Below, piece by piece: positions 1 through 64,000 of a DNA stretch of 64,000 nt. Where the stretch lies: assembly GCF_014197015.1 (NCBI RefSeq), contig NZ_JACIET010000002.1:1302001-1366000 (forward strand), written 5' to 3'. Below the pieces are notes generated by a model. The model did not search any database. It was not told the DNA's origin and saw nothing but the letters and a program-made list of their open reading frames with translations. How positions within the stretch are numbered: the first letter of the stretch is position 1; each line of letters opens with the position of its first letter. The translations under genes were made by a program, and so were the position numbers. This DNA is from Niveibacterium umoris. GTDB taxonomy: Bacteria > Pseudomonadota > Gammaproteobacteria > Burkholderiales > Rhodocyclaceae.

Positions 1-2
1 TC

Positions 3-179
3 CGCGCCGGCGACGCGACGCCACGGCACCTGCCGCTCACCTGGCAGAGTGACGTTCACCCACTGCGCGCCTGGCTTGGCGATAGCCCGCCGGTGTTGCG
101 CGACACGCTCGACACCGCCTGCCGCGACATCGCCACGCAGACCATCGCCACCGCAGCGGCGCAGTGGCGGCGGCACTGA
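3..179 (+). CDS. C-terminal end of an unidentified protein (cut by window edge)
   Basis: An open frame enters from the left edge and stops at TGA 177-179, giving the last 58 residues. Codon use (strong G/C at third positions) fits a real gene. The tail ends in an alanine- and arginine-rich helix-like stretch (ATAAAQWRRH). I do not recognise the family from this fragment. Confidence 0.55.
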   Translation, partial: RAGDATPRHLPLTWQSDVHPLRAWLGDSPPVLRDTLDTACRDIATQTIATAAAQWRRH

Positions 180-580
180 GTCGGGCGGTGGGTATTTCGA
201 TTTCGAACATGACTGCCGTCGTGCTCACCGGGTGAGGCGCCGGCGGCGTTCTGTGTTCTCACACGGGATGACGGCGAGCGCGCTCGCCAGAAGCCTCGCC
301 GATCGTGTCGGTGACTGCTGGCGTGCCCTGAATGCAGGCCGTGCCGACCAACCAATGCCATGCGATCCAGTCCGCCAATCAGGTGATATGGAGCGAGGCG
401 GCGCGGGTTGTGCCCCTCGCGGTGCTGGTTGAGGATCCGGAATGAATGCTGGCGGGGGATTACGTGCTCCGCGGCGGTCATCTTGCCTGCCGTGTGGCGC
501 GTTGTTAGGACGATGCCTCGTTCTGACAGGCAGTTGTATCCCCACACCAATCACTGAAAGGAAGGGCTGCGGCCCTCCAT
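180..580. other. Gene-poor stretch of about 400 bp
   Basis: No convincing gene on either strand. The open frames here are arginine/proline-rich antisense or out-of-frame products and none has a good ribosome-binding site with coding-like codon use. A purine-rich AAAGGAAGGG lies at about 558-567, some 14 bases before the next gene. The promoter for the DUF4124 gene presumably lies here, but I see no clear -35/-10 pair. Confidence 0.4.
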
Positions 581-1294
581 ATGCCCACCTCCTCAAAACG
601 TCTATGCGCTGCCGCGCGGACCCTCTCCTGCCTGCTTCCGCTACTGATCGCAGACGCGGCTGGCGCGGGCGTTTATCGCTGCGCCGATGCGCAGGGGCAC
701 ATTACCTATTCGGACCTGCCGTGTGCCACCGGAGCCAATGCAAAGCAGCAGACCATCAATGCGTCGCCCGCAGCGCGCGGGATCGCCGGCACCGCCGCCC
801 AGCCCGCCAACGAGGTTGCCGGGGCGCAGCGTGGGGCGTCGCACGCGGGCAGCGAGAAGGTCTGCCCCACCGAGCGGGATATCGCCAACCTGGAAACCCG
901 CGCCACCAGTATCACGCTGGATGAACGTGCGCGGACCTTTATGCGCGACGAGGTGCGCCGCGCCCGCGCGTGTGCGCGCGAGGATTCGCATTACACGCAG
1001 GAAGACTGGGCCCGCGTCGAGCAGGGCATCCGCGACCAGGACCGCACCCTCGAGCGCGACCGTGCGGACGCCAGAAGCCGCGTGGTTGATACGCACAGCA
1101 TCGGCGCCTCCGAGCAGGAACAGCAGCGCATCGAGAACGACAAGAACCGCGATGCCTTGAGGGCGGTCGCACGCTGCGACCGCAATGCATGCTGGGACGC
1201 GGGTGGCACGCGCTATGCGCGGAGCGACTCGGGCTATGTCGGGCCGGGCGGTCAGAGCTGCCAGCTTAGTGACGGCAAGCTGGACTGCCGCTGA
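581..1294 (+). CDS. DUF4124-domain secreted protein
   Basis: A 237-residue protein with a signal peptide (basic start, hydrophobic core around residues 11-28). The DUF4124 signature follows directly: GVYRCADAQGHITYSDLPC, with two cysteines flanking an aromatic strand pair. The middle is a charged, probably helical region rich in Asp, Arg and Glu. The C-terminus has more cysteines (CDRNACWD, SCQLSDGKLDCR) that could form disulfides in the periplasm. DUF4124 proteins are common in betaproteobacteria and their function is not known. It stands alone upstream of the alkaline phosphatase genes. Confidence 0.85.
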   Translation: MPTSSKRLCAAARTLSCLLPLLIADAAGAGVYRCADAQGHITYSDLPCATGANAKQQTINASPAARGIAGTAAQPANEVAGAQRGASHAGSEKVCPTERDIANLETRATSITLDERARTFMRDEVRRARACAREDSHYTQEDWARVEQGIRDQDRTLERDRADARSRVVDTHSIGASEQEQQRIENDKNRDALRAVARCDRNACWDAGGTRYARSDSGYVGPGGQSCQLSDGKLDCR

Positions 1295-1349
1295 CACACT
1301 CGGGATTTGGTGGGGGCGCCGACGCGGAGCGCTGCAATCAGTGCTGTGA

Positions 1350-1367
1350 CAGTCATGTTGTCGTCAC
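1350..1367 (+). promoter_or_regulatory. Possible Pho box upstream of the alkaline phosphatase pair
   Basis: CAGTCAT-GTTG-TCGTCAC resembles two 7-base PhoB half-sites (CTGTCAT) spaced by 4 bases, keeping the 11-base period of the TCA cores. The first half matches 6 of 7 positions and the second 4 of 7. A weak -10 (TAGGCT, 1378-1383) lies about 11 bases further on, where a PhoB-activated promoter would have one. The position before two alkaline phosphatase genes raises plausibility; the sequence match alone is modest. Confidence 0.4.
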
Positions 1368-1416
1368 GTTGGTTTCGTAGGCTCCCGGCTCCGATTCATC
1401 TCTGGAGCTTCGCGCA

Positions 1417-2850
1417 ATGCGCACCACGACTCTCGCGCTCTCGTTGCTTGCCGCCGCCACCCTGGCAGCTTGCGGCGGCAAGGACAGCACGCCACCGGAA
1501 CCGCCGGTGGTCGTAAAACCCGCCCCGACCAACGTCATCTTCTTCCTCGGCGACGGCATGGGCATCGCCACGACCACCGCCGCGCGCATCTATTCGGTGG
1601 GCGAAGACGGCGAACTGACGATGGACACGCTGCCGGAGACCGGCTTCGTGAAGACCTTCTCGAACGATGCGCAAGTCACCGACTCCGCGCCGTCGATGTC
1701 GGCCTACATGACCGGCGTCAAGATGAACAACGAAGTCATCTCGATGTCGACCGACACGCTCGCGAAAACCCCGAACGCGGACTTCACCAGCAACTGCGGC
1801 ACCGCCAACGGCACGCCGGTCACCACGCTGCTTGAGCTCGCCAAGGCGGCTGGCCGCGGCACCGGTGTCGTGACCACCACCCGCGTTACGCATGCCACGC
1901 CGGCTGCGACCTACGCGCACGTGTGCCACCGCGACGCGGAAGCGGATATCGCCGCCGCGATGGTGCCGGCTGGCAAGGGCTACAACACCAAGCTGGCGGA
2001 CGGCATCGACGTGGTGCTGGGCGGCGGCAAGCAGTTCTTCGTCACCAAGGATGCTGGCGGCAAGCGCGCCGATGGCCGTGACCTGACGGCGGAACTGAAG
2101 ACGGCCGGTTATACGGTTGCCACCGACCGCGCCGGCTTCGACGCGATCGACGCGACCAAGGCCGTCAAGTTCGTCGGCCTGTTCACGTCCAGCCATATGA
2201 GCTACGACCTTGACCGCGATCCGGCCAAGGAACCGAGCCTCGCGGAGATGACGGTCAAGGCGATCCAGCGCCTGAAGCAGAACGAGAAGGGCTTCTTCCT
2301 GATGGTGGAAGGCGGCCGTATCGACCATGCGCTGCACGAGACCACCGCGAAGAAGGCCCTGCAGGACACGGTTGCCTTCGACAACGCGATCAAGGCCGCG
2401 CTGGACGAAATGAAGAAGACCGACCCGACGCTGAAGAACACGCTGGTCGTCGTCACCGCCGACCATGACCACACCCTGGTGCTCAACGGCTACGCCAAGC
2501 GCACCGGCAAGACCAGCGCCACCAACCCGGGCGTGCTGGGGCTGCTGCGCAACTATGCCGACGGCAGCATCGCCAAGGATGCCGACGGCAAGCCCTTCAC
2601 GATCATCGGCTTCGGCAATGGCGAGAACCGCCCGGCGGGCAATCGCTCGACCTTCACCGACCTGACCGACGACGTCGTGTTCGCCAGCACCTACCACCAG
2701 GAAGCAGCGGTGCGCATGGGTGCGGGCTCTGAAACCCACGGCGGCACCGATGTGTTCATCGGCGCGACCGGCAAGAGCGCAGAAACCTTCGGCGGCTTCG
2801 TCGAAAACACCGCCGTGTTCGGCCTCGTCAAAGCGGCGGCCGGCCTGTGA
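1417..2850 (+). CDS. Alkaline phosphatase, predicted lipoprotein
   Basis: A 477-residue PhoA-superfamily alkaline phosphatase that hydrolyses phosphate monoesters outside the cytoplasm. The N-terminus has a lipobox, LAAC, with Cys19 as the lipidation site, so it is probably membrane-anchored. Active-site features are present: FFLGDGMG (metal-binding Asp46), TDSAPSMSAYMTG with nucleophile Ser90, MVEGGRIDHALHE, TADHDHT and ETHGG, which carry the zinc-binding Asp and His residues. The next gene encodes a close paralogue, 29 bases downstream, and both probably form an operon. Phosphate-starvation control is suggested by the possible Pho box upstream. Confidence 0.93.
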   Translation: MRTTTLALSLLAAATLAACGGKDSTPPEPPVVVKPAPTNVIFFLGDGMGIATTTAARIYSVGEDGELTMDTLPETGFVKTFSNDAQVTDSAPSMSAYMTGVKMNNEVISMSTDTLAKTPNADFTSNCGTANGTPVTTLLELAKAAGRGTGVVTTTRVTHATPAATYAHVCHRDAEADIAAAMVPAGKGYNTKLADGIDVVLGGGKQFFVTKDAGGKRADGRDLTAELKTAGYTVATDRAGFDAIDATKAVKFVGLFTSSHMSYDLDRDPAKEPSLAEMTVKAIQRLKQNEKGFFLMVEGGRIDHALHETTAKKALQDTVAFDNAIKAALDEMKKTDPTLKNTLVVVTADHDHTLVLNGYAKRTGKTSATNPGVLGLLRNYADGSIAKDADGKPFTIIGFGNGENRPAGNRSTFTDLTDDVVFASTYHQEAAVRMGAGSETHGGTDVFIGATGKSAETFGGFVENTAVFGLVKAAAGL

Positions 2851-2879
2851 CCGCCCCAGCATCACCGCAAGGACTCAAC

Positions 2880-4256
2880 ATGATCAAGAAAACCCTGATC
2901 GCCGCGCTGCTGTGTGCAGCCGGCACCGTGCATGCGGCCGGCGAGGCGAAGAACGTGATCTTCTTCCTCGGCGACGGCATGGGCCCGACCACCGTCACCG
3001 CAGCCCGCATCTACAAGTACGGCGAGACCGGCGCGCTGAACATGGAAAGCCTGCGTCGCACCGCGCGCATCAAGACCTTCTCCAACGACGCGCAGACGAC
3101 CGACTCGGCGCCCTCGATGTCGGCCTACATGACCGGCGTGAAGATGAACAACGAAGTGCTGTCGATGAGCAGCGACACCGTCGCCAAGGCACCGGCCGCC
3201 GACGGCAGCAGCACCTGCCCCGCAACCGGCAACGGCACGCCGGCCACGACGCTGCTGGAACTGTCCAAGGCTGCCGGCAAGGCTGTTGGTGCCGTGACGA
3301 CGACCCGCGTGACGCACGCCACGCCGGCCGCCACGTACGCCCACATCTGTCACCGCGACGCCGAGAACGACATCGCGGCGCAAGCGGTGCCGGGCGGCGT
3401 CGGCTACAACGCGGCGCTGAAGGATGGCCTCGACGTGCTGATGGGCGGCGGTCGTCGCCATTTTGTCCCGAAGGCCAACGGTGGCAAGCGCATCGATGGT
3501 CGCGACCTCGTCACCGAGTTCAAGGCCGCCGGCTACGCCTACGCCGATACCGGCACCGCGCTTGCCGCGATCGACGCCAGCAAGACCAGCAAGCTCGTCG
3601 GCCTCTTCCACATGGACCACGTCGATTACGAACTGGACCGTGTGAAGAACAGCCTCGACCAGCCGAGCCTCGCGACGATGACGACCAAGGCCATCGACGT
3701 GCTCGCCAAGAACCCGAAGGGCTTCTTCCTGATGGTGGAAGGCGGCCGTATCGACCACGCCCTGCATGGCACCAATGCCAAGCGCGCGCTGGAAGATGCG
3801 ATTGCCTTCGACACCGCGATCAAGGTGGCGCTCGACGCAATGCAGGCGAAGGATCCGGGCCTCAAGAACACGCTGATCGTCGTGACGGCCGACCACGACC
3901 ACACCATGACGATCAACGGCTACTCGAAGCGCGGCAACCCGATCCTCGACATCTCGCGTTCGTACAAGGACAACTCGCCCAACCTCGACGCCGACGGCAA
4001 CACCTACACCACGCTGGTGTTCGGTAACGGCCCGACGCGCAAGGATGTGCGCACCAGCATCGTGTCCGGCAACGCTGACAAGACGCAGGCCCTGCACGAT
4101 GACTACCTGCAGGAAACCGGTGTGCGCATGGGCTCGGAAACCCACGGTGGTGGCGACGTGATGCTGATGAGTACCGGCGCCGGCAACAGCGGGTTCAAGG
4201 GCACCATGGACAACACCAGGGTGTTTGGCCTGGTGCGTAGCGCGCTGGGGCTCTGA
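2880..4256 (+). CDS. Alkaline phosphatase, secreted paralogue
   Basis: A 458-residue alkaline phosphatase, paralogous to the preceding gene and with the same motifs: FFLGDGMG, TDSAPSMSAYMTG (nucleophile Ser), MVEGGRIDHALHG, TADHDHT and ETHGG. I chose ATG 2880 because AAGGA lies about 6 bases upstream and the protein then starts with a clean Sec signal peptide (MIKKTLIAALLCAAGTVHAA). A GTG at 2847 overlapping the previous stop would add a non-signal extension. It lacks the lipobox of its neighbour, so it should be soluble in the periplasm or exported. The pair likely arose by tandem duplication. Confidence 0.93.
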   Translation: MIKKTLIAALLCAAGTVHAAGEAKNVIFFLGDGMGPTTVTAARIYKYGETGALNMESLRRTARIKTFSNDAQTTDSAPSMSAYMTGVKMNNEVLSMSSDTVAKAPAADGSSTCPATGNGTPATTLLELSKAAGKAVGAVTTTRVTHATPAATYAHICHRDAENDIAAQAVPGGVGYNAALKDGLDVLMGGGRRHFVPKANGGKRIDGRDLVTEFKAAGYAYADTGTALAAIDASKTSKLVGLFHMDHVDYELDRVKNSLDQPSLATMTTKAIDVLAKNPKGFFLMVEGGRIDHALHGTNAKRALEDAIAFDTAIKVALDAMQAKDPGLKNTLIVVTADHDHTMTINGYSKRGNPILDISRSYKDNSPNLDADGNTYTTLVFGNGPTRKDVRTSIVSGNADKTQALHDDYLQETGVRMGSETHGGGDVMLMSTGAGNSGFKGTMDNTRVFGLVRSALGL

Positions 4257-4262
4257 GCGTGT

Positions 4263-4283
4263 AGCGCCGTCGCCCACGGCGCT
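4263..4283 (+). terminator. Hairpin just after the phosphatase pair
   Basis: A perfect 8-base inverted repeat, AGCGCCGT / ACGGCGCT, with a 5-base loop starts 7 bases after the stop of the second phosphatase. No U-run follows, so termination here is uncertain. Confidence 0.4.
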
Positions 4284-4422
4284 GCGCCTGCCAGCGTAGC
4301 GGCAGCGGGTCCCTCTCCCCGCTGTCGTTCCGCGAGCCGGCGTAGCACGTGGGATCGGCATGATGGAATTCCGCCGGCGGTGCCATGGGTGCCGTCGGCG
4401 CCTTTGTTTTGACTGGAAGCCT

Positions 4423-5112
4423 ATGAAAAACGCAATGCTTTGCGCCCTTTTCGGAGCGCTGCCGCTGTGGGCCATCGCTGCGCCGGCGGCACCCCTTGTG
4501 GCCACGGTTCAGGTCGAGTCGCGCTGGGTGACGGCTGACGGGGTCGAGAAGACCACCCGCTTCGTCGAACGCCTGGTGCGCAGCGACAACCATGTCTGGA
4601 CCGAACGCATCAAGCCGGCCGGCACACCGTCCGCCACGCCGGATGAACACGGGCAGCCGGGCGAAACGCATCTGCACCCCTCCGACCTGGCCGGTGCCGC
4701 GAAGCTCGTCGCACGGGACAAGCAGGGGCAGGTGACGCTGAGTTTCGTCCGTGCCGATCTGAAGACCCGCGTCGATCTGAGTCCGCGTGACTTCGATGCG
4801 GTCGGCTTCGACGGCAAGTGGGACAGCGCATGGTCGCTGATCGATCCTGCCTTGATTTCTCGCCTCGCACCGAGCGCTCGCGCATCGGATGTGGCCGGTG
4901 CGCGCTGGTACGAACGGCACGCCCGCGGCGAGTACATGCGCGTGCTGTGGTCGGCGGATCTGGCGCTTGCGCTGCGGGTCGAGTCCGGGCGGGACGATGG
5001 CAGCCAGCGTACCCGCACGGTGGTGACGATCGCGCCCGCCGGGCAAACAGCGCAGCCGTGGAATGCCCTCGCTTCCTATTCCCGCAAGGATTACACCGAC
5101 CTGCTCGACTGA
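4423..5112 (+). CDS. Secreted protein of unknown function
   Basis: A 229-residue protein. ATG 4423 gives a signal peptide (MKNAMLCALFGALPLWAIAAPA); the longer in-frame start at 4360 adds an arginine/cysteine-rich leader that does not look real. The mature part is probably beta-rich (TVQVESRWVTADGVEKTTRF, then ARWYERHARGEYMRVLWS). I recognise no domain or catalytic motif. It reads in the same direction as the phosphatases but is separated by about 166 bases and a hairpin, so it may be its own transcription unit. A strong terminator follows. Confidence 0.75.
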   Translation: MKNAMLCALFGALPLWAIAAPAAPLVATVQVESRWVTADGVEKTTRFVERLVRSDNHVWTERIKPAGTPSATPDEHGQPGETHLHPSDLAGAAKLVARDKQGQVTLSFVRADLKTRVDLSPRDFDAVGFDGKWDSAWSLIDPALISRLAPSARASDVAGARWYERHARGEYMRVLWSADLALALRVESGRDDGSQRTRTVVTIAPAGQTAQPWNALASYSRKDYTDLLD

Positions 5113-5134
5113 TCGGCGCTGCGCGTCGCAATGA

Positions 5135-5160
5135 AAAAGGCAGCCAACTGGCTGCCTTTT
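5135..5160. terminator. Bidirectional rho-independent terminator
   Basis: An 11-base perfect stem (AAAAGGCAGCC / GGCTGCCTTTT) with an AACT loop. The stem ends in A-tract/T-tract on both sides, so it can stop transcripts of the secreted-protein gene (+) and of the converging mscS-like gene (-). Confidence 0.9.
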
Positions 5161-5177
5161 GTCATCTTGCGTCGCGC

Positions 5178-5984
5178 TTATCCCTGACGTACATGGAAGT
5201 GCTGTTCCGGCACCGGGTAGCCGGCGGCGCCGCAGGTGTCGCGGATCGCCTTGTTGGTGTCGAAGTACACCTGCCAGTAATGGTTGGTGTGGCAGAAGGG
5301 ACGCACCGCCAGCACCGGCCCCATCGGCGTGAAGTCCAGCACCTCGACGGTCGGTGTCGGTTCTGCTACGACGTTGGGTATCTGTACCAGCGCTGCCTTC
5401 AAGCGCGAGATCGCGTCATTCACATCGACCGCGTGGTTCAGTTGCGCGGTGCGCTCGACACGGCGGTACGGGTTGGTCGAGTAGTTCTGGATCGTGTCGC
5501 CGAAGATCTTGTTGTTGCCGACGATGGTGAGCACGTTGTCAGGCGTGTTGATCGCCGAAGCGAAGAGGCCGACCTCCATCACGGTGCCTTCGATGCCGCC
5601 CACCTTCACATAGTCGCCTACCTTGAACGGCCGCAGCACGACGAGGAAGGCGCCCGCCGCGAAGTTGGCCAGCAGCCCGGCCCAGGCCGCGCCGATCGCG
5701 ATGCCCATGGCGGCAACCAGGGCGGCGAACGAAGTGGTCTCGAGCCCGAAGTAGCCAAGGATCGCAACCACCAGCACGATGTTCAGCGCGACGCTGACGA
5801 TGTTGCCGATGTAGCGCAGCAGGGTCGGGTCGACATGCTGCCGGGTCATTGCGGCGGATATGCCACGCACCGCCAGGCCGATCAGCCAGCGGCCGACGAT
5901 CCAGACTGCAATCGCGCCGAGGATCTTGAGTCCGAAGGTGGCCAGTTGGGTGCTGACGACGTCGATGATGTTCTGGAAGTTCAT
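5178..5984 (-). CDS. mscS: Small-conductance mechanosensitive channel (MscS family)
   Basis: A 268-residue inner-membrane channel that opens under membrane tension to release solutes. Start ATG 5984 is preceded by AGGAG at good spacing; an open frame continues upstream but is unlikely to be coding. There are three hydrophobic segments within the first 130 residues, then the pore-lining TM3 with the Gly/Ala-rich pattern AAMGIAIGAAWAGLLANFAAG and the conserved FLVVLRPFKVGDYV start of the beta domain. The C-terminal alpha/beta region ends at PVPEQHFHVRQG. Length is normal for the minimal MscS type. It sits alone, downstream of the lut genes. Confidence 0.92.
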   Translation of the reverse strand: MNFQNIIDVVSTQLATFGLKILGAIAVWIVGRWLIGLAVRGISAAMTRQHVDPTLLRYIGNIVSVALNIVLVVAILGYFGLETTSFAALVAAMGIAIGAAWAGLLANFAAGAFLVVLRPFKVGDYVKVGGIEGTVMEVGLFASAINTPDNVLTIVGNNKIFGDTIQNYSTNPYRRVERTAQLNHAVDVNDAISRLKAALVQIPNVVAEPTPTVEVLDFTPMGPVLAVRPFCHTNHYWQVYFDTNKAIRDTCGAAGYPVPEQHFHVRQG

Positions 5985-6145
5985 GCCGGGGCTCCTGGGG
6001 TGATGTGGGGCTGTCGGACGGCGGGCGCTATCGGGTTGCGCCGACGGACGACGCGTTCCCGATGCTCGGGACTTCAGTTTGCGGCGTGATGACGCGCGGG
6101 TGCAATACCCGTGGCTGGCAACAACGCCACCGCGCGGTGCTTGAC
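5985..6145. other. Short intergenic gap between lutC and mscS-like gene
   Basis: 161 bases without a gene. It should hold the mscS promoter on the minus strand; I see the AGGAG ribosome site next to the start but no convincing promoter boxes. Confidence 0.3.
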
Positions 6146-6751
6146 TCAGCCGACGAGCACGACGTGCACCGCGCGCGGGCCGTGGGCGCCGATCTGTATC
6201 GTTTGCTCGACGTCGCCGGTGCGCGACGGTCCGGCGACCAGGTTCAGTGCGCGCGGCAAGGTGCCCAGCGCGCGCAGGCGCGCCCAGACCGCCTCCTGGT
6301 TCGCGACGAGGTCCGCGAGGTGCAGCGTGATCACATGGAACTCCGGTACGAAGTTGTGCGTGATCGGTGAGTCGGGGCCCGATGCCATGACCAGCGTGCC
6401 GCTCTCGGCGATGCCGGCGAAAGCAAGTGATACGGCTGCGACCGTGTCCTTGCGGGCGGCGTCGCATCTGCGTGTGAGGGTGTCGGGCCAGGGGAGCCTG
6501 GCAAGCGGTGCCGCCATCCACAGCGTTGCGATGGGCGCCCGGGATTCCAGCCACGCCAGCGCGCGAGACGGCAACTCGTCCAGCGTGGCAATGCGTTCAT
6601 GCGTGCAGGCGTGAAGCGTGGCGCGCTCGATGAAGCGCGCGAGGGATGCGGTTTGGGTGGTGGGCTGTGCAGGCGCAAGCATCGGCGTGCCGCCCGTCGG
6701 CACCGTGTTCAGCGCGGCGCGGATGCCCGCGAATACCGCCTCGCGGCTCAT
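6146..6751 (-). CDS. lutC: L-lactate utilisation protein LutC/LldG (LUD domain)
   Basis: A 201-residue LUD-domain protein, the third component of the LutABC (LldEFG) complex that oxidises L-lactate to pyruvate. Start ATG 6751 overlaps the lutB stop as ATGA, so the two are translationally coupled. An upstream in-frame start at 6775 would add eight residues inside lutB and is less likely. LUD features: the AGIAESGTLVMASGPDSPI segment (nucleotide-like binding loop), HVITLHLADLVANQEAVWARL, and the closing GPSRTGDVEQTIQIGAHGP, which is very typical of the family. Confidence 0.93.
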   Translation of the reverse strand: MSREAVFAGIRAALNTVPTGGTPMLAPAQPTTQTASLARFIERATLHACTHERIATLDELPSRALAWLESRAPIATLWMAAPLARLPWPDTLTRRCDAARKDTVAAVSLAFAGIAESGTLVMASGPDSPITHNFVPEFHVITLHLADLVANQEAVWARLRALGTLPRALNLVAGPSRTGDVEQTIQIGAHGPRAVHVVLVG

Positions 6752-8160
6752 GACCCACCCCGCTGTTTGCGCCACTGCTCAAGAAAGGTTTCGCCGCTCG
6801 GTGCCGGCAAGTCGCGGCTCTGTGTCCATGCATGTGCGCCCGGCAAGGCGCTGATGTGACCCGCGTGTCCCGCACGGGCCCGCAGCAGGCGAATGCCGAA
6901 GCGTTCGAGGGCGTGATACAGCCCCGGCTGCCGCGCGACCCAGCCCCAGGCGGCCAGCAGCGTGCGCTGCCGTGCCGGCATCAGGCCCGCCTTCACCTGT
7001 TCGCTGCGCAGCGTGCGGATCAGCTCGGTGAGCGGAATCTTCACCGGGCACACGCTCTGGCAGCGGCCGTTGAGCGTGCAGGCGTTGGGCAGGTCGTAGT
7101 GCTCGGCCATGCCGTTGAACAGCGGCGTCAGGATCGCCCCCATCGGCCCCGGATAAACCCAACCGTAGGCGTGCCCCCCGATGGCGCTGTACACCGGGCA
7201 ATGGTTCATGCAGGCGCCGCAGCGGATACAGCGCAGCATGTCGCGGAACTTGCCGCCCAGCATCTTCGAGCGGCCGTTGTCGACCAGCACGACGTGGTAT
7301 TCCTGCGGCCCGTCCGGGTCGCCGGTGCGGCGCGGGCCGGTCGAGATCGTGGTGTAGCACTCGGTGTCCTGCCCGGTCGCGCTGCGCGCGAGGATGCGCA
7401 GGAACACCGAGAGGTCGTCCAGCGTCGGCAGCACGCGCTCGATGCCGGAGGTCACGATATGCACCCGCGCCAGCGTCTGCGACAGGTCGCCATTGCCCTC
7501 GTTGGTGACGATGACGCTGCTGCCGGTTTCGGCGATCAGGAAGTTGCCGCCGGTGATGCCGACGTCGGCCCGGAAGAACTTCTCGCGCAGCACATGGCGC
7601 GCTTCATTCACCAGCCCGGCGACGGATTCTTCGCGCGGCCGACCGGGGTGGTGCGCCTCGAACAGATCCGCCACCTGCTCGCGGGTCTTGTGGATCGCCG
7701 GCGCGATGATGTGCGAGGGCGGTTCCTGCGCGAGCTGAATGATGTACTCGCCCAGATCAGTCTCGACGACCTTGTAGCCCGCCGCTTCCAGCGCCGGGTT
7801 CAGCGCAATCTCCTCGCTGACCATCGACTTGCCCTTGCAGATCGTCTTCGCGTTGGCGTCGCGGCAGATGCCGAGGATGATCTCGCGCGCCTCGGCCGCA
7901 TCGGTGGCGAAATGGACCTTGCCGCCGGCGGCCCCTACAGCGGCAGCGTAGCGTTCCAGCCAGACGTCCAGTTCGCCGAGCACCGCATTCTTGATCTGCG
8001 CCGCACGGTCGCGCAGCGCTTCGAAGTCCGCCAGCTCGGCCACCGCGCTGGCACGTTTGGCGACGAACAGTGGCTTGAAGTTGCCGAGCGCTTTCTGCAG
8101 CGAGGCGTCTTTCAGCGCGAGCGCGGCGCGTGATTCAAAGTTTCCGGAGGCGGTACTCAT
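6748..8160 (-). CDS. lutB: L-lactate utilisation iron-sulfur protein LutB/LldF
   Basis: A 470-residue protein: an N-terminal LUD domain (about residues 65-300) and a C-terminal region with two 4Fe-4S ferredoxin-type cysteine clusters, CIRCGACMNHCPVY and CTLNGRCQSVCPVKIP. With LutA and LutC it forms the membrane-associated L-lactate oxidising complex. The start ATG 8160 overlaps the TGA of the lutA remnant upstream, and its ribosome-binding site GAGGAG lies inside that remnant's last codons. It overlaps lutC downstream. The intact lutA lies more than 1.7 kb upstream, which is unusual. Confidence 0.95.
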   Translation of the reverse strand: MSTASGNFESRAALALKDASLQKALGNFKPLFVAKRASAVAELADFEALRDRAAQIKNAVLGELDVWLERYAAAVGAAGGKVHFATDAAEAREIILGICRDANAKTICKGKSMVSEEIALNPALEAAGYKVVETDLGEYIIQLAQEPPSHIIAPAIHKTREQVADLFEAHHPGRPREESVAGLVNEARHVLREKFFRADVGITGGNFLIAETGSSVIVTNEGNGDLSQTLARVHIVTSGIERVLPTLDDLSVFLRILARSATGQDTECYTTISTGPRRTGDPDGPQEYHVVLVDNGRSKMLGGKFRDMLRCIRCGACMNHCPVYSAIGGHAYGWVYPGPMGAILTPLFNGMAEHYDLPNACTLNGRCQSVCPVKIPLTELIRTLRSEQVKAGLMPARQRTLLAAWGWVARQPGLYHALERFGIRLLRARAGHAGHISALPGAHAWTQSRDLPAPSGETFLEQWRKQRGGS

Positions 8161-8316
8161 CGCGGCTCCTCATCGCCGATCGCAGGGCCGTGTCTGCTTC
8201 CGGCACCTCATGCGGATAGCCGCCTGTCCAAGCAGTGCAATGGCCGAAGTACCGAATTCCGGCCGGTATGCGTTCTTGAGGCAAGCGACCCCTGCTTGCG
8301 GTGTTCGATACAGCAT
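8157..8316 (-). pseudogene. lutA: Decayed lutA remnant overlapping lutB
   Basis: Read on the minus strand, this begins ATG CTG TAT... with a GGGGGAG ribosome site like that of intact lutA. It encodes pieces such as CLKNAYRPEFGTSAIALLGQ, matching CLMNAMRPNIGFSAVALLEQ of LutA at 9888-10655. After about 38 codons the frame breaks. The last nine codons of lutA survive (PAIGDEEPR-stop against PAIGDEDPR-stop), and the TGA overlaps the lutB ATG. Roughly 210 central codons, including all iron-sulfur cysteines, are missing. As it stands, an ORF of 48 codons could still be made (stop at 8170). It seems kept because its end holds the lutB ribosome-binding site. Confidence 0.85.
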
Positions 8317-8382
8317 CGTCCGACTCCCCCGTCGTGTGCGCATGCCACGATAGGCGCGAGCTGCGATTCACTCAAGTACAAA

Positions 8383-8411
8383 TCGCCCCGCCTTGGACGT
8401 AGACGGGGCGA
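8383..8411 (-). terminator. Hairpin after the second lipoprotein gene
   Basis: TCGCCCCG / CGGGGCGA inverted repeat (8-base stem, 13-base loop) just downstream of the lipoprotein stop. On the minus strand it is followed by TTTGTACTTGAG, a modest U-rich tail. The CTTGAG after the hairpin is also found after the equivalent hairpin at 10714-10744, which marks these as duplicated positions. Confidence 0.5.
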
Positions 8412-8417
8412 GCTGCC

Positions 8418-9494
8418 TCAGAACACCGAAGCGAGGGCCTGACGCGTCACGACGCGGGTCGTGTCGACTGTGCCATTGCCATCCGCGTCCAGCGCCAGCG
8501 TGGCGGTGTCGTCTACGAACGTGATGTCGAGCGTTGCTGGTTTTCCTTCAAGCGAGATTCGCATACTCCCGGACACGATCTTCCCGTCTGCCGAATACCG
8601 GATTGGGCTTGTGGTGCGAGTCACGATCAAACCGGCTAGTGGCGTATTGCTGCCGCCGTCACCGAGACGGGTGCGCGACGAGAAGTCCACCGCGTATGCG
8701 TTTGCGTCGAGCTCGGTCAGGGTCGCCGTGTAGCTGTTGTCCACGTTGCCTATCGGAAGCTGGCGATCGGCCTCGATGTGCATGATGAAGGGTGTGCCCT
8801 GCATCGTCGTTTCAGCATGTCCCGCGACGCTACGCAATTTGAAACTCAGCGTGCCGCCGAGTTGATTGCTTCGGTTCCCTTCGCTTGTCGCGAACGAAAC
8901 AAAGTTGACGGAATAGTCGGCAGACGCCACGACGCCACTCGCTCGCGTCAGCGACGTGATCATGATCTCGAAGTACCCACTGGTCGTCTCGGTGCCATCT
9001 TTGCAAGCGTTCGCCGTTACGCGGTAGGGCTCATTCTGGTCGGCCTGTTTGTTGAGGTTGCTGTCCACAACCGAGATGTTCAGATTTCCGCCGTCAGGAC
9101 ACGGCACGGTGGCGACAGGCAACAGCAGGTCAGGCGGAGGGGGCGGTGACAGCGCCAACGCGGGGGCGGCTGACTGAGACAGGCTGACGTTTGCGCTCAC
9201 AGGGACGGCCGCCAGTGCTGCATCGACATTGCGCAGCACTGCAGATGACGCGCCTGCACCAGAAAAGCTACCTAGCCCCGGGTCGAAGCTTGCAACGTCG
9301 GCGACCAACATGCCCGACGCGGCGATCAGGTTCATGTTGTCGCCGGTGATCTCGGTCGGCGTGGTGCTGGAGGGGGGCGGCGGTGGCGGCGGTGGCGGCG
9401 TATCGCCGCTGCCACCACCACCGCAGGCGGCAAGAGTCAAACTGAATGCTGTCGTACTGAGCAGCCCGCGAATCGTGGAACGCTGAAGCTTCAT
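8418..9494 (-). CDS. Lipoprotein of unknown family, copy 2 (between lutA and lutB)
   Basis: A 358-residue predicted lipoprotein. Signal peptide with lipobox LAAC followed by Gly-rich and poly-Pro linkers (about residues 24-42). AGGAG precedes the start. It is paralogous to 10752-11744: both share a C(T/P)(N/D)GGN(V/L).I.V.D.N block, an NAC..GT.T..G block and a C-terminal D.D..G..(E/D)TTR.V segment that resembles a calcium-binding Asp loop. Two conserved cysteines could form a disulfide. No enzyme motif is visible. Third-position G/C bias is weaker than in flanking genes. Its place within the lut operon suggests expression with lactate oxidation genes, but its role is unknown. Confidence 0.8.
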   Translation of the reverse strand: MKLQRSTIRGLLSTTAFSLTLAACGGGGSGDTPPPPPPPPPSSTTPTEITGDNMNLIAASGMLVADVASFDPGLGSFSGAGASSAVLRNVDAALAAVPVSANVSLSQSAAPALALSPPPPPDLLLPVATVPCPDGGNLNISVVDSNLNKQADQNEPYRVTANACKDGTETTSGYFEIMITSLTRASGVVASADYSVNFVSFATSEGNRSNQLGGTLSFKLRSVAGHAETTMQGTPFIMHIEADRQLPIGNVDNSYTATLTELDANAYAVDFSSRTRLGDGGSNTPLAGLIVTRTTSPIRYSADGKIVSGSMRISLEGKPATLDITFVDDTATLALDADGNGTVDTTRVVTRQALASVF

Positions 9495-9887
9495 GACAAA
9501 CTCCTGGGGTATGGATCATGCGCAATTACGCTGGCATGGTCGCAGAGCACACACCCTGCCGGTGTGATTAACGTCACCTGAATTGTTCGATCACACGCCG
9601 GATCCGGTACACGCAGCGGCGACGGTGGGCGAGCGACGACGTCGAGGGCACGCTTTTCGACTCACCGCAGATGGTGCGGACATCGTTTCGGCGGCGTCTG
9701 GTCAAGATGCGTCGGTGCGCGTGAGTCGCCGCGGCGTAACGCGTGATACTTGATTCCTCGTGGTGTACGGCGAGCCGGCGATGGCCTTTTCGATATGCGT
9801 CGCGCGGTACCGGGAATCGGCAATCTGGCTGCGGCCATCATCACAACGTCAGTGTGGGGGGCGATTCTCCACCGCCCTGGCTGATGC
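9495..9887. other. Gene-poor 393 bp between lutA and lipoprotein copy 2
   Basis: No supportable gene on either strand. It holds the CRP/FNR-like palindrome listed separately, and otherwise unremarkable sequence. It probably marks the junction of the [lipoprotein + lutA] duplication, since intact lutA ends here instead of running into lutB. Confidence 0.45.
9563..9578 (-). promoter_or_regulatory. CRP/FNR-type palindrome upstream of lipoprotein copy 2
   Basis: TGTGA-TTAACG-TCACC matches the CRP consensus TGTGA-N6-TCACA at 9 of 10 arm positions. It lies about 70 bases upstream of the lipoprotein start, in the 393-bp gap. This would fit catabolic control of lactate genes, but a single match of this kind can occur by chance. 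Confidence 0.4.
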
Positions 9888-10655
9888 TCAACGTGGATCC
9901 TCGTCGCCGATCGCCGGGCCGTCTGCGCGACCGGCGAGCACTTCGGCCGTGTGCAAGACCCGGATGCGCGAACCCTTGCGCTTGAGCCTTCCGGCGATGT
10001 TCAGCAGGCAGCCGAGGTCGCCGCCCAGCAGGGTGTCTGCGCCGGTCGCTTCCAGCGAGCGGATCTTGTCGTCCACCATCTTTTCCGAAATCGCCGGGTA
10101 CTTCATGCAGAAGCTGCCGCCGAAGCCGCAGCACACCTCCGCGTCGTCCATTTCGAGCAGCGACAGGCCCTTGACCTGTGCAAGCAGCGACCGGGGCTGC
10201 TGCTTCACGCCCAGCTCGCGCAGGCCGCTGCACGAATCGTGGTAGCTCGCACGGCCGGCATAGGTGCTGCGAATGTCGACCTTCAGCACGTCAGAGAGGA
10301 ATGACAGCAGCTCGTGGGACTTGTCGGCCAGCGCTTGCGCCCGTGCAGCCCATTCGGTGTCGTCGGCCAGCATCTGCGGATACTTGTGCAAGGTGCCGAT
10401 GCACGAGCCGGAGGACGCGACGACGTAGTCGAAGGCTTCGAACTGCGCGATCAACTGGCGCGCGAGCGCGCGCGCGGTGTCATCGGTGCCGGCCGACCAG
10501 GCGGGTTGTCCGCAACACGTCTGGGTCACCGGCACTTCGACCCGGCAGCCCGCTTGTTCGAGCAACGCAACGGCCGAAAAACCGATATTCGGCCGCATGG
10601 CATTCATCAGGCAGGTGGCAAACAGGCCAACCCGCGGTGTGTGGTGCTGCGGCAT
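9888..10655 (-). CDS. lutA: L-lactate utilisation protein LutA/LldE (cysteine-rich CCG domains)
   Basis: A 255-residue protein with two CCG-type cysteine-rich domains, the electron-carrying partner of LutB. Motifs: QTCCGQPAWSAG (about residues 46-57), SSGSCIGTLHKYP, and EVCCGFGGSFCMKYP in the second half. GGGGGAG precedes the start. Length is normal, so this is the functional copy. Unlike the usual order it is not next to lutB: a lipoprotein gene and a lutA remnant lie between. Its own end has no gene overlap and runs into a 393-bp gap. Confidence 0.95.
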   Translation of the reverse strand: MPQHHTPRVGLFATCLMNAMRPNIGFSAVALLEQAGCRVEVPVTQTCCGQPAWSAGTDDTARALARQLIAQFEAFDYVVASSGSCIGTLHKYPQMLADDTEWAARAQALADKSHELLSFLSDVLKVDIRSTYAGRASYHDSCSGLRELGVKQQPRSLLAQVKGLSLLEMDDAEVCCGFGGSFCMKYPAISEKMVDDKIRSLEATGADTLLGGDLGCLLNIAGRLKRKGSRIRVLHTAEVLAGRADGPAIGDEDPR

Positions 10656-10713
10656 CCGACTCCCCCGTCGTGGCAGACCAACACGATAGGCCGGACGCGC
10701 CGTGTGCTCAAGT

Positions 10714-10744
10714 CGAGCACCGTCTCGATCTGAGACGGTGCTCG
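10714..10744 (-). terminator. Strong hairpin between lipoprotein copy 1 and lutA
   Basis: A perfect 13-base stem, CGAGCACCGTCTC / GAGACGGTGCTCG, with a 5-base loop lies 7 bases after the lipoprotein stop. No U-run follows (ACTTGAGCAC), so it may be an mRNA-stabilising or partial-termination element that sets lipoprotein and lutA levels apart. Confidence 0.55.
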
Positions 10745-10751
10745 CAGCAGG

Positions 10752-11744
10752 TCAGAGCTTTTCGAGATCGCTCAGTTTGACGGTGCGCGTGGTTTCGCTG
10801 ACGCCGTCACCATCGCTGTCGAGATCGAGGCGCGCAGAGTCGCCGCCAAGGTAGGTGATCTTCAGCACCGATTTGCCCGAGACGACCTTGAGTCGGCCGC
10901 TGTCAGGATAGCCGTCGGTGGCGGCGTGGCGGGTCAGCACGGCTTGTTCGGTCGTAACCGCGAGTGCGCCGGTGTAGGCCGTGCTGGTGACCCTGACTTG
11001 CTGGTTGAGCGTGAGCGTGGTTTGGGAACCGTCATCTGCCAGCGAAAGCGTGGCCGTGGGCAGTGTCGTCGAATGCCGCAACTGGCCGCCGGTGCTGTAT
11101 TCCGACGTCGACAGGTTGGTCGCCGTCAGCGTCAATGTGCTGGCGGTGAGCGAGGTTTGCTGCAGATCGAGGCTGAGCGTGCCGGCCGCGGTGTAACGCC
11201 CATCGGCCGCTGCGACGTTCAGGTTCTGCAGCGAAACCGAGAAGGTGGCGTGGCCGGTGCCGCTCTGGAAGCTGCCAGTGGCCGAGCCGAGCGTGGCGCT
11301 GATGCTGCCGTTGATGGTGTCGGTGCCTTCGGCGCAGGCATTGAAGCTGGCGGTGAAGGAGTCGCCGCCATCGAGGGTCTGTGAATTGTTCGCGTCGTTC
11401 ACGGTGATGCCGACGTTCCCGCCATTGGTGCAGTTCTGCGTGATGCTCTGTTGCGCCGCGGCGGTCGGCGGCGTGCCGGCGCTGCGGGCGGCAGTCTTGA
11501 CGGTTGCAACCGGCCCGGCCCCGAACGTCAGCGTCGACACCATCGAGCCCAGTGATGCGCTGCTGCTTGCCGCGCTGACCGTCGCAGCGGCGACGGTGTC
11601 TGCATTGCTGCTCGTGATCGCGGTGTTGCTGACCGGCGGATCGATGACGGTATTCGAGCCGCCGCCGCCGCCTCCGCAGGCGCTCAGAAGCAGGCCGAGT
11701 GCTGCTGCGCTGACGAGTGAGGTGGAGCGTTCTAGCGTGGTCAT
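10752..11744 (-). CDS. Lipoprotein of unknown family, copy 1 (upstream of lutA)
   Basis: A 330-residue predicted lipoprotein: signal peptide, lipobox LSAC, then a six-glycine run. AGGAG precedes the ATG. The mature part is Ser/Thr/Ala-rich and probably beta-stranded. Conserved with 8418-9494: CTNGGNVGITVNDANNSQ (one cysteine), FNACAEGTDTINGS (second cysteine) and, near the end, LDLDSDGDGVSETTR, a DxDxDG-type calcium-loop-like stretch. I do not recognise a named family. It is the first gene of the minus-strand run leading into lutA. Function unknown; an outer-membrane anchored sensor or binding protein is only a guess. Confidence 0.8.
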   Translation of the reverse strand: MTTLERSTSLVSAAALGLLLSACGGGGGGSNTVIDPPVSNTAITSSNADTVAAATVSAASSSASLGSMVSTLTFGAGPVATVKTAARSAGTPPTAAAQQSITQNCTNGGNVGITVNDANNSQTLDGGDSFTASFNACAEGTDTINGSISATLGSATGSFQSGTGHATFSVSLQNLNVAAADGRYTAAGTLSLDLQQTSLTASTLTLTATNLSTSEYSTGGQLRHSTTLPTATLSLADDGSQTTLTLNQQVRVTSTAYTGALAVTTEQAVLTRHAATDGYPDSGRLKVVSGKSVLKITYLGGDSARLDLDSDGDGVSETTRTVKLSDLEKL

Positions 11745-11812
11745 GTGTGTCTCCTCTGGTTCAAGCCAATTAGTTTAATTCTGTCGGTGCGTTGGAAAAC
11801 TTGCGAGGAACT

Positions 11813-12367
11813 TCAACTCGCTTTGCGCGCACCTGCGGGCAGTACACGACCGCCCCGGCGGCGCCCGGCGGTCGGCGCGACGATGCCGAAGCCGTGTCCC
11901 GCATGGGCATGGCAGATCGCGCAGGCGAGCGCATCGGCGGCATCCGATTGCGGCACGCCGCCGAGTTGAAGCAGGCGCACCACCATGTGCGAAACCTGAT
12001 CTTTGGTCGCGCGCCCTTGTCCGACGACGGCCTTCTTGATCTGCATCGTGCCGTATTCGGCGACCGGCAGGCCCGCGGTGGTGAGCGCCGCAATGGCGGC
12101 GCCCCGCGCCTGGCCGAGCAGCAGCGTCGACCACGGGTTCTTGTTGAGAAAGACCTCTTCGATGGCCGCCTGTTGCGGTGTGTATTTGAGGATCACCTCG
12201 CGGAGGCTGTCGAACACCACGCCAAGCCGATGCGGTAACGATTCGCGCTCGTTGGTCTTGATGCAGCCGCTGGCCACATAGACCAGCTTCGGGCCGTATT
12301 TGTCGATGACGCCGAAGCCGCTGCTCTGCAGGCCGGGGTCGATGCCAAGGATGCGGATCGGTTGCAT
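11813..12367 (-). CDS. ruvC: Holliday junction endonuclease RuvC
   Basis: 184 residues, normal for RuvC, which cleaves Holliday junctions on RuvAB-bound DNA. Start ATG 12367 gives the canonical [14 protein letters not shown]-terminus with catalytic Asp10; longer in-frame starts add unrelated arginine-rich residues. Further acidic active-site residues lie in [11 protein letters not shown] and [13 protein letters not shown]. The gene is followed by the lipoprotein/lut genes and preceded by an EamA transporter, and not by ruvA, which is found 41 kb away. Confidence 0.95.
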
Positions 12368-12377
12368 CGGATGCCTT

Positions 12378-13235
12378 TCAGCGTGGGCGTGCGAGCCACA
12401 CACCGGTAACGGCCGCGAGCATACCCGGCAAGGCCAGGCCGGTGAGGGTTTCACCGAAAACCGCCCAGGCGAGCAACGCGGTGGTCGGTGGCGTGAGGTA
12501 GAACAGGCGCGCGACATTGACGGCACTGCCCCGGCGGATCAGCAGATTGAGCAGGCTGATCGCGCCGATCGAGAGCACCAGCACCAGCCAGCCAAGCGCA
12601 AACACGAAATGCGGCGTCCAGTCGATATGCATGGTCTCGGTGGCGCAGGCGACGGGCAGCGTCAGCAGCGCGCTGGCTGCGAACTGCACGACCGACCCGG
12701 CACGCAGGTCAAAGCGTGGACAGAATCGCTTCTGGTAGAGCGTGCCAAGCGTGATCCCCAGCAGCGCGACGAGCGCCGGAGCGAGCATGCTCACGACCTC
12801 GGTGCTCGGTACGGCGCCGGTTTTGTGTGCGACCACCATGGCGACGCCCGCAAAGCCCAGCAGCAGCCCGATCCACTGGCGCGTGACAACGCGCTCACCC
12901 AGCAAGGCGCCGGCGCCGAGCGCCGTCAGCAGGGGCTGGATGCCGACGATCAGCGCGGTAATGCCGGCCGGGAGACCGCGGTGGATGGCGGTGAACACGC
13001 CACCAAGATAGAGCGCGTGGAGCAAGGTGCCGCTGATGGCGATGTGCATGATCTGCCGGCCATCGCTCGGCCAGCGTGCGTGGGCCGCCAGCGCCAGGCC
13101 GCTCATCAGGACGATCACCACGACATAGCGCAGGAGCAGGAAGGTGAGGGGCTCCGCGTTCGGCAGGCCCAGCTTTGCGCCGATGAAGCCGCTGCTCCAC
13201 AGCAGCACGAAAAGCAGCGGTGTGAACTGGGTCAC
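12378..13235 (-). CDS. EamA/DMT-family transporter
   Basis: A 285-residue inner-membrane protein with about ten hydrophobic segments in two repeated EamA halves (first half about 3-135, second about 145-280). Typical cues: [14 protein letters not shown] at the start, [21 protein letters not shown] at the end of repeat 1, and [20 protein letters not shown] in repeat 2. Such proteins export metabolites or amino acids, but the substrate cannot be read from sequence. It lies 10 bases upstream of ruvC and 7 bases after the small gene 13243-13479, so the three may be co-transcribed. Confidence 0.88.
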
Positions 13236-13242
13236 CCGACGC

Positions 13243-13479
13243 TCAGGAGGCGCGACGCTGGTTGGCGATACGGCGCGCGACGCCGACGATCAAATGCGCC
13301 TCGGCAGCATCGAGATTCGGCATGTGGTCGCGCAAGGTGCGGTAGGCGAGCATGTCCGGTGGGTGCCCGGCCCACTGGTTGGCGGGCTCGAAGAAGGGCG
13401 CGATCAGTAGGAAGGCCGCATCGACCTTGGCGCGCATGGCGTCGTCGCGTCGGCGATCGGGTGTCGGTGCTGCGGTCAT
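13243..13479 (-). CDS. Small cytoplasmic protein of unknown function
   Basis: A 78-residue predicted helical protein (FLLIAPFFEPANQWAGHPP, then LRDHMPNLDAAEAHLIVGVA). No signal peptide or membrane span is convincing. Codon use is coding-like and it fits tightly between the EamA gene (7 bases) and yebC (48 bases), which supports it being real. No family recognised. Confidence 0.6.
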   Translation of the reverse strand: MTAAPTPDRRRDDAMRAKVDAAFLLIAPFFEPANQWAGHPPDMLAYRTLRDHMPNLDAAEAHLIVGVARRIANQRRAS

Positions 13480-13527
13480 GCGGCCTCCACGTGCGGCTGG
13501 CGCCCTGTGGGCGCCAGCCTGCAGGGC

Positions 13528-14253
13528 TTACTCGTCGATTGCGGCGGAGGTGTAGACCTCCTGCACGTCGTCCAGCGAATCGAGGGCGTCGAGCAGCTTC
13601 TGCATGCGCTCGCCTTCGTCGCCGGCGAGCACGGTTTCGTTGAGCGCCTTCATCGTCACTTCGCCGAATTCCGGCTTGAAACCGGCGGCTTCGAGGGCTT
13701 CCTTCACCGCGGAGAATTCCCACGGGCCGGTGACCACTTCAATCGAGCCATCATCATTCGTGACGACGTCTTCGGCGCCGGCTTCAAGCGCGGCATCCAT
13801 CAACGCGTCTTCGCTGGTGCCCGGCGCGAACAGCAGGGTGCCGCAGTGCTTGAACTGGAACGCCACGCAGCCGTCGGTGCCCATGTTGCCGCCGTACTTC
13901 GAGAAGGCATGGCGCACGTCCGCCACGGTGCGAACCTTGTTGTCGGTGAGGCAATCGACCATCACCGCCGCACCGCCGATGCCGTAGCCCTCGTAGCGGC
14001 ATTCCTCGTAGGTCACGCCTTCAAGCTGGCCGGTGCCGCGCTTGATCGCGTTCTCGATGTTGTCCTTGGGCATCGACTCGGCTTTGGCCTTGTCGACCGC
14101 CAGCCGCAAGCGCGGGTTGGCCGTCATGTCGCCGCCGCCCATCTTGGCCGCGACGGTGATTTCCTTGATGAGTTTGGTGAACACCTTGCCCCGCTTGGCG
14201 TCCTGACGACCCTTGCGGTGCTGGATGTTGGCCCATTTCGAATGACCCGCCAT
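13528..14253 (-). CDS. yebC: YebC/TACO1-family protein
   Basis: A 241-residue YebC-family protein, reported as a translation-associated factor or transcriptional regulator. The start at ATG 14253 gives the near-invariant [20 protein letters not shown]. The middle holds the typical [21 protein letters not shown] and the end shows the acidic [16 protein letters not shown]. In many proteobacteria yebC is directly upstream of ruvC; here two genes intervene. Divergent from the DUF853 gene with about 157 bases between. Confidence 0.95.
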
Positions 14254-14410
14254 GTTCCGGATTCCGAGTAATTGGAAAACCGTGAATTCTACACCGCGCC
14301 TCGCGGGCGGGCGTTCGCGGCCCTTGCGCCATGTCAGCAAGACTGCCGGGGCTGCTGCCCGCTCGTGCTACGCTGCCGTCCGATTTCACCGCCGCTTCCG
14401 GAGTGCAACC

Positions 14411-15961
14411 ATGACCGAACCTCTCGTCATCGCCCGCGTCGACCAGCAGGACATCGCACTGCTCCCGCAGCTCGCCAACCGCCACGGCCTGATCACCGGC
14501 GCGACGGGCACCGGCAAGACCGTCACCCTCCAGAAAATGGCGGAGTCGCTGTCGCATATCGGGGTGCCGGTATTCATGGCCGACGTGAAGGGCGATCTTT
14601 CCGGTCTTGGGGCTGCCGGCAGCGAAACGGCAAAGCTCAAGGCGCGGGCGGAGCAGCTCGGTGTCGATCTGCCGGCCTTCGAAGCGTGCCCCACGGTGTT
14701 CTGGGATGTGTTCGGCGCAGCGGGGCACCCGGTGCGCGCAACGATTTCGGACATGGGGCCCTTGCTGCTTGCGCGCCTGCTCAACCTGAACGACACGCAG
14801 GCCGGCGTGCTGCAACTGGTCTTCAAGATCGCTGACGACAACGGCCTGCTGCTGCTGGACCTGAAAGACCTGCGCGCCATGGTTCAGCATGTTGGCGACA
14901 ACGCCAAACAGTTCACTACCGAGTACGGCAATGTCTCGGCTGCGTCGATCGGGGCGATCCAGCGCGGGCTGCTGGCGATCGAGCAGGAGGGCGCGGACAA
15001 GTTCTTCGGCGAGCCGATGCTCGACATCGCCGACCTGATGCAGACCGATCAAAAGGGGCATGGTGTCATCAACATCCTCGCCGCCGACAAGCTTTATGGC
15101 TCGCCGCGGCTGTATTCCACTTTCCTGCTGTGGATGCTGGCCGAGCTGTTCGAGCATCTGCCCGAAGTTGGCGACCTCGACAAACCGAAGCTGGTGTTCT
15201 TCTTCGACGAAGCGCATCTGTTGTTCAACGAGGCGCCACCTGCGCTGCTGGAGAAGATCGAACAGGTCGTTCGCCTGATCCGTTCCAAGGGCGTCGGCGT
15301 GTACTTCGTGACGCAGAACCCGCTCGATATTCCGGACACCGTCCTTGGCCAGCTTGGCAACCGGGTCCAGCACGCGCTGCGCGCCTTTACGCCGCGCGAC
15401 CAGAAGGCGGTGCAGACGGCCGCGCAAACCCTGCGCGCCAATCCCAAATTCGATGCGGCGACGGCAATCACCGAACTGGGGGTGGGGGAAGCGCTGGTGT
15501 CCTTCCTCGACGACAAGGGGCGACCGGCGATGGTCGAGCGCGCCTTCATCACCCCGCCCGGCACCCGCATCGGGCCGCTGACCGCGGACGAGCGTGCGGC
15601 AGTGATCAAGGATTCTGTGCTCTACGGCCACTACGAAGAAGTGCTCGATCGCGAGTCCGCTTACGAGCGACTGCGGGGCGCCGCGACGGCGAAGGATGCC
15701 GGCGTAGCGGCCGGGTCGGCGCCGGCTGCCTCCGGATCGGGCGCGGCGATTCCGCAGGGCGCGCCGTCCGGCGGCATCCTCGGTGGCGCGTTGGGCGACA
15801 TCCTGTTCGGCACGACCGGCCCGCGCGGGGCCAAGCACGACGGCCTCGTCCAGACTGCCGCCAAGAGCATCGCGCGCACAGTGGGCAGCGAAGTCGGGCG
15901 CGAGATCATTCGTGGCGTGCTCGGATCGATTCTCGGCGGTGGCAGCAAGCGCCGTCGTTGA
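14411..15961 (+). CDS. HerA-like P-loop ATPase (DUF853 / YjgR family)
   Basis: A 516-residue protein of the DUF853 helicase-HerA-like group. Walker A is GATGTGKT (residues 30-37), Walker [10 protein letters not shown], and the sensor-like YFVTQNP follows. The C-terminus has a low-complexity Ala/Gly linker and a short basic end (GGGSKRRR). ATG 14411 is chosen because it gives the family's usual N-terminus; the frame is open upstream to 14252. The cellular role of the family is not settled. It is divergent from yebC. Confidence 0.9.
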
Positions 15962-16086
15962 CCCGTTCGACCGACTCCGGGGCTTCGGGGTTTGCGCAGA
16001 AAGTCCTGAAGTCGGCGCAAGAAATGCCGTAGCTTCATCCTGAAGCGGGTTGCTGCAGGCAATCACGCACGCTTGGGGAGCGACGA

Positions 16087-16662
16087 ATGACCGACAGCAA
16101 CGAGCACGGCGCCTACAGGGGGACGCGCGCGCATCGTCCCGACCTGGACTGGAGTCAGGTCCGGGAAACGGTGTTGATGCTGGAACTGGCTGCGGGCCAG
16201 ATCATGGCGGCGCTGCGTGACAGCGACAATTCGGTCGATTCGCTGGCGGAAACCTTCACCGGCATGGCGGGCTACGTTCGCAGCCTGGCGGACATCGCGG
16301 GGCAATTGCCTGACTCTCAGGAGCTGGCTGGCGCCAAGCAGATGCTCGGATATGTGTCCGAACAGGTTGGCACCATGGTCAATCAGGCGGTGGTCGCGTT
16401 CCAGTTCTACGACAAGCTGACGCAGCGCCTCTCGCATGTGGTGAATGGCCTGAGCGAGGTCAGCGGCATCATCGACGACAAGCGGCGACTCTACGTGCCC
16501 GACGAATGGGCGGCCCTGCAGGAACGTATCCGCAGCAAGTTCTCGACCGCGGAAGAGCGTTCGCTGTGCGAGGCAGTGCTGGCCGGGATGCCGGTTGAAG
16601 AGGCGCTGGAGAATTACCTGGCGTCGCTCAAGCGGGCCAGCAACGAGATCGAACTCTTCTGA
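16087..16662 (+). CDS. Helical protein with CheZ-like DxxxQ signature
   Basis: A 191-residue, predicted all-helical soluble protein. Residues 105-120 read FQFYDKLTQRLSHVVN, where Asp109 and Gln113 have the D-x-x-x-Q spacing used by the CheY phosphatase CheZ. Overall similarity to CheZ is not obvious to me, and length (CheZ about 210) is only roughly alike. The adjacent histidine kinase gene begins within 10 bases of its stop, so the two are surely co-expressed. A phosphatase acting on that kinase's partner response regulator is an inference from the motif and context. A similar QFEDRVHQ segment occurs in the receptor-like protein at 36204. Confidence 0.7.
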   Translation: MTDSNEHGAYRGTRAHRPDLDWSQVRETVLMLELAAGQIMAALRDSDNSVDSLAETFTGMAGYVRSLADIAGQLPDSQELAGAKQMLGYVSEQVGTMVNQAVVAFQFYDKLTQRLSHVVNGLSEVSGIIDDKRRLYVPDEWAALQERIRSKFSTAEERSLCEAVLAGMPVEEALENYLASLKRASNEIELF

Positions 16663-16671
16663 GTGCAGGCC

Positions 16672-18174
16672 ATGGATAGCGGATCGCTGTCGCCTGCCCG
16701 GTTGGCGGGGATCATTGCTGTGACCGATCCAGCGGTGCTTTGTCTGGAAGACACCGGGGACTGCCGCGCATCGCCCGGCCTGATGCACGCGCTTGGCCAT
16801 CCCCGAGAGTGGCGGGTCTTTGATGCCGCCCGCCTGTCGGATCTTGTTCATTCCGATGACGTGTTCGATCTGCACACGGCGCTGGGCGCTGCGCGTGCGG
16901 TCTCCGATCACCCGCCAAGGCTGACGCTGAGGCTCAATCATCGAAACGGCGACTGGCGTCGCTTCGAAGCGCGCATGCATGCTGCGGACGACATGGTGAT
17001 CGTCGCGCTGGAGGACCTGACGACCTTGCGTCAGGTGGAAGCCGCCCTGCTCGACAGTCAGATGCGCTTGCACGGGCTCTACGATGCGGCGCCGGTCGCG
17101 ATCATCCAGTGGACCCGCGAAGGGCGCATCGCAGAACTCAACCGCGCGGCCGAACTCATGCTGGCCGCGTCGCGTGGCGATCTGGCACGGCTCAAGCTGG
17201 TGCCGACGCTGATCCACGCCGAAGCCCATGCACGCTTTGCCGAGGCGATTACACAGGCGCTCAGTGAAAATCGGACGACGCAATTGACCTGCCGCACGCT
17301 CCGAGCCGACGGCCAGGAATTGATTTGCGACTGGTACTCCATGCCGGTACGCACGCCCAAGGGGGGCTTGAGTGGGGTGATGTCGGTGGTGATCGACGCG
17401 ACCGACCGTATCCGTTCGGTGGAATCGCTTCGTGCTGCGCAATCATTGTCCGAGCAGATGAGCCAGGCCAAAACGGTCCTGATGGCCATGCTGAGCCACG
17501 AGTTGCGCACGCCGCTCAACGCAATCCTCGGTTTGTCCGAGTTGCTCATCGAGGTGCCGCTCGATGAGGACACGCGCCGCGAACATCTGGGGGATATTGC
17601 GGCGGGCGGGCGGCGCCTGCTGGCCATTACCAACGCGATCCTTGCCTATACCGAGGCTGACAGCGCGCCGCGCGATGCGGCGATCGAACACTTCTGCGCG
17701 GCCGATGCACTCGAACTCTTATTGGAGACGTTCGCCGTGAATGCCCGTCGAAAGGGCCTTGATCTGGACGTCCGCCTTGAGGGGTGCGGCGCAGTCGAGG
17801 TGTGCGCGGATCGACGAAGCATTGAACGGATTCTCGCTGCGGTACTCGACAATGCGATCAAATTCACCGAGCACGGTCGGATCGAATTCAGTGCGCGCAT
17901 CGTTGGCGATGCCGCAGGCCAATTGACGTTGATCTGCGAAGTGAGTGATACCGGCTGCGGAATCCCGCAAGCTTTCCTCGTACGCGACCTCTTCGTCCCC
18001 TTTCGCCAGGCGGAGAGTGTCAAGGTGCGCGCACACGAAGGCGTGGGCCTGGGGCTGGCGCTCGCGAAGAAGCTGGCGGACCGCCTGGGTGCTGAACTCG
18101 CGGTATCCAGCACCGAGGGTGAGGGAACGCGGGTCAGTCTGGTGTGCCCGGTCCAGAAGCCGGCGCCAGCCTGA
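16672..18174 (+). CDS. Soluble PAS sensor histidine kinase
   Basis: About 500 residues with no transmembrane span. Order: a PAS-like region (about 20-120), a second PAS domain (about 130-245, LYDAAPVAIIQWTREGRIAE), HisKA with H-box LSHELRTPLNAILG (His276) and HATPase_c with N-box LDNAIKFTEHG, G1 DTGCGIP and G2 GVGLGLALAKKL. No receiver domain is attached, so its response regulator is elsewhere. A GTG at 16663 directly after the previous stop is an alternative start. It is coupled to the DxxxQ protein upstream. The following hairpin at 18254 terminates it. Confidence 0.88.
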   Translation: MDSGSLSPARLAGIIAVTDPAVLCLEDTGDCRASPGLMHALGHPREWRVFDAARLSDLVHSDDVFDLHTALGAARAVSDHPPRLTLRLNHRNGDWRRFEARMHAADDMVIVALEDLTTLRQVEAALLDSQMRLHGLYDAAPVAIIQWTREGRIAELNRAAELMLAASRGDLARLKLVPTLIHAEAHARFAEAITQALSENRTTQLTCRTLRADGQELICDWYSMPVRTPKGGLSGVMSVVIDATDRIRSVESLRAAQSLSEQMSQAKTVLMAMLSHELRTPLNAILGLSELLIEVPLDEDTRREHLGDIAAGGRRLLAITNAILAYTEADSAPRDAAIEHFCAADALELLLETFAVNARRKGLDLDVRLEGCGAVEVCADRRSIERILAAVLDNAIKFTEHGRIEFSARIVGDAAGQLTLICEVSDTGCGIPQAFLVRDLFVPFRQAESVKVRAHEGVGLGLALAKKLADRLGAELAVSSTEGEGTRVSLVCPVQKPAPA

Positions 18175-18253
18175 GGGAGGACTTCATTCTCCGCGCTTGC
18201 GGCACCTTCGCCGCCCGCCCCGTCGAGACGGATGGCTGTGCACGCGGAAAAAC

Positions 18254-18280
18254 AAAAGCCCGGAGCAAGTCCGGGCTTTT
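18254..18280. terminator. Bidirectional terminator between histidine kinase and tRNA genes
   Basis: AAAAGCCCGGA / TCCGGGCTTTT, an 11-base perfect stem with a 5-base loop. On the minus strand it is followed by GTTTTTCC, a good U-tract for the tRNA-Lys transcript; on the plus strand GTTTCGAATTT follows. Confidence 0.9.
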
Positions 18281-18290
18281 GTTTCGAATT

Positions 18291-18366
18291 TGGTAGGGGC
18301 AGTAGGGATCGAACCTACGACAAACGGATTAAGAGTCCGCTGCTCTACCAGCTGAGCTATACCCCC
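18291..18366 (-). tRNA. tRNA-Lys (anticodon CTT)
   Basis: 76 nt with encoded CCA. The D-arm TAGCTCAGC..GGTAGAGC, anticodon loop CTCTTAA (anticodon CTT) and T-loop GGTTCGATCC are all standard. The acceptor is GGGGGTA / TGCCCCT with a G-U at 1:72. Confidence 0.95.
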
Positions 18367-18395
18367 AATTTCATCTGATCCGCCGACCCATCCGC

Positions 18396-18471
18396 TGGTG
18401 GGTCGGGCGAGACTCGAACTCGCGACCAACGGATTAAAAGTCCGCTGCTCTACCGACTGAGCTACCGACCC
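18396..18471 (-). tRNA. tRNA-Lys (anticodon TTT)
   Basis: 76 nt with encoded CCA. Acceptor GGGTCGG / CCGACCC pairs perfectly. The anticodon loop is CTTTTAA, giving TTT, and the T-loop is AGTTCGAGTCT. It is the major lysine isoacceptor, 29 bases upstream of the CTT tRNA in the same direction; both likely share a transcript, possibly with queC upstream. Confidence 0.96.
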
Positions 18472-18523
18472 GGCGAAACAGAGCTAAGCATTATAGTATC
18501 GGGACGGCGCCCCGTCAACGTCA

Positions 18524-19204
18524 TTAGACTTGGTAGCGCGTCGGGTCGGTGACCGCAGCGGCCGCAAAGCCCTCCCGCCGCAGCCGGCAGGCGTCGCAGC
18601 GCCCGCATGCACGGCCGCAGTCGTCGGCCTGGTAGCAGGACACCGTCAGGCCGTAATCGACGCCCAGCGCGATCCCGCGCTGAATGATCTGCCCCTTGCT
18701 CAGATCGATCAGCGGAGCGTGAATCTTCATCTGGGCGCCTTCGACTGCAGCCTTGGTCGCGAGATTGGCAACGGCCTCGAAGGCGGCGATGAATGCGGGA
18801 CGGCAGTCCGGGTAGCCGGAGTAGTCGACCGCATTCACGCCGACGTAGATGTCGCGTGCGCCGAGCACTTCGGCCCAGCCGAGTGCGAGCGATAACATCA
18901 CCGTGTTGCGCGCCGGCACGTAGGTCACCGGTATGCCGGGCTCGATGCCGCCGGTGGGTACCGCAATCGCCGCATCGGTCAGCGCAGAGCCGCCAAACTG
19001 ACCAAGGTCGACGACCGCGGTGCGATGTTCTCTGGCGCCGAGCGCTTGCGCGACGCGCGTTGCGGCGTCGAGCTCGGCAGCGTGCCGTTGTCCGTACGAG
19101 ACCGAGAGCGCGTAAGGGGTGAATCCTTCCGAGCGTGCGATTGCCAGGCAGGTGGCGGAGTCCAGACCGCCGGAGAGCAGGACGACGGCGCGTCGTTCAG
19201 ACAT
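18524..19204 (-). CDS. queC: 7-cyano-7-deazaguanine synthase QueC
   Basis: 226 residues. QueC converts 7-carboxy-7-deazaguanine to preQ0 with ATP and ammonia in queuosine synthesis. PP-loop motif SGGLDS at residues 11-16, then [17 protein letters not shown] and the C-terminal zinc site [20 protein letters not shown]. It lies 26 bases after queE and just before the two tRNA-Lys genes. Confidence 0.96.
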
Positions 19205-19230
19205 GGGTGTTCCTTTTCGTAAACCGGGAT

Positions 19231-19899
19231 TCAGCGGCCGGGCTGATTGCCCCAGATGACCTTGTGCAGCTGGACTTGCATGCGTACCGGCAACTGGTCA
19301 CGCAGGATCCACTCGGCGAGGCGGTCCGGCGACAGCGTGCCCTGGACCGGGGACATCAGGACGGTGCAGCGGTCGGCGAGCGCGTGCTGCGCGATCTGGT
19401 CGCGCGCCCACAGGTAATCGGCTTCGTCGGCCAGTACGAGTTTTACCTCGTCATGGGCGCTCAGGTGCGCGAGGTTGGTCCACAGATTCTTGGCGAGCTC
19501 GCCGGAGCCTGGCGCCTTCAAATCCATGATCTTCGATACGCGTGGATCGACCTGGCTCACATCCAGCGCGCCGGATGTCTCCAGCGACACTGAATAGCCG
19601 GCGTCGCACAGCGCGGTCAGCAGTGTCAGGCAGGCCTTCTGCGCGAGCGGTTCGCCGCCGGTGACGCAGACGGTCTTCGTTCCGTGTCGGGCCACTTCGC
19701 TCAGGACCGCCTCGAGCGTGTGCCACTCCCCGCCCGTGAACGAATAGGTCGTGTCGCACCAACTGCAGCGGAGCGGGCAGCCTGTCAGGCGGATGAAAAC
19801 GGTGGGCAGGCCGACGCGGGTCGACTCGCCCTGCAGGGAATGAAAAATCTCGGTCAGGCGCAAACGGATTGCGCCGACCGGTGCCTCAGCGACGCTCAC
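19231..19899 (-). CDS. queE: 7-carboxy-7-deazaguanine synthase QueE
   Basis: 222 residues, a radical SAM enzyme that makes 7-carboxy-7-deazaguanine from 6-carboxytetrahydropterin. The cluster motif is the CxxxCxxC at Cys41, Cys45 and Cys48 ([10 protein letters not shown]). The N-terminus [20 protein letters not shown] and [11 protein letters not shown] are typical. The start overlaps the cpoB stop as ATGA, so it is coupled to the tol-pal operon. Confidence 0.95.
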
Positions 19900-20633
19900 T
19901 TCTTGCTCAGTCGCTGTTTGGCAGTCTGCGCCGCAGGGCTCGACGGATAGCGAGAGACGATCTTTTCAAGCGAAGCGCGTGCTGCTTTCTTGTCGCCCAG
20001 TTCGGTCTGGCAGTTCGACAGGCCGAGCAGTGCATCGGGCGCGCGCGCGTCATCCGGCCAGCCCTCCGCCGTCTTCGCGTAGTACTTGGCGGCGTCGGCC
20101 ACCTCACGCTGCTGGTACAGCGCGGAGGCCGCCCAGAAGTTGGCGCTCGGCAGGAAGCTGCTCTTCGGATACGCCTTGGTGAAGGCGATGAACCCGGCTG
20201 CGGCTTCCTTGTTCTTGCCGGCCTTGACGAGGTTCAGCGCGGCCTCGTAATCGTGCGTTTCGTTTGCAGGGTCTGCCGCCGGGGCTGCCGGGGCGCTGGC
20301 CGCTGCGTCAGGTGCGACGGCTGCGGTCTCGAACTTGCGCAGGCGCGTGTCCAGATCGACATAGAAGTCGCGCTGGCGTTTCTGCGCCTGGTCAAGATCG
20401 TTGGTCAGCACCTCGATCTGGCCCCGCAGCTTGGCAATGTCCTGCTTGAGGGCTTCGATCTGGTTGGCGAGTTCGATCTGGCCGCGCGCTGAGGCCTCCA
20501 GCTTCTGCAGGCGGTTTTCGTGATCGGTGCGCAAGGTTTCGATCTGCTTGCGCGCGACGTCATCATCAAACAGCCCTGCGCGGGCCGGAAGCACCGCGCA
20601 GGACAGCAGCAGCAAGGCAACTGCGCGCCGCAT
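19896..20633 (-). CDS. cpoB: Cell-division coordinator CpoB (YbgF)
   Basis: 245 residues. Signal peptide (about 1-19), then an N-terminal coiled coil (about 30-115, heptad-like, rich in Leu, Gln and Asp), a linker rich in Ala/Pro, and three TPR repeats at the C-terminus (YEAALNLVKAGKNKEAAAGF, then SALYQQREVADAAKYY). CpoB links peptidoglycan synthesis with Tol-driven outer-membrane constriction. It follows pal by 2 bases, overlaps queE and is in the usual tol-pal position. Confidence 0.93.
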   Translation of the reverse strand: MRRAVALLLLSCAVLPARAGLFDDDVARKQIETLRTDHENRLQKLEASARGQIELANQIEALKQDIAKLRGQIEVLTNDLDQAQKRQRDFYVDLDTRLRKFETAAVAPDAAASAPAAPAADPANETHDYEAALNLVKAGKNKEAAAGFIAFTKAYPKSSFLPSANFWAASALYQQREVADAAKYYAKTAEGWPDDARAPDALLGLSNCQTELGDKKAARASLEKIVSRYPSSPAAQTAKQRLSKK

Positions 20634-20635
20634 CG

Positions 20636-21151
20636 TTATTCGCCCGGGTACTTGATGTCAGCGCGGCGGTTCTCGGCCCACGCTTCTTCGTTGTGGCCCT
20701 GAGCGCGCGGGTTTTCCTTACCGATCGACACGGCCTCGAGCTGGCTTTCCTTCGCGCCGAGCAGGCTCATCGCCTTCTTCACCGCTTCCGAACGCTTCTG
20801 GCCGAGAGCCAGGTTGTACTCACGCGAGCCGCGTTCGTCGGTGTTGCCCTGGATCATGACCTTCAGTTCCGGGTGCGACACGAGGAACTTGGCGTGCGCT
20901 TCAACCAGCGGCTGATAGATCACGCGGATGTCGTACTTGTCGTAGTCGAAGTAGACGCTGCGGTGCGACAGGATGTTGTTCGGGTCCTTGAGCGCGGCCA
21001 GCGGGTCAACGACCGGCGGCTGAGCCGGCGCGGTCTGCGCGGCCGGCGGGGTCGGCTTGGCGGGTTCAACGACCGGCGCGGTCTGGGTCGGTGCGGTGCT
21101 GCAAGCGCCGAGGGCAACTGCGATCAGGGAGGGGAGAAGCAGTTTACGCAT
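20636..21151 (-). CDS. pal: Peptidoglycan-associated lipoprotein Pal
   Basis: 171 residues. Lipobox LGAC with Cys17, then a Pro/Ala-rich linker and an OmpA-like peptidoglycan-binding domain with the NTDERGSREYNLALGQKRS motif. Start ATG 21151 has AGGAG 8 bases upstream; the ATG-like codon at 21172 would lengthen the signal. Outer-membrane end of the Tol-Pal system. Confidence 0.96.
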   Translation of the reverse strand: MRKLLLPSLIAVALGACSTAPTQTAPVVEPAKPTPPAAQTAPAQPPVVDPLAALKDPNNILSHRSVYFDYDKYDIRVIYQPLVEAHAKFLVSHPELKVMIQGNTDERGSREYNLALGQKRSEAVKKAMSLLGAKESQLEAVSIGKENPRAQGHNEEAWAENRRADIKYPGE

Positions 21152-21195
21152 GTTAGGAAGCTCCTGTGTCATTCAAAAAATAGTGCCCATGCCAC

Positions 21196-22473
21196 TCATT
21201 TTGGCAGCGGGCCCCAGGCGGGTTCGCGGACATCGCCCGAGAATCCCGAGAGACGCTGCTTGACGCGCCCGTCGGCGGAAACCGCCGACAGTACGCCGCG
21301 CCCGCCGACCTCGGTGGCATAGAGGATCAGACGGCCATTTGGCGCGAAACTTGGCGACTCGTCCTTGTCCGAGTCGGTAATGATCTGGACCTGTTGCGAC
21401 GCGAGGTCCATCAGTGCGATGCGGAAACGCCCTTCGGTGCGGGTCAGGAAGGCCAGCGTCTTGCCGTCGGGCGACACACGCGGCGTGACGTTGTAGTTGC
21501 CTTCGAAGGTGACCCGCTGCGCTTCGCCGCCATTGGCGGGGATGCGATAGACCTGCGGCGAACCGCCTCGATCCGACGTGAAATACAGGAACTGGCCGTC
21601 CGGCGAATAGAACGGCTCGGTATCGATGCCCGACGACTGGGTCAGCCGGCGCAGCCCGCTGCCGTCCGAGCGCAGTTCGTAGATCTGCGACTGCCCGTCC
21701 TTGGTCAGCACCACGGCGAGCCTGCTGCCGTCCGGCGCCCAGGCCGGCGCTGAGTTGGACCCCTTGAAGTTGGCGAGCACCGTACGCTGGCGCGTTGCCA
21801 GCGTGTGGATGTAGATCACCGGCTTCTTGGTCTGGAAGGACACATAGGCGAGGCGCGCGCCGTCCGGCGACCAGGCTGGCGAGATGATCGGCTCGTCGGA
21901 CACCAGCGCCGCGCTGGCGTTCTGGCCATCGGCGTCCGCGATCTGCAATTGGTACTGGCGACCATTCTTCACCACATACGCGATGCGCGTTGAAAAAACG
22001 CCCGGCTCGCCCAGCAGCTTTTCATACACCCAGTCGGCGATGCGGTGCGCCGCGTAGCGGTACTGCTCGGTAAGGATGGTCAGTTCGAGTCCGCCGAGGT
22101 CGGTGGACTTGTTGGTATCAAAGAGGCGGAAGCGCACTGCGAAGCGGCCGTCGGCGAGGCGCGTGGCACTGCCTGCCACGAACGCATCGGCACCGCGGTA
22201 TTTCCAGTTGGCGAAATCGATCTTGGCGTTCTCGGCGACGGGTTGCGGGCCGGTTTCGACGATGCGGAACAGGCCGCAGCGCTCCAGATCGGCCCGAATT
22301 ACATCGGAGATCGGGCGTGGCAGCAGGTTTTCGCCATCGAAGGCCGCAATCGCGATCGGAAACTGCCGCGCGCCGGCGCCGGTGATCTCGATCCGTAACT
22401 GGGCTTGGGCCGGAACGGCCGCCAGGCCAGCGCAAAGGACGCTGGTGTGCAGGAAGTCGCGTCGGGTGAGCAT
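21196..22473 (-). CDS. tolB: Tol-Pal protein TolB
   Basis: 425 residues. N-terminal TolB domain (about 27-150), then a six-bladed beta-propeller with repeated SPDG..L.Y.S blocks (SPDGARLAYVS, APDGSRLAVVL, SPDGQFLYFTS, SPDGKTLAFLT). It is periplasmic and binds Pal. The signal peptide carries TRRDFLH, close to a twin-arginine motif. ATG 22473 is used; an in-frame ATG at 22491 is possible and would put six residues ahead of the signal. Confidence 0.95.
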   Translation of the reverse strand: MLTRRDFLHTSVLCAGLAAVPAQAQLRIEITGAGARQFPIAIAAFDGENLLPRPISDVIRADLERCGLFRIVETGPQPVAENAKIDFANWKYRGADAFVAGSATRLADGRFAVRFRLFDTNKSTDLGGLELTILTEQYRYAAHRIADWVYEKLLGEPGVFSTRIAYVVKNGRQYQLQIADADGQNASAALVSDEPIISPAWSPDGARLAYVSFQTKKPVIYIHTLATRQRTVLANFKGSNSAPAWAPDGSRLAVVLTKDGQSQIYELRSDGSGLRRLTQSSGIDTEPFYSPDGQFLYFTSDRGGSPQVYRIPANGGEAQRVTFEGNYNVTPRVSPDGKTLAFLTRTEGRFRIALMDLASQQVQIITDSDKDESPSFAPNGRLILYATEVGGRGVLSAVSADGRVKQRLSGFSGDVREPAWGPLPK

Positions 22474-22509
22474 CGCGGGATTATAAGTCATTGTTGGCGC
22501 TAAGGTTCT

Positions 22510-23325
22510 CTACTGCTGCAAGGGGCGGACAGCCAGTTCCAGTCGGCGTTCGAACAAATCGCCTTTTTCCGGCAGCGGCAGCGGGCTGGATTTGCGAATT
22601 GCACGCTCGATGGCGGCGTCCAGCGTGCTGCTGCCGGAACTGGCCTTGAGTCGCACATCCATCACTTCACCCGTCGGAAGTTGCTCGACGATGAATACGC
22701 CTTCCGGGTTGCCGCTCAGTCCGGGTGGCACCACGATGTTGCCGCGTACCTTGACGCGGATCTTGTTGATCCAGTCGTCGCGCGCACGGTCGGACTTCGC
22801 GCCGGCCAACCGTGCCATCTCTTCCTTCAGCGCCCGATCGTTGGCGGCCTTCGCCGCGTCGCGCGCGGCTTTGGCCTGCACCGCCTTGGTCTCCGCTTCA
22901 GCCGCTGCACGCAGATCGGGTTGCGGCGGGCGGGTGTCGGGCTTCTTCTCGGGCTTGGGCTCGGGTTTCGGTTCCGGCTTGGGCTCGGGTTTCTTTGGCG
23001 GTTTCTTCTCGGGCTTCGGGGTCGGCAATGCGATGTCCGGTTTTGCGACGGGCGCAGGCGGCTCGGGTTCGACCTTGGGAATGGGTTTCGGTTCGGGCTT
23101 TGGCTCGACCCTCGGCGGCGGGGGCGGCGGCGGCGGCGCCTCGGCCGCCACGCTCGGCGTCTGCGCGCGCACCAGCGCAACGTCGAACGATTCCGGCGCC
23201 TTGCGTTGCCAGTTCACGCTCGATACGAGTATCAACGCCAGTACGCCATGCACCAGCGCGGCGAGCACGGCCGAGAGCCATTTGCCGGGCTCTTCTGGTG
23301 TCTGCAGCGCGGGGTTGAATTCCAT
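22510..23325 (-). CDS. tolA: Tol-Pal protein TolA
   Basis: 271 residues. One N-terminal membrane anchor (about 18-38, AVLAALVHGVLALILVS), then a long Pro/Lys/Glu-rich arm (about 60-150, repeated PKPEPKP-type units), an alpha-helical charged stretch, and a TonB/TolA C-terminal domain (VVPPGLSGNPEGVFIVEQLPTGEVMDV). It spans the periplasm between TolQR and Pal/TolB. The arm is proline-rich rather than the long alanine helix of enteric TolA, as in many betaproteobacteria. Confidence 0.93.
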   Translation of the reverse strand: MEFNPALQTPEEPGKWLSAVLAALVHGVLALILVSSVNWQRKAPESFDVALVRAQTPSVAAEAPPPPPPPPRVEPKPEPKPIPKVEPEPPAPVAKPDIALPTPKPEKKPPKKPEPKPEPKPEPKPEKKPDTRPPQPDLRAAAEAETKAVQAKAARDAAKAANDRALKEEMARLAGAKSDRARDDWINKIRVKVRGNIVVPPGLSGNPEGVFIVEQLPTGEVMDVRLKASSGSSTLDAAIERAIRKSSPLPLPEKGDLFERRLELAVRPLQQ

Positions 23326-23337
23326 CGAAGCGGAGCC

Positions 23338-23757
23338 TCAGCGCTTGCCTTGCTGTACCAGCAGGCCAACCTTCTGCACATGGTTCTTCTGCAGCAGGTC
23401 CATCAGGTTGATCACCGCTTCGTACTTCACCCGCTTGTCGGCGGCGATCAGCACCGGCTGCTCCAGGTTCCGCGCCTGGGCCTCCTGCAGCAGGTCGACC
23501 AGTTCGTTCTCGCTGACTTCCTTGGCCTGGGCGCCCTTGCGTGCGCGATCGAGCACCGATAGCTGCAGATTCTCGTCGAGATGCACTTCGATCGGCTGTG
23601 CCGGCGGTTGCGGGGCCTTGCCGACCGAGGGCAGGTTCACGTTGCCGGTGGTCATCATCGGCGTCGCGACCATGAAGATGATGAGCAGCACCAGCATCAC
23701 GTCGATGTAGGGCACGACGTTGATCTGGTTCATCAGGCGGCGCGGGCGGCGGCTCAT
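23338..23757 (-). CDS. tolR: Tol-Pal protein TolR
   Basis: 139 residues, ExbD/TolR family. One membrane helix with the proton-path aspartate in NVVPYIDVMLVLLIIFMVATP, then a periplasmic domain (IEVHLDENLQLSV, VLIAADKRVKYEAVINLMD). It forms the proton-driven motor with TolQ. Confidence 0.95.
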   Translation of the reverse strand: MSRRPRRLMNQINVVPYIDVMLVLLIIFMVATPMMTTGNVNLPSVGKAPQPPAQPIEVHLDENLQLSVLDRARKGAQAKEVSENELVDLLQEAQARNLEQPVLIAADKRVKYEAVINLMDLLQKNHVQKVGLLVQQGKR

Positions 23758-23839
23758 GTGGCGGCTCCCGGCCGGGCCGTCGCGGGCGCGGTGCGCGCGC
23801 CGCGGGACGACTGCGGGTGAATGCGGGCGTGAGGGGCCA

Positions 23840-24517
23840 TCATTTCAACTGACGTTGCAGGATGTTCGAGAACTCTTCCTGAAAGCTCTCGAAACGCGTG
23901 GCGAGGCGGTCGATGTCGTAGGCAAAGCGGTTGTAGGCCACTACCGCCGGGATCGCCGCGAACAGGCCGATCGCGGTGGCGACCAGTGCTTCGGCGATGC
24001 CGGGTGCGACTTGCGAGAGCGTGGCCGAGCCGACGTCGCCGAGGCCCTTGAAGGCGTGCATGATGCCCCACACGGTTCCGAAGAGGCCGACGTAGGGACT
24101 TACCGAACCTGCCGAGGCGAGAAAGGCGGTGTGTGCTTCGAGGTCGTCGAGCTCGCGCTGGTAGGTGGCGCGCATCGCACGGCGTGCGCCGTCGATGATG
24201 TCCGACGCATCGAGATTGTTCTGGCCGCGCAGCTTGGCGAATTCGCGGTAGCCGGCTTCGAAGATACGGCCCAGCGGCCCGACGCCGTCGCGGTCTGCGG
24301 CGACGTTGCGGTACATCGCGCCAAGGTCGCCGCCGCTCCAGAACTCGCGCTCGAAGTCGATGGTGCGCGCGCGTGCGGCTCGGATCGCGAGGCCCTTGCG
24401 GAAGATCCAGTACCACGAAGCGAGCGAGACCACGACCAGCAACAGCAGCACCAGCTGGACGACGACGCTGGCGTGCGCGATCAGCGAGAGGATGGAGAGA
24501 TCGTCATTTCCGGTCAT
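23840..24517 (-). CDS. tolQ: Tol-Pal protein TolQ
   Basis: 225 residues, MotA/TolQ/ExbB family with three membrane helices: about 15-38, then 130-155 (VSPYVGLFGTVWGIMHAFKGL) and 170-195 (EALVATAIGLFAAIPAVVAYN). The start overlaps ybgC as ATGA. The 82-base gap to tolR is longer than usual and has no gene. Confidence 0.95.
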   Translation of the reverse strand: MTGNDDLSILSLIAHASVVVQLVLLLLVVVSLASWYWIFRKGLAIRAARARTIDFEREFWSGGDLGAMYRNVAADRDGVGPLGRIFEAGYREFAKLRGQNNLDASDIIDGARRAMRATYQRELDDLEAHTAFLASAGSVSPYVGLFGTVWGIMHAFKGLGDVGSATLSQVAPGIAEALVATAIGLFAAIPAVVAYNRFAYDIDRLATRFESFQEEFSNILQRQLK

Positions 24518-24957
24518 CGATGGGATTCCGAATGGGTTTCATGGTGGGACGTCATCAGCGCGCGGATGTCAGGCGGCACCGATGCTGGCTTGCGCTTGTT
24601 CCAGTCGACGCAAACGACGCCGACACGGCAGTCGAACAGGCGTTCGCTGCCGCGCATCACCGACTGCGCGAAGACGAGCCTTGATCGCCCGATCTCCGCG
24701 ACCGAGGTTTCAACCGTGAGCGCATCGTCGAGCACGCCGCTTTTCAGGTATTCCGCTTCCACCGTACGGACAACGAACACCAGGCTGCGTTCCTCGCGCA
24801 GCGTCTGCTGCTCGAAGCCGAGCGCGCGCAGCCATTCGGTGCGGGCGCGTTCGCAGAACTTCAGGTAGTTGGCGTAGTAAACGACCCCGGCCGCATCCGT
24901 GTCTTCGTAATACACACGAACCGGGAAGCGATGTGACGGTGGCTGATGTCGATGCAT
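24514..24957 (-). CDS. ybgC: Acyl-CoA thioesterase YbgC
   Basis: 147 residues, hotdog fold. The catalytic region YYEDTDAAGVVYYANYLKFCERARTEW contains the conserved Asp of YbgC/4-HBT thioesterases. First gene of the tol-pal set and overlaps tolQ, as in many proteobacteria. Confidence 0.94.
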   Translation of the reverse strand: MHRHQPPSHRFPVRVYYEDTDAAGVVYYANYLKFCERARTEWLRALGFEQQTLREERSLVFVVRTVEAEYLKSGVLDDALTVETSVAEIGRSRLVFAQSVMRGSERLFDCRVGVVCVDWNKRKPASVPPDIRALMTSHHETHSESHR

Positions 24958-25021
24958 CGCACAATTTTACACCGTCCCTGCTGGACGCCCTGTAACAGCG
25001 CGTTACCTCAGGCTTGTCCGT

Positions 25022-26320
25022 TCAGGCCAATTCAAAGAAGAACAGCTGAACCAGGCGCCCGTCCTGCGGGGTCGTGCCGAATACATTCGACAGCGAATGG
25101 AAGAAATGGCCACGGTAGAGCACGATACGGTTGTTCCGCATCGGCAGTTCGATCGTCGGTTCCCAGTCTTCACGCGCGGCGGCAAGCTCGTTGAAAGCAC
25201 GCTCGGTCTGATTGGGGAGCCAGCGTTCCTGGAAGGCCTTGAACGAGGGAAAGCCAGCCGCGCGCACCGCTTCGTCGGGCATGCGGCGATCCCAGCCGGT
25301 GGTGCGATGGCGCCAGAATATCGTGCCGCCCTGTTCCTGGCCGGGCGGGTTGAGGTAGAGCACCGCGGCAAAGCGGTCCCAATTCTCGCCGTCCTCGTTG
25401 TCGACATGGATATCGGTACGTGCGGTCGACCCCTCGTAAGACAGCCTGTAGGCGCCGCAATCGGGCGAAATCCATTTGATGCGTCGTCCGAGCGCCGAGG
25501 CGATCACGGACATCACTTCCTGCGGATCGTTGCCGCGCGTCTGCTCACCCGGGAAGTTCTGGCCGGCGTAGGCGAGCGGACGGAACGCCTGCTCCAGCGC
25601 ATGCACCCGGTAGCCGAGCGGATGCCGCAGCACGTCGTCGATGATCGTGAGGCCTGTCGCCGCGACGAAGGCGTCGCGCGCCTCGCGCGTCTGCATCCCT
25701 GCATGCCGCGCAGCGCTGGCCGGCAGCGGAACGACGCAGGGCGTGCACGCCGGGTCGGGGTCGGCAAAGCCGATCCGCCGCTGCTCGAGCACCGACGGAG
25801 CCAGGGCAATCGCGCGATTGTGCGCATCCACCGCTTCTTCCAGCCGGTTTTCAAAGTAGTAATGGCGCGAGAGTTCGTCCCAGCCTTCAGCGGACTGTGG
25901 GACGGCCGCTACGACCGCACGCCAGTGCGTGATGGCTGAAGTGCGATCGCCACACCGTTCCGCCAGCAGTGCCGCACGGCGGTTTGCGTCGACGTTTTCG
26001 GGTTCCAGCGTGGCGGCATGCGAGAGCGCCACGTAGCCGTCGCGCTCGCGTCCGATGTCGCAGAGCGCCTGGCCGAGGTTGAAGTGAGCCGATGGATCGT
26101 CGGGCAGCAATTCCGCAGCGCGCCGCATCATCGCCAGACCCGGCTCGCGCAGGCCCATCTGGAAGAGGGCAAGGCCCTGATACTTGCTCGCCGCATGCAG
26201 ATCCGGCGCGCCGCGTAATGCCGTCTGATACGCCTGCACGGCTTCGGGCAGGCGACCGACGCGATGCAGTGCCATGCCCTGTGCCAGCCATTGTCTGGGG
26301 TCGTGATTGGGGGAGCGCAT
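25022..26320 (-). CDS. TPR protein fused to DUF6445-like 2OG/Fe(II) oxygenase-type domain
   Basis: 432 residues. About residues 1-190 are TPR repeats (AVQAYQTALRGAPDLHAASK, PDDPSAHFNLGQALCDIGRE and others). The C-terminal half (about 215-432) resembles DUF6445 and dioxygenase folds: DIHVDNED supplies H-x-D metal ligands, YRGHFFHSLSNVFGT a distal His, and DGRLVQLFFF the Arg. Whether it is an active oxygenase is not shown. It lies 31 bases after the DUF58 gene and before ybgC, in the same direction, and may be part of a long run. Confidence 0.75.
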   Translation of the reverse strand: MRSPNHDPRQWLAQGMALHRVGRLPEAVQAYQTALRGAPDLHAASKYQGLALFQMGLREPGLAMMRRAAELLPDDPSAHFNLGQALCDIGRERDGYVALSHAATLEPENVDANRRAALLAERCGDRTSAITHWRAVVAAVPQSAEGWDELSRHYYFENRLEEAVDAHNRAIALAPSVLEQRRIGFADPDPACTPCVVPLPASAARHAGMQTREARDAFVAATGLTIIDDVLRHPLGYRVHALEQAFRPLAYAGQNFPGEQTRGNDPQEVMSVIASALGRRIKWISPDCGAYRLSYEGSTARTDIHVDNEDGENWDRFAAVLYLNPPGQEQGGTIFWRHRTTGWDRRMPDEAVRAAGFPSFKAFQERWLPNQTERAFNELAAAREDWEPTIELPMRNNRIVLYRGHFFHSLSNVFGTTPQDGRLVQLFFFELA

Positions 26321-26351
26321 CGCGGCATTTTAGTCGCGCGGCCCCTGCCGG

Positions 26352-27656
26352 TCAGAGCCGACCTTCGGCTTTTATGGCGAGATAGCGGTTGACTGTTGTA
26401 ATTGCGAGAGTGTCCGGCGCGCTGTCGAGTACCAGCACCCCGGCCTGGCGCAGGCGCTGGAAGCAGGCTTCGCGACGCGCACGGTAGTCCAGCGCCGCGC
26501 CCCGCAAGGCCGTGCTGTCGAGGTCGACGGCTGGCGCAACCACGGCTTCATCGAGCGCGCGCTCGCGCAGGCTTGCCACCAGCACAAGGTGACGGCTCCC
26601 GAGCAGGCGTGCCGCGGCAAGCAGGTTGTCGTCATCCTCGTCGCGCAGGTTGGTCAGGATCACCACCAGCGCACGCTTCTTCTCGCGCGCCAGGAGTTGT
26701 TGCGCCGCGCTTTCGAAGTCGGACGCCTCGAGTGTCGGTTGCAGGTCATACACCGCGTCGAGAATCCGCGTCAGCGTCGAGCGGGCCTTGTGTGGCGCCA
26801 GCGCGCGGTGATGGCCGCCGAGGGTCTGCAGCCCCACTGCATCGCCGTGCCGCAGCCCGACCCAGGCCAGCAACAGCAGGGTGTCGAGCGCGTGGTCGAA
26901 GTGCGACAGCGCGCCGTCTCGGGCGCCCATACGGCGCCCGGCATCGACCATCAGCACGATGCGCTGGTCGCGTTCGTCCTGGTACTCGCGTGAAATCAGC
27001 CGGCCGATCCGCGAGGTCGCACGCCAGTCGATCTGGCGTGGCGAATCGCCTTCGCGATACTCGCGCAGCTGTTCGAAGTCGAGGCCCTGGCCACGGCGCC
27101 GGCGTTTGAGGACACCGCTCGCGTTGCTGCGTGCGTCGGCGGCCAGCAGCGCGTGGCGGCTGTAAACGGCGAAGTTCGGATACACGCGGACGCGGCTTTC
27201 CGCGGGCACACGGTGCTGGCACTGCCACAGCCCCAGCGGAGAACGCACGCGCAGTGCGATCGGGCCGAATGCGTGGTCGCCCCGTGCCGTCGGGCGCAAC
27301 CGGTAAGTGATGTGCGTGACCTGAGCCGCGCTTAGTCGGGTGGTCACCGGCAGACCTTCGATCTCGCAGGCTGCGGGTGCGTGATCGCACACCTCGACGG
27401 CGCGCGGGCGCGCGGCCCAACCGAGTTTGAGCGTGACGCGCGAGGTTTCGCCCAGCGGCAATGCGCGCTCGACGGTGCGGCTTGCGGTCGGTGCGTGCTC
27501 CCACCATGCCATTGCTGCGTCCGTGATTGCGACGAGCAGCAGCAGTGCTGCGGCGGCCGCCCAGCCAATAAAGGTGGCTGGAAACACGGCGGGCGCGAGC
27601 GCGCCCAGCGCGAGGGCGGTGACCCACAGCAACAGCGCACGGGCGGGCAGCAGCAT
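26352..27656 (-). CDS. DUF58-domain protein of a MoxR cassette
   Basis: 434 residues. Two N-terminal hydrophobic segments (about 5-50), a beta-rich periplasmic-like region, then DUF58 (GLDFEQLREYREGDSPRQIDWRATSR) leading into a von Willebrand A-like fold (IVLMVDAGRRMGARDG; the metal site differs from the full DxSxS). DUF58 proteins are typical partners of MoxR ATPases. 13 bases after moxR; member of the cassette up to 33 kb. Confidence 0.9.
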   Translation of the reverse strand: MLLPARALLLWVTALALGALAPAVFPATFIGWAAAAALLLLVAITDAAMAWWEHAPTASRTVERALPLGETSRVTLKLGWAARPRAVEVCDHAPAACEIEGLPVTTRLSAAQVTHITYRLRPTARGDHAFGPIALRVRSPLGLWQCQHRVPAESRVRVYPNFAVYSRHALLAADARSNASGVLKRRRRGQGLDFEQLREYREGDSPRQIDWRATSRIGRLISREYQDERDQRIVLMVDAGRRMGARDGALSHFDHALDTLLLLAWVGLRHGDAVGLQTLGGHHRALAPHKARSTLTRILDAVYDLQPTLEASDFESAAQQLLAREKKRALVVILTNLRDEDDDNLLAAARLLGSRHLVLVASLRERALDEAVVAPAVDLDSTALRGAALDYRARREACFQRLRQAGVLVLDSAPDTLAITTVNRYLAIKAEGRL

Positions 27657-27669
27657 GCGACGGGCTTCC

Positions 27670-28641
27670 TCAGCTGCGCGGGGCGTCGGTGCGGGTCAGC
27701 AGATCGGTGAGCAGATCGCCGACCTGGATCCCCTCGATCTCCGCTTCGGCCGAACGCAGCACCCGGTGGCGCAGCGCTGACGGGGCCACCGCCTTGATGT
27801 CGTCCGGCAGCACATAGTCATGGCCGGCGAGCAGCGCGCGGCCGCGCGCGGCGCGCACCAACGCGATCGCACCGCGCGGCCCGCTGCCGATCGCGATGCC
27901 GGGCCAGTCACGGGTTGCGCGGGTCAGCCGCACCGCATAGTCGAGCACGGCGTCATCCACCGGTAAGTTGGCGGCGAGGCGCTGGATCTCGCTCAGCTGC
28001 GCGGTGGTGGCGATGGTTTGCACGGCGCTCACCTCCAGCCGGTCACCGACGCGGCCGCCGGTCGCCCACGCCACCAAAGCGCGCTCGTCGGCATGGGCGG
28101 GGTAGTCGATCAGCACCTTGAGCAGGAAGCGGTCAAGCTGCGCTTCGGGCAGCGCGTAGGTGCCTTCCTGCTCGATCGGGTTCTGCGTCGCCAGCACGAT
28201 GAAGGGCGGCGGCATCGCTTCTGCCTTGCCATCAATCGTCACCTGCCCTTCCTGCATCACTTCCAGCAACGCGGCTTGCGTCTTGGCGGGGGCACGGTTG
28301 ATTTCATCGGCCAGCAGCAGGTTGGCGAAGACCGGCCCGCGGCGCGTCAGGAACTGCCCGGTGCGGCCGTCGTAGAGCGTGTGTCCGGTCACGTCTGCCG
28401 GCATCAGATCCGGTGTGAACTGGATGCGCGAGAAGCTGCCGTCGAAAGTCTTGGCGAGCGCCTTGACCAGCAGCGTCTTGCCGAGCCCCGGCACGCCTTC
28501 GAGCAGGACGTGGCCACCGGCGAACAGCGCGCACAGCGTTTCTTCAACCACCTGCGGCTGGCCGATGAAGACGCGCGCGACCTCGTTGCGCAGGGCCTGC
28601 GCAAGGGTATGGGCGTCGCTGAGGGAGAGCGGTGTGGTCAT
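27670..28641 (-). CDS. MoxR-family AAA+ ATPase
   Basis: 323 residues. Walker A GVPGLGKT (49-56), Walker B LLLADEINRAP, sensor 1 VLATQNPIEQEGTYALPEAQ, and the C-terminal lid. MoxR ATPases act as chaperone-like factors for partner proteins, often with von Willebrand A domains. Start ATG 28641 overlaps the DUF4350 stop (ATGA). It is followed by the DUF58 gene. Confidence 0.94.
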   Translation of the reverse strand: MTTPLSLSDAHTLAQALRNEVARVFIGQPQVVEETLCALFAGGHVLLEGVPGLGKTLLVKALAKTFDGSFSRIQFTPDLMPADVTGHTLYDGRTGQFLTRRGPVFANLLLADEINRAPAKTQAALLEVMQEGQVTIDGKAEAMPPPFIVLATQNPIEQEGTYALPEAQLDRFLLKVLIDYPAHADERALVAWATGGRVGDRLEVSAVQTIATTAQLSEIQRLAANLPVDDAVLDYAVRLTRATRDWPGIAIGSGPRGAIALVRAARGRALLAGHDYVLPDDIKAVAPSALRHRVLRSAEAEIEGIQVGDLLTDLLTRTDAPRS

Positions 28642-29867
28642 CGTGATTTCCTTCGTGCGGTACTGCGGCGTGAGGTGCGCAGCCGGTCGGCGAGGCGCGC
28701 AAGGACGCTGGCCTTGCGCTGATAGTCGTGGGTGTCGCGGGCCTCGCTGTCGAGTGCGTCGCGCAGCGTGGCAAGCGGCACGCCGCTGCGTTGGGCCGCC
28801 TCGGCAAGGCGCGCGTCGGCATCGCCCGGAAGTCGCGCCAGCAGGCGGCGAAGCTCGTCGCGCGGGCCGCCCAGCAGCGCGCCGAACTGGCGCTGACGCA
28901 GCAGGAAAGCGGCCATGCCGCGCAGGTGCAGCTGCAAGCCGGGGCGCGAGGCCTCGGGGCTGGGCCGCTCTGCGCCGAAGCGGGTGCCCGCGCGCCACAG
29001 GATCAGCGCCACCAGCACGGCCAGCGTGAGCAGGGCGGCGCTCGCGTGCTGCCACAGCCAGCGCGGCAGTGAGGGGTATTCAGACTGCGTGGCGAAGATG
29101 ACTTCGTCGCGCGACGGGTCCAGTAGTACGGTGGCCGCAAAGCGTGCGTTATCGTCCTTGCCGATCGCGCCATTGAGCATCGGACGGTCGTCGCACAGCA
29201 CGGTGAGCAGGCCGGCCCCGACGCGGTAACGGGCCACCGCGGTGGCAAGGGTGTCGGCATGTGGGTTGGATTGCTTGCCGGCCGGCTTGTGGCTCTGTCC
29301 ATCGGAAGCACTTTCGCCGTTGTCCTGTGCGTCTTCATCTGCACGGGGGCGGTAGCCACGCACCGAGCCTGACCAGATCACCGGGTGCGGCGCGGTGAAT
29401 ACGTCGCACTGGCGTATGCCGATCTGCAGCGTGCGGCCGTCCAGGGCCATCACGACGCCATTCTTCGCGGTGTGCTGCCCGAGTGTGCGGACGCCGAGCG
29501 CTTCCGACAGCCGCTTGGGTTGCCACGGCGCCGGCACCGCGATCACCGCGTGGCCACCGGCGCGCACCCAGGCGGCGATCTGCTCACTGGCGCGCCCGGC
29601 GGCGGCATCCGGGAGCGTCTGGTTGACCCACAGCGTGGCCTGGGTCGGCAAGGCGGCGAGCTGTGTGGCGTCGTTGATCGTACGGGTGCGATAGCCCAGC
29701 GCCGCGACCATGCGCCGCGCCGCGAGCGCGCTGTCGCGCAGCGCTTCGCCGCTGAGGCGTCCGGGCACGTCTTCTTCGACCCATTCGAGGCGCGGCAACA
29801 GCCAGGCGCTGCCGATCAGCAGCAAACCGACGACAAGCAGGATCATCAGGTGGCGGTCGCGGCTCAT
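28638..29867 (-). CDS. DUF4350-domain membrane protein
   Basis: 409 residues. N-terminal membrane span (about 8-26), a GATase-like DUF4350 region (ATLWVNQTLPDAAAG, WVRAGGHAVIAVP), a second hydrophobic span around 310-330 (LWQHASAALLTLAVLVALILWR), and a cytoplasmic helical tail. ATG 29867 is used because it overlaps the DUF4129 gene and opens with MSRDRHLMILLVVGLLLIG. It is one of the standard members of MoxR-associated membrane cassettes; biochemical role unknown. Confidence 0.85.
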   Translation of the reverse strand: MSRDRHLMILLVVGLLLIGSAWLLPRLEWVEEDVPGRLSGEALRDSALAARRMVAALGYRTRTINDATQLAALPTQATLWVNQTLPDAAAGRASEQIAAWVRAGGHAVIAVPAPWQPKRLSEALGVRTLGQHTAKNGVVMALDGRTLQIGIRQCDVFTAPHPVIWSGSVRGYRPRADEDAQDNGESASDGQSHKPAGKQSNPHADTLATAVARYRVGAGLLTVLCDDRPMLNGAIGKDDNARFAATVLLDPSRDEVIFATQSEYPSLPRWLWQHASAALLTLAVLVALILWRAGTRFGAERPSPEASRPGLQLHLRGMAAFLLRQRQFGALLGGPRDELRRLLARLPGDADARLAEAAQRSGVPLATLRDALDSEARDTHDYQRKASVLARLADRLRTSRRSTARRKSR

Positions 29868-31384
29868 GCGCGGCCCCCGAAGCTGCGGCGCCAGCCTGCG
29901 CAGAGTTGCTCGGCGTCGGCGGCGGATGGCACAAGATGCGCGTAGGCGACCGCCTGCCACTGCCGGGTGAGCTGCGCGAAGTAGGCGCGCGAGGCGCTGC
30001 CGGCGCGGGTGACGCGCATCAGGCAGTCGCCCTCGGTGTCGCCGCGATCGAAGGGGATGCGCTCGCCGTGTGCCAGTTGCGAAAGGGCCGCGCGGTAGAG
30101 CAGCCCAAGTGCCTCGCGGTGGCGACCGGCCGCCAGCAGCGCGCGAGCGGCGCTCGCAACATCATCGGGCAGCGACTCTGGCCGGATATCGAGCCCGGCA
30201 ATCTCCGCCGGCGGTGGTGGCGGTTGCCGCCGTGCGCGCCAGAGGCCGAGCTGGCGCGCCAGTTGCCACAGCAGCGCGGCGACGGCGAGCGCGATGCCGA
30301 TCCAGCCGGCTACGCGTAGCGCCTCGGCCATCCAGCGGCCGGTGCCACGCCAGAATTCCACCCAGCGACGGAACCAGGGCGCATCCGCATCGCGTTTGTC
30401 CTCTTCCTCTTTGCGCAAGCGCAGGGCGCTGCGCTTGTGCGGCTGCCCAAACTCCGCCGACTTGAGCACGTCCTTGATCGCGGCCGGCGCCTTTGCGATG
30501 GCTTCGTTGCGACGCACGTCGCCGCTCGGCGGGGCTTCCGCCCTTGCGTCGCCACTGACGCCCGCAAACACGCAGCAGGCCACGGCCATCAGTACGGCGA
30601 GCACCTTGTGCGCGCCCTCGGCGGCGAGGCGACGGAACAGCAGTTCGAGGTCCCAGGCCTCAAGGTCGGTGCGCCGTTTCAGGTAGAGCGAGAAACCGCC
30701 GGCAACGTAGAAAGGCTCGACCACCGCGATCATGCTGGCGTAGCCGAGCGTCATCGCGGCCTGAAGCCAGGGGTTCGGTTCGATGCGCCCGATGCTGTCG
30801 GTGTTCAGCCAGGGCAGCACATGTTCGAGGAGCGACACGCCTTCCGGCAGCACGCTTTCGATCAGTGCAATGAGCCCGAACAGCAGGACGTACTCGAAGT
30901 GCACACAGCAGAACATCAGCCCGAAGCCGGCGCCGCCGATGCGCGCCGAGATCACTTGCCGCCGCAGCTTCGCTTGTGCGGTATCGAGCCCTTCGAGCTG
31001 ATCGATCGGCAGTCGCACACTGCGCTGCGGATCGAAGCGTCGCCACAGCAGCGCGGGCACCAGGCGGCTGCGGCGCAGCAGGCGCGGCAAGGCGCGCAAA
31101 GTGTCTCGCAAGCTGGGGCGTTCGTCGAAGACTGCGTGCGACAAGCGATGCAGGATGACCCGGTCGTAAAGCGGTTTGAGCCACCAGATCAACAGGTTGG
31201 CGTAGTCCGGAGCGCCAAGGGCGAAACCGACTATGGCAATGACGAGCAGTGCGACGGGCAGGACGACGCCGAAGCTGCTGGCGAAGACCCCGCGCGCGTT
31301 GGCCTGCACCAGGCGCACGCCGAGGTCGATCGCCTCCCAGCCGCTGCGCGGCCGCAGCGTCAGCGCCAGCTGTTCAGGCCGCAT
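29864..31384 (-). CDS. DUF4129-domain membrane protein
   Basis: 506 residues. Several membrane spans (about 25-60, 160-185, 215-245, 275-290, 350-370), then the C-terminal DUF4129 domain (ALLAAGRHREALGLLYRAAL...LAHGERIPF). ATG 31384 gives the start MRPEQLALTLRPRSGWEAID; the first ten residues of a longer frame overlap SpoIIM. Stop overlaps DUF4350 (ATGA). Cassette member. Confidence 0.85.
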   Translation of the reverse strand: MRPEQLALTLRPRSGWEAIDLGVRLVQANARGVFASSFGVVLPVALLVIAIVGFALGAPDYANLLIWWLKPLYDRVILHRLSHAVFDERPSLRDTLRALPRLLRRSRLVPALLWRRFDPQRSVRLPIDQLEGLDTAQAKLRRQVISARIGGAGFGLMFCCVHFEYVLLFGLIALIESVLPEGVSLLEHVLPWLNTDSIGRIEPNPWLQAAMTLGYASMIAVVEPFYVAGGFSLYLKRRTDLEAWDLELLFRRLAAEGAHKVLAVLMAVACCVFAGVSGDARAEAPPSGDVRRNEAIAKAPAAIKDVLKSAEFGQPHKRSALRLRKEEEDKRDADAPWFRRWVEFWRGTGRWMAEALRVAGWIGIALAVAALLWQLARQLGLWRARRQPPPPPAEIAGLDIRPESLPDDVASAARALLAAGRHREALGLLYRAALSQLAHGERIPFDRGDTEGDCLMRVTRAGSASRAYFAQLTRQWQAVAYAHLVPSAADAEQLCAGWRRSFGGRA

Positions 31385-32357
31385 CGCGTCGCCCCGCCAG
31401 CAACAGATAGGCAATCACCAGCACCCAGTTGATCAGCCCCACACCGAGCTTGATCGCCAGCGGCAGCGTGCGGGGCGACCAGAAGCCTTCGATCGCGGCC
31501 GCGATCACCAGCATCGCTGCCGCGCCGGCGACGATGCCGATCACGCTGCGCGCAGCGCGCCGCAGCGATTCGCCGCGCGACCAGTCGCCCGGCGCCAGCA
31601 TCGAGGCGCCGAGCTTGAGACCCGCCGCGCCGCACAGTACGATCGCGGTGAGCTCGAAACTGCTGTGGCCGGCGACGAAGGAATAGAAACGCTGCGCGTG
31701 GCCCAGGTTCACCACATGCGCATCCACCGTGCCCATGAAGACGCCGTTGTAGAGCAGCGCCAGCACCGTGCCGACGCCGGCGAACAGGCCGCTGGCAAAG
31801 GTTTTGAAGCCGATACCGATGTTGTTGTAGATGTAGAAGCCGAACATCGTCAGGTCGTCGCGGGCGCCGCGCTGGGTGCCGAGTTCTGCGGCGTCCGGGC
31901 CGTACATCACGTCGAACTGACCGAGCTGTTCCGCCGGCAGCACGATGTAGGCGAAATCCGGAAACACCCGCACCACGATCATCAGTGCAAGGTAGGGTCC
32001 GGCAAAGGCCAGCAGCGCTGCGAGCACGACGCGCCACTCGCGCCGTACCTCACGCGCGAATCCCCCCGAGAGGTAGGCAAGGAAGCGGCGCAGGCTGCCG
32101 CCCGGCGTGCCATACAGGCAATCGTGCCCTTCCAGGGCGAGGCGATGCAGGCGTTCTGCCACTGCCGGGCCGTAATCGCGCGCGCGTGCCAACGCGAGGT
32201 GCTGACAGATCTCGCGGTAGCGCGGCGCCATCTCTTCGTCACCGAACGGGGCGGGCTTCTTGGCGCGTTGGCGGCGTGGCAGCCGTGCGTGCGTGAGCCA
32301 GCGGTCGAATTCATCCCAACGCGACGCGAAGCGCGCTTCGAATTGCTCCTGCCTCAC
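31374..32357 (-). CDS. SpoIIM-like (stage II sporulation protein M family) membrane protein
   Basis: 327 residues with five or six membrane spans. Family cues: NNIGIGFKTFASGLFAGVGT and VVNLGHAQRFYSFVAGHSSFELTAIVLCGAAGL, the conserved core of SpoIIM-type proteins in non-sporulating bacteria. Overlaps RDD (ATGA) upstream and DUF4129 by 11 bases downstream. No sporulation role is implied. Confidence 0.9.
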   Translation of the reverse strand: MRQEQFEARFASRWDEFDRWLTHARLPRRQRAKKPAPFGDEEMAPRYREICQHLALARARDYGPAVAERLHRLALEGHDCLYGTPGGSLRRFLAYLSGGFAREVRREWRVVLAALLAFAGPYLALMIVVRVFPDFAYIVLPAEQLGQFDVMYGPDAAELGTQRGARDDLTMFGFYIYNNIGIGFKTFASGLFAGVGTVLALLYNGVFMGTVDAHVVNLGHAQRFYSFVAGHSSFELTAIVLCGAAGLKLGASMLAPGDWSRGESLRRAARSVIGIVAGAAAMLVIAAAIEGFWSPRTLPLAIKLGVGLINWVLVIAYLLLAGRRDAA

Positions 32358-33040
32358 TGGTCGCGTCCCGCCAGATGGTGGGAAAGGCCGTAAAGCCTTT
32401 CGACTGCCTGCCTTCCATGGGCGTTGTCGGTGAGCATCGGGGCGAGTTCGGCGAGCTCTTCCGCGCGTTCCGGCGACAAGCGCGGGGCGCGTTCGGCGAA
32501 GGTCAGCACCGCACGCTGCGCGATGCGCGACAGCGGCGCGCGCGTGCGCCAGCGTGGCGCTTCCGGGGCGACCGGCAGGCTTGGCGTGCTGCGCCGGTAG
32601 GTGACCACGGTGTCGGCGACGATGTCACCAAGGCGCCGGAACTCGCGGGTGAAGAGCATCGACACCAGTCCCAGTGCGTACAGGAAGGGCAGGAAGTCGA
32701 CCACGCGCAGCAGGTTGCGCGTCAGCGAGGCGCCCCAGCCGATCGGGCTGCCATCGGCGTTGAGCACGACCAGGCCCAGCGCGCGCTTGCCCGGCGTTGC
32801 GCCGCCCCCGAGCACCTCGAACAGCACCGGGTAGAGCCACTCGATCAGGAACATGCCGACCAGCAGGATGCCGGTGCCGGCTTTGCCGAGAATGCCCGCG
32901 GGGATCGCAATCGCGATGTAGATACCGACGCGGATCGCAGCGTCCACAAGCCAGGCGAGCGCCCGGGCAACCGGCCCTGCGCAGTGCAGGCGCAGGGCGA
33001 TCAGTTCGGGCGTCGAAACCTCGCGAACCGTGTCGAGCAT
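32354..33040 (-). CDS. RDD-family membrane protein
   Basis: 228 residues. Four hydrophobic segments within about 25-145. RDD features: ARALAWLVDAAIRVGIYI near the start and TPGKRALGLVVLNADGSPIGW. The C-terminal third is charged and soluble. Eight bases after the BPSS1780 gene, and overlaps the SpoIIM-like gene; these tight joins make one operon down to the DUF58 gene. Confidence 0.9.
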   Translation of the reverse strand: MLDTVREVSTPELIALRLHCAGPVARALAWLVDAAIRVGIYIAIAIPAGILGKAGTGILLVGMFLIEWLYPVLFEVLGGGATPGKRALGLVVLNADGSPIGWGASLTRNLLRVVDFLPFLYALGLVSMLFTREFRRLGDIVADTVVTYRRSTPSLPVAPEAPRWRTRAPLSRIAQRAVLTFAERAPRLSPERAEELAELAPMLTDNAHGRQAVERLYGLSHHLAGRDQ

Positions 33041-33048
33041 GCGCCGGA

Positions 33049-33828
33049 TCAGGACTCCAGGAAGAGGTCGCGGTAGGCGGTGTAGAACGACACCAGCAGC
33101 GCTGGTCCGGCGACGAGCAGGCCCAGGCCGAAGGGGATCGCCGCGATGATGACCACCACCGTGGCAACCAGGCCATACACCAGCACCGCCGGCCAGTTGC
33201 GCAGCGTGACGTGGAAGCTGGCCTTCATTGCATCGACGGGCTGGAAGTCGTGCCGCAGGATCAGCGCCGGTGCAAACCAGATCAGCGAGTAGATCGCGAG
33301 GAGCACCACCAGGATCAGCGGGAATGCGAGCAGGATGATTCCGATGTTACGAGCGACCGCGCTCGCGCCGCCGGCCATCACCGAGCCGAGTACCGTCAGG
33401 CCAAGAATCAGCGCAATTCCGCCGCCGATGACTACGGCTGCGACGAGGAACAGCAGGCCGGCCAGCGCGAGGGGGCCGAATTTTTCGCGGAAACCCGCGA
33501 ACAGGTCGCCGACTTCCACCCGCTCACCGGCGTCCTGGCGCGCGGCGGCGAAGATCACGCCTGCGGTGAACACCGGCATCAGCACATTGCTGACCACGCC
33601 CAGCAAGGGAATGACGCCAAGGATGAACATGATCACGAACATCACCAGCCACAGCAGCACCCAGGTGCCCAGCTGTGCGAACACCATCGAGAAGGCTTCG
33701 GTGATCCAGGCCACGCCGCGCCCGGCGTCGACCTTGCGCCCCTGCGGCAGGAATCCGCGCGAATCCGGCGTGGCCGGTGCGTCCTGAACCGTTGCGCTGG
33801 GCGGGGAGTACGGATTTTCAGCAGACAT
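33049..33828 (-). CDS. BPSS1780-family membrane protein, copy 2
   Basis: 259 residues. A soluble N-terminus beginning with MSAENPYSPPSATVQD, then QGRKVDAGRGVAWITEAF and about six hydrophobic segments. BPSS1780 proteins are a betaproteobacterial membrane family of unknown role. It leads directly into the RDD gene (8 bases). A paralogue lies immediately upstream at 34019-34789. Confidence 0.88.
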   Translation of the reverse strand: MSAENPYSPPSATVQDAPATPDSRGFLPQGRKVDAGRGVAWITEAFSMVFAQLGTWVLLWLVMFVIMFILGVIPLLGVVSNVLMPVFTAGVIFAAARQDAGERVEVGDLFAGFREKFGPLALAGLLFLVAAVVIGGGIALILGLTVLGSVMAGGASAVARNIGIILLAFPLILVVLLAIYSLIWFAPALILRHDFQPVDAMKASFHVTLRNWPAVLVYGLVATVVVIIAAIPFGLGLLVAGPALLVSFYTAYRDLFLES

Positions 33829-33863
33829 GGCGAGCCTTCCGTTCGGGGGTGAAAGATGCGGCG

Positions 33864-33899
33864 ATCATACCCGCGCAGGCATGCGGGTGACCACTGTCA
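33864..33899 (-). promoter_or_regulatory. Promoter region of BPSS1780 copy 2, shared with copy 1
   Basis: On the minus strand, TGACAGTGGTCA (33888-33899) is followed about 18 bases on by a TATGAT -10-like box (33864-33869). The same layout, TGACCGTGGTCA then TAAGAT, lies before copy 1. Conservation in both copies makes it a good promoter or operator candidate; no clear -35 was seen. Confidence 0.5.
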
Positions 33900-34018
33900 T
33901 GCAAGGGGGGAGGCTCACCTGTCCTCGCATGCAGGCAAATTGAGTGACCGCGCAGCAGACTGGACGAAATTAATCGAAGGAATCTAGACCTTGCAGTCCA
34001 TGTCGAGAATTTGCTGGA

Positions 34019-34789
34019 TCAGGGCTCGATGAACAAGTCGCGGTAAGCGGTGTACAAGGATACGAGCAGCACCGGGAATGCGATCAGCAGACCAAGCCCG
34101 AAGGGGATCAGCGCAATGAGCATCACGATGGCGCCAACGACAACGTAATGGATCACGGCTCGCGAGTTGCGCAAGGTGATGCGGAAGCTGTTCTTCATTG
34201 CCTCTACCGGCGACAAGTCATGACGCAGCACCAATGCTGGCGCTAGCCACATGAGGGCGTAAAACGAAGGCGCGAGGAGGAGGAGGAAAAGAAAGGCGAG
34301 CAGAATCAATCCGAGTCCGACACCGGGTCCCCACGCCATGAATGACTTGATACCCGTAAGCTCCAATAAAACTTGAGACGCGACAATCCCTATGAAGCTC
34401 CACAGCAGACCGACTAGCGCTAGCGGAGCGAATTTCTCGCGGAAACCCGCGAAGAGATCGCCGACTCTAACCCGCTCGCCACCCTCTTGGCGTGCCGCAG
34501 CGTAGATCACTCCGGCCAGGAACACTGGCATCAACACGGTTCTCAGCATGCCAAGCAATTGAACGTTGCCTAGCGTGAATAGAACAAACATCATCACAAA
34601 CATCACCAGCCCAATCAGCATCCAGGTGCCCAGTTGCGCGAACACCATAGAGAAGGCTTCAGTGATCCATTTCACTCCCCGGATGGGATCGACTTTACGT
34701 CCTTGCGGGTGAAAACCATGTGAATCCCGCCCGGTCGGCTCATCCTGAACCTTTGAGCTGGGTGGGGCGTACGGATTTACAGCGGACAC
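34019..34789 (-). CDS. BPSS1780-family membrane protein, copy 1
   Basis: 256 residues, paralogue of the next gene (KVDPIRGVKWITEAFSMVFAQLGTW against KVDAGRGVAWITEAFSMVFAQLGTW; the shared core is about half identical). Start is GTG at 34789, where copy 2 has ATG; both have GGAAGG upstream. Third codon positions hold visibly more A/T than the neighbours, so this copy may have a different history or relaxed constraint. Separated from copy 2 by 190 bases that include a duplicated promoter region. Confidence 0.85.
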   Translation of the reverse strand: MSAVNPYAPPSSKVQDEPTGRDSHGFHPQGRKVDPIRGVKWITEAFSMVFAQLGTWMLIGLVMFVMMFVLFTLGNVQLLGMLRTVLMPVFLAGVIYAAARQEGGERVRVGDLFAGFREKFAPLALVGLLWSFIGIVASQVLLELTGIKSFMAWGPGVGLGLILLAFLFLLLLAPSFYALMWLAPALVLRHDLSPVEAMKNSFRITLRNSRAVIHYVVVGAIVMLIALIPFGLGLLIAFPVLLVSLYTAYRDLFIEP

Positions 34790-34825
34790 GGCGAGCCTTC
34801 CGATGTGGGCATGAATGATGCCGCG

Positions 34826-34861
34826 ATCTTACCTGCGTGGGTATGCGGGTGACCACGGTCA
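34826..34861 (-). promoter_or_regulatory. Promoter region of BPSS1780 copy 1
   Basis: TGACCGTGGTCA (34850-34861; perfect 5-base arms TGACC/GGTCA with a 2-base centre) followed by the -10-like TAAGAT (34826-34831) on the minus strand. Same spacing as in copy 2. Confidence 0.5.
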
Positions 34862-34916
34862 TACATGGCCTGCGGTGCGCGCGAATACGGCGAGTAACCG
34901 CTGTCTAGCTCGGCGA

Positions 34917-35978
34917 TCAGTCCTTCCACAACTCCGGTGTGGCGCTGCTGGGCGGCAGCAGGCCGAGGTGGCGATACACCGCGGCGGTGGCGACGCGGCC
35001 GCGTGGGGTGCGCTGCAGGTAGCCCTGCTGGATCAGGTAGGGCTCCAGCACGTCCTCGATCGTGTCGCGCGATTCACCGATCGCGGCAGCGAGGTTGTCG
35101 ACGCCGACCGGGCCGCCGGAGAACTTCTCGATCACCGCGTCGAGCAGCTTGCGGTCCATGATGTCGAGGCCGACCGGGTCGACGTCGAGCATGGTCAGCG
35201 CGGCATCCGCAACCGGGCGGGTGATTTCGCCATTCGCCTTTACTTCGGCGAAGTCGCGCACGCGGCGCAGCAGGCGGTTGGCGATACGCGGGGTGCCGCG
35301 CGCGCGGCGGGCGATTTCAAGCGCGCCCTCGTCCTCGATGCCGACTTTCAGCAACTGCGCCGAGCGCCCGACGATCTGGCGCAACTCTTCGGCGTTGTAG
35401 AACTCGAGCCGGGCGACGATGCCGAAGCGGTCGCGCAGCGGGTTGGTCAGCATGCCGGCTCGGGTGGTGGCGCCGACCAGTGTGAAGGGCGGCAGGTCGA
35501 GCTTGACCGAGCGGGCGGCAGGGCCTTCACCGATCATGATGTCGATCTGGTAGTCCTCCAGCGCCGGGTACAGCACCTCCTCGACCACCGGCGAGAGGCG
35601 GTGGATCTCGTCGATGAACAGCACGTCGTGCGGCTCAAGGTTGGTCAGCAGCGCGGCCAGGTCGCCGGCGCGTTCCAGCACCGGGCCTGAGGTTTGGCGC
35701 AGATTCACACCCATTTCGGCGGCGATGATGTGGGCCAGCGTGGTCTTGCCCAGGCCGGGCGGGCCGAACAGCAGCACATGGTCGAGCGCTTCCTTGCGGT
35801 TGCGCGCGGCGCCGATGAAGATTTCCAGCTGCTCGCGGATCTTCACCTGCCCGGTGTAGTCGACCAGGCGCTTGGGGCGCAGCGCGCGCTCAAGGGCCTC
35901 TTCCTGTGCCGAAGCGGGGTTGGCGGCGACGATGCGTTCCGGTGGCGGGACGGGGGCGAGACGGTCGGTTTCGATCAT
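34917..35978 (-). CDS. ruvB: Holliday junction DNA helicase RuvB
   Basis: 353 residues, AAA+ motor for branch migration. Walker A GPPGLGKT (72-79), Walker [10 protein letters not shown], sensor 1 [20 protein letters not shown], and C-terminal winged helix ([17 protein letters not shown]). ATG 35978 gives the usual MIETDRLAP-like start; a longer frame upstream is non-coding. ruvA is not adjacent: it lies 17 kb away beyond the chemosensory operon. Confidence 0.96.
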
Positions 35979-36114
35979 GCACAAGAGTGTAGCGCGCCGC
36001 ACGACTTCGGTTTGCCCGCCCATGTTTTCGCGCCATGCGGCCCGCCGCGGGCCTGGCACGGCTGGGGGGCGTGCAAGAAGGCGCAGCCCGGAAATAAATA
36101 GGTTCCCCTTGCCC

Positions 36115-36141
36115 TAAAGAAAGACGTCAGGGTGACGTTAT
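36115..36141 (+). promoter_or_regulatory. Possible sigma-28 promoter with inverted repeat, before chemosensory operon
   Basis: TAAAGAAA - 11 bases - GACGTTAT resembles the FliA-type consensus TAAAGTTT-N11-GCCGATAA with correct spacing (5 of 8 matches in each box). The spacer and -10 contain a perfect inverted repeat ACGTCA-GGG-TGACGT (36124-36138) that could be an operator. About 60 bases separate it from the first start codon. The 225-base gap between ruvB and this operon holds no gene. Confidence 0.4.
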
Positions 36142-36203
36142 GCGAGCACGACCTTCTGCACTGCATCGCGAACCATCTGGACTTCCTCCCTTCGGAGACG
36201 GTT

Positions 36204-37346
36204 ATGGGCAAAGCGGCATCCTTCTGGCGGCATCCGGTGTTCATTGCGCTTCTGGTCATCAACCTGCCGGCCAGCGCCTGGCTGGCGGGCACCTGGTGGT
36301 GGGGCGTGGCTTGGGCGGTGTTGCTGGGGCTTGCGCTGCTCATCGTGGCGCGGCGATCCGAAGCGCCGGCGGAGAAGCTGGTCGCGGTGGAACCCGGTGC
36401 CGTGGTGCACAACGTCGTTGTCGAGACCAAGTTGCCGCATCTGGTTGCCGACGTGGTGCCGCTATGGAACAAGCATGTGTCGCTGGCCCAGGAGCAGATC
36501 AAGACGGCGATCGACGCCCTGGCGCAGGGCTTCGCCTCCCTGTCGAAGCGTCTTTCGGCCGACAGCGGCGCGGTACTCGACGAGGCCGGGGTGCTCAAGA
36601 CGATCCAGGCGGCCGAGAACGGGCTGCGCGAGATCATCGCAGTGCTCGACCAGACGCAGGCCTTCCGCGCCCAGCTCATCACCCAGATCGGCGGGGTCGC
36701 CGCGCATGCCGACCAGCTCCAGCGCATGGCCGAAGACGTTGCCAACATCGCCAAGCAGACCAACCTGCTCGCGCTCAACGCGGCGATCGAGGCGGCGCGT
36801 GCCGGCGAGAGCGGGCGCGGTTTCGCGGTGGTGGCGGACGAGGTGCGCAAGCTCTCGACCCAGTCCGGCGATACCGGCCAGCGCATCCGCGAAATGGTGT
36901 CCACCGTGGCGGAGTCGATCCGCCAGACGCTGGCGATGTCGGAAGACTTCGCGCATCGGGAACGTGAAATCGTCGCTAGGTCCAGTTCGACGGCCGAACA
37001 AATCCTTGGTGACTTCAACACCACCGCGCAGTCGCTGCAGGCTTCGGTGGGGGCGCTGCAGGCCGAGCGGCGTGAGGTCGAGGCCGACGTCGAAGCGGTG
37101 CTGGTGAATCTGCAGTTCGAGGACCGGGTGCACCAGATCCTCGATCACATCCTGCAGGACATGGCGCGCCTCGCCGAAACCTCGCGCGCGATGGTCGAAA
37201 CCCCAGAGCAAGTCGCCACGCTCGATGTGGCGGACTGGCTGGCCCACCTCTCCAGCAGCTATACCACCCAAGAGCAGCGCATCGTTCATCACGGCAAGGC
37301 CGCCAAGGCGGCGGCGCCGGCGGCGAGCGGCATCACCTTCTTCTGA
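36204..37346 (+). CDS. Receptor-like methyl-accepting protein with C-terminal DxxxQ segment
   Basis: 380 residues. Start ATG 36204 follows GGAG; an upstream frame from 36132 is not needed. Two close membrane spans (about 12-52) with almost no periplasmic domain, then a coiled coil and the MCP signalling hairpin [39 protein letters not shown]. After the hairpin comes [15 protein letters not shown], where Asp307 and Gln311 have CheZ-like D-x-x-x-Q spacing. The protein ends in ITFF. Probably a cytoplasm-sensing receptor or an adaptor that also meets phosphorylated CheY. First gene of the operon. Confidence 0.85.
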
Positions 37347-37363
37347 TCGGCAGGACTCTCCCC

Positions 37364-37732
37364 ATGAGCAAAACCATACTCATCGTCGATGATTCCTTCA
37401 GTCTGCGGCGCACCCTCGCGATCGCCCTCACCGGGGCCGGTTACGAGGTGGTCGAAGGCAGCGACGGCCGCGACGCACTGGCCAAACTCGACGGCCGCAA
37501 GTTCAACCTGATCATCTCTGACGTGAACATGCCGAACATGGACGGCATCAGCTTCGTCAAAGCGGCGAAACAGTTGCCGAACTACCGCTTCACGCCGGTG
37601 ATCATGCTCACCACCGAGACCGACCAGGCCAAGATCGCCGAAGGCAAGGCCGCCGGCGTGCGCGCCTGGGTGGTCAAACCCTTCCAGCCGCCCGCCCTGC
37701 TCGACGCGGTGGCGAAACTCATCGCACCCTGA
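37364..37732 (+). CDS. cheY: Chemotaxis response regulator CheY
   Basis: 122 residues, single REC domain. Acidic pocket VDDS (Asp9, Asp10), phospho-acceptor Asp53 (IISDVNMPNMDG), Thr in MLTTET, Lys in VVKPF. Eighteen bases after the receptor-like gene. The operon also contains two other REC-bearing genes. Confidence 0.93.
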   Translation: MSKTILIVDDSFSLRRTLAIALTGAGYEVVEGSDGRDALAKLDGRKFNLIISDVNMPNMDGISFVKAAKQLPNYRFTPVIMLTTETDQAKIAEGKAAGVRAWVVKPFQPPALLDAVAKLIAP

Positions 37733-37743
37733 AGGAGGCCGTC

Positions 37744-38067
37744 ATGCCGGTAAGCGAGAAAACGCGGGACGGCGGCAAGGTGCTGTGCATCAACGGCGGC
37801 ATGACGATCTTCGAAGCGGTCGAACTGCGCGAGCAGCTCAGCGCCGCGCTGACTGCGGCGCCGGAACGCCTGGCGGTGGATCTGTCCGGCGTCGAGGAAA
37901 TCGACACCGCCGGCACGCAGCTGCTGATCGCGCTCAAGCGGCAGGCGGCGAAGGAAGGCAAGGCCCTCGAATACTGCCTGCACAGCGCTGCGGTGCTGGG
38001 CGTGATCGATCTGCTGAATCTGGCCGGGGCGCTGGGCGACCCGGTACTCGTAGCCAGCGCGGGGTGA
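37744..38067 (+). CDS. STAS-domain protein
   Basis: 107 residues with a STAS fold: GGMTIFEAVELREQL, then AVDLSGVEEIDTAGTQLLIALKRQA. In anti-sigma antagonists the residue before AG is a phosphorylated Ser; here the site reads DTAG, so Thr could take its place. It sits between cheY and cheA, 3 bases before cheA, a position that suggests it binds or tunes the kinase. No sigma-factor partner genes are present. Confidence 0.88.
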   Translation: MPVSEKTRDGGKVLCINGGMTIFEAVELREQLSAALTAAPERLAVDLSGVEEIDTAGTQLLIALKRQAAKEGKALEYCLHSAAVLGVIDLLNLAGALGDPVLVASAG

Positions 38068-38070
38068 ACG

Positions 38071-40266
38071 ATGGAAATGGACATGGCGCGCGAAGCGCTG
38101 GTGCAGGAAGCCCGCGAACTGCTGGTCGCAATGGAAAACGCGCTGCTCGAAATCGAATCGGACGGCGCCAACCCCGAGGCGATCAACGCGATCTTTCGAG
38201 CCGCCCACACGATCAAGGGCTCGGCCGGCCTCTTCGCTTTCAACAACATCGTCAGCTTCACCCACATCGTCGAAAGCCTGCTCGACCGCATCCGCAAGCG
38301 GGAGGTCGCGATCGACGACGCGATGCTGTCGCTGCTGCTCAAATGCGGTGACTACATCGGCGTGCTGGTCGATGCGATCGCCGAGCGCAAGGAAGACGAA
38401 GAGCCGGATGCCAGCCGTCGCGCTACGCTCGAAGCGGCGCTGCAGGCGCATCTCGAACCGCCGCCGGCAGTCGCCGAGGCCGCCAGCACCGCGGTAACCG
38501 CGGCTGCTGAAGCCGAGCCGGAGCAGATGGCCGGGAGCGCCGGCGTCGCCAGCGACAGCTGGCACCTTTCGCTGCGCTTCTCGCCCGATGTGCTGCGCAA
38601 CGGGCTCGACCCGATCGCCTTTCTGCACTACCTGCGCACGCTGGGCCGCATCGTCTACATGCAGACCGTTGCAGACACGCTGCCGGAAGCCGATGCGATG
38701 GACCCGGAGGCCTGCTATCTCGGCTTCGAGATCGGCCTGCATACCGACGCCGACCGCCAGGCGATCGAGAATGTCTTCGAATTCGTGCGCGACGACGCCC
38801 AGATCAAGATCCTGCCGCCGAACGGCAAGATCGAGGAATACGTCGAACTGATCAACTCGATGGCCGACCCCGGCCGCCTTGGCGAAATCCTGGTGCAGGG
38901 CGGCGCGCTGACGCCGGCCGAACTTGAACGCGTGCTCGACTGGCAGGCGCATCAGCACATCCGCAAACCGATCGGCGGGCTGCTGGTCGAGCGCGAAATC
39001 GTGCCGGAAGCCGTGGTCACCGCGGCGCTGACGCGCCAGAAGCAGAGTGAAGAGCGCAAGGCGCAGGAACAGAAATTCATCAAGGTCGAGGTGTCAAAAC
39101 TCGATGCATTGATCGATCTTGTGGGCGAACTGGTCATCGCCGGCGCCGCCACCCGCATGATCGCCCGTCAGCGCAAGGACCCGGCCTTCGACGAAGCCTC
39201 GCAGTCGCTGTCCACACTCGTCGAGCAGATCCGCGACGCCTCGCTGACGCTGCGCATGGTGCCGATCGGCGAAGTCTTCCAGCGCTTCCCGCGGGTGGTG
39301 CGCGACATCTCGCGCGACCTGGGCAAGAGCATCGAACTGGTGATCACCGGCGCCGATACCGAACTCGACAAATCGATGGTCGAAAAGCTCGGCGACCCGC
39401 TGATGCACATCGTGCGCAACGCCATGGACCACGGCATCGAAGCCACCGAGGCGCGCGCCACCGCCGGCAAGTCGTTGAGCGGTACGCTGCGCCTCAACGC
39501 GTACCACGATTCCGGCTGCATCGTCATCGAAGTCTCGGACGACGGCCGCGGCCTCAACCGCGAGCGCATCTTCGCCAAGGCGGTCGAACGCGGCCTGGTG
39601 GCGGCCGACGCGGTGCTCAGCGACAGCGAGATCTTCCGGCTGATCTTCGAACCCGGTTTTTCCACCGCCGAGCAGATCACGAATCTTTCCGGCCGCGGCG
39701 TCGGCATGGACGTGGTGCGCAAGAACGTCGAAGCCTTGCGCGGCGAGGTCGACGTGCTGAGCGTCGCGGGCGAAGGCACCACCGTACGTATCCGCCTGCC
39801 GCTCACGCTCGCGATCATCGATGGCTTCCAGGTCATGGTCGGCGAATCGATCTTCGTGCTGCCGCTCGACCTGGTCGTCGAGTGCATCGACCTCACCGAG
39901 CATCACGCCCAGCATGCCATCGTGCAGTTGCGCGGCGAGCCGCTGCCCTTCGTGCGGCTGCGCGAGCTGTTCGACATGCCGGCGGTGGCGGGGCTGCGCG
40001 AAAGTCTGGTGGTGGTGCAGTTCGGTAGCAGCCGCGCCGGTGTGGTGGTCGACCGCCTGCTCGGCGAGTTCCAGGCGGTGATCAAGCCGCTCGGCGAACT
40101 CTTCATCCACTTCAAGACGGTCAGCGGTTCGACCATCCTCGGTGACGGCCGGGTGGCGCTGATCCTCGATGTGCCGCGCCTGATCGAGATGGCGTCGAGC
40201 CGTGATCACGATCTCGCTCGGCGCCCCCGAACGATTGCCGGGCAACTGCCGCTCGCCCGCGAATGA
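38071..40266 (+). CDS. cheA: Chemotaxis histidine kinase CheA with an inserted GspE-N-like segment
   Basis: 731 residues. HPt domain with phosphorylation site His46 (AAHTIKGSAGLF). An alpha/beta region around 150-255 may be P2, to bind response regulators. Residues about 268-327 (LGEILVQGGALTPAELERVL...IGGLLVEREIVPEAVV) look like the paired helical repeats of type II secretion GspE N-terminal domains. Then dimerisation P3 (LDALIDLVGELVIAGA), kinase P4 (HIVRNAMDHGIE, DDGRGLN, GRGVGMDVV) and CheW-like P5. All catalytic motifs look intact. Confidence 0.95.
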   Translation: MEMDMAREALVQEARELLVAMENALLEIESDGANPEAINAIFRAAHTIKGSAGLFAFNNIVSFTHIVESLLDRIRKREVAIDDAMLSLLLKCGDYIGVLVDAIAERKEDEEPDASRRATLEAALQAHLEPPPAVAEAASTAVTAAAEAEPEQMAGSAGVASDSWHLSLRFSPDVLRNGLDPIAFLHYLRTLGRIVYMQTVADTLPEADAMDPEACYLGFEIGLHTDADRQAIENVFEFVRDDAQIKILPPNGKIEEYVELINSMADPGRLGEILVQGGALTPAELERVLDWQAHQHIRKPIGGLLVEREIVPEAVVTAALTRQKQSEERKAQEQKFIKVEVSKLDALIDLVGELVIAGAATRMIARQRKDPAFDEASQSLSTLVEQIRDASLTLRMVPIGEVFQRFPRVVRDISRDLGKSIELVITGADTELDKSMVEKLGDPLMHIVRNAMDHGIEATEARATAGKSLSGTLRLNAYHDSGCIVIEVSDDGRGLNRERIFAKAVERGLVAADAVLSDSEIFRLIFEPGFSTAEQITNLSGRGVGMDVVRKNVEALRGEVDVLSVAGEGTTVRIRLPLTLAIIDGFQVMVGESIFVLPLDLVVECIDLTEHHAQHAIVQLRGEPLPFVRLRELFDMPAVAGLRESLVVVQFGSSRAGVVVDRLLGEFQAVIKPLGELFIHFKTVSGSTILGDGRVALILDVPRLIEMASSRDHDLARRPRTIAGQLPLARE

Positions 40267-40329
40267 TTGTTTCCAGCGAGACCCAGTACAAAACCCTGCT
40301 GAAGTGCCCTCGAAAGTCAGGAGTCAAAA

Positions 40330-41967
40330 ATGAAGCTGGTCCACAAAATGCTCGGTCTGGTGCTCGCCGCCCTGGTGGGCATCGTGATTCTGGTGGGTGT
40401 GAACTACCAGAAGGCCAACGATCTGTTCGAGGCCGCGAACTTCGCCACCGTGAACGTCGTGCCAAGCCTGGTGGCCATTGCGGCCATCAACAACGCGACG
40501 GGAGACAACGTTACGGCGGTCTGGCGGATGGCTCAGGCGAAGACGCCCGCGGAAATCGCCGAAATCGAACAGTACATCTCGGCCAACTCGAAGAAGGCCA
40601 ATGAGGCCTTCGCGACCTACGAGAAGGATCTGATTGCCGACGACAAGGATCGCGCCTTGCTCAAGGAGGAGATGGGCATTCGAGACGCCATTCGCAGTGG
40701 GCGCGGCAAATTCGTCGATCTGCTCAAGCAGGGCAAGCGCCCCGAGGCGATGGCGGTCCTGTCCGACGAACTGGTCCCGCTGTTCGACAAGTACGACAAG
40801 GCGCTGGATGCGCACATGCAGTACAACGTCGAGATCGGCAAGGGCGCCGAGAAGAGCGCGCTCGAGGTCAAGGCGCGCGCGACGACCGTGGCGCTCGCGA
40901 CCGCGGCGCTCACGCTGCTCGCGGTGGGCGCAATCGGCTTTTTCGTGACGCGTTCCATCACGCGTTCGCTCGGCGGCGAACCCGACTATGCGTCTGATGT
41001 CGTGCAACGCGTCGCCGAGGGTGATCTCACGGTCAGCATCGAGACCGCCAAGGGCGATGAAACCAGCCTGCTCGCGGCGATGAAGCGGATGGTCGAACGC
41101 CTGACCGGCACGATCACGGAGATCAGCGACAACGCCACGGCGCTGGCCTCGGTGTCGGAAGAGATTTCGGCTTCGGCGCAGACCCTGTCGCAGAACGCGT
41201 CCGAGCAGGCCGCCAGCGTCGAGGAGACCAGTTCGGCGGTGGAGGAGATCAGCTCGACCGTCGCGCAGAACACCGAGAACGCACGCGTCACCGACACGAT
41301 GGCCACAACTTCCGCGAGCGAGGCGGGCGAGGGTGGCGCGGCAGTGAAGGAAACCGTTGCCGCGATGCGCCAGATTGCGAGCAAGATCGGCATCATCGAC
41401 GACATCGCCTACCAGACCAACCTGCTCGCGCTCAACGCGGCCATCGAGGCGGCTCGCGCCGGCGAGCATGGCAAGGGCTTCGCGGTGGTCGCCGCCGAAG
41501 TGCGCAAGCTGGCCGAGCGCAGCCAGGTCGCCGCGCAAGAGATCAGCGGGCTGGCCGGCAACAGTGTGGCGATGGCCGAGCGTGCCGGCGGCCTGCTCGA
41601 CCAGATGGTGCCGGCGATCCGCAAGACCGCCGACCTGGTGCAGGAAATTTCCGCCGCCTCGCGCGAGCAGGCCCACGGCCTCGGCCAGATCAGCTCGGCA
41701 ATGAGTCAGCTGGCAGAGACCACGCAGGCCAACGCCTCGGCCTCGGAACAGCTCTCATCGTCGTCGGAAGAAATGAGCGCACAGGCGGTGCAACTGCAGG
41801 AGCTGGTCGGCTTCTTCAAGGTGGCCAACGCCGCACCCGCGCGTGGGCACGGTGCGTCGCGTAGCGTGCGCAAGGGGGCGGCGAGGCCTGCGGCGGGCGG
41901 CGTCCGGCGTTCGGCGCTGGACCGCGGTGACGACCCGGTCGACGAGTCGTCCTTCACCCGCTTCTGA
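40330..41967 (+). CDS. mcp: Methyl-accepting chemotaxis protein, first of the duplicated pair
   Basis: 545 residues. Membrane span about 8-26, a four-helix-bundle-type periplasmic domain, a second span about 187-208, a short HAMP region, and the signalling domain with [20 protein letters not shown]. The tail ends [11 protein letters not shown] after a basic Ala/Gly-rich linker. From 41062 on, DNA is nearly identical to the second mcp at 42538, while sensor domains differ. Followed 14 bases on by a cheW. Confidence 0.93.
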
Positions 41968-42493
41968 ACGGAGGCGCGGCCATGAGCACCCTGCCCGCCA
42001 CCACGGCGGCCAACCGCATCGCCCGCCAGCAGGACACGCCGGGCGGGCGGCAGTTCCTGACCTTCACGCTGGGCGGCGAGATGTTCGCGATCCCGCTCGA
42101 ACACATCCGCGAGATCATCGAATTCGGCGGCCTGACCGAGATCCCGATGATGCCGGACTTCCTGCGCGGGGTGATCAACCTGCGCGGCGCGGTGGTGCCG
42201 GTGATCGACCTGGCGGCACGCTTTGGCCGCGCGCCGACGACGATCGCGCGCCGCACCTGCATCGTGATTCTTGAAGTGCTGCAGGAAGAGCAACTGATGC
42301 CGCTGGGCGTGATCGTCGATGCGGTGAGCGAGGTGCTCGCGGTCGAGCACAGCCAGATCGAGCCGCGCCCGAGCTTCGGCGCGAAGATCCGCGCCGAGTT
42401 CATCGAAGGCATGATCAACCACCACGACAAGTTCGTTGTCGCGCTCGACATCCAGCATGTGCTGTCGGTCGACGAGATGGCTTCGCTGATCGG
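41062..42493 (+). repeat. Direct repeat, copy 1 (mcp signalling domain + cheW)
   Basis: About 1.43 kb covering the end of the first mcp and almost all of the first cheW. Copy 2 is 43297-44725. Within cheW only about six base changes are seen; the mcp tail differs by one codon in length. Confidence 0.9.
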
Positions 42494-42536
42494 GATGGGG
42501 GGGTCGGAAATGGCTTTTGCCAATCAGGGGGCGTGA
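41982..42536 (+). CDS. cheW: Chemotaxis adaptor CheW, copy 1
   Basis: 184 residues. CheW fold cues: [47 protein letters not shown] and [19 protein letters not shown]. Links receptors to CheA. Apart from about its last ten codons it is nearly the same as the cheW at 44214. The next mcp starts 1 base after the stop. Confidence 0.95.
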
Positions 42537-42537
42537 C

Positions 42538-44199
42538 ATGAACGGATTTCATCGACTGACGGTGCGGGTGCGGCTGCTGTTGTCCTTCGGCTTGCTGCTG
42601 GCGCTGCTGGCCGTCACCGGCGGCGTGGGTTACTACTCGACGCACACCATCAACCAGCTGGTGCAGGACATGTATGAGAACCAGCTCACGCCGATCAAGG
42701 ATGTCGCCAACGCCAACATGCAGGCGATCTATCACAACCGTTCGCTTTATCGCTACATCTCCGAGACCGAGCCGAAATACATGGATGACGCCGCAGCACG
42801 TATGGCGCTGGCCGAGCAAGAGATGAACAAACTGATGGACAAGTACCGCAAGACGGACCTGTCACCCGGCGAGGTCGACCTGCTCAAGCGATTCGACAGC
42901 GAATGGCCGGCCTACAAGGCTGCTTGCGTCGAACCGATGAAGCTGTCCTACACCGACACCGACGGCAGCAACAACAAGAAAGCCTCGGATCTGATGCGTT
43001 CGCAGTGCCGCCCGGCCTTCAACAAGGTCGACGACACGATGACCGAGATCGTGGAGCTCAACTACAAGCTCGCCACCGAGGCGCTGAAGACCTCGCAGGA
43101 AACCTACGCCAGTACCGTGCGGAACATCGTGATGTTCTGCCTGCTGGCGCTGGGCGTCGGGGTGGGGCTGACCTTGTTGATGAGCGTGAGCCTGCTGGGG
43201 CAGCTTGGCGGCGAGCCGAGCTACGCGGCGGAGATGGTGGCGAAGGTTGCCGACGGCGACCTGACGCTGCAGATTGCGACCCGCGGCGGCGACGAGACCA
43301 GCCTGCTCGCGGCGATGAAGCGGATGGTCGAACGCCTGACCGGCACGATCACGGAAATCAGCGACAACGCCACGGCGCTGGCCTCGGTGTCGGAAGAGAT
43401 TTCGGCTTCGGCGCAGACCCTGTCGCAGAACGCATCCGAGCAGGCCGCCAGCGTCGAGCAGACCAGCTCGGCGGTGGAAGAGATCAGCTCCACCGTTTCG
43501 CAGAACACCGAGAACGCACGCGTCACCGACACGATGGCGAGCACCTCGGCGAACGAGGCCGGCGAGGGCGGCGCGGCGGTGAAGGAAACCGTTGCCGCGA
43601 TGCGCCAGATTGCGAGCAAGATCGGCATCATCGACGACATCGCCTACCAGACCAACCTGCTCGCGCTCAACGCGGCCATCGAGGCGGCACGGGCCGGCGA
43701 GCACGGCAAGGGCTTCGCGGTGGTCGCCGCCGAAGTGCGCAAACTTGCCGAGCGCAGCCAGGTCGCCGCACAAGAGATCAGCGGGCTGGCCGGCAACAGC
43801 GTGGCGATGGCCGAGCGCGCGGGCGGCCTGCTCGACCAGATGGTGCCGGCGATCCGCAAGACCGCCGACCTGGTGCAGGAAATTTCCGCCGCCTCGCGCG
43901 AGCAGACCCACGGCCTCGGCCAGATCAGCGCGGCAATGAGTCAGCTTGCCGAGACCACGCAGGCCAACGCCTCGGCCTCGGAACAACTCTCTTCGTCGTC
44001 TGAAGAAATGAGCGCGCAGGCGGTGCAATTGCAGGAACTCGTGAGCTTCTTCCGCGTCGCCAACAGCAGCGGCGCACGCGGCACGATCGCTTCGCGGGCC
44101 CCGCGCAAGGCGGCCCGACCGGCGGCCGGTGGCGCGCGCCGCTCGGCGCTGGACCGCGGGGAGGACCCGGTCGACGAATCCTCCTTCACCCGCTTCTGA
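42538..44199 (+). CDS. mcp: Methyl-accepting chemotaxis protein, second of the duplicated pair
   Basis: 553 residues. Membrane span about 9-29, periplasmic four-helix domain ([20 protein letters not shown]; resembles the Tar-like bundle), span about 195-215, then the same signalling domain as the first mcp and the same tail [14 protein letters not shown] 42538 is chosen; a 7-codon extension from 42517 would sit in cheW. The sensor half differs strongly from the first mcp, so the two read different signals through a shared output. Confidence 0.93.
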
Positions 44200-44725
44200 A
44201 TGGACAAGCGACCATGAGCACCCTGCCCGCCACCACGGCGGCCAACCGCATCGCCCGCCAGCAGGACACGCCCGGCGGGCGGCAGTTCCTGACCTTCTCG
44301 CTGGGCGGCGAGATGTTCGCGATCCCGCTCGAACACATCCGCGAGATCATCGAATTCGGCGGCCTGACCGAGATCCCGATGATGCCGGACTTCCTGCGCG
44401 GGGTGATCAACTTGCGCGGCGCGGTGGTGCCGGTGATCGACCTGGCGGCACGCTTTGGCCGCGCGCCGACCGCGATCGCGCGCCGCACCTGCATCGTGAT
44501 TCTTGAAGTGCTGCAGGAAGAGCAACTGATGCCGCTGGGCGTGATCGTTGATGCGGTGAGCGAGGTGCTCGCGGTCGAGCACAGCCAGATCGAGCCGCGC
44601 CCGAGCTTCGGCGCGAAGATCCGCGCCGAGTTCATCGAAGGCATGATCAACCACCACGACAAGTTCGTTGTCGCGCTCGACATCCAGCATGTGCTGTCGG
44701 TCGACGAGATGGCTTCGCTGATCGG
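43297..44725 (+). repeat. Direct repeat, copy 2 (mcp signalling domain + cheW)
   Basis: Partner of 41062-42493. High DNA identity in both genes and in the intergenic start context suggests recent duplication or ongoing gene conversion. Confidence 0.9.
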
Positions 44726-44753
44726 CTTCGGTGCTGTGGCGGCACCGGACTGA
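44214..44753 (+). CDS. cheW: Chemotaxis adaptor CheW, copy 2
   Basis: 179 residues. Differs from copy 1 by Thr to Ser in the FLTFxLGG segment, Thr to Ala after RAPT, and the C-terminal end (IGFGAVAAPD). Otherwise the same CheW features. Eight bases before cheR. Confidence 0.95.
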   Translation: MSTLPATTAANRIARQQDTPGGRQFLTFSLGGEMFAIPLEHIREIIEFGGLTEIPMMPDFLRGVINLRGAVVPVIDLAARFGRAPTAIARRTCIVILEVLQEEQLMPLGVIVDAVSEVLAVEHSQIEPRPSFGAKIRAEFIEGMINHHDKFVVALDIQHVLSVDEMASLIGFGAVAAPD

Positions 44754-44761
44754 GGTGGCAC

Positions 44762-45586
44762 ATGGGGCTTGCATGGGAGAGGCCCGCCGAGGTCAGCGAT
44801 CAGGAGATGCGGCTGTTCCAGCAGCTCTTCTATCGGCATGCCGGTATCCACCTGAGCGACACCAAGAAACCCCTGTTGAGTGGCCGTCTCAGCGGCCGCC
44901 TCGCCGAATTGGGCATCGCTCGTTTTCGCGACTATCACGAGCTGATCGCGGCGCCGGACGCGGTCGAAGAACGCCAGCGTGCGATTGACCTGATCACCAC
45001 CAACGAGACGTATTTCTTCCGCGAGCCCCATCACTTCGAATTCATGAAGCAGGAGGTGTTGCCTGCGGTGCCGCCCTTCGGATTCGATGTCTGGAGCGCG
45101 GCCTGTTCGACCGGCGAGGAGCCCTACACGATCGCCATGCTGCTGCATGAACTGCGGCCCGAATTGCCGTGGCGCATCGTCGCCACCGACATCAGCTCGC
45201 GGGTGCTGAGCTACGCACAGCGCGCGCTGTATCCGATGTCGCGTGGCCAGAAGATCCCGCCTCATTACCTGAAACGGCATTGCCTCAAGGGCGTCGGCGA
45301 GTACCAGGGCCACTTTCTGGTCGAACGCAGCCTGCGTGAACGGGTCGAATTCATGCAGATCAACCTCACAGAGAAGCCGCGCCATGGCCCGCGATTCGAT
45401 GTGGTGTTCCTGCGCAACGTGCTGATCTATTTCGATCGCCCGACCAAGCAGAAAGTGCTGGCGAATGTGGTGTCGCAACTGCGGCCGGGCGGCTGGCTTT
45501 TCGTCGGGCATTCTGAATCCATGAACGGTCTGCTGGAGGGATTCGAGACGTGGGCGCCTTCGATCCATCGCAAGCCCTTGCCATGA
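44762..45586 (+). CDS. cheR: Chemotaxis methyltransferase CheR
   Basis: 274 residues. N-terminal helical domain, then SAM-binding fold with DVWSAACSTGEEPYTIAM, and LIYFDRPTKQKVLANV. Methylates receptor glutamates. The last bases overlap cheD (ATGA). Confidence 0.95.
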   Translation: MGLAWERPAEVSDQEMRLFQQLFYRHAGIHLSDTKKPLLSGRLSGRLAELGIARFRDYHELIAAPDAVEERQRAIDLITTNETYFFREPHHFEFMKQEVLPAVPPFGFDVWSAACSTGEEPYTIAMLLHELRPELPWRIVATDISSRVLSYAQRALYPMSRGQKIPPHYLKRHCLKGVGEYQGHFLVERSLRERVEFMQINLTEKPRHGPRFDVVFLRNVLIYFDRPTKQKVLANVVSQLRPGGWLFVGHSESMNGLLEGFETWAPSIHRKPLP

Positions 45587-46104
45587 GCCGCCGCATTTTC
45601 ATCAACCCCGGCGGGGTGTACTTCGGCGAAGGGGACGAACGCATCGAGACCCTGCTCGGTTCCTGCGTTGCGGTCACGATCTGGCATCCGGCGTACCGCA
45701 TCGGCGGCATGTGCCACTTCCTGCTGCCGCGGCGCCCGGTCGATGTGAGGCTGCGCCTGGCCGCGCCGGACGGCCGTTACGGTACCGATGCGATCCAGGC
45801 CTTGCTCGACCACGCGCGGCGGCGCGGCACGCCGATCGGCGATTACACGGTCAAGATCTTCGGCGGTGGCCGGGTGCTCGACCTGGAACCGCACCACGGC
45901 AGCGTGGGGGACCAGAACGCGCGTTTCGTCATGCACCAGATCGAGTCGCTCGGGCTGATCGCATCGGCGGTGGATCTGACCGGTGACGGCTACCGTTACC
46001 TGCGTTTCGAGCTGAGCAGCGGGGATGTGTGGGTCAAGCGCGGGCAGGGCGTGATGGGCGGGCGGCGCTCGGCGGCGCGGCCCGAAACCGGGAGAGTGGG
46101 CTGA
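45583..46104 (+). CDS. cheD: Chemoreceptor glutamine deamidase CheD
   Basis: 173 residues. Active-site Cys and His lie in [12 protein letters not shown] and [14 protein letters not shown] 45583 overlaps the cheR stop; an upstream in-frame ATG at 45550 would overlap by 37 bases and is less likely. Stop overlaps the cheB start (TGATG). Confidence 0.93.
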
Positions 46105-47198
46105 TGCCTATCAACGTGATGATCGTCGATGACTCCGCGGTGGTGCGGCAGGTCATGGAAGACGTACTCAAGCGCCACCACGACATCAAGGTGATCGCGA
46201 CCGCGGCCGACCCGATCTTCGCCATGACGAAGATGCAGCAGCAGTGGCCCGACGTGATCGTGCTCGACATCGAGATGCCACGCATGGACGGCATCACCTT
46301 CCTGAAGAAGATCATGAGCACCCGGCCGACGCCGGTGGTGATCTGCTCCACGCTGACCGAGAAGGGCGCCGACATCACGATGGAGGCGCTCGCTGCCGGT
46401 GCGCTGAGCGCAATCACCAAACCGACCCTGGGGCTCAGGAACTTCCTGCAGGACAGTTCATCCGACCTGGTGTCGGCGATCCGCGCGGCGGCTTGCGCGC
46501 GGGTCGGACGTCTGCGCACCGCGCCGATGGTGGCGGACCCGAGTCGCGTCAAGCTGCCGGGCGCGCCGGCGCCGAAACTGACGGCCGATGCGGTGCTCGA
46601 TGCGCCGGTCGCCAACAGCCATCTGCCGACCACCGAGAAGATCGTTGCCGTGGGCACCTCGACCGGTGGCACCCAGGCGCTGGAAGTGGTGCTCTCGGCG
46701 TTGCCGCGCAACAGTCCGGGCATCGTGGTGGTGCAGCACATGCCGGAAAAGTTCACGCAGAGCTTCGCCAGGCGCCTCGATTCGCTGAGCCAGATCGACG
46801 TCAAGGAGGCCGAGCACAACGACCGCATCGTGCCCGGCCGTGCGTTGATCGCGCCGGGCGGCAAGCACATGGTGGTCAAGCGCAGCGGCGCGCAGTACTT
46901 CGTCGAAGTGATCGACGGCCCGCTGGTGAGTCGTCACCGCCCCTCGGTGGACGTGCTGTTCCGCTCGGTCGCCAAAGCGGCCGGGCGCAACGCGGTCGGC
47001 GTGATCATGACCGGTATGGGCGACGACGGCGCGCGTGGCATGAAGGAAATGTTCGACACCGGCGCCAAGACCTTCGCGCAGGACGAAGCGAGCTGCGTGG
47101 TGTTCGGCATGCCGAAGGAGGCGATCGAACACGGCGGCGTGTCGGAAGTCGTGTCCTTGTCGCAGGTGGCCGGAGTGATTGAACGCCATGGACGATAA
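46104..47198 (+). CDS. cheB: Protein-glutamate methylesterase CheB
   Basis: 364 residues. REC domain with Asp55 ([13 protein letters not shown]), linker, and methylesterase domain with the Ser-His-Asp set in [16 protein letters not shown] and [11 protein letters not shown]. Start ATG 46104 overlaps cheD. The end overlaps the REC-EAL start by 11 bases. Confidence 0.95.
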
Positions 47199-48432
47199 AC
47201 AAGCATTACGGATTGATTCGGTCCTCGTTGTCGACGACAGCGCGGTGCAGCGCCAGCATGCGGTAACGCTGGCGAAGGGGTTGGGCATCGAACTGGTGTA
47301 CGAAGCGGGCAATGGCGTCGAGGCGCTCGAATTGCTGGCCCTGCTCACCGTGCCGCCGGCGCTGCTGGTGATCGATCTCGAAATGCCGGGCATGGATGGT
47401 GTCGAGTTGATCCAGCAACTGCGCGAACGAGACATCCAGATCCCGATCATGGTCGCATCGAGCCGCGATCTGACGCTGATCGACTCGGTTGAGGCGATGA
47501 CCGCGGCGCTCGGGCTGGAAATCGTCGCGGCGCTGCAGAAGCCGCTTGCGGCCGAACAACTGGCCGATGCGCTCAAGCGGATTGGTCGCGGTGGCAAGGC
47601 GGTTGCCGAAGGCAGCGCGGCGATCTTCGTGCCGCTCGGCGAGTCGGAGCTGGCCGAGGCGATCCGCGGCGGGCAGATCGTGCCCTACTTCCAGCCCAAG
47701 GTGGATGTGCGCACCGCGATGATCAAGGGGGTCGAGGCGCTGGCGCGCTGGCGGCACCCGGAGCGCGGCATGATCGCGCCGGACACCTTCATTCCCCTCG
47801 CGGAAAAGTCGGGCCTGATCCGCGAACTGACGATGAAGATGACCGAACGGGCGCTGGCGCAGGCGGCGCAGTGGAACGCGCGCGAGCTGCGCCTGACCAT
47901 GGCGATCAACCTGTCGCCCTTGTCGCTCGATACCCCCGGCTTCCCGCAGGAAGTATGGGCGCTGCAGGAAGCCAGCGGCGTGCCGGCGGACCAGATCGTA
48001 TGGGAGATCACCGAGAGTTCGGTGGTCGCCAATCTCGGGGCGGCGCTGGGCACGCTGGCGCGCTTGCGACTCAAGGGGTTCGGGCTGTCGATCGACGACT
48101 ATGGCACCGGCTTTTCGTCGATGCAGCAACTCGCCCGCATCCCTTTCACCGAGTTGAAGATCGACCGCAGCTTCGTGCACGGCGCCAGCCGCAAGCCGCA
48201 CCTGAAGGTGATCCTGCAATCGGCGCTCGACATGTCGAACCGGCTCGGGCTGGTGTCGGTCGCCGAAGGCGTCGAAACGATGGAAGACTGGCGCTTGCTG
48301 CAGGAATCCGGTTGCTCGGTCGCGCAGGGCTTCCTGATCGCCAAGCCGATGCCCGGCGATGAACTCGCGGGCTGGCTCAAGGGGCACCTCGGGCGGGTGC
48401 GTGAACTGCGGCAGGACAAAGGCGCACACTGA
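47188..48432 (+). CDS. REC-EAL response regulator (cyclic-di-GMP phosphodiesterase type)
   Basis: 414 residues. N-terminal REC domain with Asp63 ([13 protein letters not shown]) and a Lys in LQKPL, then an EAL domain: EAL at about 183-185 ([11 protein letters not shown]), [30 protein letters not shown] and AEGVET. The metal and catalytic positions are present, so it should degrade cyclic-di-GMP, gated by phosphorylation. ATG 47188 is preferred; a TTG at 47179 is also in frame. Its REC domain is closely similar to the lone REC at 50937-51335. Confidence 0.93.
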
Positions 48433-48497
48433 AGCGAGCATGCGCATGCGTGGCACCGGATCATGACGTCGAACACAACGCGAGGCTGCGACACGGC

Positions 48498-50951
48498 ATG
48501 ACGGCGACCGGGGGCTGGAGGACCACGCTGCTGGGCCGGCCGGGAAGCCTGGGGCGCCGCATCACCTTGCTGACCATGGCGGTCGGCACCGCGCTGACGC
48601 TGCTCGCTTCCTCGATCCAGCTCACGCTGGACTACCTGGAGTTGCGTCGCGGGCTCGATCGGCAGCTCGACCAGATCGAACTGTACCTGCCCAATATCGC
48701 GCTGAGCATATGGAATCTCGACGAGGATCAGGTCCGGCTCGCGCTCGCCGGCCTCACCCGCCAACCCAACGTGCGTTACGTTCAGGTGGCAACGCTTGGC
48801 ATGAAATACCAGTGGGCGCAGGGCGAACGACCGTCGCGCAACGCGGTGGTCCGCACCTTCAGCATCAAGCCCCCTTCATCGCGCAGCGGTGAGGCGATCG
48901 GCGAGCTGACGGTGGTCGCGAGCCTGGACGGGCTCTTCTGGCAGATCGGGCAGCGCGCGCTGGTGATCCTGCTCAGCTTCGGCCTTATCGCGATTCTGCT
49001 GGCGGCCTTCATGCTGATGCTGACCCGGCGCCTGATCACCGGCCGGCTCGATGCGATTGGCGACAAGGTCGCCTCGCTCGGCGAAGTGCTGAGCGCCGGC
49101 GAGCAGCCGGTGGATTTGCCATCACACAAAACGCTTGAGACGGTCGATGAACTCGGCATGCTCGAACGCACGCTGGATCGCACGACGATGCGGCTGACGC
49201 GCGCATCGGAGGAAATCACTGCCGCGCAGGCGGCACTCGCAGAAAGCGAGTCGCGCTTCCGCACACTGGTGGAACAGGCGCCGGAAGCGATCTGCGTGTT
49301 TCGGGCGGATGGCCAATGGCGATTCCTGGACGTCAATCCGAGCGCGGTACGTCTGTTTGGCTGCGCGTCACGAGAGGCTTTGCTCGCCACGGATGTGAGA
49401 TCGTTTTTTGATGTGCAACAGCCCGACGGGCGTTCGTTCGAGGAAACCGCCCGTTCGCGCAACGCCCGCACGCTGGCCGGGGAATCGAGCGAGCTCGAGC
49501 GCGCGATGCGCACGGCCGACGGGCGACTGATCTACTGCAACGTGCATCTGTCGCCAATGCCCGAGACTGATCCGCCGCTGATCCGTGTCACCTGCATCGA
49601 TGTTACCGAGCGAAGGCAGGCAGAAGCGGCAGCGGTGGAATTGAGTACGCGCTTGCAGGCGGTGCTCGACGCGGCGCACGAGGTGTCGATCATCTCGACC
49701 GACGCGCAGGGCGCGATCCGTGTTTTCAATCGCGGCGCCGAGGCAATGCTGGGCTATTCGGCTGCGGAGATGATCGGCCAGACGCCGGCGGTTTTTCACC
49801 GCGAGAGCGAAGTGCGGATGCGCGCGCGCGAGCTGACGGCAGAGCTCGGGCAGGAAATTGACGGCTTCGAGACCTTCGTCGCGCTGGCGCGGCGCGGGCA
49901 GTCTGAAACCCGCAACTGGACTTACGTGCGCAAGGACGGGCAGCCCCTGCGCGTATCGCTGACCGTGAGCGCGGTCTGCGATGCGCAGGGCGCGATCGTC
50001 GGCTTCCTTGGCGTCGCGCGCGACATTACCCAGCAACTTGCTGCCGAAGGCGACCTGATCCGCTTGAACCTGCAACTCGATGGGCGTGTGCGCGAACGCA
50101 CCAAGGCCCTGCAGGAGTCCACCGAACGCCTGCAAGCGGCGCTGGACGACCTGCAGCACACCCAGGTCAAGCTGGTGCAGGCCGAAAAGCTCGCCGCGCT
50201 CGGCAGCCTGGTGGCGGCGATCGCGCACCAGCTCAACACGCCGATCGGCAACTGCCTGATCACCGCGACCGCACTCAGCGAAGAAACCGCGGCAATGCGC
50301 CGTCAGCTTGCGGAAGGTGCGCCACTCAAGCGCTCGAGTTTTACCCAGTATGTCGACACCGCCGGCGACACCACCGAGCTCATCGTCCGTTCGCTGCAGC
50401 GCGCCGCGGCGCTGGTGGCACACTTCAAGCAGATTGCAGTCGATCAGCGGCATGAGCGCAGCGAGTTTGACCTGGCGGAAGCGGTGACGCAGGCCATCGC
50501 GATCGCGCGCGCCTCATGCAATGGCGCCCGCTTCGATACGCAGATCGAGGTGCCGCCGGGGCTGCGCATGGAAGCTTATCCGACCGCAGTCGAGCAGGTG
50601 ATTTCCGATCTGGTCAGCAATGCGGTGTTGCACGCCTTTAGCGGGCGCGATCACGGCACCATGCGGGTCGCTGCGCGGCAGGACGGCGAGAACGTCGTGC
50701 TCAGCTTCAGCGACGATGGCTGCGGCATGGGCGAGGACATCCGGCGTCGTGTCTTCGACCCCTTTTTCACGACCGGCCTCGCGCGCGGCCACACCGGGCT
50801 CGGCCTGAGCATCTGCTACAACCTGGTGACCGGCCCGCTGGGTGGCCAGATGGAGGTGAGCAGTACGCCGGGCGTCGGCACCGTGTTCACGCTGACGCTG
50901 CCGCGCAAGGCGCCGGAGCCGGTGTCCGTTCCGGTGCTACCCGGCCAGTGA
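48498..50951 (+). CDS. Membrane PAS sensor histidine kinase
   Basis: About 817 residues. Span about 22-42, periplasmic region about 43-155, span about 157-182, HAMP-like linker, two PAS domains (about 247-376 and 381-512), coiled coil, then a kinase with H-box IAHQLNTPIGN (His577), LVSNAVLHAF, DDGCGMG and GLGLSICYNLV. The start is not certain: GTG 48450 is in frame too. It follows the REC-EAL gene and meets the lone REC gene end to end, with stops overlapping by 15 bases. It probably phosphorylates one or both of these RECs. Confidence 0.9.
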   Translation: MTATGGWRTTLLGRPGSLGRRITLLTMAVGTALTLLASSIQLTLDYLELRRGLDRQLDQIELYLPNIALSIWNLDEDQVRLALAGLTRQPNVRYVQVATLGMKYQWAQGERPSRNAVVRTFSIKPPSSRSGEAIGELTVVASLDGLFWQIGQRALVILLSFGLIAILLAAFMLMLTRRLITGRLDAIGDKVASLGEVLSAGEQPVDLPSHKTLETVDELGMLERTLDRTTMRLTRASEEITAAQAALAESESRFRTLVEQAPEAICVFRADGQWRFLDVNPSAVRLFGCASREALLATDVRSFFDVQQPDGRSFEETARSRNARTLAGESSELERAMRTADGRLIYCNVHLSPMPETDPPLIRVTCIDVTERRQAEAAAVELSTRLQAVLDAAHEVSIISTDAQGAIRVFNRGAEAMLGYSAAEMIGQTPAVFHRESEVRMRARELTAELGQEIDGFETFVALARRGQSETRNWTYVRKDGQPLRVSLTVSAVCDAQGAIVGFLGVARDITQQLAAEGDLIRLNLQLDGRVRERTKALQESTERLQAALDDLQHTQVKLVQAEKLAALGSLVAAIAHQLNTPIGNCLITATALSEETAAMRRQLAEGAPLKRSSFTQYVDTAGDTTELIVRSLQRAAALVAHFKQIAVDQRHERSEFDLAEAVTQAIAIARASCNGARFDTQIEVPPGLRMEAYPTAVEQVISDLVSNAVLHAFSGRDHGTMRVAARQDGENVVLSFSDDGCGMGEDIRRRVFDPFFTTGLARGHTGLGLSICYNLVTGPLGGQMEVSSTPGVGTVFTLTLPRKAPEPVSVPVLPGQ

Positions 50952-51335
50952 GGCCAGCAGTGCGAACAGCGCGTCCTGCTTGATCGGTTTCTGCAGCGCG
51001 CCGACGAAGGGCAGGCCGAGCGCACGGACAAGCGATACCACTGAGTCGATCAATACCGGGTCGCGTGCCGAAGCGATCACGATCGGCAGGCAGAAGTCGC
51101 GCTGGTGCATCTGCTGCAAGAGTTCGACGCCGTCCATGCCCGGCATTTCCAGATCGATGATCGCCACCGTCGGCAAACGGCTGCTTTCCGCCAGGCGTTC
51201 AAGCGCCTGTGCGCCGTCGGCCGCTTCGAGCACCTGTGTGATGCCGAACTCGCGGCACAGGGCGGCGGCGAAGCTGCGCTGCACGACGCTGTCGTCGACG
51301 ACCAGGGCAGAGGAAACGGAGGGCGTAGCAGTCAT
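50937..51335 (-). CDS. Stand-alone REC response regulator
   Basis: 132 residues, REC only. VVDDS, Asp61 ([12 protein letters not shown]), ASARD in the switch position and LQKPI. It resembles the REC of the REC-EAL protein closely ([11 protein letters not shown] and LIDSV segments are shared) much more than CheY. Encoded on the opposite strand with its 3' end overlapping the kinase gene. It might compete with REC-EAL for phosphate or act as its own output. Confidence 0.93.
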   Translation of the reverse strand: MTATPSVSSALVVDDSVVQRSFAAALCREFGITQVLEAADGAQALERLAESSRLPTVAIIDLEMPGMDGVELLQQMHQRDFCLPIVIASARDPVLIDSVVSLVRALGLPFVGALQKPIKQDALFALLASLAG

Positions 51336-51438
51336 CGCAGGGGCAACTTTCCGGAATGAGGGTGTCGGCCGTGAATGCCGAGCAATCTACACCTTTCGCC
51401 CGATCTGGCGGGGGGCTTCGACTGCACCTTGAGTTTCA

Positions 51439-52341
51439 TCATCGCCCCGCGCTCTTGCGACCGGCGCCGGCGGCCGGCACGCTCACCAGCAGCACCCCGG
51501 CGACCGCACAGCCGAGCGCGATGCCGTGCGGCAATCCGAAATGCTCGCCAAGGAAGAGCACGCCGATGGTGGTCGAAGCCAGCGGCAGGGCAATCGTGAA
51601 CACGCCGGCGTGGTTGGCAGGCACGCCGCGCAGGCCGCTCATCCACAACCACACCGAGAATACGCTGGCGCCGAGGGCGTAGAAGACCAGCAGGGTCCAC
51701 ATGCCCGGGGGCACGCTGGCGAAGCGGAAGTCGAGCGCCTGCCAGATGCCGAAGGGCGTCATCAGCAGGAAGCCGACCAGATTGATCAGCGCCGACACCC
51801 GCAGCGGTGGCAGGTGGGCGGAGACCTGCTTGCCGATCACCACATACGCCGCTTCGCAGGCGACTGCCCCGATCAGCAGCAGGTTGCCAGCGAGTGAGTT
51901 GACGCCGGTTGGGGCCTTCGACAGGCCCAGCGTTGCGATGCCGGCTACCGCGAGCAGCACCGCGAGCAGGTTGCGCGGGGCGAGGCGTTCGCCGAGGATC
52001 AGCCGCGATTGCAGCGCGACCATCGCCGGCAGGGTCGCGAGGATCACGCCAGCCGCGGTGGCCGAAGTCATCGACACGCCGTAGAGCATGCAGATCGAGA
52101 ACAGGAAGTTGCCGAACAAACTTTGCAGGAACAACGCGCGCCAGGTCGAAGCGCGGATTTGTTCGCCCGGCTGCGGCAGCGTCTGCCGCAGCATCGCCAG
52201 CCCGCCGATGCCAAATCGCATCCAGGCGAGCAGAAAGACAGGGATCGTCGCGACCAGCGGTTTGGACAGGGCGACATAGCTGCCGACCACCGTCATCGAA
52301 AGGAAGAGCAGGGCGTAGCTGCGGAGCGGTTGTGCAGACAT
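51439..52341 (-). CDS. EamA/DMT-family transporter (second)
   Basis: 300 residues with about ten membrane spans in two EamA repeats. Cues: LLFLSMTVVGSYVALSKPLV, LPAMVALQSRLILGERLAPRN, and the second repeat FTIALPLASTTIGVLFLGEHFG. Not closely alike to the transporter at 12378. Substrate unknown. Stands between the lone REC gene and the UPF0149 gene. Confidence 0.88.
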   Translation of the reverse strand: MSAQPLRSYALLFLSMTVVGSYVALSKPLVATIPVFLLAWMRFGIGGLAMLRQTLPQPGEQIRASTWRALFLQSLFGNFLFSICMLYGVSMTSATAAGVILATLPAMVALQSRLILGERLAPRNLLAVLLAVAGIATLGLSKAPTGVNSLAGNLLLIGAVACEAAYVVIGKQVSAHLPPLRVSALINLVGFLLMTPFGIWQALDFRFASVPPGMWTLLVFYALGASVFSVWLWMSGLRGVPANHAGVFTIALPLASTTIGVLFLGEHFGLPHGIALGCAVAGVLLVSVPAAGAGRKSAGR

Positions 52342-52429
52342 CGTGGCGGATCAGCGGGCCGGCGGTCGTTGCCGGCGTGCGCACGCGCAGCCCGGCAGCG
52401 CGGCTGCGCGTGAATCGGTTCGTCGGTGG

Positions 52430-53149
52430 TCAGTGCAGCTTTTCGGGCGAGCCGCAGCACTTCTTGAATTTCTTGCCGCTGCCGCAGGGGCAGAGGTCAT
52501 TGCGGCCCGGCAGTTCAGGCGCGCGAATCGGCACGCGCGGCGCGGTGACGACGCGCATGTAGCGGCGCCAGAATCCGTACAGATACTGCAGGCCGGCGAC
52601 CAGCGGGCTGAGCACCTCGTCGCGCTCGTCTTCGGTGAGCGGGTGTCCGGGCGACTTCTCGCCGCTGTCCATCGCGGCGATCAGGTTGAGCAGGGTGACG
52701 CACTCTTCGTCTTCTTCGAGCGCATCCCAGTGTTCCTCTTCCATCCATTCGAGCCCGTCGCGGAAGCCGCGCGCCCAGCCCTCGGCCAGCGGGTGGCCGC
52801 TCTCGTCCGGGTCGTCGAGCAGCGGGAAGTACATCGACTCCGAGCCCTCTTCCGCGCTGACACCCGACCAGTCTTCGCGAAAGCCGGTCGCCACCGTGTT
52901 CCAGTGCCGCATCAGCAACTCGATGGTTTCGCGCGCCTGCGCTTCCGATTCCCACTCCGGTTCCTCGACGCCGAGGACCGCCGGCACCCATTCGGAAGGC
53001 GGCACCATCTCCGGCCCGACCACCAGCGCGCAGAACAGGCCGTCCATCTCTTCGAGCGAGAGCGAATCGGGAAAGCGCGCCAGCAGGTCGTCGAGCGCGT
53101 CGAATTCGTCGTCGCTGAGGGGTTGGTGGATCTCGATTTCAGTGTTCAT
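52430..53149 (-). CDS. UPF0149/YecA-family protein with SEC-C metal motif
   Basis: 239 residues. N-terminal UPF0149 domain ([32 protein letters not shown]), acidic middle, and C-terminal SEC-C zinc motif [17 protein letters not shown]. The same SEC-C motif in SecA binds SecB or ribosomes; a role in protein handling is inferred. 45 bases after ruvA. Confidence 0.92.
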
Positions 53150-53194
53150 GGTGCATCCTGCAAAGAAGGGGCGCGCAATACGGCCGCCCCGGGG

Positions 53195-53782
53195 TCAGAC
53201 CTTGGAGAGCAGCTTGAGCGCTGCGCGGATGCCATCGGAGACGCCGATGTCGGCGGGCAGCTGCTTGAGCGCCGCCTGCGCTTCCTTGTCGTTGTAGCCC
53301 AGCGCCAGCAGCGCGTTGGCGATGTCGCCCTGCGCACCCGCCGCGGCGCTGGCGGCATGTGCGTGCGCGGCAGGCAGCGCCTTGGGCAACTTGTCGCGCA
53401 GTTCGAGCAGCAAGCGTTCGGCCGTCTTCTTGCCGATGCCCGGCACCTTGGTCAGGCGCCCCGGCTCCTGCGATGCGACGACCTGCGCCAGTTCGTTCAC
53501 CGACAGGCCCGACAGCACTGCCAGGGCGGTGCGCGCGCCGATGCCGGAGATCTTCAGCAACTGGCGGAAGGCGACGCGCTCTTCCTCGGCACCGAAGCCG
53601 TACAGGAAGTGGCCGTCTTCGCGCACTGCGAGGTGGGTGTGCAGCGTCACGGGCTGCCCGGTTGCGGGCAGGTTGTAGAAGGTGCTCATCGGCACCTCCA
53701 GCTCGTAGCCGACACCCCCGACATCCAGCAGGATCTGGGGTGGGTTCTTTTCGGCGAGGGTGCCGCGCAAGCGTCCGATCAT
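53195..53782 (-). CDS. ruvA: Holliday junction DNA-binding protein RuvA
   Basis: 195 residues. Starts [28 protein letters not shown]; contains two helix-hairpin-helix repeats ([38 protein letters not shown]) and a C-terminal domain III that binds RuvB. Sits apart from both ruvB and ruvC. A TTG at 53794 could add four residues but the ATG start is the family norm. Confidence 0.95.
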
Positions 53783-53932
53783 GGATTCGACCAAGCATCA
53801 AAGCGGGAATTGTACGGCCTGCCGCGTATCACGCGATGGCAGGACCCCAACCGGTCGTCTAGGCTTAATGCGGGGCCCGAAAGAACAACGTAGCACGGGC
53901 CGGTTCGCAGACACTTACCAAGGGGGTTGGAG

Positions 53933-54157
53933 ATGAAACGGATATCGATGGCTGTCGTGACCGCTGTTGCGCTGTCGCTCGGTCTGGCCGCATGTGGGGG
54001 CAGCCAGTACATCCTCAGTACCAAGGAAGGCCGGATGCTGGTTTCCGACGGTAAACCGCAGCTCGACGAGAAGACCGGCATGTACAAGCTGAAGGACGCC
54101 GACGGCAAGGCGACGATGGTGCCGAAGGCAGACATCGTTCAGATCATGGAACGCTGA
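53933..54157 (+). CDS. Small YgdI/YgdR-like lipoprotein (DUF903)
   Basis: 74 residues. Lipobox LAAC with Cys21, then an SH3-like small domain with QYILSTKEGRMLVSDGKPQLDE and MYKLKDADGKATMVPKADIV. AGGGGG and GGAG precede the ATG. The DUF903 family is of unknown role. Followed by a hairpin terminator. Confidence 0.9.
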   Translation: MKRISMAVVTAVALSLGLAACGGSQYILSTKEGRMLVSDGKPQLDEKTGMYKLKDADGKATMVPKADIVQIMER

Positions 54158-54180
54158 CCGTATCCCGTCCGCACGATCCG

Positions 54181-54202
54181 AAGGGCCGCTTGCGCGGCCC
54201 TT
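54181..54202 (+). terminator. Hairpin terminator after YgdI-like gene
   Basis: AAGGGCCGC / GCGGCCCTT, 9-base perfect stem with TTGC loop, 23 bases after the stop. The tail (GTCAATT) is weak in U. Confidence 0.65.
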
Positions 54203-54329
54203 GTCAATTCCGGTGGCAGCCCCGGCTTCCCTCTGCTTGATCCTGCGCTAGTTCCCATCACACACCGGCCGGTATCCTTTTGCGCGCGTCGCTCGGAGCC
54301 GGCGCGCCACCGGATGGCTGGAAGCTGAA

Positions 54330-55208
54330 ATGCGTGTGTTGTGGTGTCTTGTATTGCTGTTGCTGGGTGGCAGCGTGGGCGCGAGCCAGATCGAGGTGCG
54401 TTTTTCCCCCGGGCAGAGCCACGACGACAAGCGCTACACCTACTACTGGGAGTTGCTTGAAGCGGCGTTGTCTGCCACCCGTGCGAGCGACGGTGACTTC
54501 CGCATGACGCCGGTCGGCGAAACCATGAGCCCGGCGCGCGCCACGGCTGAAGTGGCCAGCGACGGCCTGATCAACGTCATCGTGCGCACCGCCGATGCCC
54601 GACTCGACAAGACCCTGCGACCGCTGCGGATTCCGCTCGACAAGGGGCTGACCGGTTACCGGCTGTTCCTCGTCAATCACGACGATCAGCCCGACATGGA
54701 CCGGGTCGACAGCCTTGCCGATCTGCGCCGCCATGAGTTGGGGCAGGGGCGCGGTTGGGTGGACGTGGAGATCCTGCGATCGGCCGGGTTCAACGTGGTC
54801 GAGGGCGAGGGCTACGACTCGCTCTTCATGATGCTGGTTGCGCGGCGATTCAAGCTCTTTCCGCGGGGCATCAACGAGATCCAGGGGGAACTCGAGGCGC
54901 AGCGGGAGCGCTGCCCCTCCCTGGCAATCGAAAGACACCTGATCCTGTATTACCCGCTGCCGCGCTACTTCTACTTTGCGCGCACCGAAGCGGGCGAGCG
55001 CCTCGCACGGCGGGTGGAGGACGGCTTGCAGCGCTTGATCCGTTCCGGGGATTTTGAACGGCGTTATCGCGCCTACAAGAAACGGGTGCTGGGGAACCTG
55101 CCTTTGTCCGGCCGGCGCGTGTTCAGGATTGCCAATCCCGATTTGCCACCGGAAACACCGCTGAATCACGCGGCCTACTGGGACGATCTCGCGACCGAAC
55201 TCCGTTGA
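54330..55208 (+). CDS. Orphan periplasmic solute-binding-like protein
   Basis: 292 residues with a signal peptide (MRVLWCLVLLLLGGSVGAS). The rest fits a type II periplasmic binding fold: IEVRFSPGQSHDDKRYTYYWELLEAAL, then LGQGRGWVDVEILRSAGFNVVEGEGYDSLFMMLVARRF. No transporter genes are adjacent. It may act as a sensor-type binding protein. Ligand unknown. Confidence 0.75.
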   Translation: MRVLWCLVLLLLGGSVGASQIEVRFSPGQSHDDKRYTYYWELLEAALSATRASDGDFRMTPVGETMSPARATAEVASDGLINVIVRTADARLDKTLRPLRIPLDKGLTGYRLFLVNHDDQPDMDRVDSLADLRRHELGQGRGWVDVEILRSAGFNVVEGEGYDSLFMMLVARRFKLFPRGINEIQGELEAQRERCPSLAIERHLILYYPLPRYFYFARTEAGERLARRVEDGLQRLIRSGDFERRYRAYKKRVLGNLPLSGRRVFRIANPDLPPETPLNHAAYWDDLATELR

Positions 55209-55330
55209 GGCCGGCTCAGCGCAACGATGTCATGCCGCCGCTGCGGCTGGCGCACCGCACCGGCGGGGCTGCCGGGGGCGCGAGCGGCTCGCCTGACAGA
55301 CGCCCTGCCGCGCCGCAAGCCGGCCAGCGG

Positions 55331-55942
55331 CTATTCGATGGGGTAGGCGACGAATTCAGGCAGCGTTTCTGCGCGCGCGGCGTGCGCCGCAAGCTTCGGG
55401 AGCGCCGCGCCGCTGAGCTGTCCGGGCAGGACAAACTGGACGAAGCGCCAGGCCACCGCGCAGGCCACATCGGCGGCGTCGGGTGTGCTGCCACCGAACC
55501 AGCCCTCGGCCGGCAGTTCGGTCTCGAGTAGTCCGAACGCGCGCTGCAACTGGCCGCTGATGCGCGCGATCCAGTCGTCCCAGCGCTTGTCCTCCGGCCG
55601 CAGCGCGATCTCGTAGTACCACTGCACGGCTTTTTCCATCGCGACCAGCGCAACGCCGACGCGGTAAAGCGCGCGTTGCCGGGCCGGATTGTCGGCCGGC
55701 ATCAGGCGACGCTCCGCACTGGCCTGCGCCTCGATGTGGTCGAGGATCAGCGTGCTGTCCATCAGGATGCCGCCGTCGTCGCAGACCAGCGTGGGCGCCT
55801 TGATCAGCGGATTGATCGCGGCAAAGCGATCCATGTGGCGGAACACCGATACCGATTCGTGTTCGAGCGGAACGCCCATCAGCCGTGCCGAAATCGCGAC
55901 GCGCCGCACATAGGGTGAATCGAGCATGCCGATCAGTTTCAT
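55331..55942 (-). CDS. Glutathione S-transferase family protein
   Basis: 203 residues. Thioredoxin-like N-terminus MKLIGMLDSPYVRRVAISARL (Ser/Tyr near the catalytic position), NPLIKAPTLVCDDG, then the helical C-domain. Overlaps the next upstream gene (ATGA). Substrate unknown. Confidence 0.9.
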   Translation of the reverse strand: MKLIGMLDSPYVRRVAISARLMGVPLEHESVSVFRHMDRFAAINPLIKAPTLVCDDGGILMDSTLILDHIEAQASAERRLMPADNPARQRALYRVGVALVAMEKAVQWYYEIALRPEDKRWDDWIARISGQLQRAFGLLETELPAEGWFGGSTPDAADVACAVAWRFVQFVLPGQLSGAALPKLAAHAARAETLPEFVAYPIE

Positions 55943-56349
55943 CGCGCTTCCTCTTTCGTGGCATTGCCGGGCCGCGCGGCGCGCCGGGTGCAGTCCTCGG
56001 CAGTCTGGCGCAGGCGCGTCAGCACGGCGCGCGCTTCGTCGGGCGACTTGACCGGAATCTTCGCGTCGTAGCCGCTGCCGAAATTGCCGCCGCCGAAAGT
56101 GATCTGCACTGAATCAGCACGGGTTTCGACGTATTGGACGATGCCGAGGTTGATCCAGCGCTGGACGCCGTTTTCTGCCGGCAGCGCGAACAGGCAGAAG
56201 GCGGTGGAACCGTTCGGGCCGCTGCTTGCCGCAGTGGCGGGCCCTGCTGGCGTCGCATTCGTGCCGCTCGGCGCGCTCTGCGTCTGCGCGACAGCCTGCC
56301 CTGCGACCAGCAGTGTGAAGGCGACCAGCAACGGGACGACAGGCTTCAT
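55939..56349 (-). CDS. Secreted small protein of unknown function
   Basis: 136 residues. Signal peptide (LLVAFTLLVAGQAVAQ), low-complexity Ser/Ala/Gly/Thr stretch (about 24-48), then INLGIVQYVETRADSVQITFGGG and a helical end. No family recognised. Overlaps both GST and HAD genes by ATGA, so all three are coupled. Confidence 0.75.
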   Translation of the reverse strand: MKPVVPLLVAFTLLVAGQAVAQTQSAPSGTNATPAGPATAASSGPNGSTAFCLFALPAENGVQRWINLGIVQYVETRADSVQITFGGGNFGSGYDAKIPVKSPDEARAVLTRLRQTAEDCTRRAARPGNATKEEAR

Positions 56350-56993
56350 GAGAGTTCCTCGACAATGGCGAACAGCGACGGAATCACCTGCGCGCCCGAC
56401 GCGAGTACATCAGCGTCGGGGGGCAGCAAATCGGGCACCACACGCACCTGCATGCCGGCGGCCAGTGCGGCACGCGCACCGGCGTTGGAGTCTTCCAGCG
56501 CGAGACAGTTCGCCGGCGCGACGCCGAGGCGCTCGGCCGCGGCGAGGAAGATGTCGGGCGCGGGCTTGCCGTGCGCCACCTGGTCGCCGCCCACCACCGC
56601 GTGCATGCGATGGGCAATGCCGCAGCATTCCAGTTTGAAGAGGGCGCGCCCGTGACTGGTCGAGGTCGCCACCGCGCGCGGCAGCGCGAGCGCGTCGAGC
56701 CGGTCGAGCAGTTCGGTGACGCCGGGCTTCAAGGGGATCTCGCCCGCCGCGATGACGGCTTCGTAGCGCCGTGCGAACTCGGCGCTGTGGGCCTCGACAT
56801 GATCGGCGTGGCCGAAGAGCGCTTCCAGCAGCTGCGCGTTGTCACGCGCGTTGCGGCCGATCATCGCGAGCGCGGTTTCTTCCCGCCACGGCAGGCCCAG
56901 TGCGGTGCAAGCATCGCGACCGATGCCGAAGGCAATGCGTTCGCTGTCGAGCAGCAGGCCATCCATATCGAAGATCACGGCAAGGATGGTCAT
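56346..56993 (-). CDS. HAD-superfamily phosphatase (phosphoglycolate/beta-PGM type)
   Basis: 215 residues. Motif I FDMDGLLLDSE (Asp9, Asp11), motif II AVATSTSH, and motif III/IV with ALEDSNAGARAA. The cap between about 20 and 80 suits subclass I. Substrate unknown; likely a small sugar- or glycerol-phosphate. Twelve bases after rng. Confidence 0.9.
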   Translation of the reverse strand: MTILAVIFDMDGLLLDSERIAFGIGRDACTALGLPWREETALAMIGRNARDNAQLLEALFGHADHVEAHSAEFARRYEAVIAAGEIPLKPGVTELLDRLDALALPRAVATSTSHGRALFKLECCGIAHRMHAVVGGDQVAHGKPAPDIFLAAAERLGVAPANCLALEDSNAGARAALAAGMQVRVVPDLLPPDADVLASGAQVIPSLFAIVEELS

Positions 56994-57005
56994 GGACGCT
57001 TCAGC

Positions 57006-58460
57006 TCACAGCAGCACGATGTCGAACTGCTCGGGGTTGTAACTGGTCTCGGCTTGCAGCGAGATCGGCTTGCCGATGAAGTCCGACAGCATCGCCAGCG
57101 ACTGCGATTCCTCGTCGAGGAAGAGGTCGATTACCGACGGCGCCGCCAGCACGCGGTATTCCTTGGCGTTGAACTGACGCGCCTCGCGCACCAGCTCGCG
57201 CAGGATTTCGTAGGCCACCGTGCGCGAGGTCTTGATTTCGCCGCGGCCGCTGCAGGTGGGGCAGGGTTCGCACAGGATGTGGGCGAGCGATTCGCGTGTG
57301 CGCTTGCGGGTCATCTCGACCAGGCCGAGCGAAGTGAAACCACCGACCGATACTTTGGTGTGGTCGCGCGCCAGCGCCTTGTTCAGCTCGGCCAGCACGG
57401 TGCTGCGGTGCTCGTCGCTTTCCATGTCGATGAAATCGAGCAGGATGATGCCGCCGAGGTTGCGCAGGCGCAGCTGGCGTGCGATCGCCAGCGCCGCTTC
57501 GAGGTTGGTCTTGAATACCGTGTCGTCGAAGGTGCGTGCGCCGACGAAGCCGCCGGTGTTCACGTCGATCGTGGTGAGCGCTTCGGTCTGGTCGATGATC
57601 AGGTAGCCGCCGCTTTTCAGGTCGACCCGCCGCGACAGCGCCTTCTGGATCTCGTCTTCGACGCCGTGCAGGTCGAACAGGGTGCGTTCGCCGCTGTAGT
57701 GGTCGAGCAGCGATGCCACTTGCGGCATGTATTCCGTCGCGAAGGCATTTAGCTTCTGGTAGTTCTCGCGCGAGTCGATGACGATCTTCTCGGTCTCGGG
57801 CGACACCAGGTCACGCAGCACCCGCTGCGCCAGGTTCAGATCGTGGTACAGCGCCAGCGGCGGATGGGCGCCGACCGAGCGTGACTGGATCTCGCGCCAG
57901 ATCTTGCGCAGATAGGCGATGTCGGCACCGAGCTCCGCATCGCTGGCGCGTTCGGCCATGGTGCGCACGATGAAGCCGCCGTTCTCGTCCGCCGGCACCA
58001 GCTGGTGCAGACGCTCGCGCAGCGCGAGGCGGCCTTCCTCGCTCTCGATCCGCTGCGAGATGCCGATGTGCTTTTCCTGCGGCAGGTAAACCAGCAGACG
58101 GCCGGCGATGCTGATCTGCGTCGAGAGCCGTGCCCCCTTGGTGCCGATCGGGTCCTTGAGCACCTGGACGACGAGGTTCTGACCCTCGTGCAGGATTTTC
58201 TCGATCGGACGCTGCACCTCGCCGGCATGGCGGTCGAACCAGATGTCGGCGACATGCAGGAAGGCGGTGCGCTCCAGCCCGATGTCGATGAAGGCCGACT
58301 GCATGCCCGGCAGCACGCGCACCACGCGCCCGAGGTACACATTGCCGACAAAGCCGCGCGAATGTTCGCGCTCGATATGCAGTTCCTGTACGACCCCGTT
58401 CTGCAACATTGCAACCCGGGTTTCCTGCGGCGTGAAATTGATGAGGAAGGATTCGCTCAT
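57006..58460 (-). CDS. rng: Ribonuclease G
   Basis: 484 residues. N-terminal S1 domain (GNVYLGRVVRVLPGMQSAFIDIG), RNase H-like part, catalytic magnesium site (TTIDVNTGGFVG, LLDFIDM) and Zn-link CEPCPTCSGRG. Shorter than RNase E, no C-terminal scaffold. In many relatives maf lies directly upstream; here maf is about 5 kb away. Start ATG 58460 is the usual MSESFLINFTP. Confidence 0.95.
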   Translation of the reverse strand: MSESFLINFTPQETRVAMLQNGVVQELHIEREHSRGFVGNVYLGRVVRVLPGMQSAFIDIGLERTAFLHVADIWFDRHAGEVQRPIEKILHEGQNLVVQVLKDPIGTKGARLSTQISIAGRLLVYLPQEKHIGISQRIESEEGRLALRERLHQLVPADENGGFIVRTMAERASDAELGADIAYLRKIWREIQSRSVGAHPPLALYHDLNLAQRVLRDLVSPETEKIVIDSRENYQKLNAFATEYMPQVASLLDHYSGERTLFDLHGVEDEIQKALSRRVDLKSGGYLIIDQTEALTTIDVNTGGFVGARTFDDTVFKTNLEAALAIARQLRLRNLGGIILLDFIDMESDEHRSTVLAELNKALARDHTKVSVGGFTSLGLVEMTRKRTRESLAHILCEPCPTCSGRGEIKTSRTVAYEILRELVREARQFNAKEYRVLAAPSVIDLFLDEESQSLAMLSDFIGKPISLQAETSYNPEQFDIVLL

Positions 58461-58610
58461 GATGAAGCTCGAAGTGTGATGCGGGAGCATCCCTTTTCAG
58501 AGGTGCTCCCGCATCGCACACCGGCGGTGCGAATCCGGGTTGCTGCCGCATTCTAACCGCCCGTCTCCCAAACTGCCCGGTAAGATCACGCGCTCTTCTT
58601 GGAGTTCGGC

Positions 58611-59804
58611 ATGGCGGAACAGTTCGATGTGGCGGTGATCGGCGCGGGCGCGGCCGGCATGATGGCGGCGGCCGTTGCCGGGCAACGCGGCCGGCGCGTG
58701 GTGCTGATCGATCACGCCGCGCACCTGGCCGAGAAGGTCCGCATCTCCGGCGGCGGTCGCTGCAACTTCACCAATCTGGGGGCCGGACCGGCCAACTACC
58801 TGTCGGACAACCCGCACTTCTGCCGTTCGGCCCTCTCGCGCTACACGCCGCGTGACTTCCTCGACCTGATCGAACGCCATGGCGTGCGCTGGCATGAAAA
58901 GCACAAGGGCCAACTGTTCTGCGACGACAGCGCGCAGGACATCATCGATGTGCTGGTCGCCGAATGTGCCGCCGGCAACGTCGCCTGGCGGCGGCCCTGT
59001 GCGGTGGCCGAGATCACGCGCGAGGGCGAAGGCTTCCTGCTTGCGACCGACGCGGGCTTGATCCGGGCGGGCGCGCTGGTGATCGCCACTGGCGGGCTGT
59101 CGATCCCGAAGATCGGCGCGACCGATCTGGGCTACCGCATCGCACGCCAGTTCGACTTGCCGCTGGTGCCGACCCGCCCGGCGCTGGTACCGCTGACCTT
59201 CACCGCCGAGGAGTGGGCGCCGTTCGCCGAACTTTCCGGCGTGTCGCTGGAAGTCGATGTCGCCTTCGGCGAAGGCAAGGCGCGGCCGCGCTTCCGCGAA
59301 GACCTGCTATTCACGCACCGCGGCCTCTCCGGTCCGGCGATCCTGCAGATCTCGTCCTTCTGGCAGCCGGGGCGATCGATCGAACTGGACCTGGCCCCCG
59401 GCACGGATGTCGCCGAGGCGCTGGTGAGCGGCAAGGCCGGTAACCGCCAGCAGGTGCAGAACGCCTTGGCGCAGTGGCTGCCGCGCCGGCTTGCCGAACG
59501 TTGGGCCGAGGCCGCGGGACTCAGCGGCAGGCCGCTCGCCGACTGTGCCGACAAGGCGCTGCGTGCGCTCGGTCAGCAACTCAATGCCTGGCAGATCAAG
59601 CCGGCTGGGTCGGAGGGCTATCGCAAGGCCGAGGTGACCGCAGGGGGCGTAGATACCCGCGCACTCGACCAGAAGACGATGATGGCCAAGGCGGTGCCGG
59701 GGCTCTACTTTGTCGGCGAGGTGATGGATGTGACCGGTTGGCTCGGCGGCTACAACTTCCAGTGGGCCTGGGCCAGCGGCTACGCGGCGGGCGTCACGGT
59801 TTGA
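58611..59804 (+). CDS. HI0933-family FAD-dependent protein (YhiN-like)
   Basis: 397 residues. Starts with a dinucleotide-binding GAGAAGMMAA, then KVRISGGGRCNFTN typical of the HI0933 family, IATGGLSIPKIGATD and C-terminal VPGLYFVGEVMDVTGWLGGYNFQWAWASGYAAG. GGAG 6 bases before ATG 58611. Family function not settled. Divergent from rng. Confidence 0.93.
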   Translation: MAEQFDVAVIGAGAAGMMAAAVAGQRGRRVVLIDHAAHLAEKVRISGGGRCNFTNLGAGPANYLSDNPHFCRSALSRYTPRDFLDLIERHGVRWHEKHKGQLFCDDSAQDIIDVLVAECAAGNVAWRRPCAVAEITREGEGFLLATDAGLIRAGALVIATGGLSIPKIGATDLGYRIARQFDLPLVPTRPALVPLTFTAEEWAPFAELSGVSLEVDVAFGEGKARPRFREDLLFTHRGLSGPAILQISSFWQPGRSIELDLAPGTDVAEALVSGKAGNRQQVQNALAQWLPRRLAERWAEAAGLSGRPLADCADKALRALGQQLNAWQIKPAGSEGYRKAEVTAGGVDTRALDQKTMMAKAVPGLYFVGEVMDVTGWLGGYNFQWAWASGYAAGVTV

Positions 59805-59812
59805 CCCGCGGC

Positions 59813-59831
59813 CGCCCGCGTGAAGCGGGCG
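59813..59831 (+). terminator. Short hairpin after the HI0933-like gene
   Basis: CGCCCGC / GCGGGCG with a 5-base loop, 9 bases after the stop. No U-run, so weak as a terminator. Confidence 0.3.
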
Positions 59832-59897
59832 TGCGGGTCCCTCAAGTCGCATCGGAGCCAGCCGTTACCACTCCCAGAGGCTGATCCGGGAGGTGCC

Positions 59898-61127
59898 GTG
59901 CACCGATGCATTGTGGGGGGGCTGGTCGCAGCTTGTGTCGTCGCATCGCCGGCGCATGCCGAGGGGATGCTGCCCGGCCCGTGGGGCCTCGGCGCGTTCG
60001 GCACGCTCGGCCTCGCGCATGGCAGTTCGCCGGATGTGCATGTGCGGCGGGATCTGTCCCAGCCCGGCACCGGCACCAACGACGCCACCTCTGCAGCGGT
60101 TGATAGCCGCGTCGGGGTGCAGGTCAACTATGCCCCGGCCGACAACGTCGAGTTTGTCGCCCAGGCCTTGTCGCGCTACCGGTATGACGCCAGCTGGCGC
60201 CCCGAGCTGACCTGGGCGTTCGGTCGCTATCGCACCGACGCCGGGGTGGACCTCAGGCTGGGTCGCCTGGGCTTCGACGTCTTTCTGCTCGCGGACTCGG
60301 CCAACGTCGGGTACTCCTACCTCGCGGTGCGCCCCCAGCCCAATTACTACGGCGGGGTGACGCTCAACTACTTCGATGGTGCCGACGCGAGCTTCAACCG
60401 ACCGCTTGCTGACGGCGTCGTGCGCCTCAAGGTGTATGGCGGAGTGGCGCGCGGCAAGCTGCCCACCGACAACGACGGCAACGCGCTGGAGCTGGAGGGC
60501 TCGCCGCTGGCCGGACTGGCATTGAGCTACCTCGACGAAACATGGCAACTGCGCTTGGGCTACACGCATGTGCATTCGAAGCATGAGTTGCCTTACCCCG
60601 GCCTGTTCGAGGCGCTCCGCGGCCTGAACATGCCCGAAGGCGATCAGCTGGCTGCACGTCTGGCGCTGGAAGGGGCGCGACTGGACTACTGGTCGCTGGC
60701 GGCGACGTACTCGGCCGGGCGGGTCAGTGTTTCCGGCGCCGTCAGTTACCTCGACAGCTCAGCCGAGTCGCTGCATTCCTACTACGCGAGTTTTGTTGAG
60801 GCGGGCTACCGGTTCGGTCGGATCACCCCGTATGCGGGGGCGAGCTTGTCGCGCTCGACATCGCTGGATATCACAACCGGCTTGCCGCCCGACCCGGCGC
60901 TCGCGCCGATCGACGCCGCCGCCCGTGCACTGCTGACCAGCGGCCTGACCAACTGTCGATCGATGATGCTCGGTGCACGCTGGGACTTCGCCGCGGGCAT
61001 GGATCTGAAGCTGCAGATCGAGCGGATCCGCGGGGACTACGCGCTGGTGCCGTGGTTCGAACCGGGCAAGTCGGGCCAGCCGTTCACGATGACCGTCGGG
61101 TCGGTCGCGCTGGATTTTGTGTTCTGA
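59898..61127 (+). CDS. Predicted outer-membrane beta-barrel (porin-like)
   Basis: 409 residues. GTG 59898 has GGGAGG just upstream and gives a clean signal peptide (HRCIVGGLVAACVVASPAHA). An in-frame ATG at 59820 adds a 26-residue lead with no signal character. The mature part alternates aromatic and polar strands, ends in SVALDFVF with a terminal Phe as in barrel proteins, and has RFGRITPYAGASLS-type strands. Start of a three-gene run with the PstS-like and GGDEF genes. Confidence 0.85.
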   Translation: MHRCIVGGLVAACVVASPAHAEGMLPGPWGLGAFGTLGLAHGSSPDVHVRRDLSQPGTGTNDATSAAVDSRVGVQVNYAPADNVEFVAQALSRYRYDASWRPELTWAFGRYRTDAGVDLRLGRLGFDVFLLADSANVGYSYLAVRPQPNYYGGVTLNYFDGADASFNRPLADGVVRLKVYGGVARGKLPTDNDGNALELEGSPLAGLALSYLDETWQLRLGYTHVHSKHELPYPGLFEALRGLNMPEGDQLAARLALEGARLDYWSLAATYSAGRVSVSGAVSYLDSSAESLHSYYASFVEAGYRFGRITPYAGASLSRSTSLDITTGLPPDPALAPIDAAARALLTSGLTNCRSMMLGARWDFAAGMDLKLQIERIRGDYALVPWFEPGKSGQPFTMTVGSVALDFVF

Positions 61128-61131
61128 CGCC

Positions 61132-61584
61132 ATGACGCGATTCCGCTCACTACTTCTGACGCTGTTGTTCGCGGGCGAGGCGTGGGCGGGGGATCTGGTC
61201 GTGATTTCGAATCCCGCCGCAGGCATCGAGCGGCTGCGCAGGGAAGACGTGATCAACCTCTACATGGGGCGTTTTCGACAGCTGCCGTCGGGGATTGCCG
61301 CAACGCCGGTCGATCTGGCGCAGGAGGCCGGACCTCAGAAGCAGCAGTTCTACGAGCGGCTCGTCGGGCGCGACCTGGCCGAGATTCGTGCCTACTGGTC
61401 GCGGCTCACCTTCTCGGGGCAGGCTTCGCCGCCGATGCAGGTGGGCAGTGAGGCACAGGTGCTCGACGTCGTCGCGAGCCGTGTTGGCGCCGTGGGCTAC
61501 GTCCATCGCCGAGCGGTGGATGCACGGGTGCACATTGTTTACGAACTGGGGGATCCGGGTGCTGCCACGCCTCACACGCCGTAG
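61132..61584 (+). CDS. Small PstS-like periplasmic binding protein
   Basis: 150 residues. Signal peptide, then DLVVISNPAAGIERLRREDVINLYMGRF and FYERLVGRDLAEIRAYWSRLTFSG, typical of short PstS-like proteins found away from Pst transporters. VASRVGAVGYVHR is conserved too. Four bases after the barrel gene; overlaps the GGDEF gene by 26 bases. Confidence 0.88.
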   Translation: MTRFRSLLLTLLFAGEAWAGDLVVISNPAAGIERLRREDVINLYMGRFRQLPSGIAATPVDLAQEAGPQKQQFYERLVGRDLAEIRAYWSRLTFSGQASPPMQVGSEAQVLDVVASRVGAVGYVHRRAVDARVHIVYELGDPGAATPHTP

Positions 61585-63187
61585 TCTGAGCCTCAGATCC
61601 GGACTGATCGTGCTTCTGATCGGTGTTTTCGCCGGACTGCTGGTGGCGGCGGCGAGCATGCCGTATGTGCTGAAGCTGGAGGCTGAAGAGGCGGGCGGCG
61701 AGGTGCAGCGCCTGCTTGATGCCATCGAGGATACGGTCAGTTCCGCCTGCTTCGTCAACGACAGCGAGCTCGCCAGGCAGGCGCTCTCCGGCATCCTGCG
61801 TGGCGGGACAATCTCGTCGGCATCGATTCTGGCCAACGGACATGTCATGGCGACGGTGGGTACCCGGCCGCCGGTGTCGAAGAGCGTCGTGCGCGCAGTG
61901 CGTTCGCCGTTTTTCCAGGCCGAGACCGTGTGCGAGATCCGGGTCGAGACCAGCGAGCAGATGTTGCGTGCCCGCGTGTACGAGGCCACCGGCCAGACGC
62001 TGGCGTTCATGGCCATGCAGGGCGCAATCGTGGCGCTCGCCGCCATGGCGGGCGTTGCGCTGTTCGTGACCCGCCCGATTCAGAGGATCTCGGGCGCCCT
62101 TCACGGTATCTCACGCGGCAAGGACGGCGTCATCGTCGTCCCCAAGGGGCACGACGACGACGAAATCGGGCAGTTGGTGGCAGACACCAACGGGATGATC
62201 GAGAGCCTGACTCGCGCAGCCGCGATCGAGCGGGGCTTGAGAGAGCAGCGCGAGCGCGACGAGCAGCGGCTGCGGATGATTTTCGAGAATGCGGAGACGG
62301 GGCTCTTCACGCTCGACGCCGAAGGGCGCATGCAGTCATGGAACCCGGCCTGTGTGCGGGTGCTGGGCGGGCCTTTGCATCACGACGAGCACCCCAGTCT
62401 GGAGGATCTCCTTCCGCCCCTTGCGACGCAGATTTCGGCCATGCGGCAACGCTGCGGGGAGCGCGAACGTTCCGTTTCAGAAGACCTTGAAATCAGCGAT
62501 GAGAGCGGCCTGCAACGCTGGATCCAGCTTGTGCTCACGCCGTCTGGCGGCGGTACGCTGCAGGGGCTGGCGAATGACATCTCCGATCGCAAGCGGGCCG
62601 AGGAGGCCGCGCGGGAACTCGCGGTCACCGACAGCCTGACAGGCGTGCTGAACCGGCTGGGCTTCAATCGTCGCCTTGCTGATCTGGTCTCGGAGCATGC
62701 CCGCGACCGCCGGCATGGATTCTCGCTGGCGATGATCGACCTCGACTGGTTCAAGCAGGTCAACGACACCCACGGGCATGATGCGGGCGACCACGTCTTG
62801 CGGGTGGTGGCGAAGCGGCTCGAAGGGCTGGTGCGCCGCACCGACACGGTGGCGCGGCTCGGAGGCGACGAATTTGTCGTCCTGCTCGACGGCGTGATCG
62901 ACGAGGCCGCAGCGCTCACCATCCTGCACAAGGTTCGGCAAGCGGTGCTGGAACCCATTTCGCTCGAAACTGGCGCGATCGCGCATGTCGGCGCCAGCAT
63001 CGGCCTGACGGTGGTCAGCGAGACCCTGTGCGGACCCGAGGAAGTGATGCGACGTGCCGATGCCGCGATGTATGCGGTGAAGAAGGCGAGCCGCAACGAC
63101 GTGCAGCTGTTCGGCGCGCAGGGGGCTCCGTCTGCCGGCGCCGCGCCGTCGCTGCCCGGTGCGACTGCCGAACGCGCATCAGGCTAG
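61559..63187 (+). CDS. Membrane PAS-GGDEF diguanylate cyclase
   Basis: 542 residues from GTG 61559 (GGGG upstream; the longer frame shadows the previous gene). Span about 12-33, periplasmic domain about 35-155, span about 157-180, HAMP, PAS (about 238-355) and GGDEF with active site GGDEF (435-439). RRTD at 426-429 is an intact inhibitory site, five residues ahead. It should make cyclic-di-GMP and be feedback-limited. Stop overlaps the maf stop. Confidence 0.93.
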   Translation: MLPRLTRRSLSLRSGLIVLLIGVFAGLLVAAASMPYVLKLEAEEAGGEVQRLLDAIEDTVSSACFVNDSELARQALSGILRGGTISSASILANGHVMATVGTRPPVSKSVVRAVRSPFFQAETVCEIRVETSEQMLRARVYEATGQTLAFMAMQGAIVALAAMAGVALFVTRPIQRISGALHGISRGKDGVIVVPKGHDDDEIGQLVADTNGMIESLTRAAAIERGLREQRERDEQRLRMIFENAETGLFTLDAEGRMQSWNPACVRVLGGPLHHDEHPSLEDLLPPLATQISAMRQRCGERERSVSEDLEISDESGLQRWIQLVLTPSGGGTLQGLANDISDRKRAEEAARELAVTDSLTGVLNRLGFNRRLADLVSEHARDRRHGFSLAMIDLDWFKQVNDTHGHDAGDHVLRVVAKRLEGLVRRTDTVARLGGDEFVVLLDGVIDEAAALTILHKVRQAVLEPISLETGAIAHVGASIGLTVVSETLCGPEEVMRRADAAMYAVKKASRNDVQLFGAQGAPSAGAAPSLPGATAERASG

Positions 63188-63795
63188 GCCGGGTAGCCGA
63201 AAACCCGCAGCAGTTGCGCGGTTTCGTGCAGCGGCAGGCCAACGATGCCGGTGTAGGAGCCACGGATCTCGGCCACGAAGGCGGCAGCGCGACCCTGAAT
63301 GCCGTAGGCGCCGGCCTTGTCCATCGGTTCGCCGCTGGCGACGTAGCGCCGGATTTCCTCGTCGCTGAGCGCGCCGAACCGCACCTCGCTGACCGACAGC
63401 CGGTGCTCGATGCGGGTGCCATCGGCCATCGCGATGGCGGTCAGTACGCGGTGGCTGCGCCCGGACAGGCGCTGCAGGATCGCGACGGCGTCCGCCTCGT
63501 CCGCCGGTTTGCCGATGATCTCGCCATCAACGTCGATCGTGGTATCCGCCGACAGCACCGGGTGCGGCACCAGGCTGCGCATGGCCAGCCGGTTCCAGCC
63601 ACCGGCGGCCTTGGCGCGTGCCACCCGCACGACGTAGTCGTCGGGGTGTTCGCCCGGCAGCACGTCTTCGCAGACGTCCGGGTCTTCGCGCGGCGGCGCC
63701 CGGAACAGCAGGGTGTCGAAGGCCACGCCGATCTGATGCAGCAGTTCGCGGCGACGCGGGCTACGGGAAGCGAGGTAGATGCGGGGTGGCAGCAT
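63184..63795 (-). CDS. maf: Maf-family nucleotide pyrophosphatase
   Basis: 203 residues. Starts MLPPRIYLASRSPRRRELL (the Maf signature SxSPRRxELL), with VLSADTTIDVDGEIIGKP and YGIQGRAAAFVAEIRGSYTGIVGLPL. Hydrolyses non-canonical or modified nucleoside triphosphates; the close homologue YhdE acts on dTTP/UTP. Converges with the GGDEF gene, stops overlapping by 3 bases. Confidence 0.95.
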   Translation of the reverse strand: MLPPRIYLASRSPRRRELLHQIGVAFDTLLFRAPPREDPDVCEDVLPGEHPDDYVVRVARAKAAGGWNRLAMRSLVPHPVLSADTTIDVDGEIIGKPADEADAVAILQRLSGRSHRVLTAIAMADGTRIEHRLSVSEVRFGALSDEEIRRYVASGEPMDKAGAYGIQGRAAAFVAEIRGSYTGIVGLPLHETAQLLRVFGYPA

Positions 63796-63896
63796 GGTGA
63801 GATCGTTTGCGTCAGAGGGGGCGGGACGATGCGAGGCCGCACCGCCCGAACGAAACCGGGCTCGCCGTTCGCCCAAACGTGCAGAGACCTTGGTGC

Positions 63897-64000
63897 TCAG
63901 GCGTCATTGTTGGTCGAGCCGGGTTGCGCTTCCAGTTCATCGAAGAATTTCCCGCTGTCCGCGCCGTCGAACTTGCGCACGCGTACCGAAGCGATGAGGG
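63897..64000 (-). CDS. C-terminal end of an unidentified protein (cut by window edge)
   Basis: Minus-strand frame entering from the right edge, with stop at 63897-63899. The visible 33 residues end KFFDELEAQPGSTNNDA. About 100 bases separate it from maf. Too short to place in a family. Confidence 0.5.
   Translation of the reverse strand, partial: LIASVRVRKFDGADSGKFFDELEAQPGSTNNDA

Follow-up and report, generated by a model that had tools for sequence, protein, structure and literature searches.

The lutABC (ykgEFG) operon for L-lactate oxidation has been described as highly conserved (PMC3924224). Among overlapping gene pairs, translation was strictly coupled in 13 of the 14 that were tested (PMC6728339), and a process of homology-facilitated illegitimate recombination has also been described (PMC3240628). 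The locus reported here was not found described among the matches listed, as titles and beginnings of abstracts, in the literature on lutABC, illegitimate recombination, Niveibacterium and overlapping-gene remnants. It lies in the window, a 64,000-nt stretch of the genome of Niveibacterium umoris, and is best explained as a lut operon with two stacked blocks, in which a remnant of lutA would now provide lutBC with its promoter, leader and ribosome site, and lutA would form a separate unit. The probability of this reading is put at roughly 0.7.

The lut locus and its relatives

The gene order on the minus strand, which carries all of the features described below, is yebC, an eamA-like gene, ruvC, lipoprotein A, lutA, lipoprotein B, the lutA remnant, lutB and lutC. 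The names yebC, eamA and ruvC are presumed from the look of the proteins, and we take the type A and type B genes to specify lipoproteins from their N-terminal sequences. Intact ruvC (nt 11813–12370) marks the left side of the locus in each of the four congeners with the same layout (tblastn synteny). It is followed by the type A gene (330 aa, nt 10752–11744), which groups with those of two congeners (G003 and G006) and not with type B, and for which Pfam and NCBIfam searches gave no match. A perfect hairpin (nt 10715–10743, by folding) lies 3' of this gene and directly 5' of the promoter-like boxes of intact lutA (CTTGAGC, 17 nt, TATCGT; nt 10683–10712); it has no T-run and is absent from the terminator scan list. 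Intact lutA (255 aa, nt 9888–10655) has two CCG domains and is the only full lutA found by searches of the genome. It is followed by decayed pieces of lutB and ruvC and then by the type B gene (358 aa, nt 8418–9494), which is 70% identical to the gene directly 5' of lutA in congener G001. A terminator-like hairpin 3' of the type B gene (nt 8383–8411) was found by both terminator scan and folding, the number of terminator-like sites in the scan being at shuffle level (2 found, 2.0 expected).

Beyond the remnant are lutB (470 aa, nt 6748–8160), which scores above the cut-off of TIGR00273 and has LUD, Fer4_8 and LutB_C domains, and lutC (nt 6146–6754), which has a LUD domain and the start of which was picked by synteny. 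The genes lutA, lutB and lutC are all present and intact in the genome; they are not contiguous, with about 1.7 kb from the end of lutA to lutB and a lipoprotein gene and hairpin intervening. A search for known RNA elements in the leader gave no Rfam match at the gathering threshold in nt 5000–13000. The eamA-like gene (nt 12378–13235) scores 73.9–74.4% against each of four congeners, though G001 and G006 share 85.6% there, and this roughly equal distance possibly reflects exchange.

Four of the six congeners (G001, G003, G004 and G006) carry ruvC, one lipoprotein gene, lutA, lutB and lutC in that order and in single copy. In all four, lutA lies directly 5' of lutB and overlaps it by ATGA, and the ribosome site 5' of the lutB ATG is inside lutA (GAGGAG in G001, G003 and G006; GAGGGG in G004). 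Congener G002 gave no lutB match, and G005 (L132) has only distant lut genes (40% for lutA, 46% for lutB) in the order lutA-lutC-lutB. A wider survey covered the best 80 of 123 lut loci found in named genomes, among them the three records already represented by G003, G004 and G006. The lutA-lutB overlap amounts to 4 nt in 10 of the 80 and to 1 nt in 19; lutB begins 0–50 nt after lutA in 43, 51–500 nt after it in 3 and further away in 1. In the other 4, lutB was not found on the lutA strand; one of these four loci extends only 211 nt past lutA. Thus lutB overlaps lutA or starts no more than 50 nt from its stop in 72 of the best 80, and, as the earlier note had proposed, a lutA-lutB overlap was the ancestral layout. 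The one locus with a larger gap (L118, nt 5001–9591, from a draft MAG) has 2464 nt and at least two long ORFs between lutA and lutB, and is another split lut operon.

The lutA remnant and the tandem block

The earlier note had proposed that the remnant keeps the 5' end of lutA, with its ribosome site, and the last codons, the middle having been lost, and alignment at the DNA level with intact lutA confirms this for both ends. Over 49 nt the 3' part of the remnant (nt 8156–8204) matches the lutA 3' end with an alignment score of 29, against a mean of 11.4 and a maximum of 23.5 for 500 dinucleotide shuffles of nt 8140–8220. The 5' part (nt 8200–8377) aligns with the lutA leader and about the first 45 codons, the best alignment scoring 52.5; for nt 8200–8360 the observed score was 50.5, against a mean of 12.5 and a maximum of 19 in 500 shuffles. 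As judged from the alignments the lutA remnant is real, and it is without about 200 lutA codons. Also as described, GAGGAG (nt 8166–8171) stands five bases 5' of the lutB ATG (nt 8160–8158), and the lutA-frame TGA (nt 8159–8157) overlaps that ATG.

Other details needed revision. The remnant had been placed at nt 8157–8316 and is indeed found there, but the homology begins further 5', at promoter-like boxes (CTTGAGT, 17 nt, TATCGT; nt 8347–8376), and includes the lutA ribosome site GGGGGAG (nt 8324–8330); the statement that only the lutB end of the gene remains is accordingly incorrect, and the remnant is one piece of a larger tandem block. A 48-codon ORF does run from the old lutA start (nt 8316–8170), but it is frame-shifted, is out of the lutA frame at its 3' end and stops short of the overlapping TGA, at a TGA of its own nine bases 5' of the lutB ATG. 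Selection on this ORF is unsupported, the frame being open in 557 of 2000 shuffles, which is the level of chance. A deletion via short direct repeats in lutA is also unsupported, as the candidate repeat was matched by many control pairs: as good were 141 of 1220 in the intact copy, and 65, 33, 49 and 170 of 1220 in G001, G003, G004 and G006, respectively.

The block consisting of the ruvC 3' end, a lipoprotein gene, the lut promoter, lutA and the lutB 5' end occurs in two head-to-tail copies that meet at a novel lutB/ruvC joint, where about 16 lutB codons adjoin the last half of ruvC in alignment. On the lutB side of the joint is a decayed 5' stub just 3' of intact lutA (nt 9843–9891), in which 20–23 of the 45 positions after the overlap match lutB of each of five genomes when kept in register, and 0–4 of 199 offsets were as good (0 for G004 and G006). 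On the other side is a decayed ruvC 3' fragment of about the last 90 codons (nt 9574–9842), of which nt 9586–9830 align with scores of 30.5, 34.5 and 35 to the ruvC genes of N. umoris, G001 and G006; shuffle means were 13.5–14.0 and none of 200 shuffles was as good for each ruvC. The fragment passes a TGA where the stop of ruvC would be and continues into the spacer that G001 has between ruvC and its lipoprotein gene. An extension of the lutB stub into nt 9586–9830 was rejected, with 30 and 10 of 200 shuffles as good as the alignment to lutB of N. umoris and G001, respectively. Since a lutB stub and a ruvC fragment lie between the blocks, the unit is present twice and both lutA copies were once joined to a lutB start.

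Order of the two blocks

A simple recent tandem duplication was rejected because the two lipoprotein genes of N. umoris are not sisters (AU p = 6e-7): one belongs to a clade with G003 and G006 (type A) and the other to a clade with G001 and G004 (type B), separated at 100/100. As each clade is common to other species, neither block arose simply by recent copying of the other. Whether the two block copies are mutually closest relatives has a mixed answer overall, rejected by the lipoprotein genes and weakly favoured by the lutA leader and 5' end; a tree built from the leader and about 43 codons pairs the remnant with the intact copy (82/86) and rejects a grouping of the remnant with G001 (p = 0.009), both copies being on long branches. 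The type A genes of G003 and G006 are 92% identical in amino acids though G003 is sister to G001; the G003 row ended at a frame break, and both are draft MAGs in which mis-assembly is possible for these near-identical cassettes. From these sequences, the slot between ruvC and lutA seems to hold a lipoprotein cassette that exchanges alleles between species. In the G003 and G006 loci (L130 and L131) lutC reaches only 67% at the nucleotide level, and the cassette borders are the ruvC end (G003) and the lutA start.

The earlier note regarded the distant intact lutA as the duplicate. This does not follow from the arrangement, in which the intact copy adjoins intact ruvC, has a decayed lutB start of its own and is the sole complete lutA found, each copy once had a lutB start behind it and the two lipoprotein genes do not pair as sisters. 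It would nevertheless be upheld under a first history, compatible with the main reading and offered tentatively, in which DNA of a related species recombined upstream, with an illegitimate join into the native ruvC, so that ruvC, lipoprotein A and intact lutA would be incoming and the native lutA would survive as the remnant. The separate clades of the two lipoprotein genes and the apparent mobility of the cassettes between species both favour it. At 14 ruvC sites specific to N. umoris, the ruvC fragment agrees with the other four species at 10 and with N. umoris at 2, but the changes at those sites could postdate the event, and over 269 columns the fragment is little closer to the others (157 identical to G001, 153 to G003, 150 to G004, 141 to G006) than to N. 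umoris itself (144). In the 17 columns of non-coding spacer after CTTGAG, one of which is shared with the second box, the remnant is closer to G001 (11/17) and G004 (12/17) than to the intact copy (7/17), whereas the leader tree, with its long branches, joins the remnant to the intact copy. Also against this history, yebC, eamA and ruvC yield the same tree as rpoB and gyrB.

The rpoB+gyrB tree is (G004,(N. umoris,(G006,(G001,G003)))) and rejects a grouping of N. umoris with G001 and G003 (p = 2e-7). Taken jointly, yebC, eamA and ruvC agree with it (p = 0.043 against that grouping), while lutB and lutC together place N. umoris with G001/G003 (95/97) and reject the species-tree grouping (p = 0.035). 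This difference points to a second history, which also fits the main reading and is somewhat unlikely: ruvC, lipoprotein A and intact lutA would be native, and the ruvC fragment, lipoprotein B, the lutA that is now the remnant and lutBC would come from a G001-like lineage. However, the species tree is not rejected by lutB alone (p = 0.10) or lutC alone (p = 0.077), and the upstream signal stems from eamA, with yebC alone and ruvC alone giving no resolution. The lutBC signal may itself stem from G006, in which lutBC is unusually distant from that of G001 (87.5% in lutB and 67.5% in lutC, as against 85.6% in eamA), and the right-hand end of such a transfer was not located. The last third of intact lutA, placed by the second history in the native block, likewise groups with G001/G003. 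While the whole lutA gene gives no resolved placement, its first 500 nt group with G004 (96/95) and the rest with G001/G003 (98/97), and by this measure intact lutA looks mosaic. It is 92–98% identical to lutA of G001 in nt 496–675 and 68–82% identical in the first 450 nt; part of nt 496–675 is also highly conserved among the other species, and mosaic origin, gene conversion and plain constraint are all possible.

A third history, in our estimate an unlikely one, would make the doubled block the ancestral state of the genus, with two divergent lipoprotein alleles in tandem, each with a lut promoter and lutA, that other species collapsed to one (type A in G003 and G006, type B in G001 and G004) through recombination at the repeats of the ruvC or lutA ends. 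In that case the window would hold the surviving intermediate of an allele-switching locus, and the lutA remnant would be the scar that froze it. The main reading, that the remnant is the start region of lutBC and lutA a separate unit, is independent of which block came first.

Conserved signals and comparison with known systems

CTTGAG (6/6) and CCTATCGTG (9/9) are identical among the remnant, the intact copy, G001 and G004. G003 and G006, which have the type A cassette, carry only CTTGAG and CCTA of the boxes, with no TATCGTG there. The boxes are weak matches to the sigma-70 consensus, and a consensus promoter scan of nt 8000–10800 found no promoter, the boxes being below its threshold; the promoter role of the remnant boxes is therefore a weaker proposal than the start-signal role. 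In 17 columns around the lutA ribosome site, the remnant matches the intact copy at 17/17, G001 at 14/17 and G004 at 15/16. Its coding part is far less similar (78/119 to the intact copy, 75/119 to G001 and 73/119 to G004, with G001 and G004 identical at 102/126), while its last 28 nt match at 24/28, 25/28 and 26/28, respectively (25/28 between G001 and G004). Relative to G001, the contrast between the 3' end and the coding part of the remnant is significant (Fisher p = 0.007), whereas between G001 and G004 it is not (p = 0.41), which indicates that in the remnant only the coding part has decayed faster. Against this, the coding parts of the remnant and of intact lutA both differ from G001 (75/119 and 95/126 identical), and the contrast between them reaches only p = 0.04. 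By the counts for its 3' end the lutB ribosome site in the remnant looks selectively kept, in an arrangement known from one genome and with a constraint that rests on 28 plus about 30 bases. The proposal that this site explains what survives is supported for the 3' end, but the boxes and the lutA ribosome site survive too.

The intact copy has the opposite pattern. At its 3' end GAGGAG has become GAGGAT, with loss of the lutB ribosome site, and the lutB ATG has become TTG. This reciprocal loss, set against the lutA codons missing from the remnant, is the main evidence that the remnant is the start signal of lutBC. Pairwise dN/dS values for intact lutA are 0.11–0.13, compared with 0.10–0.20 among relatives, and the gene is under purifying selection like that in relatives. 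Since it is also the sole full lutA found, LutABC is probably still produced, by two units together.

Once there were two copies of lutA, each would have been free to lose what the other supplies. In the upstream block, what would be the source of LutA is retained, and the start of lutB has gone together with its ribosome site; downstream, the promoter-like boxes and the ribosome sites of lutA and lutB remain, presumably as working signals, and about 200 of the lutA codons are missing. In this way the ancestral lutABC operon would have been split into separate transcription units for lutA and lutBC, both with a copy of the promoter and with the type B lipoprotein gene and terminator-like hairpin lying between them, and the remnant would act as promoter, leader and ribosome-binding site for lutBC. 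The coupling of lutA to lutB via their overlap is lost here, and the short ORF might perhaps still bring ribosomes to the lutB start. Alternatively, lutB could be expressed from another site and the remnant could be a passive leftover of a chance deletion, as the negative promoter scan and the chance-level openness of the 48-codon ORF would allow. This is improbable given that the boxes and ribosome sites are where identity is concentrated and that the hairpin 5' of the boxes may stop readthrough from the lipoprotein gene.

Read as two stacked blocks with the remnant serving lutBC, the locus is tidy but ordinary genome tinkering. It provides an example of gene overlap constraining loss, in which a protein was expendable while the start signal that it shared with its neighbour stayed, and the opposite happened in the other copy. 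It also indicates how a metabolic operon may come apart into two units with all its genes preserved. Remnants of this kind are easily mistaken for small genes in annotation or overlooked.

Compared with homology-facilitated illegitimate recombination, one homologous and one illegitimate end could give the lutB/ruvC joint, although the homologous end was not located here and an ordinary tandem duplication gives the same joint. The ancestral lutA-lutB pair resembles other ATGA termination-reinitiation pairs in its overlap and in having the ribosome site inside the upstream gene; unlike them, the upstream gene has here decayed, and the stop met by a ribosome is nine bases 5' of the downstream start. 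As in lutABC (ykgEFG) operons, lutA (CCG), lutB (LUD, Fer4_8 and LutB_C) and lutC (LUD) are all present, but in N. umoris a lipoprotein gene and the remnant of a second lutA stand between lutA and lutBC.
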